A stretch of DNA of 22,549 bases, taken from a virus. Under the pieces are notes generated by a model. It did not search any database, was not told the origin of the DNA, and worked only from the letters and a program-made list of their open reading frames with translations. Where the stretch lies: the IMG/VR virus record IMGVR_UViG_3300008954_000300, positions 1 through 22,549 of that record, one strand, 5' to 3'. The position numbers and the translations under genes were made by a program. Positions within the stretch are counted from its first letter, which is position 1, and every line of letters starts with the position of its first letter. Shown here piece after piece: positions 1-22,549 of the stretch.

Positions 1-569
1 CCGCCTTGGAATATCGCCAAGCTAACCGCGAACGTGGGCGCCAGGCCGCGGTCTGCGGCCCATCTGTCTATTTGCTGGTTTGTCTCGGTGTACTTAGGAT
101 TCTTTGGTTTGTAGTCGTGCACTGCTATGGCCCATGGTTTGCCTTGGTCTTCTCGCATAAGGCAGCCGCGCCAGGCCCAATCCAGTGCAAACCGGGTAGG
201 CCGCGGGGCGTGGTCGGCGTCGTAGAATATGAGCCCAAAATGCTCGGGCGCCAGGCAGGGGAGTAGCCGGTGCAAGTCGCCGGCCATGGGCGCCACTCGG
301 TCTAGCTCTAGGGCGGCCTCGATGTTCGCCAGCCACTTCGGTAATAGCTCGCTGCGTTTTCGGGGGCCGGCCACTGCTTCGGTAAAGGCGTCGCCTAGCC
401 ACGTATCGACGGTCACCACGTGCGCGGCCACTTGTCCGATAACGGTGGTGCTTAGGCCCTGCCAGCCGCCTACCTCGAGAACGTGCCGGCCGCGGGCTAG
501 TTTGCTTAGGGCGGTCTGTTCATCGCGGTGCAGCCAGCCGGCGGGTTTGCGTGTGGTGCCGGTGCTCAT
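1..569 (-). CDS. Class I SAM-dependent methyltransferase, 3' end cut by window edge
   Basis: My minus-strand translation from ATG at 569 stays open for 189 codons to the window edge, so the C-terminus is missing. Residues 30-41 read VLEVGGWQGLST, a glycine-rich SAM-binding motif I. An acidic VD follows at 54-55 (motif II position). DADH at 117-120 and HDY at 151-153 fit the class I methyltransferases of the Methyltransf_24/CmcI kind. The ATG overlaps the stop of the sulfotransferase gene by four bases (ATGA), so translation is probably coupled. The same kind of domain occurs inside the glycosyltransferase two genes upstream. By context I infer O-methylation of a sugar or sulfated glycan. The substrate cannot be read from sequence, and a small-molecule or protein substrate is possible. 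Confidence 0.85.
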   Translation of the reverse strand, partial: MSTGTTRKPAGWLHRDEQTALSKLARGRHVLEVGGWQGLSTTVIGQVAAHVVTVDTWLGDAFTEAVAGPRKRSELLPKWLANIEAALELDRVAPMAGDLHRLLPCLAPEHFGLIFYDADHAPRPTRFALDWAWRGCLMREDQGKPWAIAVHDYKPKNPKYTETNQQIDRWAADRGLAPTFAVSLAIFQG

Positions 570-1204
570 GTTGTCGCCTTGGGTTTGGGTGTCGTCGCCG
601 GTAGTTGGTAGCGCCACTCTCGCAAGTCGGCCGCGTAGAATTTGGCGGCCAGGTCGGCGGACTCTGGGCAGTAGTAGCCAGTCCAGGCCTTCTTGCCGGG
701 TGATGGGTTCATGTGTGGCAGCGGGCCTAGTGGTGCAAAGGGCGGCCGTAATACGGTCTCCCAGTAATGGGCCAGGCCCTCGAAACGGTAGACGGCCTGC
801 GGTTTCCGCCTGGCGTGGTCAATTAGTAGCTTGGCCGGCCGCCAGTGCCTGTCTACGGTCGCCGGGTCTTGGGTGCAAACCCATCTAGCCCAGTCTAGAA
901 ACGGGGCGTTGGGTGGCAGCGGGCATTTGCCGCGTAGTCGTTTCGCCAGGTCCTTCTGTAGTTTCTCGCAGTAGTTGCTCACCAGTCTATCGAACGGGTG
1001 GCGAACAAAAGTAAACAGCAACCGCGGCCGCCAGTCGTCGGGCACTTGCTCAAATGCGTTATGGCAATGGGCGTGGCCGCCATCTCGCACGGTGTGGCCA
1101 TCGGTCTGCAATAAAGCGGCCTTTATGCTGGTGCAACCGCTCTTTGGCATTTCGATATATTCCAGGCCCGCGGCCTGGCTGACGTATCGGGGCGGGCGCC
1201 TCAT
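566..1204 (-). CDS. PAPS-dependent sulfotransferase
   Basis: This 212-residue protein carries both PAPS-binding signatures of the Sulfotransfer family. The 5'-phosphosulfate loop is MPKSGCTS at residues 19-26. The 3'-phosphate site is FVRHPFDRLVSNY at 66-78. Such enzymes move a sulfuryl group from PAPS to a hydroxyl, most often on a carbohydrate. The reading frame is open further upstream, but I chose ATG 1204 because it overlaps the TGA of the glycosyltransferase gene as ATGA and because the PAPS loop follows about 18 residues later, as usual. The protein is short for the family but contains the core. It has no signal peptide or membrane segment, so it is probably cytoplasmic. Context suggests sulfation of a glycan built by the neighbouring glycosyltransferase. 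The family call is firm; the substrate is inferred. Confidence 0.9.
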   Translation of the reverse strand: MRRPPRYVSQAAGLEYIEMPKSGCTSIKAALLQTDGHTVRDGGHAHCHNAFEQVPDDWRPRLLFTFVRHPFDRLVSNYCEKLQKDLAKRLRGKCPLPPNAPFLDWARWVCTQDPATVDRHWRPAKLLIDHARRKPQAVYRFEGLAHYWETVLRPPFAPLGPLPHMNPSPGKKAWTGYYCPESADLAAKFYAADLREWRYQLPATTPKPKATT

Positions 1205-3228
1205 TGGGCGGCCTCGTCCAGCTTGGGCCAATAGCCTAGCGGGCAGGTCTGGCTGGCTAGTTTCGCCTTGGCGGCCAGGTAGCAACCGCAAACCGCGCAG
1301 CGGGTATTGCGGCGCTGCGTGCAGGTGCTGCAAACCTTTAGCCGGGCCTCTAGCTCATCGGCCGTGCAGGTCTTGCCGGCGCTAAAAGCAAACCCTACCA
1401 GCGCTTTGCCTAGGTTGCCGGCTAGTTCGGTGGCCGGTGGCAGCTGCGGTTTGTCCTCGTCCAGGCGGCCCACCACGGTTAGGCCGTGCTGCTTCTCGGT
1501 GTGGCTGATGACTGACCATTCGGGACTGTCGGCCATGAAATCACGCAACACGGGAAGCAAACCGGGGCCGCCGTCTACGCCTGTTTCGCCGTGGGTCTGG
1601 GTGTCGTGCAGTACGATAAACCGCGAAACACGGGGGCCCCACTTCGCCAGCTGCTCGCGTAGCACTTGGGCGCGGTGTTCGTCGTCGATAAATAGTAAGT
1701 CGGTGGCGTCCTGCGGGCCCTCGGTGTGCGGTCCTTTCTTGCGGTGCGTTATCTCCACGTCTACGCCATCGGCGCGGGCGTACTCAATCGCTCGCGTTAG
1801 AGTCCTGTCGTTTTCGATCTGGTAGCTAACTAGCGCCGCGGGCCTGGCGGATAGTAGCGCTACCGTAGACTCGCGGCGCTTCGTTATTTCGGTGACGTGG
1901 CCAACTTTGCCGGCCAGGTCGCGTAGCGTTGGCAGGTGCTGGTCTAGGTCACGCGGTAGACTGGCCAGAATTGCGTATAGCGCGTCCAGTGTGTCGGCGT
2001 TGTCGAGCTGCTTAGTGGCCTGGCAGCCGCCGCACTTTCTCGGCTGGCCGGTGGCTAGTGGTTCGTCGTTGGTTATCGGGTCGTCGGTTAGGTGTTCCCA
2101 GTTGGCCTGGGTTAGTTGGCCATCTAGAACGAAATGCTCATGGATGGGATCAAGCGATAGGCCTAGTTCGTCAAGTTCTAAGACATAATTGCGGACCTTG
2201 TTATAAAGCGTTAACGGGTAGGGTACGCCATCCGGCCGGCCGAATCGGTGCAGCCACTTTAGCCAGGGTAGGCAGATAGCGCGGCCGCCCTGTTGCCGGT
2301 ATTTCGTGTGAATGTATAGTTCTTCGCCGCCAAACCCTTTGGCGTGTTCATTGAATCCAGGCCAGCTATCTACGCGGGCTGAGAATACGCCTAGCCCGCA
2401 ACCTGGAATAGCGAAGGGCGCGTCGGTGTCTGATTCGCCTAGCGGGTAGAATCCTAGGGCGTGCAGGGCCTGTTGGTGGTTCGCCCATGGCAGGGCCTCG
2501 GGCAGGGCCTGGTCGCAGTTATAGCAAGCCGTGATTGGTACCTGCGTCTCTAGGCTGCGAAACTGCACCACGTCGCCGCCGTCTCCGGTGTGCTGGACGG
2601 TCGCCAGGTGCACGCCTTTGGGCCCGCAATTGCATCGCCAGGCCTTGCCCCAAGTTCCCCACATTTCGCCGCGCCAGGCGTCGTCAAAATGGGTCGTTAC
2701 GTCTTGCGGGCGGGTTTCGCCGCGGCGCATGTGCAAGTAGCCGCGCAGGGTGTCGTAGATAAGCGGGCCGCTGTAAATATCGGCCCGCGGTTCGTCGGTG
2801 TCGTACCAATCCAGCAAGCGGTCTAGCGTGCCGGGTGGCAGCAAGACGTGGCAGTCCATGACAAGAACGGCCGGCGCGGCCGCTTCCTCGAATATCTTCT
2901 GCCGGGTCGCGCTGGTGCCGATGTCGTCTTTAAGGTGCACCACGCGGGCGCCGGCCAGGCCGACTTGGGCAAACTGGTCATCCTGGCCGGCCTCGTCTCG
3001 CCGGTCGTCCCAAGTCTGCGAGTTGGGGTTATACGTGCGGCCGGCCATAGCGCCGTTTATTAGGCCGCCGGCCATCTGGCTATGCGGGCTGCCGATGCTG
3101 TTATCCACCACGATTAGCTCGCAGTGTTGCATGGCCTCGGGGTGGTGTAGCCGCAAACTCTGTAGCGTGAAATAGAGCCCGTGATAGTCGGTATGGTGCG
3201 CCATACCGATGGTTAGCCTAGGCTGCAT
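1201..3228 (-). CDS. Glycosyltransferase / methyltransferase-like / zinc-ribbon fusion
   Basis: The 675 residues fall into three parts. Residues 1-350 are a GT-A glycosyltransferase: LIVVDN at 38-43, a metal-binding DCH at 125-127 in VLVMDCHVLLPPG, and GFGGEE at 298-303 followed by GG at 314-315, P321 and H327. DxH plus this distal block recalls polypeptide GalNAc transferases (GT27), although the family cannot be fixed without a profile search. Residues 415-590 look like a class I methyltransferase of the CmcI type, with DLLFIDDEH at 510-518 and HDTQTHGETG at 541-550. The C-terminus has CSTC (633-636), CAVCGC (644-649) and CP (662-663), a probable zinc ribbon. ATG 3228 has GAGG six bases upstream. 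The gene follows the adhesin and membrane-protein genes and overlaps the sulfotransferase gene, which suggests glycan addition to virion or host surface. Confidence 0.87.
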   Translation of the reverse strand: MQPRLTIGMAHHTDYHGLYFTLQSLRLHHPEAMQHCELIVVDNSIGSPHSQMAGGLINGAMAGRTYNPNSQTWDDRRDEAGQDDQFAQVGLAGARVVHLKDDIGTSATRQKIFEEAAAPAVLVMDCHVLLPPGTLDRLLDWYDTDEPRADIYSGPLIYDTLRGYLHMRRGETRPQDVTTHFDDAWRGEMWGTWGKAWRCNCGPKGVHLATVQHTGDGGDVVQFRSLETQVPITACYNCDQALPEALPWANHQQALHALGFYPLGESDTDAPFAIPGCGLGVFSARVDSWPGFNEHAKGFGGEELYIHTKYRQQGGRAICLPWLKWLHRFGRPDGVPYPLTLYNKVRNYVLELDELGLSLDPIHEHFVLDGQLTQANWEHLTDDPITNDEPLATGQPRKCGGCQATKQLDNADTLDALYAILASLPRDLDQHLPTLRDLAGKVGHVTEITKRRESTVALLSARPAALVSYQIENDRTLTRAIEYARADGVDVEITHRKKGPHTEGPQDATDLLFIDDEHRAQVLREQLAKWGPRVSRFIVLHDTQTHGETGVDGGPGLLPVLRDFMADSPEWSVISHTEKQHGLTVVGRLDEDKPQLPPATELAGNLGKALVGFAFSAGKTCTADELEARLKVCSTCTQRRNTRCAVCGCYLAAKAKLASQTCPLGYWPKLDEAAQ

Positions 3229-3290
3229 GGCCGGCCTCGCTGGTTTTGGGTGTGTGTGTTTTTCGCCGGTCGCAGTGTATCAAATAGCGG

Positions 3291-3644
3291 CTACTTCTGC
3301 AGTACAAAGGTGGCCAGCTGAATTAGCACGGGCACAATAATTACCAGCGCAGCTATCACTGCGTAGGCGCCGCGGCTGAAGGCGCGGTCTCTGTCGTGGC
3401 CTTTGCTGGCCGCGGCTATCGTGCAGATTTGGGCCTCTACGCGGTCGGCGCGTAGCGTGGCGGCCTTGTGGGTTTCTTCGCAGCGCACCAGGTGGGACTG
3501 CAGACTGCTGGCGGTTTCGTGGGCGGTTTCGTGCATTTCCTCGTTCCACTTGTGTTGAGCTGCCCACCAGGCATCCAGTTTACCCGTTTCGCTCGCTATT
3601 CGCCGTTCTAAGTCGGCCAGCCGTTCCGCGGTCGTCTTCGCCAT
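3291..3644 (-). CDS. Coiled-coil protein with C-terminal membrane helix, holin-like (XhlA-type) candidate
   Basis: The 117-residue product begins with a hydrophilic, heptad-like helical region (about residues 1-75, rich in Ala, Glu and Arg). It ends with one hydrophobic segment, AYAVIAALVIIVPVLIQLA, followed by a short tail ending in Lys. Coiled coil plus a single C-terminal transmembrane helix is the layout of XhlA-type haemolysin/holin accessory proteins. The position after the tail genes is also where lysis genes often sit. No endolysin is visible in the window, so the role is only suggested. A tail-associated membrane protein or a spanin part are other options. GAGG lies eight bases before ATG 3644. 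Confidence 0.7.
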   Translation of the reverse strand: MAKTTAERLADLERRIASETGKLDAWWAAQHKWNEEMHETAHETASSLQSHLVRCEETHKAATLRADRVEAQICTIAAASKGHDRDRAFSRGAYAVIAALVIIVPVLIQLATFVLQK

Positions 3645-3680
3645 CGTGGCGGCCTCGTTATCGTGTTGCGTCGTGCGTTT

Positions 3681-6059
3681 CTACGGTGGCGGTAGCGTGG
3701 AAGTGCCTTCTGTTACTCCTAGGCCGCTGTTACCGCAGCAGTCGGTTAGCTGCATTTGGTTCGCGTGGCTGCCAGTCCCGCGGGGCCGCCGGCATAGGCT
3801 ACCGTCCTGGCCGCAGCTGCAATTGTCGGTAACCTTTACCCATCGGCCAGGCGCGGGCCATTGCTGCCATAGCCAGGCGCAATGGCCACATGCGTTGGGG
3901 TCGCAGGTGGTGGTGGTGGTCGGGCCGGCCGTGGTGGTGGTGGTGGTGGTCGCGCAGGGGCCACAGTCGCAATTGACGCAGCGGGCGTCCCCGGCGCATG
4001 TCAGCGTACCGTCTAGGCAGCTGTTATAGGTCGATGGGTCCGCGCCCATGCAAACCGCGGCGCTTGGTGGGGTGTCACAGTATACGCCTGTATCTTCGAC
4101 TTCCCACGTTCGGGTTACGATGTTGCAACGGTATTGTATACAGCAATCGTCATCCGCGCAGGTCATGGCCGCGCACGGGGCGCAGGTGGTGGTGGTCGTC
4201 GTGGTGGTACACTCAGTGCTACCGCACGGGCAAGTTATCATTTCGCCTAGGTGTGCGCAGTCGCAGGGGCTGGCCGGTGCTAGGCAGGGGTCTGGCTCAC
4301 CGCAGCAGTTATCAGGTTCTTGCAATTCCCAGTAGGGAAAACAGCCAGGGCCGGCCGTCGTTACGCCAGTGCAGCAACCGGGCGGGCTATCGACGCACTT
4401 CCAAAAACGCTCGCCGCTGCCAGGCGTGCAGGTCGTGGTGGTCGTGGGGCTGCCGGTCGTCGTGGTTGGTCCGCCGGTGCTGGTTGTTGGGGCGGCTGTC
4501 GTGGTGGATGTGCTGGTCGTGGTGGGCTGGCAGGGAATCCAGCGGGTTTCGCAAGCCGCGCCGCCGTCGATGGCCGGGTAGGCGCAATTGCAGCCGGTGC
4601 GGCATAGGTCCTGCACCATAATCCACTCGCTACTGGTGTGCTCCCACTCCCACTTGCACTGATGGCAGTCGCCGGTGGTGGTGGTCGGCTGGCCGGTCGT
4701 CGTCGTGGTCGTTGGGTAGCAGACATTTGCGCAGGGGTCGATAGTGGTAGGCGGGCTGCCGCAGGGCGTGCGTTCGGGGCCGCAGTTGTTGCCGGGTACG
4801 CTCGGCGGCTGGCAGGTGCAATCTATTATGCCGCCACTCTCGCACTGCCAGGTGGTTAACTTCCACTCGCTCGAGTCGGGCAACCACCAGTATTCGCAAT
4901 AGCCCGTGCACCAGGGCGCGGGGGTCGGCGGTGGTGGCGGTGGTGCTACGCAATTGGTGCTCTGGGGCGTGCAATGGTCGCCACCGTCAACGGTCGGACT
5001 CGGGCAAGGGCAGCTGGCCGGGCAACCGTTTAGAATGTTCACCCACCCTAGGCCGCCTAGGTTGTTTGGTAGCCATTGCCAATTACAGCTGCCGCTACAA
5101 TCGTCGGGCGCGTCGGTGGTGGTGGTAGTGGTGCCGCTGCAGTCGCAGGTGGTGGTGGTGGTCGGGCTTACTGTCGTGGTGCTGGTCGTGCCGCAGCTGG
5201 GCGGTACGTTTACCTCTTTCGCGCACCAGGTTATGGTCTTTTCTTGGTCAACCACTCCACAAAATGGCGGGTAGAGGCAATTGCAATCCGCGGTGGTGGT
5301 CGTCGTCGGGCTGCCGGTCGTCGTTGGGCTGGCGGTGGTGGTGGTCGCCGCTTCACAGAAACAGTTGCGCAGGTCGGGCGCGGCCGTGGTGCTAGTGGTG
5401 GTGGTCGCCGCGGCGCAACCGTCGCTACTAATCCGCCAGTAATTGCCGGTTTCCTCCCATAGCCATTCGCACGTCCCATCACACTGCATTCGTGGTACGG
5501 GCTGCCAGGTGGTGGTGGTTAGCAGTGGGTTTATAGTGGTGGTTGCGCTACTGCAGGGGCCCGATAGGACCACTGCGCATAGGTGTAGGCCGGTCGTGCC
5601 GGGCTGCCACAGTATTCGGGTGGTGCCGGTTTCGTTGGACGTAAAATACGTGCTTGCTTCCACCACGTCGCAGCGGGTGTGGCGGGTGTTGGTGATGTTT
5701 ACCCATGCTCGCACCACGCCTGATACCTGCAGCTGGTCGATCCCGTTTTCGGGTATCGGGCGCGTTAGTACGCCATAGCAACCGTTTGGGCCTTTTGGGA
5801 TAGCCGCGGTAAACCATAGATGTCGGGGCTGGAAGACTAGATTATCGCAAACCTCGAGCACTTCGCCGCGGGCCCTGTCGGCGCAGCTATTGTTGCGGGC
5901 CTTTATGGTGTCGGTCGGGTAGTAGTCTGGGTTTGGCCCTCGCTCGTCTCGCAGTTCGCGGCGGCTCTGGTAGTCGTTTAGCGCGTCCTGCAGGGCGTTC
6001 CAATTCCTTGCAGAAATGGAATCAAGGGGCTCGCCTGGCTGGAACTTTTCGCCGGTCAT
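3681..6059 (-). CDS. Thr-rich modular adhesin / tail fibre-like protein with Cys/Trp modules
   Basis: This 792-residue protein is probably a tail-tip or head-surface adhesin. Residues 1-185 form a non-repetitive domain (DSISARNWNALQDALNDY at 13-30) that probably anchors it to the virion. After that, small Cys-rich modules alternate with poly-Thr linkers. Five modules start with C-x(2,3)-C-x-[WY]-x-W at about residues 193, 321, 384, 465 and 724. Each continues with another Trp and, in most, a C-x-C-x(2)-P segment. An irregular Cys-rich section lies at 550-702. Linkers are runs of up to eight Thr, interrupted ten times by T-x-x-P. The high Cys count suggests disulfide-bonded extracellular domains. 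Thr is written mostly as ACC, giving GGT repeats on the plus strand. ATG 6059 directly follows the upstream stop. Receptor binding or carbohydrate binding is inferred, not shown. Confidence 0.85.
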   Translation of the reverse strand: MTGEKFQPGEPLDSISARNWNALQDALNDYQSRRELRDERGPNPDYYPTDTIKARNNSCADRARGEVLEVCDNLVFQPRHLWFTAAIPKGPNGCYGVLTRPIPENGIDQLQVSGVVRAWVNITNTRHTRCDVVEASTYFTSNETGTTRILWQPGTTGLHLCAVVLSGPCSSATTTINPLLTTTTWQPVPRMQCDGTCEWLWEETGNYWRISSDGCAAATTTTSTTAAPDLRNCFCEAATTTTASPTTTGSPTTTTTADCNCLYPPFCGVVDQEKTITWCAKEVNVPPSCGTTSTTTVSPTTTTTCDCSGTTTTTTDAPDDCSGSCNWQWLPNNLGGLGWVNILNGCPASCPCPSPTVDGGDHCTPQSTNCVAPPPPPPTPAPWCTGYCEYWWLPDSSEWKLTTWQCESGGIIDCTCQPPSVPGNNCGPERTPCGSPPTTIDPCANVCYPTTTTTTGQPTTTTGDCHQCKWEWEHTSSEWIMVQDLCRTGCNCAYPAIDGGAACETRWIPCQPTTTSTSTTTAAPTTSTGGPTTTTGSPTTTTTCTPGSGERFWKCVDSPPGCCTGVTTAGPGCFPYWELQEPDNCCGEPDPCLAPASPCDCAHLGEMITCPCGSTECTTTTTTTTCAPCAAMTCADDDCCIQYRCNIVTRTWEVEDTGVYCDTPPSAAVCMGADPSTYNSCLDGTLTCAGDARCVNCDCGPCATTTTTTTAGPTTTTTCDPNACGHCAWLWQQWPAPGRWVKVTDNCSCGQDGSLCRRPRGTGSHANQMQLTDCCGNSGLGVTEGTSTLPPP
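3906..3950. repeat. (GGT)n trinucleotide tracts encoding poly-Thr
   Basis: On the plus strand there are five tandem GGT units at 3906-3920 and six at 3933-3950, separated by a GC-rich spacer. Read on the minus strand they are ACC threonine codons of the adhesin linkers. Slippage would add or remove whole Thr residues without breaking the frame. The G-rich strand could also form G-quadruplex-like structures. Confidence 0.9.
5115..5162. repeat. (GGT)n tracts in adhesin linker coding region
   Basis: Two short GGT runs lie at about 5115-5132 and 5148-5162, separated by a non-repetitive stretch coding for CDCSG. Similar shorter runs occur near 4185-4209, 5290-5300 and 5333-5346. All lie in Thr-linker codons of the adhesin gene. 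Confidence 0.8.
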
Positions 6060-6863
6060 TTATCCGAATCCTAGGGCCGCTGCAAAGTCGAGCGTTTGGT
6101 AGATGCGTTCCACGTACACCCATTGGGGGCGCTTTACGGGGGCGGTGCCGACTGTGGCGTCCTCGTAGCTAATCCACGCGTGCTCCCATCCTTTTTTCGC
6201 CACGCCTGTTACGTTGCCGAAGGTCTGGCCTGTTAGGTTCTCACTCATAGCGAAGGCATAATTGACGCTTACATCGGCCTCGGTTCCTTCGCTGCCAGTC
6301 GCGCCTAAAAATAGCACTTCGCCAGGCGCGAAGGTTAGGAACGTGGTCGAATTTACTCTGCCAGTCCAGCGGGCCAGGTTCTTTATCTGGGCCATGTTCA
6401 TGTGGCCTTGAGGGTGGGTAAATGCGGCCTGCACTTTTAGCGCGGGTATCGTAATGTCTACGCCGCCTATCTGATCGCCGTTAACTCCGATGGCGCCGCC
6501 CATATCGGGCGCGGTGGCGGCCGCGGTGCTGGCCGTGTATCGGTTCACGGTCTGCAGGCTATTGGTGATGTGTACCGTACCGCCCGTGGTGTCAAAGGAT
6601 AGCGTTACCTGGCCGGTCTGCTTCTTTCGTGGGCTATATGGGACTTCAACCTCCCACAAATTATAGCCGCGGGGCGTGACGCGCAGGTCTTGCCTGTAGA
6701 TAGTCCCTTTTCGGTGCGCGATAATGTAGGGCGTCGCGCCTACTGCGTAGTTTTGCACGTAGTCGCTATCGTTCGATCCGGCCGCGGTATATATGCGGGT
6801 CTCCGCGGGCGGGACTTGTGAAGTCGAGCGACTAGAACGGCTTTCGGTGAATCTAAATACCAT
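6060..6863 (-). CDS. Conserved tail-tip / distal tail protein candidate
   Basis: This 267-residue protein directly follows the tape measure and precedes the adhesin, the slot for distal tail and baseplate-hub proteins in siphoviruses. It is largely predicted beta, with no signal peptide or membrane helix. Visible blocks are GYNLWEVEVPYSP (about 75-87), GAIGVNGDQIGGVDITIP (about 123-140), APGEVLFLGATGSEG (about 178-192) and a C-terminal VYVERIYQTLDFAAALGFG. They look like those of a phage protein family I have seen without an agreed name. ATG 6863 lies 12 bases past the tape-measure stop and has only a weak CCAGG upstream. Virion structural role is likely from position; the exact role is not known. 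Confidence 0.75.
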   Translation of the reverse strand: MVFRFTESRSSRSTSQVPPAETRIYTAAGSNDSDYVQNYAVGATPYIIAHRKGTIYRQDLRVTPRGYNLWEVEVPYSPRKKQTGQVTLSFDTTGGTVHITNSLQTVNRYTASTAAATAPDMGGAIGVNGDQIGGVDITIPALKVQAAFTHPQGHMNMAQIKNLARWTGRVNSTTFLTFAPGEVLFLGATGSEGTEADVSVNYAFAMSENLTGQTFGNVTGVAKKGWEHAWISYEDATVGTAPVKRPQWVYVERIYQTLDFAAALGFG

Positions 6864-6875
6864 GGCCTGGCGTTT

Positions 6876-8888
6876 TTACGTGCCGCTGAATTGCGGGCCG
6901 CCCTTTCGTCTAATCGCTGCGATGTCGTCGGCCATGTTTTCGCCGGCCTTTCGGTGTTTGGCCACGTCGTTGGCCATTCGTTCTACCGGGCCACCGCCAC
7001 CGCTCGCCAGCCGCTGCAGGGCGGCCGCTGAGAATGTGCCGGCCGTACTGGTCGCCGCCAGGGCGCCGGCTATATCGCCCTCGGCCCCTAGTCCCGTGCC
7101 GCCCGCGGCGGCCTTCGCCACTTCCTTGCGTTTCTTCTCGGCAGCGGCGGCCGCTTTCGATGTCAACTCTTTAAGGCGGGCCCGCTCGGCCTCTAGTTCT
7201 TCTCGGAAAGCCTCCGCGCCTGGTGCGGCTGCGCTGGCCGCGGCCGCGCCGGCCTCGTCTGCGGCCGCTTGGAAACTCAAGACCATATTGTCTAGGTAGT
7301 CGTCGGCCTTCGTCTGTAGGGCCTGCATTTGCTTATCTACGTCCGCCAGGGCCTCGCCCATGGGGTCGCCTTTTATGCCTAGCTTCTGGTTTAGGCGCCT
7401 GGCTCGCTCGGCCTCTGCTTGGATGTCTACGCCTGTGATTTTGTTCATTATCGCGCCGAAGACTCCGCCCTTGCTGGCCTTCGTTAGTAATGACTTCGCC
7501 AGGCCGCCCACTGCGGTTGTCCAGACTTCAACCACTCGCTTGGCCATCTTCGCCGCGGTGCCTACCGTCCAGGCCGCAAACTGGGCCCATGCTTTGCCTA
7601 GGCCCTTCATGGCAATATCCCACGCCTTGGAAATATCGCCGCGACTAAGGGCGCCCGCTATTCCGTCAAAAATAACTTTCCACTCGCCGGTGATTAGGTT
7701 GCTAATTCCGGCCATGCCCTCGAGCCACACCACGTATAGGCCCTGTACGGCTATCTGGCCAGCTAGGGCCAGGTCGCCGCCACTTATCGCGTCTACGATG
7801 CCTTTGATGGTGGTTTTTACGGTCTCGAAAATCTGGCCGAAAGTCTCTTTAATCTGTGCCATTACCTTCTGGCCGCTGGCCGTAAACTTCGCCCATGCCA
7901 CCACGGCCGCCACCAGGGCCGCCACCACTAGGCCCGCGGGTGATATTAGCAAGGTTAGGGCCGTGCCGATGAATCCGATGGCCGTGGCTATCGCTGAGAA
8001 TCCTAGGCCTAGGGTAACCGCGGCTATTCCCACGCCTGAAATAGCCGCGCCGGCCACCACTAGGCCGGCGCCTATCGCTGCGATGGTCAAGACTAGTGAC
8101 TTGTTTTCTCTGATCCACCGGCCTGCCGCCACCGCAATACCCTGCACCAGGTCTAGGGCCTGCAGTACCGCGGGCGCCAGGGCCGCGCCGATTTCAAATA
8201 CGGTCGCGGTTAGGGTGGCCTTGAGTCGTCCGATAGCGTCGGTTACCGCTGCGGCCGCTGCGGCCTGGTCGCCGGTCTTCGATAGGCCTAGGTCGCGGGC
8301 CTCTTTGCGCAGTGCTTTGATTCCGTCTACGCCCTGATTAAGGAAGGGTGTAATAGCCTTGGCTTCGTCGCCAAATACTTCAAACGCCAGTTGCGCCCGC
8401 CGGCCAGGGTTTTCTACGCCTTCCAGCGCTCCCACCAGCGCATATAGCCGGTCCTCGCCTCCCATGTTGGCCAGGTCGGTTGCGCTTAGGTTCAACTCGT
8501 CCAGCGCTCGCACGGCCGGGCCGGTGCCGGTGGCTGCGTTCGCTATTCGCCTGGTGCTCCTAAATAGCACGTTTCCTAGCTGGTCTATATTCGTGCCGGT
8601 GGCGTTCGCTACGTGCTCGAGTTCCGATAGAGCACTAACGGATAGCCTGGTCCGGTTCGACATTTTATCTAGCTTGTCGCCGGCGGCCGCAAAGTGGGCC
8701 ACCGCTGCCGATAGCGGCGCTAGTAGGGCCGCGCCGGCGCCCGATACTCCGGCGCCAGCTACCATGGCCGATTTCCCCCATGACTGCAGCCGTTTGCCGG
8801 CCTGGTTTAGGCCTTTAGATAGCGCGTTCTGCTTTACGAATAGTTCGACATAGGCGCGGCCGGCGCTGATGTCTTTTCTACCGGCCAT
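6876..8888 (-). CDS. Tail tape measure protein
   Basis: At 670 residues this is the longest tail gene. It has the expected composition: Ala/Gly-rich helical N-terminal half, several hydrophobic helices at about residues 265-340 (for example LVLTIAAIGAGLVVAGAAIS), and an Ala/Lys/Glu coiled-coil region near 530-600. Tape measure proteins set siphovirus tail length and are ejected with the DNA. At roughly 1.5 angstrom per residue the tail would be near 100 nm, which is an inference from a general rule. The start overlaps the end of the tail chaperone frame by 11 bases. AAGGG lies about nine bases upstream of ATG 8888. No lysozyme or peptidase motif was noticed inside. Confidence 0.93.
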   Translation of the reverse strand: MAGRKDISAGRAYVELFVKQNALSKGLNQAGKRLQSWGKSAMVAGAGVSGAGAALLAPLSAAVAHFAAAGDKLDKMSNRTRLSVSALSELEHVANATGTNIDQLGNVLFRSTRRIANAATGTGPAVRALDELNLSATDLANMGGEDRLYALVGALEGVENPGRRAQLAFEVFGDEAKAITPFLNQGVDGIKALRKEARDLGLSKTGDQAAAAAAVTDAIGRLKATLTATVFEIGAALAPAVLQALDLVQGIAVAAGRWIRENKSLVLTIAAIGAGLVVAGAAISGVGIAAVTLGLGFSAIATAIGFIGTALTLLISPAGLVVAALVAAVVAWAKFTASGQKVMAQIKETFGQIFETVKTTIKGIVDAISGGDLALAGQIAVQGLYVVWLEGMAGISNLITGEWKVIFDGIAGALSRGDISKAWDIAMKGLGKAWAQFAAWTVGTAAKMAKRVVEVWTTAVGGLAKSLLTKASKGGVFGAIMNKITGVDIQAEAERARRLNQKLGIKGDPMGEALADVDKQMQALQTKADDYLDNMVLSFQAAADEAGAAAASAAAPGAEAFREELEAERARLKELTSKAAAAAEKKRKEVAKAAAGGTGLGAEGDIAGALAATSTAGTFSAAALQRLASGGGGPVERMANDVAKHRKAGENMADDIAAIRRKGGPQFSGT

Positions 8889-9369
8889 GGTTCGGCCCTT
8901 TGTCCTTTAGTATTCCCAATTGGCCGCGGGCGTTCTCTACCGCGGTTTTCATGGCCTCGCCGTCGTAGTCGTCTGCGTCTGGTGCGGCTGGTCCTAGGTG
9001 GCCGCAACGTACAAACTCGGCCAGCTGATCCGATGTAGCGCCGCCAAATAAAGCCAGGGCCACCAGGTTAGCCTGGGCCACAACGTGGCCGCGGGCGGCC
9101 TGCTGGCTGGCCGTCCGCATAACGTGCAATTCGCGTAGGGTTAGCCCGCGGGGGCTGATTCTGAGTTCTCCGGCATAGGTGTAACAGAGTGTAACCGGGT
9201 CAACTGGGTTTGCACCGCGGAATCCATCGCGCGGGCCATCTCGGTCCGCACTTGTTCTTCTAGCTTCGTCGAATTTACTTTGTCTATCGCCATCTCTAGG
9301 CCCATCGTCTGTATTTTCTGCGTCTTCTGGCAAAGGGCTCGCCATAAGGATCTGCGCCGCGGTGGGGTA
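8878..9369 (-). CDS. Tail assembly chaperone, GT-type -1 frame extension
   Basis: This frame lies -1 relative to the upstream chaperone gene and runs to the tape-measure start, as the T extension does in lambda G/GT. It is open from well upstream of 9375. If ribosomes slip at 9375-9369, 163 residues are added and the fusion is 266 residues, close to lambda gpGT in size. Its most protein-like part starts near TLCYTYAGELRI and includes LTLRELHVMRTASQQAARGH and LVALALFGGATSDQLAEF. The beginning overlaps the G frame and is hydrophilic (about residues 15-55 of the extension). Separate translation from ATG 9345 is possible, but I see no good ribosome site there. The protein would bind the tape measure during tail assembly. 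Confidence 0.75.
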   Translation of the reverse strand, partial: YPTAAQILMASPLPEDAENTDDGPRDGDRQSKFDEARRTSADRDGPRDGFRGANPVDPVTLCYTYAGELRISPRGLTLRELHVMRTASQQAARGHVVAQANLVALALFGGATSDQLAEFVRCGHLGPAAPDADDYDGEAMKTAVENARGQLGILKDKGPNHGR

Positions 9370-9677
9370 AAATTTTCGATGGCGTCCAGTAGCGCCATAT
9401 ATGCGTTGTCGAGCACTTCGCCGGGGCCTAATGACTTGGCGAAGGCCGCCGCGTTTACGCCTTTGGTTTCGCACTGGTCTAGTAGCAGGCAGTGCAGAAC
9501 GTCAACTTGTAGCACTAGGTCTGCGTCTAGCCGCTGCCAGGCGGTGGGGTCGGTGATGTTGGCCAGGTCTAGGTCGTAGGTTTCTCGCACTCGCTGAATC
9601 ATTACCGCGTCTAGCGTGAGGTCCCACTGCTCGCCGTGCGCGTCGGTGTATACGGGGGTCGGTGTTCTGTCGTCCAT
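9141..9677 (-). CDS. Tail assembly chaperone, G-type
   Basis: The 178-residue acidic to neutral helical protein sits between the tail tube region and the tape measure, the position of lambda gpG. Its N-terminus (VYTDAHGEQWDLTLDAVMIQ) and the following helical region match the usual look of G-type chaperones, which bind the tape measure before tube assembly. Its 3' half overlaps an open -1 frame, and an A AAT TTT slippery heptamer lies at residues 102-103. The gene ends with TAA at 9141. ATG 9677 follows the upstream stop by seven bases, with AGGCGAG just before it. Role is from position and frame arrangement; family similarity by eye is weak. Confidence 0.75.
   Translation of the reverse strand: MDDRTPTPVYTDAHGEQWDLTLDAVMIQRVRETYDLDLANITDPTAWQRLDADLVLQVDVLHCLLLDQCETKGVNAAAFAKSLGPGEVLDNAYMALLDAIENFTPPRRRSLWRALCQKTQKIQTMGLEMAIDKVNSTKLEEQVRTEMARAMDSAVQTQLTRLHSVTPMPENSESAPAG
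9369..9375 (-). promoter_or_regulatory. Candidate -1 ribosomal slippery site A AAT TTT
   Basis: Reading the minus strand in the G frame, codons are GAA AAT TTT ACC. The heptamer A AAT TTT fits X XXY YYZ, and a -1 slip re-pairs on AAA TTT, then reads TAC into the T frame. It is the only perfect fit I found in the overlap. It lies well before the G stop, unlike lambda, where the slip is near the 3' end. Confidence 0.5.
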
Positions 9678-9684
9678 TGCTCGC

Positions 9685-9975
9685 CTAGTGGGTTTGGGTG
9701 TCGTCTGCTGCAGCTGCCGGGCTGCCGGTTGTCGTCGTCCGTGTCTTCTTCCGTTTCCTAGTGGTGGTGGTCGTGACGCAGCCGCGCGGGGTTAGGCATT
9801 GCTCTGCGTCGTTGAATAATCCTAAGCCTCGCAGTTCGTTGATACAGTAGGTGATGCGGCCAGGCCCTCCCAACTTACCGGCCAGGGCCTTAGTGATTTC
9901 CGCCACCGTTCGGCCGGCCTGCAGCTGCTCTAGAATTTCCGTTTCGGCCTGGTCTAGTGGTCGGGCGGGTTTCAT
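9685..9975 (-). CDS. Small winged-helix-like protein with Thr-rich tail
   Basis: The 96-residue product has a compact N-terminal 65 residues with a helix-turn-helix look (ETEILEQLQAGRTVAEITKA, then ITYCINELRGLGLF), ending in LTPRG like small winged-helix folds. The last 30 residues are low complexity: five Thr, a basic RKRKK patch, four more Thr, then GSP. The T-G-S-P sequence also occurs in the adhesin linkers. The gene lies between tail genes, so a virion or assembly role is more likely than regulation, but I cannot decide. AAAGGTG lies upstream of ATG 9975. Confidence 0.7.
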   Translation of the reverse strand: MKPARPLDQAETEILEQLQAGRTVAEITKALAGKLGGPGRITYCINELRGLGLFNDAEQCLTPRGCVTTTTTRKRKKTRTTTTGSPAAAADDTQTH

Positions 9976-9997
9976 TGGTGCGCACCTTTTAACCTTT

Positions 9998-10636
9998 TTA
10001 GGTTGTATCTTCTAGGCTGATGATAATTAGCCGGCTGTCTCCACTGCTCGAGCCATTCGCGCACTTTAGATCGGTGATCGGGTTGCCTGTAAAATCGTTG
10101 GTGTCGCCGGCTACTATGTCCCAAGTGTAGGCTTTGTTTGGTTCTAGGTCTTGCTCGTGTATCTCGGCCGCGCCGGTGTCGCGGAATTGCACGTGCGCCT
10201 CTCCGGTGTCGGTGTCGTCGTCTAGCTGGTGCTCTACGCCTAATAGCTGCACTTTGTCGCCATCTATATTGCAAACTGCGTCCACTTGTTCCGTGATAAC
10301 TAGCCCGCTGGTTGCTACGGGTAGGTTATCGCCGCTGCCGCCTGAGAATGGAACGGATAGGCCGGCCACCGTGCCTACCGTGACGCCATAGCGCACGCCA
10401 GGCGTGCCGCCAACGTCCCAAAATACGTTAACGGTCATCCCGGTGGTTATCGAATGGGTGGCTTCGTCCATGGTGGCCGTGCCGATGGTGGCGCTAGTTC
10501 GCGTGGTGAGTTCGCCGCCGTCGCCCTTGGGTAGGTCAATAACCCATTCCTTTAGCACTTCGCCGGTGCGGACTCGGCCGCGGCCTACCACTTGCTGCGC
10601 GCCGGCCATCGTCTTGGTAATGCTCGCCTGCGGCAT
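9998..10636 (-). CDS. Putative virion protein of unknown function
   Basis: I do not recognise this 212-residue protein. It is mainly beta-strand in appearance, rich in Thr, Gly, Asp and Val, with no signal peptide or membrane segment. Sections such as VRTGEVLKEWVIDLPKGDGG and YTWDIVAGDTNDFTGNPITD suggest a globular structural protein. It lies between the tail tube gene and the tail chaperones, so a tail-tube decoration or an extra tail protein is plausible. A GC-rich hairpin separates it from the tail tube gene. The ATG at 10636 follows an AACCGAG stretch but lacks a strong Shine-Dalgarno site, hinting at lower expression than the tail tube. Confidence 0.75.
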   Translation of the reverse strand: MPQASITKTMAGAQQVVGRGRVRTGEVLKEWVIDLPKGDGGELTTRTSATIGTATMDEATHSITTGMTVNVFWDVGGTPGVRYGVTVGTVAGLSVPFSGGSGDNLPVATSGLVITEQVDAVCNIDGDKVQLLGVEHQLDDDTDTGEAHVQFRDTGAAEIHEQDLEPNKAYTWDIVAGDTNDFTGNPITDLKCANGSSSGDSRLIIISLEDTT

Positions 10637-10662
10637 AGGTCAACTCGGTTGGAGGTTGCGCA

Positions 10663-10692
10663 GCCGGCCGGACCAATACCATGCCGGCCGGC
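10663..10692 (-). terminator. GC-only hairpin between tail tube gene and next gene
   Basis: The arms GCCGGCCGG (10663-10671) and CCGGCCGGC (10684-10692) pair perfectly over nine bases around a 12-base loop. The hairpin lies just after the tail tube stop. No T-tract follows on the minus strand, so it is not a standard intrinsic terminator. It could attenuate transcription or protect the 3' end of the tail tube message. Confidence 0.4.
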
Positions 10693-10709
10693 GGGTGCTA
10701 CGCAAAATG

Positions 10710-11153
10710 TTACGGCGCCGCGGTCGTGGTGCTGTTCTGCGTTCCCCATGATGGGACTCGGCCGTTCTTGTCGGTCGGGGTCGCCTTCACTTTAATACGC
10801 TGCGCGTCTCGCAGCGGTTGGGACTCGTCCAGGCTTAGGATAAAGTCGGCATCCACACCCCAGCCGCCATAATCGTCCGCGGTCACCAGGGCCATGCCAG
10901 TGCCGGCCACCACGGCCGCGCGGGCCGCGGCTACAAAGGTGCTACTCTCTTTGTTCGATACTTCAAACTCAATCGAAAACTTGACGCCAGCCACGTCTGC
11001 CAGGTCGAAGATGCTGGCGCGGTCGCTTACGTCGCCCTCGGTGCTTTCGATGTTGTAGCTAACGTCTCGGGCCTCGGTTAGCTCGGTGGTGGCCGTCGCT
11101 CCGATAGCATCCCACATTAACTTGCCAGCAAAACCCATTCTTTTCTTGGCCAT
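10710..11153 (-). CDS. Major tail tube protein
   Basis: This 147-residue protein forms, by inference, the tube of the tail. It has the pattern of a tail tube family: MGFAGKLMWDAI at the start, LTEARDVSYNIESTEGDVSDR, FSIEFEVSN, then GWGVDADFILSLDESQPLRDAQRIKVKATP. Its place upstream of the chaperones and tape measure fits lambda gpV. I chose ATG 11153 because GAGG lies eight bases upstream, although the frame is open further back. The C-terminus ends STTTAAP, the same seven residues found in an adhesin linker, which may mark a modification site. A hairpin follows the stop. Confidence 0.87.
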   Translation of the reverse strand: MAKKRMGFAGKLMWDAIGATATTELTEARDVSYNIESTEGDVSDRASIFDLADVAGVKFSIEFEVSNKESSTFVAAARAAVVAGTGMALVTADDYGGWGVDADFILSLDESQPLRDAQRIKVKATPTDKNGRVPSWGTQNSTTTAAP

Positions 11154-11185
11154 AGCCGTTACCTCGTTTGGTTTCGTTTGGTTGT
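11154..11185 (-). promoter_or_regulatory. AACC-rich leader and Shine-Dalgarno site of the tail tube gene
   Basis: The leader reads AACCAAACGAAACC followed by AAACGAGGTAACGGCT before ATG 11153. GAGG is eight bases from the start. The A/C-rich, unstructured leader resembles those of the capsid and decoration genes. Confidence 0.55.
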
Positions 11186-11653
11186 CTAGTTGCCGCCTAT
11201 GGCGCCTTCCCAATTGGCCGCAAAGCGTTCCGCGCCTAGCTCGAGTGCTGGGCCCATCACTGGCCGCTGTGGATACTTTCCACCGCGGTAGCTGCCGCCG
11301 TGTTCGTGGGCCTGGCCGCTGGTTCCGATCACACTGGCCCGCGGTCCGATTATCGCGCCGTCTTCGTTGGCGTCGTATACGATGGCCTTACGATAGGCGC
11401 CGCGCTGGGTTCGCACGGGGCTACCGGCGGGGGCGGCCTGGTGCACGGCGCGGCGCACTTTTTTACCGCCCTTGCGCCGGCCGCCGGTCTTCTGGCCTTT
11501 CGGGGCGGTCTTGATACTCGCCCTGGCGGCCTTTCGGGTGCTCGCCGCGCCGTGCTGGAAGCTGCGAAACTTGGCGGACGTTACCGGCGGACTCTTCGCG
11601 CCGATGGTTTTCACAAAGTTAACCGCGCGGGTGTCGATCTTCACTTTTAGCAC
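11186..11653 (-). CDS. HK97 gp10-like neck / head-tail joining protein
   Basis: The 155-residue protein is basic in its N-terminal half (KTGGRRKGGKKVRR) and ends with YPQRPVMGPALELGAERFA. The Y-P-x-R-P-x-(3)-AL ending and the preceding HEHGG are typical of the HK97 gp10 / lambda Z kind, which sit at the head-tail junction. I chose GTG 11653 because it overlaps the upstream stop as TAGTG and has AGGGG upstream. A start at 11710 would overlap the previous gene by 58 bases for no gain. It is followed by the tail tube gene, as in HK97. Confidence 0.8.
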   Translation of the reverse strand: MLKVKIDTRAVNFVKTIGAKSPPVTSAKFRSFQHGAASTRKAARASIKTAPKGQKTGGRRKGGKKVRRAVHQAAPAGSPVRTQRGAYRKAIVYDANEDGAIIGPRASVIGTSGQAHEHGGSYRGGKYPQRPVMGPALELGAERFAANWEGAIGGN

Positions 11654-12132
11654 TATTCGGCCCCTATCGGTTTTGTCCAGTCGTGGGTGGTCTTTATAAT
11701 GCTTGTCCACTGCCGGAATTCTCGCAAGTGTTTGCGAATAAAGGGCGCTTTATACTCTACCTCGAGCCATACGGCCTGCGTTTGCGTGGTCGGCCTGTCG
11801 GCTGCGAATAGTTCGTGAATCTGCTCGGTTAGTAATGAGAGTGCGTCTAGTGATGCTCTCGCTATTCGGCCGGTTCCGCTGTCTTGGTTCGCCTGGCCAA
11901 ACCGCTGGCGAATTCCTATATCGGTGCCCAACGTATAGACTAGCTCGCCGCGGTCATTTAGCTCGCTCGTCACTTCACTCGGCACCACGTCAATATTTAG
12001 CGTGTCTAGGTCTTGTAGCTTCTCGTCCCAGTCGGCCCAACTGGCGGCCGCGGTCACCGCCACTAGGCCGCTGGCGTTTACCGCGGCGGCTATCGCGTCG
12101 GCTAGTTTGGCCTGTATTGCTTCTCGGGCCAT
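11653..12132 (-). CDS. Tail terminator-like / minor tail protein
   Basis: The 159-residue protein has an N-terminal helix (IQAKLADAIAAAVNA), a central LNIDVVPSEVTSELNDRGE, then VYTLGTDIGIRQRF and a long helix with LTEQIHELF. This is the look of siphovirus tail-terminator proteins (lambda gpU position class), which cap the tail tube and join the head. Position between the head-closure candidate and the gp10-like gene agrees. Direct motifs are weak, so the role rests on length, fold impression and order. Confidence 0.65.
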   Translation of the reverse strand: MAREAIQAKLADAIAAAVNASGLVAVTAAASWADWDEKLQDLDTLNIDVVPSEVTSELNDRGELVYTLGTDIGIRQRFGQANQDSGTGRIARASLDALSLLTEQIHELFAADRPTTQTQAVWLEVEYKAPFIRKHLREFRQWTSIIKTTHDWTKPIGAE

Positions 12133-12135
12133 GGG

Positions 12136-12522
12136 CTAGGCAATCCGCTTAGTGCGTATGATGTAGCTATCGCCGCCGGGGTGTTCTTCCACGGCGCGGT
12201 CGCTGCCGTTCGGTGTAATTTCGTGCTGCTCGCCGGTTAGCGTATCGCTCGAGTCCACTAGCTGCAAAATATCGCCGGCGCGGGGTTCCACTGCAACCGA
12301 GATAACCAGGTCCGCCTTTAAGGGGTTCCACGTGCGCCGCTCTATCGCGGTCCCTAGGGCGTCCTCGTCTAGGTTTACCTCGTCAATAATGCGCGAGAAC
12401 GGGCAGGTAAAGGTGGCGCTGGCCGCGCTGCCGGTGCGTTTCAGCTGCACGCGCACGCCAAACTGTTTAGACAGTATCGGCGCGGCGCTTACGCTGAATT
12501 GCTGATCGAATTCGCTAGGCAT
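12136..12522 (-). CDS. Head closure / connector protein candidate
   Basis: The 128-residue product follows the major capsid gene, where lambda has FII. It begins FDQQFSVSAAPILSKQFGVRVQLKR and contains GDILQLVDSSDTLTGEQHEITP, consistent with a small beta-barrel connector. GGTGA before ATG 12522 gives a reasonable ribosome site. Four bases separate its stop from the next start. I cannot name a family with certainty. Confidence 0.65.
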   Translation of the reverse strand: MPSEFDQQFSVSAAPILSKQFGVRVQLKRTGSAASATFTCPFSRIIDEVNLDEDALGTAIERRTWNPLKADLVISVAVEPRAGDILQLVDSSDTLTGEQHEITPNGSDRAVEEHPGGDSYIIRTKRIA

Positions 12523-12581
12523 TGGGTCACCAGTAAATAGCGGCCCGCGGGTTTATGGGTGGGCCAGGTCCATTGCCTGCG

Positions 12582-13616
12582 TTAGGCGGTCACGCCTGTA
12601 AGTTGCTGGCTGCAATTCGCGTGCAGAATTTTGACGGCCCGCTTGTTGCGTGGTCGCAATACGCTGCCGCGAACGGGTTCGTCTCGGTACTCGTCCATGA
12701 TGAGAGACGCCAAACCGCCATCATTTACGCCAGGCAGCTGCTCGCCGTTCTGGGTTGAGAAAACAGTGCGGCCCCATTGCGGCGATGGGTTTTCTAGGTC
12801 GCCCTCGAGCCCATCATTCTGCACCACGCAAAGATGCGCCTTGGTGTCGTCCCATACTCGGGATAGGCTGCCGGTCTGGCCGCGGTCTGCGGTGTTCTTG
12901 AATCCGCGGGCCACCAGAATTCGGTCAACTTGCAGCAGGTCTTTGAGCCCGCTCATGATCTCGCTGACCATATTCTGATTCTGGCCGTTGTTTAACGCTA
13001 CCAGTAACTCGCTGGCGTCGTACTTTAGCAAGGCTTCCAGCCGGTCGGTTCGGATCATCGCGCGGAAGGCCTTGCGGGTAACCTGCAGCGTGTTGGCGTT
13101 CTCGCCGCAAGCTGCTTCCAGTCGGTCATGCGCGGCGTCGATGTCGGCCACGGGGTCTGCGGTGGCCGCGGTCGTCCAGGCGGTGGTGGCCGCCGTGCTG
13201 GCGCCATTGTTGCCGGCCGTCTCGCAAGCCGCTGCAATGTCGAATTCGAGCCGCTGCAAAACTCGGTTGATAGCTCGGTTGGTTGCGATAAACTCGGCCC
13301 GCACCACGTCGCCATAGCGTTCAACCGTTGCATCGTCTACCACTTCCTCTACGCCGTGCTCTTTGCAGGCATAGCTGTCGGTCGTCCAGTCCCAACTATC
13401 TCGGCCATATTCGGCCTTGGGCGCGCGTTCGGTGTCTTCCGTCTTCGTCAGCAGGCTTTCAAGTTCGACCTTGGCAAAGTCGCTGGCCTCTTTCGCCACT
13501 CCCAACGGGGGTAGCATCTGCAGGCCGATAAACTTACCGGCGTTCGCCGCTAGGTTGAATTCGCCATACGAAAACGACAAGTCTAGCCGGGTAATGGCTG
13601 TGCTAGGTGCGGCCAT
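12582..13616 (-). CDS. Major capsid protein
   Basis: The 344-residue protein is the size of lambda gpE and is placed after the protease and decoration genes. It lacks a long N-terminal delta domain, in line with a separate scaffold. Features include FIGLQMLPPLGV near 29-40 (N-arm), a DATVERYGDVVRAEFIATNR helix (the long spine helix position) and a C-terminal RDEPVRGSVLRPRNKRAVKILHA strand. An HK97-fold capsid subunit is the firm reading. GAGG lies 10 bases upstream of ATG 13616, behind an AACC-rich leader shared with other highly made virion proteins. Its final codons can form a small AGGCG/CGCCT hairpin. Confidence 0.9.
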   Translation of the reverse strand: MAAPSTAITRLDLSFSYGEFNLAANAGKFIGLQMLPPLGVAKEASDFAKVELESLLTKTEDTERAPKAEYGRDSWDWTTDSYACKEHGVEEVVDDATVERYGDVVRAEFIATNRAINRVLQRLEFDIAAACETAGNNGASTAATTAWTTAATADPVADIDAAHDRLEAACGENANTLQVTRKAFRAMIRTDRLEALLKYDASELLVALNNGQNQNMVSEIMSGLKDLLQVDRILVARGFKNTADRGQTGSLSRVWDDTKAHLCVVQNDGLEGDLENPSPQWGRTVFSTQNGEQLPGVNDGGLASLIMDEYRDEPVRGSVLRPRNKRAVKILHANCSQQLTGVTA

Positions 13617-13665
13617 GGTTTTACGTCCTCACATGTTGTAGTTTGCTGGTTGTTCGGTTTAGGTC
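13617..13665 (-). promoter_or_regulatory. AACC-rich leader and Shine-Dalgarno site of the major capsid gene
   Basis: The minus-strand leader contains ACCTAAACCGAACAACCAGC, then GTGAGGACGTAAAACC before the ATG. GAGG is at 13630-13627, 10 bases from the start. Composition and layout match the decoration gene leader. Confidence 0.55.
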
Positions 13666-13680
13666 GGGTCTTGGTCCGTG

Positions 13681-14484
13681 TTAGGCGCCGGTGGCGGCCG
13701 TGCTGTTAGGCAAAGCATAAACCACGGTCATACGGGTACGGCCGGCGGTGCCGTCTTGGCCGCCGGTGGTCACCACGCCGCTGATAACTCGCGCGGTGGC
13801 CAAATAACGCCGGCGGGTGTGGTCGCCGGCTGTTTCGCCGCCGTCCAGGTCTGCACCTTCTTTTCCGCCGGTCAATCCGAAACTGATAGACTCGCCGGCC
13901 AGCAAGTCGGTGGCCTTGAGATTAACGGCTGTGTAGATGCCATTCGGGTCGGTGGCGTCTCCAACGTCCAGTAAAGCGCTGGTGCCGTCGTCCCACAATG
14001 CCACTGCGTGGACGATAACGTCCAGCAAGGTAGCGCCTGCGGGGACGTTTACGCTGCCGGTGTAGGTTGTGTCGCCGTCCTCGGTGAACGTCACCTCTTC
14101 GGCCACGATAGCGCCGCCCGCGGCGCTGCTGGCTGGCAGCCGCAAGACTTCGATTTCGCTACCGTCGCCGCTGGCCGCTTCTAGGGCAATTCCCCAACGT
14201 GGGCCGCTGACCGTCGCGGAAACTTTGCCGCTGGCAGCTGCGTAGACTTCTGCGTACTGCGTAATAGCGCCGGCGGCCACCGCTCGTACTGATCCCGCTG
14301 CGTTAGTCAATCGGACGGCGCCTTTTGTATCGCCGGCCAGGCTTAGTTCCTCCATGACTCCGATTTCGTCGTCAGTAATACCGGCCGCGGCCAGGTTGCT
14401 ACTGGACAGGTGCACGCGAATTCCGCGGCCTAGCGCGGCGTTATTCGGAAAGCTGCGAACGTCGCCATATACTTTAGCGGTCAT
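13681..14484 (-). CDS. Two-domain capsid decoration protein (DUF2190-like plus C-terminal beta domain)
   Basis: The 267-residue product precedes the major capsid gene, the slot of lambda gpD. Residues 1-120 resemble DUF2190 capsid-cement proteins, with LAGDTKGAVRLTNAAGSVR, AEVYAAASGKVSATV and WGIALEAASGDGSEIEVL. Residues 130-267 form a second domain, with VPAGATLLDVIVHAVALWDDG and RMTVVYALPN, resembling a jelly-roll or surface beta domain. Decoration proteins bind capsid threefold sites and stabilise the packed head. The added domain would be exposed on the head. GAGG lies 10 bases upstream of ATG 14484. Confidence 0.8.
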   Translation of the reverse strand: MTAKVYGDVRSFPNNAALGRGIRVHLSSSNLAAAGITDDEIGVMEELSLAGDTKGAVRLTNAAGSVRAVAAGAITQYAEVYAAASGKVSATVSGPRWGIALEAASGDGSEIEVLRLPASSAAGGAIVAEEVTFTEDGDTTYTGSVNVPAGATLLDVIVHAVALWDDGTSALLDVGDATDPNGIYTAVNLKATDLLAGESISFGLTGGKEGADLDGGETAGDHTRRRYLATARVISGVVTTGGQDGTAGRTRMTVVYALPNSTAATGA

Positions 14485-14520
14485 AGTTCCAAGTCCTCGG
14501 TTTGGTTCGGTTGGTTAGGT
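14485..14520 (-). promoter_or_regulatory. AACC-rich leader and Shine-Dalgarno site of the decoration gene
   Basis: The leader reads CCTAACCAACCGAACCAAAC, then CGAGGACTTGGAACT before the ATG. GAGG is at 14498-14495. The upstream part is almost free of G and T, so it should be unstructured and may help translation. Confidence 0.55.
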
Positions 14521-14549
14521 CGGTTGGGGTCGGGCGGGCCAGGGCCAGG

Positions 14550-15011
14550 TTAGCTGGCCGGCTGTTCCTCGAGTTTTTCGATAATCTGGCGCTGGCGTTT
14601 GCGGCCGGGGTTCGTGGCCAGTAGATAGGCTGCGTGCAAGTTCGGCTGGCGGGCCGCCACCGTGCGGATAGCCTGCGTTCGTCGTTCGCGGTTGGGGTTC
14701 GCTCCGCAAATAGCCGTTACGGCCTGGTTGAAGTCCTCCACTGCGTTACCGCTTTGGCCCTGGTCCGCCGCAGCGGCGCTGGCCGTGGTTAGCGGTGGGT
14801 GGCCAATAGCCAGCGGGCTGGCGGGCGGTGCGGGCGTGTCTTCCGGCTGTTCGGCCGCGGCCCGCAATTTCGCGTTTTCGTCGGCCTGCAGGTTGGCGAA
14901 TTGAATTGCCGCCGTCTGCAGGTCGTTGCCGGCTACTTGCTGCTCCTCTCGCCAATCGGCCGTGCTACTCGGGAAGTTGTCTCGCAATTCTTGTAGGGTT
15001 GCGGCTGCCAT
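14550..15011 (-). CDS. Nested scaffold protein, in frame within the protease gene (lambda Nu3-like)
   Basis: An internal ATG at 15011 (Met357 of the protease) immediately follows the acidic linker. It would give a 153-residue protein beginning MAAATLQELRDNF, made of helical Ala/Gln/Glu-rich sequence and a Pro-rich stretch. In lambda, Nu3 scaffold is made from an internal start in gene C in this same arrangement. The 20 bases upstream are purine-rich (AAAGAAAGCGAAAAGAAC) but lack a perfect Shine-Dalgarno core. The call is an inference from architecture. Confidence 0.5.
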   Translation of the reverse strand: MAAATLQELRDNFPSSTADWREEQQVAGNDLQTAAIQFANLQADENAKLRAAAEQPEDTPAPPASPLAIGHPPLTTASAAAADQGQSGNAVEDFNQAVTAICGANPNRERRTQAIRTVAARQPNLHAAYLLATNPGRKRQRQIIEKLEEQPAS

Positions 15012-16079
15012 GTTCTTTTCGCTTTCTTTGTCGTCGGCTGCGTCGTCCTCGTCGGTCGGTCTCTTGTCGGCCTCTTCGGCGTCGTCTTCGTCGGGCGGAC
15101 TGTCCGCGCCTTCGTCGTCTTCGTCGTCTTCGGCGTTAAAGAATACCTGAGACGTGGCAGGCCGCGCGCCTGGTCTGTCAATTGCAGCCAATAACGTCTG
15201 ATAGGCTGCGTCGAAAGTTCCGATCTCGTCAATTAGGCCTAGGGCCTGCGCTTCGCTCGCCGGGTGGATGCGGCCGTCTGCTAACTTTGCCGCGGCGGCC
15301 GGGGTCATCCCGCGGCCGCGGGCCACCAGGTTTAGGTAGCTCTCGTTGAGGCTTTCAACTATGCGTTGCATTTCGTCTAGCTGGGCCTTGGTTACGGGTG
15401 TGCCGGGTGTTCCCATGCCTTTGAATTCGCCGGCCTTCACTACGTGCACTTCCACGCCTAGCTGGGCCGCCCGCTCGCTAGAATCCACCACTACCGCAAA
15501 AGTGCCCATGGCGCCATATAGGCAGCTGCTGCAGTTCGCCGTGATCCGGCCGGCCTGGCTGGCTACAGATACGCCAGCGCTGGCTACCATGTCCTCGGCA
15601 AAGGCGTGGACAGGTTTCGCCAGGGCAAACCTGGCTACCTCGTTGGCCAGGTCGCTGTTACCCTTGGCCGTTCCCCCTGGCGTGTCCATGATTAGCATAG
15701 CCGCGCGGACTGTCGGGTCTTTCCTGGCAGCTGCCAATTGCTGGCGCACTCGCACGGTGCTAGTGCCGGCCTGGGCGCTGCCGACTGCCTTCATCGTCGG
15801 CCCGCTGATCGGAATTAGGGCCACGCCGTCTGCGGTCATATCAAACGCGCGGCGGGCGTTCCTCGAAACGGCCACCGCTTCGTTGCGAGGGTCGCTGGTA
15901 TGCGCTCGCAAGTCCAGGCTATTTATACGCTCAACCATCGGCGTAAATACCTGCGGATAGACTGCCCAAACGCCAAAATAGTCGGCCAGGTTCGGCACTC
16001 GTGCGCCGATAGCCTGTGGCATAATGCTAGCCGGTTCTAGCGTGCTGAACGTCTCGAGCTGCTGCAGGTTGCTAGGCAC
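14550..16079 (-). CDS. S49-family capsid maturation protease with C-terminal scaffold region
   Basis: The 509-residue protein has an SppA/lambda-C-like S49 serine protease domain at about 60-300. The nucleophile is probably Ser167 in MVASAGVS. The general base is probably Lys220 in KAGEFKGMGTPGTP, 53 residues later, as in SppA. An Asp/Glu-rich linker (315-355) leads to a helical, Ala/Gln-rich C-terminus (360-509) suited to a scaffold. It would cleave scaffold and head proteins inside the procapsid. I chose GTG 16079 because GGAGG lies eight bases upstream; the longer open frame back to 16169 lies within the portal gene. It overlaps the portal stop by eight bases. Confidence 0.9.
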   Translation of the reverse strand: MPSNLQQLETFSTLEPASIMPQAIGARVPNLADYFGVWAVYPQVFTPMVERINSLDLRAHTSDPRNEAVAVSRNARRAFDMTADGVALIPISGPTMKAVGSAQAGTSTVRVRQQLAAARKDPTVRAAMLIMDTPGGTAKGNSDLANEVARFALAKPVHAFAEDMVASAGVSVASQAGRITANCSSCLYGAMGTFAVVVDSSERAAQLGVEVHVVKAGEFKGMGTPGTPVTKAQLDEMQRIVESLNESYLNLVARGRGMTPAAAAKLADGRIHPASEAQALGLIDEIGTFDAAYQTLLAAIDRPGARPATSQVFFNAEDDEDDEGADSPPDEDDAEEADKRPTDEDDAADDKESEKNMAAATLQELRDNFPSSTADWREEQQVAGNDLQTAAIQFANLQADENAKLRAAAEQPEDTPAPPASPLAIGHPPLTTASAAAADQGQSGNAVEDFNQAVTAICGANPNRERRTQAIRTVAARQPNLHAAYLLATNPGRKRQRQIIEKLEEQPAS

Positions 16080-17844
16080 TTTGCGGCCCTCCGTTATTGC
16101 TGTTGTTGGGTGGTGGTGGGTCGCCGGCGGCCATCGTGAGCTGCACGCCAGTGGCGCTTCCACCGCCATAGCGTAACTCGGCCGCTACCTTTGCCACGTC
16201 TAGTTCTAGGTCGCCGTTTGCCGCGACTATTCCGCGGGCGGCCTCTAGACTCTTGGCAAAATACTCGCCGCGGTCGGCTAGAATTTCGTCGTCTACCTCT
16301 TCGATGTCTTGGCCGCGGGTGGCTAGGATCTCCCGCCGGCTGCGTAGCTGCCTATTCTCGGCTAGGTTCTCGGCCGCGGCGTCCTCCATCGGCTTAACGT
16401 AGGGCCATCCTTTGGGCCTAAACTGCACGCGGTCTAGGTCTCGGCCAGCGTCTACTGCGGCGGCTAGTCTTGGGTCGTATTCGTGGTGGCCTTGTGTTGT
16501 CCACTGTCGTAGCTTCCAGCGGTACGTGGGCCGGTGGCGGGTAGCAATAACGTGTCGCTGCAATTCTTCTAGCCGCAATTTCACCTGGTCAAAGGTCATC
16601 CGGCCGCCGTGAAAGTTCGTTAGGCTGCCGTCTAGTAGCAAGAATGATAGGGGCAGGTCTAAATTAACGGCCAGCATGGTTAGCAGTAGGGCGGACTGCT
16701 CGAAGTAGCCGCTACCGGGCATGTTGGCATTCCAGCCTTGCAAGTCCCAACCGCGGGGCGTCTTGAATACTTGCGCTGGCTCGCCTTGCTGCTCCACGAT
16801 AACCGATTCCAGGCCTAGGCCCATCTCTTCGGCAAAGCGGTCGCCGGCCTGGGGCAGTTCTTCGCCATCCATAACGGGCGGGCCAGGCGGGCCGGTGCTG
16901 GTCATTAGGTAGCTAATGAGGCTACGGCGCAGTGCGCTTTTGATGTGCGCGTAGTTTAGATCGTCAAAACCGTTCATTGCGTCGCGCGGCGGTGATAGCC
17001 GGCTGATTCCGCGGCGCTGGCTAAATCGGTGCGTGAATCCGGCATAAAAGGCTAACTGGTTGCCGGCCGGGTCGTATTGTTTATAGAAGTGGGTGCCGGC
17101 CTGTCGTGTCACGCGGTTTAGGTAGCTCAAACTGGCCGGGGTGACGTGCCAGCCTACCGTGCGGCCGTTTCGCACTTCCGCGCCGTGCATAATTCCGTTC
17201 TGCGATTGGCCGGTGGACTGGTGCAGGTAGGGGCTGCGTATGTGGTGCGCTTCCCAAGTTTGCAGGGCGCCCATGGCCAGCGGTATGTGCAAAATATCGC
17301 CGTCCACCACTTCGTTAAAAAACGACTGCGAAACGATAGAATTAAAGTCGCGGGCCATCTCCCAATCGCATAGCCGCTTGTCGCCGGTCCAGTGGAGCCA
17401 TTTTTCCTTTAGTAGCCGGTCTAGCGGTTTGTCGCCGGTGGCCGGGTCTAGCCGAATCTGCGTCAAGCGTAGGTTAGCGATTAGCCGGTTTACGGCCTGC
17501 TCCACCAGGGGGTGGTTCCGCACGGCCGCCCTGGCTCGCTCCATCATTAGGTAATAATTGCGGGCCGTTCCGTAGTGGTAGTCTGCATCACTGCCTAGCG
17601 GGTCGATACCGGCCGGCGTGGGGTTCATCCGGTTTGACTCGCCAGCTAGATAGCTGCTTTGCGGGTCTTGCGGCGCGGCGGCCCGCTTGGCGTAGTGTTC
17701 GCGGTCCAGTTCAAGCAGTCGGTTTAGCGTCTCATGCTGGCCCTGTGCCGCGGGTGCAGTCTTCGCGGGCTGCCGGCCATTGGCGGGCAGGATAGGCCGG
17801 CCGGTGGTCGGCGGTTTGTGGCCGTTTCCGTTCGTGGTGCTCAT
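16072..17844 (-). CDS. Phage portal protein, lambda gpB-like
   Basis: The 590-residue protein has the layout of lambda-family portals. An early region, ARNYYLMMERARAAVRNHPL at about 93-112, is followed by VVDGDILHIPLAMG and then HRFSQRRGISRLSPPRDAMN. A central ALLLTMLAVNLDLPLSFLLLDG lies near the crown/stem region, with NFHGGRMTFDQVKLRLEELQ after it. Portals form the dodecameric ring at one vertex that passes DNA and binds terminase. The N-terminal 60 residues are Pro- and Gln-rich and look disordered. ATG 17844 has no clear Shine-Dalgarno site, so translation may depend on the gene just upstream, whose stop is six bases away. Confidence 0.93.
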   Translation of the reverse strand: MSTTNGNGHKPPTTGRPILPANGRQPAKTAPAAQGQHETLNRLLELDREHYAKRAAAPQDPQSSYLAGESNRMNPTPAGIDPLGSDADYHYGTARNYYLMMERARAAVRNHPLVEQAVNRLIANLRLTQIRLDPATGDKPLDRLLKEKWLHWTGDKRLCDWEMARDFNSIVSQSFFNEVVDGDILHIPLAMGALQTWEAHHIRSPYLHQSTGQSQNGIMHGAEVRNGRTVGWHVTPASLSYLNRVTRQAGTHFYKQYDPAGNQLAFYAGFTHRFSQRRGISRLSPPRDAMNGFDDLNYAHIKSALRRSLISYLMTSTGPPGPPVMDGEELPQAGDRFAEEMGLGLESVIVEQQGEPAQVFKTPRGWDLQGWNANMPGSGYFEQSALLLTMLAVNLDLPLSFLLLDGSLTNFHGGRMTFDQVKLRLEELQRHVIATRHRPTYRWKLRQWTTQGHHEYDPRLAAAVDAGRDLDRVQFRPKGWPYVKPMEDAAAENLAENRQLRSRREILATRGQDIEEVDDEILADRGEYFAKSLEAARGIVAANGDLELDVAKVAAELRYGGGSATGVQLTMAAGDPPPPNNSNNGGPQSA

Positions 17845-17850
17845 ATCGGG

Positions 17851-18165
17851 TTAACTGTTTCCCGTATAGCCGCGGAATGTCGAGAAGTCGGCGTGCGTTA
17901 CGTTCGGGTTAGCTTTACGTTGGGCCTCGGTGCGGGTCCGGTTCGCCGCCAGCCAGGCCTGCGCGGCGCGTAGCTCGCCTTGCAGCACTTGCACATTAAA
18001 TGCCACGGTCTCGCCGTCTCGGCCACTGCTGGCTGCGTAGTGCAACCGCCGGCGGATAGCGGCTATGTATCGCTCGGCCTTCGCGGTGTCGTGGTCGGTG
18101 TCGTAGTCGCTAGTGGCGGCTAAAACGGTTTCGATACCCGCTAGGGTGGTTAGGTCGTCGGCCAT
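17851..18165 (-). CDS. Small head-completion protein candidate (gpW position)
   Basis: This 104-residue protein lies just before the portal, where lambda has gpW. A helix (HDTAKAERYIAAIRRRLHYA) is followed by a short turn and strand (RDGETVAFN) and a second helix (VLQGELRAAQAWLAANRT). This helix-hairpin-helix outline resembles gpW, although the protein is longer and sequence similarity is not evident by eye. gpW-type proteins stabilise packed DNA and prepare the connector for tail attachment. The C-terminus is polar. Confidence 0.6.
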   Translation of the reverse strand: MADDLTTLAGIETVLAATSDYDTDHDTAKAERYIAAIRRRLHYAASSGRDGETVAFNVQVLQGELRAAQAWLAANRTRTEAQRKANPNVTHADFSTFRGYTGNS

Positions 18166-18219
18166 GGTCCGAATAATAGCGGGCCCGCGGTCGGCGGTAA
18201 AATCGGGCGCTACGGGTTT

Positions 18220-18546
18220 TTACTGGCTGGCGGCCGGTTGCTCTGCCGGCGGTTTCGGTTTGGCCTTGGCCGGCCGCTTGGCGGCTACCTGGCGGGCTAG
18301 TTCTTCTAGTAGCCATCGCACTGCGCCCTGCGGGTTGGTCACTCGCCGCGGGCCACGCCTGCAATTCGGGCCGCAGTTGCTGCACGCCTTTGCGTCGTCC
18401 AGGCCGGCCGCCAGCTGTCGCAGGGCCGTGCCCTGTTCTCGCGTTAGGTGTAGGTCTAGGTGCGTTCGGAATGGCGCCGCGTCTGCGGTGGTGTCCATCG
18501 GTGCGGCTATCGTTACCTTGCTCGGTGCTCGTTTTCGTTTGGCCAT
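18220..18546 (-). CDS. Small basic Cys-containing protein, unknown function
   Basis: I do not recognise this 108-residue protein. It starts with a basic patch (MAKRKRAPSK), then LDLHLTREQGTALRQLAAGL, which could be a strand followed by a helix as in ribbon-helix-helix folds. A CSNCGPNC motif near the middle could bind a metal. A helix (GAVRWLLEELARQV) and a Lys/Pro/Ala-rich tail end it. The gene sits between the large terminase and gpW-position genes with AAGGA before ATG 18546. A DNA-binding or packaging accessory role is possible. Confidence 0.65.
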   Translation of the reverse strand: MAKRKRAPSKVTIAAPMDTTADAAPFRTHLDLHLTREQGTALRQLAAGLDDAKACSNCGPNCRRGPRRVTNPQGAVRWLLEELARQVAAKRPAKAKPKPPAEQPAASQ

Positions 18547-18558
18547 AGTCGTAATTCC

Positions 18559-20838
18559 TTACCAGCGGTTGCGCCCCATGTTGCCACCAGGTCGGCCGCC
18601 ACCGCGGGGCCGCCTGGTCGGCGTGCGCTTTGCGGGTGGTGGTTCTAGCGTCTGCGCCGGCGGGGCTGCAGGTTTGGGTGGTGGTTTTGTTTTCGCCGCA
18701 GCTGCCGGGGCCGTCGCAGCTGTCGGCTGTTTCGCCGCCGTCTGTTTTACGTTGCGCAGTAGTTTAACGCCACAGATATTAGCGGCCACGTTCGCCATAT
18801 AGCTGGCGTCTAGGTAGTGGTTGTTGTCTGATTTGGTCATCCAGTACCGCTTTAGCCGGCCGTCTACAATTTCTTCTACCTCGGCCTCGGCGGTAATATG
18901 TTTGGAATAGGCAAAGTGCCGCTTTCGGTGATCTCGGTTCTTGGGGTCGGTCGGTGCGCCGTGGTTGTGCATGGCGCCAACTTGGCCGGGGTCGGTTAGC
19001 CAGCGGTCATGTTCCCATGCTTTCCAGCGGTCTGCGTCCATGCCGACTAGCCAGACGCCCTGGCCCGCGGTGGGTCGGTGGGACATAAACCAACCGTCGC
19101 CACTTCTGCGAGTCGCGGTTTGGCCTTGGCCGTCTGAAAAGTTCGGTTTAGCGCAGCCGCCACTGCGCCCGAATCCCATGGCGGGCATTAGGCCGTGGCC
19201 CCACTCTTCGGTGGCCAGGTAGACGGCCTCGGTACGCCAGCCGGCGTCTACCAGCGCTAATTTTATCGGCAGCTGCTCGCCGCCCTCTCTCACGTAGGGG
19301 CTGTCCTGCCAGTCTTCCATGCGTTCTAAGATCGTGCGCCGGATGGCCAGGTCTAGGCCTTCGTCGCTGCCCACCACGGTGCCGTGCACTTCTTGGATGC
19401 CGTAGTCTATCGTGTACCCGGTGCCGTTTATCTCCCACGCGCGGACGGTCCAGTGCAGCGCTATTTTGCGCACGTCAATACCAGCGGTTAGGCATACCAC
19501 GCCTGGCGGTATCCTCTTGCGCGGGTAGCCGCTTACCTGGTGCTGTACTCGGTAGGCGGTTAGGCCGGTGTCTAATGCGGCGGCCTCTTCGGGCGGGCTG
19601 TTGTCGTATTCGGTAGCCACTGCTTCTGCGCCAAGCCGGGCCACCAGGTTATAGTAGGCCTGCACTGCGGATAGCTCGGCCTGGCTGCCATCCGGTAGGG
19701 TGCTCTGGTCGTATCGGTTGGGGTTCGCCACTTCGTGGCCGCGGTCCATCTCGGCGCGGTTATCGATGTAGAATTGATGGGCGCCGCGGGCGTGTTCGTC
19801 GTCGCCCTGGCCGCTGGCGAATTGTTCAAGGGCCTGCAGTCGCATAGCCTGGTATTCTTCCCATAGCTCGAGGTTTGCCGGCGGTTTCACCATGAAACGG
19901 TGGCGTTGGCCTTTCCATGTGGGCTTTTGGGCCGGGTCTGTATACCAGGCGCTGACACACTCGGTGCGCTGAATCGTCGTTAGCATCACTCGAGCCATCG
20001 GCCGTTTTTGGCCGGCCAGGCCCGCAATATTGCGTTCTATCTTTCGCACCAGTTTGGCGGCCTGGTCGCTACTGTTTACGGTCTCGTCGGTGTCGGGGTC
20101 GTCAATTACGGCCACGTCTGGCCGCTGGTTGCCTACCTTTAGGCCGCGGACTGCGGCGTCTAGCCCGCGGGTGGCGAATATGCCGCGGCTACCAGGTGCG
20201 CCGGGGACTTTGGGCAGCTGTACGCGGCGTCCGCACCACTGGAATTTGCTAGAAACGGGGCCGTAGGGTTCGCCGGTGTCGTGGCGGTTGCCGCTTATGA
20301 GCTGGTAGTGCGCACGGTTCGGGGTGTTCTCTAGGGCCGCAACCGGGGTGCATACTTCGGGATAGTCGGCCTGCAGCCGTTTTGATTCGTCGTCTATGAA
20401 AAGTGCTTTCCACGTCGCTAGGCTGTTCTCTGCATCGCCGCCGGTGGCGCTGAACAATACAGCAAACCGAGATTGGCCGGTCAGAAGGGACCACGCTAGC
20501 ACGCACTCGCATAGGGTCGTTTTACCTTCGCCGCGGCTGGCGGCTATCGCCTGGTCGCCGCCGTGAACCACGGCCGCGCGTAGCGCTTCGATCATGGCCA
20601 GCTGCTGCTCTGTGAAGGCGTCGGTAAAAATGTGGTGAAAGTACCAGCGTAGCCAGCGGGCTAGGTTCTGCTCGAGCATATCGCGCCGCCGGCGGTGCTC
20701 GCACGGTGGGACAATCACCAGGCGGGCGGTGGCCGCGGCCGCCCGTTTGCGGGCGCTATCCTTCGCGCGCACGGTGGGCCGCGCTCGCGGTGGCGCAGCT
20801 ACGGCCTTCGCCGGTGGCGGTGGGGCGGTGGGAAACAT
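18559..20838 (-). CDS. terL: Terminase large subunit
   Basis: The 759-residue packaging motor has both expected domains. The ATPase has a Walker A ASRGEGKTT at 100-108 and a Walker B AVIDDPDTDE at 243-252, with MLTTIQRT (285-292) at the coupling-motif position. The nuclease starts near 445, with a catalytic-type Asp in TAGIDVR (Asp455), a second acidic site in ALVDAGWRTEA and a late DASYMANVAA. It cuts concatemeric DNA and drives it into the procapsid. The first 50 residues and the last 60 are Pro/Ala/Lys-rich and probably disordered. ATG 20838 follows the stop of the small-subunit gene by one base (TAATATG). Confidence 0.94.
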   Translation of the reverse strand: MFPTAPPPPAKAVAAPPRARPTVRAKDSARKRAAAATARLVIVPPCEHRRRRDMLEQNLARWLRWYFHHIFTDAFTEQQLAMIEALRAAVVHGGDQAIAASRGEGKTTLCECVLAWSLLTGQSRFAVLFSATGGDAENSLATWKALFIDDESKRLQADYPEVCTPVAALENTPNRAHYQLISGNRHDTGEPYGPVSSKFQWCGRRVQLPKVPGAPGSRGIFATRGLDAAVRGLKVGNQRPDVAVIDDPDTDETVNSSDQAAKLVRKIERNIAGLAGQKRPMARVMLTTIQRTECVSAWYTDPAQKPTWKGQRHRFMVKPPANLELWEEYQAMRLQALEQFASGQGDDEHARGAHQFYIDNRAEMDRGHEVANPNRYDQSTLPDGSQAELSAVQAYYNLVARLGAEAVATEYDNSPPEEAAALDTGLTAYRVQHQVSGYPRKRIPPGVVCLTAGIDVRKIALHWTVRAWEINGTGYTIDYGIQEVHGTVVGSDEGLDLAIRRTILERMEDWQDSPYVREGGEQLPIKLALVDAGWRTEAVYLATEEWGHGLMPAMGFGRSGGCAKPNFSDGQGQTATRRSGDGWFMSHRPTAGQGVWLVGMDADRWKAWEHDRWLTDPGQVGAMHNHGAPTDPKNRDHRKRHFAYSKHITAEAEVEEIVDGRLKRYWMTKSDNNHYLDASYMANVAANICGVKLLRNVKQTAAKQPTAATAPAAAAKTKPPPKPAAPPAQTLEPPPAKRTPTRRPRGGGRPGGNMGRNRW

Positions 20839-20839
20839 A

Positions 20840-21103
20840 TTACATTTCCGCCATAGTCTTGGCCGCGCGTAACGCTATAGCCAGGTCGCCTAACTCGAGG
20901 GCGCGGCGGTAGATTTCCCTATAAGCGTTTAGCGCCCATCCTCGCAGGGCCGCGGGGTCGGTGTTGGCGTCGTTGGCCAGGCTTTCGGCCACCGCGGTTA
21001 GGGTCGCCGCCTGGTCGGCGGTTGGGTGGTGGTGGGCCAGGGCCTCGCTGATGGAATCCATAGTCTGGCCGGCCACTAGCCAGGCTTTTACCTCGGCCAC
21101 CAC
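20840..21103 (-). CDS. Terminase small subunit-like protein, start uncertain
   Basis: The product (87 residues from GTG 21103) is all-helical: KAWLVAGQTMDSISEALA (a possible helix-turn-helix), AATLTAVAESLAND, then a C-terminal GWALNAYREIYRRALELGDL-type helix that may mediate oligomerisation or binding to the large subunit. Position just before terL supports a small terminase role. The frame is open for 24 codons upstream of GTG 21103, starting right after an in-frame TGA. That section (AIDDQPTTPADPQLPAATAS) looks like a natural N-terminus but has no ATG, GTG or TTG. The well-placed ATG at 21176, overlapping the upstream stop, is in another frame. Confidence 0.7.
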   Translation of the reverse strand: MVAEVKAWLVAGQTMDSISEALAHHHPTADQAATLTAVAESLANDANTDPAALRGWALNAYREIYRRALELGDLAIALRAAKTMAEM

Positions 21104-21175
21104 TGCGGCCTGGCTGGCTGTCGCAGCGGGCAGCTGCGGGTCTGCGGGCGTGGTTGGTTGGTCGTCTATCGCGCA

Positions 21176-21931
21176 TCACTCCGCGGGCCTGGTCGGTATA
21201 ACGTGCTTCTTGTTGAATTGGCCGGTTAGGCGCCGGGTGTTCTCGTCGGCGCACAACTGACTCACCCAACTACGATGAAACTCGAGCAAACCACGGTCTT
21301 GGCATATCATAAACTGCTCGGCCATCGCGCAGCTGCGTAGGTTGGCGCTGCCTTCGATCACGTAGGCGCGGCCGTCGTCCATCTCGAATAACTGCACCTT
21401 GGTATGGTTCCTGGCGCACTTTAGTACGCTGCCGCGGTCGTGCAATTCGCTCCATAGCTTTTGACATAGGCCAGGCTCTAGCGCTTCATGCAATACGCTG
21501 CAACATAATTCAACGTGGCCAATTCGGCCGGCGTCCATTTCTCGCAGTAGCGCCGCGGCGTTTCGCTTATTAAATCCTAGCGTGGTGATGTCGAGCCGTT
21601 CGCAGCGGGCGCCGGCCAGGTCAACCAGTGCGGGTATTACGTCGAAAAAGCAAAAAGTGCCGTTGATAATTGCGTGCAGGGCCTCGCCGGGGTCTGGCAG
21701 CCGTTTTAGTAGGTCGGCCGCTTTACGCACTCTCTGCAGGTCTTCGTGGCTATGTTTTAGGGCGGTGCGATAGTGGGTGTGCTGGCCTAAGATACCGCCT
21801 AGCGGTGCGTTCTTTATCAGTTCGCCTTTTATTTTGTCCTTCGTGGCCGCCCTGGCCTGCAGGCCGGCCGGGCCGGTGGTCGCGGGGGCGGCCCGCTGGG
21901 CCAATAGCGGGTTTTTGTGTCTCTCGATCAT
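21176..21931 (-). CDS. Phospholipase D-like protein with a single HKD-type motif
   Basis: The 251-residue protein has one PLD signature near its C-terminus: H176-T-K178 in NHTKVQLFE and GSAN at 194-197. The usual Asp of HxK(x4)D is Glu183 here. Single-motif members, such as the Nuc endonuclease, act as dimers and cut DNA; others act on phospholipids. Residues 1-60 are basic. I chose ATG 21931 because it starts 14 bases past the oxygenase stop, whereas the longer open frame runs deep into that gene. Its stop overlaps an ATG as TGATG. Location beside the terminase genes suggests a DNA-related task, but that is inference. Confidence 0.8.
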   Translation of the reverse strand: MIERHKNPLLAQRAAPATTGPAGLQARAATKDKIKGELIKNAPLGGILGQHTHYRTALKHSHEDLQRVRKAADLLKRLPDPGEALHAIINGTFCFFDVIPALVDLAGARCERLDITTLGFNKRNAAALLREMDAGRIGHVELCCSVLHEALEPGLCQKLWSELHDRGSVLKCARNHTKVQLFEMDDGRAYVIEGSANLRSCAMAEQFMICQDRGLLEFHRSWVSQLCADENTRRLTGQFNKKHVIPTRPAE

Positions 21932-21945
21932 GTGGCAGGTTCGCC

Positions 21946-22509
21946 TTATTCCACGTAGGGCCCTTTTCTGGCGAATAGTACCACCACGGTGCGGTGGCCC
22001 TTTTCGACGGGCAGCGCTTCGTGGCGTGCTGCTCGGCCGGTGTTCCGCCACCACGTAAACCACCCTAGCTTCGGGTGCACGGCCGGCCAGCCGTTTTCTG
22101 GGAAGTATAGGCCGCCACCGTCGTGGCTGTCTGAAATAGCAACCACCGCCGTAAACTTCCGCGGGCCGCCATGGGCCTGCATCTGCTCGGCGCTGGCGGG
22201 GTCTTGCGGGTTATCGTTGTGCAATCCGTAATACTCGCCGCGGCCGTAGTTGACCATCTGTGCCGGTTCAATGTGGGCCAGGGGTAGCCCGCAAAGATCC
22301 GCAAACCGCTGGCGCAGTGCTGTAACCACGGCCGGCGGTTGGGTAATGTCGCCGCTTCGGCTGCGTCGGTAGTGCGGGCGTGGTGCAGGCCCGCGGGGCG
22401 TTCGCACGGTGGAAGTAGGCAGCTGGCTGGGTGGGTTCGCTGCGAGAATGGCCGCGGCCTCTGCGGGGCTTAGTGCGCCGGGGTTCTCGTATATCGGGAA
22501 AGTCGCCAC
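21946..22509 (-). CDS. 2-oxoglutarate/Fe(II) oxygenase, prolyl 4-hydroxylase-like
   Basis: The 187-residue protein has a P4H-type double-stranded beta-helix core. The approach YGRGEYYGLH leads to the iron ligands H-N-D (His97 and Asp99), the distal His is in RHEALPV (His163), and an Arg (Arg173, GHRTVVVLF) replaces the common Lys that binds 2-oxoglutarate. These enzymes hydroxylate proline or other residues using O2 and 2-oxoglutarate. AGGAGG at 22522-22517 directly abuts ATG 22515 but lies seven bases from GTG 22509, so I prefer GTG; the difference is two residues. Substrate is unknown; Pro-containing Thr linkers of this phage are a speculative target. Confidence 0.85.
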   Translation of the reverse strand: MATFPIYENPGALSPAEAAAILAANPPSQLPTSTVRTPRGPAPRPHYRRSRSGDITQPPAVVTALRQRFADLCGLPLAHIEPAQMVNYGRGEYYGLHNDNPQDPASAEQMQAHGGPRKFTAVVAISDSHDGGGLYFPENGWPAVHPKLGWFTWWRNTGRAARHEALPVEKGHRTVVVLFARKGPYVE

Positions 22510-22515
22510 CGCCAT

Positions 22516-22522
22516 ACCTCCT
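22516..22522 (-). promoter_or_regulatory. Strong Shine-Dalgarno AGGAGGT deciding the oxygenase start
   Basis: AGGAGGT touches the first ATG (22515), too close for that codon to be used well. The in-frame GTG at 22509 is seven bases from AGGAGG, the usual distance. This favours GTG as start. Confidence 0.6.
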
Positions 22523-22549
22523 AGGCCGCCCGCCTGGTTAGGTCGTCGT

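Follow-up and report, generated by a model that had tools for sequence, protein, structure and literature searches.

Introduction

The central paper on the conserved frameshifts of phage tail genes G and T is that of Xu, Hendrix and Duda from 2004. According to a review, the shift of lambda is located near the 3′ end of G (PMC5009743). In the tail gene system E/E+E′ of phage P2, a −1 shift has been described at six consecutive T residues, with E′ reaching just 37 nt back into E and the double-read stretch being short (PMC3931495). For the Bacillus phage SPP1, bioinformatics led to the proposal of a putative −1 shift within the gene, at UUUUUUC; the published description gives 173 aa for gp17.5 and 297 aa for gp17.5*, with the first 112 residues in common and about 61 codons after the shift (PMC6316719). 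SD-like sequences at a spacing of 9–14 nt are named among the stimulators of −1 frameshifting (PMC5009743).

Here, a G/T locus is described in which the slip site is predicted to lie in the middle of G. The locus is part of a 22,549-nucleotide stretch of viral DNA, referred to below as the window, and was compared with a family of related loci. On comparative evidence, the best supported reading is a mid-gene −1 shift at the heptamer A_AAT_TTT, through which one gene would yield both G and GT; we put its probability at about 0.92.

The Locus and Its Reading Frames

G, the predicted tail assembly chaperone gene, occupies positions 9677–9141 on the minus strand, starts with ATG, encodes 178 aa and ends in its own frame with TAA at 9143–9141. 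The T frame is open from 9504 to 8881 on the same strand, with a stop codon at 8880–8878, and its phase of −1 relative to G is as originally predicted. The two overlapping frames stand directly before the tail tape measure gene (6876–8888, minus strand; phrog_8462 tape measure, E 8.9e-33), which overlaps the end of T. On the upstream side are genes for a portal of the lambda family, an S49 protease and a terminase of the GpA type; together with the tape measure gene downstream, they identify the region as the tail region of a tailed phage.

The sole perfect in-frame X_XXY_YYZ heptamer in G is A_AAT_TTT at 9375–9369 (minus strand), which spans codons N102–F103 and contains U_UUU at 9372–9369. 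The original prediction had placed the site at these residues, 75 codons from the G stop, and had noticed no perfect heptamer near the end of G; both points are borne out. The codons directly 3′ of the slip codon are ACC CCA (9363–9368, minus strand). From 9369 to 9144 the minus strand is open in two frames, frame 0 encoding what are modelled as the C-terminal helices of G, and frame −1 a stop-free linker followed by the start of T. The T-frame portion of the predicted fusion (9369–8878, minus strand) comprises 163 codons before the stop at 8880–8878; added to the 103 residues from G, these give 266 residues, the length first proposed.

By itself, the heptamer is weak evidence and not significant: a count over 18 genes of the window gave 14 in-frame heptamers for 6157 codon positions, so that 0.28 would be expected by chance in the 121-codon overlap. 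TTT is also common in the window's own genes, where it accounts for 72 of 143 Phe codons, so that the codon argument depends on the family. The heptamer is significant because it occupies the same alignment column as a site that 77 of the 78 family members retain.

Several other reading frames of the window, all on the minus strand, can be described. A frame at 566–1333 carries a sulfotransferase domain (PF03567, E 3e-13), and one at 21946–22515 encodes a 2OG-Fe(II) oxygenase domain protein (PF13640, E 6.9e-9). The product of 1201–3228 has a Glycosyltransferase 2 domain and, at its C-terminus, a cysteine-rich part with a weak DUF6171 match. The frame at 3681–6059 encodes a 792-aa protein with many threonine runs and many cysteines and no Pfam match, a candidate tail fibre or surface protein.

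Relatives of the Locus

Relatives were collected with a degenerate DNA pattern over G residues 15–31, which returned at least 120 loci, 9 of which were dropped as having no reading frame that extended 90 codons beyond the pattern. From the 112 genes left, the window included, 14 that were incomplete, spurious or too short after G and 20 near-duplicates were removed, leaving a sample of 78 distinct complete G/T genes, again with the window (at least 78 are present in the collection). The window G is at most 36% identical to the rest of this set. The T motif lies in the −1 frame in all 78 genes, 71 being recognized by regular expression and 7 by eye. A second scan used a pattern with a different Arg codon, with four predictions fixed beforehand. 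It yielded 25 loci, of which 17 are G homologues by profile and 8 fall below the profile cut-off; 12 are non-identical, a number that includes close mutual relatives and was not filtered against the first 78.

Other searches were less productive. Searches of viral contigs for related loci with G, T, capsid and portal returned near-identical contigs only, and T and capsid searches of genome contigs gave no relatives. In tblastn searches, the window G and T had no match in annotated phages, and G had two matches in plasmids, both with E 6. The family members L198 and L260 gave no match or E 4 only against annotated phages, and L198 gave none against plasmids. With the window G, L198 and L260 as queries, the large G family seen in environmental phage contigs (L183–L302, L303–L327) produced no convincing hit among 50,697 annotated phage records. 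A portal-profile scan, with 80 loci kept (79 at 20–27% identity), contained no usable G/T relatives. A tape-measure-profile scan, likewise with 80 loci kept, contained G/T genes not detectably related to ours and was used for the comparison of overlap lengths only. A profile comparison of G with one G group from the tape-measure-scan and named-phage comparison loci was not significant.

The G and T Proteins

G, kin to the other 77 G genes of the sample, was modelled with AlphaFold2 from 48 sequences at a mean pLDDT of 92.5. In the model, a helix at residues 87–103 ends at the slip codon and is followed by two long helices, predicted at 106–135 and 137–163. The best match of the model among predicted viral structures is an annotated tail assembly chaperone, at a weak E of 0.012; against solved structures, model and profile gave weak rows only. 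Among 48 members each, the G family has one weak Pfam match and one weak PHROG match.

The conserved T domain spans 8881–9204 on the minus strand in the conservation profile of 71 genes, with the motif LTLREL at 9144–9127. Of 46 family T domains, 27 match Pfam PF06223 Phage_tail_T (E up to 0.01; best 5.7e-6), and 7 match phrog_5297 ‘tail protein’. PF06223 (minor tail protein T) is the family of lambda T. The T domain is related, at the level of the family, to known phage T proteins. The window's own T has no match to PF06223 and is linked to it through the family member L267, with which it shares 39% identity over 76. The T model is confident over its first 40 or so residues. Weak rows were all that it gave against predicted viral structures, and the T profile gave no rows against solved structures.

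Conservation of the Predicted Slip Site

In the protein alignment, all 78 genes place the Phe codon of the site in a single column, that of F103 of the window. Within the overlap, U_UUY is conserved at this site in 77 of 78 genes; the same number have T immediately before the Phe codon, against 7.9% third-base T upstream in the same genes. The Phe codon is TTT in 64 genes and TTC in 14, compared with 21 TTT among 136 upstream Phe codons. The variants found are T_TTT_TTC (51 genes), T_TTC_TGC (13), T_TTT_TCC (7) and T_TTT_ACC (3, including the window), the others being single. U_UUU_UCC is also a natural shift site in a fungus, according to the review (PMC5009743). The codon after the slip Phe codon ends in C in 78/78 and the next base is C in 77/78, giving NNC C in the relatives where the window has ACC CCA; in one E. 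coli study cited in the review, CC 3′ of a shift site was the pair most prone to shifting (PMC5009743).

A perfect heptamer is present at the site, or within one codon of it, in 58 of 78 genes. The remaining 20, among them 11 of the 13 U_UUC_UGC genes, have none, and slippage there would depend on the P-site codon alone. Heptamers recur across the family at −3, 0 and +3 nt only (10, 51 and 43 genes), all overlapping the site; at any other position they occur in two genes at most. In the four AAT variants (the window, L202, L206 and L285), AAT is preceded by A every time, which creates a perfect A_AAT_TTT, the frequency of third-base A being 6% upstream in the family and 19% in the window genes.

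In the second scan, T_TTT occupies the site at all 17 loci (12 non-identical), and 15 of the 17 showed the T motif in the −1 frame. AAT variants, for which a preceding A had been predicted, did not turn up among these 17 homologues.

L257, which reads GAA TTT GCC CCA, is alone in the family in having no U ahead of the Phe codon; in this gene, AAT TTT recurs shortly before the end of G, perhaps as a relocated shift site.

Stop Codons and Conservation in the Two Frames

Across the 78 genes, stop codons in the −1 frame number 45 in 2340 codons over the 30 codons upstream of the site. Downstream, there are none in the first 30 codons (0/2340) and none beyond, up to the G stop (0/2720), making 0 in 5060. 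The +1 frame, taken as a control over the same three stretches, has 57/2340, 88/2340 and 73/2642. In 2000 synonymous shuffles of the stretch from the site to the T domain, 39.6 ± 4.7 stops were expected and the lowest count was 24, against 0 observed. This outcome persists after reduction to one gene per 70, 50 or 40% identity cluster (48, 25 and 11 genes), where 23.8, 14.7 and 8.1 stops were expected and none was seen each time; for the 11 genes at 40%, the expectation was 8.1 ± 2.1 and the lowest of 1000 shuffles had 2. Upstream of the site, 108 stops were counted in the −1 frame, compared with 146 ± 8.6 expected from shuffles. Part of the avoidance is therefore a mild general bias, and the fall to zero is not. 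In three genes, L184 and L273 among them, the −1 frame is closed by a stop in the codon immediately 5′ of the site, which means that a shift there would have to take place at the site or later. At the second-scan loci, the −1 frame has no stop from the site to 60 nt past the G stop in 17/17.

In a positional profile of 71 genes, the codon structure is that of the G frame until about 8 codons before the Ala-Gly of the T motif and that of the T frame afterwards. Sequence conservation in the T frame begins at about 9200, and the stretch from 9369 to about 9200 is conserved in the G frame. The T-frame linker is stop-free and without sequence conservation, G, R, A, P, E and D together making up 79% of it. 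The window also differs at nine positions from the near-identical contig L005, just one of which lies inside G; this change, at 9339, is silent in G and converts Ser to Gly in T. Together with the conservation of the G frame, it makes G look like the selected product here. Between the site and the T domain, selection thus appears to act on the G product, with the linker merely kept open. The original prediction had counted it against the shift if T were conserved only beyond about 9215. Conservation does start that late, yet the shift is not refuted by it, because the linker need only be stop-free, and is.

Candidate Stimulatory Elements

An SD-like element 5′ of the site is frequent in the family. 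GGAGG is located exactly 10 nt upstream in 39 of 78 genes, and some SD-like sequence occurs within 22 nt of the site, at various spacings, in 59. In the relatives, part of these GGAGG occurrences may reflect Glu-Glu codons within a conserved motif. The window has no SD-like element 5′ of its site, and none at the dnaX-type distance of 9–14 nt. No unusually stable RNA structure follows the site in the window, the folding z over the following 54 nt being +1.5; the family mean is −0.8 to −0.9 for folding windows starting at the end of the site or shortly upstream of it, and the value is positive in the window. For the main class of 51 sequences, no conserved downstream RNA pairing was predicted.

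Alternative Explanations

One alternative is a late shift, near the start of the T domain at about 9200 and at a non-canonical site, with the heptamer a by-product of the codons for a conserved (V/I)DFFP motif. The conservation profile first suggested a late shift near the T domain, a reading overturned by the distribution of −1-frame stops. The late start of T-frame conservation and the fading of G-frame conservation only at about 9200 both speak for it, as does the usual position of slip sites in tail chaperone genes, near the G stop, with a mean of 26 nt reported for the SEA-PHAGES training set (PMC10885494). A late shift, however, would not need a −1 frame that is stop-free from the middle of the gene, as it is in 78/78, and heptamers recur only in overlap with the mid-gene site. 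Nor would a by-product of protein sequence fix a wobble T together with TTT: among 12 nearby Phe codons outside the site in the non-identical second-scan loci, 9 are TTC and 11 have no preceding T. We therefore regard this explanation as very improbable.

There is even less reason to expect that T is translated separately, either by restart after G or from an internal start, for which the window offers ATG at 9345, TTG at 9333 and GTG at 9474. The in-frame ATG at 9345 favours such a start in the window; it and the TTG, the two that lie between the site and the T domain, have no SD-like sequence. Over this interval, the T frame contains none of the codons ATG, GTG and TTG in 62 of 78 genes and lacks ATG in 76, and an SD-like sequence before such a start codon is found in one gene of the 78, L205. 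Separate translation would, moreover, leave unexplained both U_UUY and a stop avoidance that begins at the site. The original prediction had left the choice between an early shift and an independent start of T; the early shift gains support from the single alignment column and from the disappearance of stops at that point, and the independent start becomes unlikely given the scarcity of start codons. The least credible of the explanations, with hardly any chance of being right, is that RNA polymerase, and not the ribosome, changes the frame by slipping on the T run. TTTTTTC at the site in 51 of 78 genes would suit it, but the window and L206 have four T only (AAATTTTACC) and 13 genes have TTTCTGC. 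Such short T runs are not expected to cause polymerase slippage. The codon phase is also kept, with T at the wobble position of the codon preceding Phe in 77 of 78 genes.

Model of a Probable Mid-Gene Shift

Under the mid-gene −1 shift, most ribosomes would translate G through to its stop at 9141. A minority, we infer, would slip back by one base on A_AAT_TTT, or on the U_UUU within it, at 9375–9369. Reading on in the −1 frame would produce a GT of 266 residues, consisting of G residues 1–103, a loose linker of about 55 residues and the T domain. By analogy with lambda, coating of the tape measure protein would fall to the shared G part and recruitment of the tail tube protein to the T domain. 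The comparison shows the frames, the homology, the conservation of the site and the avoidance of stops; the slippage itself, its rate and the roles of both proteins are inferred. As the slip would fall mid-gene, at the end of a helix in the G model, GT would probably have neither of the two long C-terminal helices (residues 106–163). This raises the question of why G, and not GT, carries them.

A broader proposal can be put forward tentatively, at somewhat less than even odds. The frameshift would here swap the end of the protein rather than lengthen it, 46–88 codons would be open in two frames across a broad group of phages, and about a quarter of the genes (20/78) would slip by means of one P-site Phe-tRNA. 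The family could serve as a natural test of what −1 slippage requires in GC-rich phages.

Comparison with Known Systems

In the family, the slip site is followed by 46–88 codons before the G stop, with a median of 65 and 75 in the window, and does not lie near the 3′ end of G. For comparison, 82 other G/T-like pairs located by related tape measure genes, from the tape-measure scan and two named-phage locus groups, were picked by a mechanical rule, are not deduplicated and include 8 outside the −1 frame; their T frame reaches back from the G stop by less than 138 nt in 74 pairs and by more, up to 290 nt, in 8. PRFect, a program built for such frameshifts, takes the distance to the G stop into account as a feature, and in one test set 2 of 43 cases exceeded 51 nt (PMC10885494). 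With such a feature, and with long distances so rare, mid-gene sites tend to be missed; GT would then appear in annotations as two separate genes or with an incorrect junction. The site had originally been called atypically early. That description holds against most published cases; it does not hold against SPP1 17.5, for which the same arrangement is reported (PMC6316719). Among the literature matches listed, there was nothing on this G/T family and one precedent, that of SPP1.

The locus resembles lambda G/GT in that the tape measure gene is preceded by G and a −1-frame T, and in the PF06223 matches of 27 of the 46 family T domains. It differs in that lambda shifts near the end of G, whereas the family is predicted to shift well within the gene and to make a GT without the C-terminal helices. 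Phage P2 likewise offers a −1 shift in a tail gene, on six T residues, and the short reach of its E′ sets it apart from the long double-read stretch of the family. The SD-like element described upstream of the slippery site of E. coli dnaX (PMC5009743) has its counterpart in 59 of 78 family members; dnaX differs in its A_AAA_AAG site and in not being a phage tail gene, and the window has no such element. SPP1 gp17.5/gp17.5*, with its putative −1 shift inside the gene, is alike in its described arrangement, the shift there being itself proposed by bioinformatics; the window has A_AAT_TTT in place of UUUUUUC (PMC6316719). With SPP1 as a precedent, the present finding is a well-supported and widely conserved variant of G/GT rather than a new kind of system.
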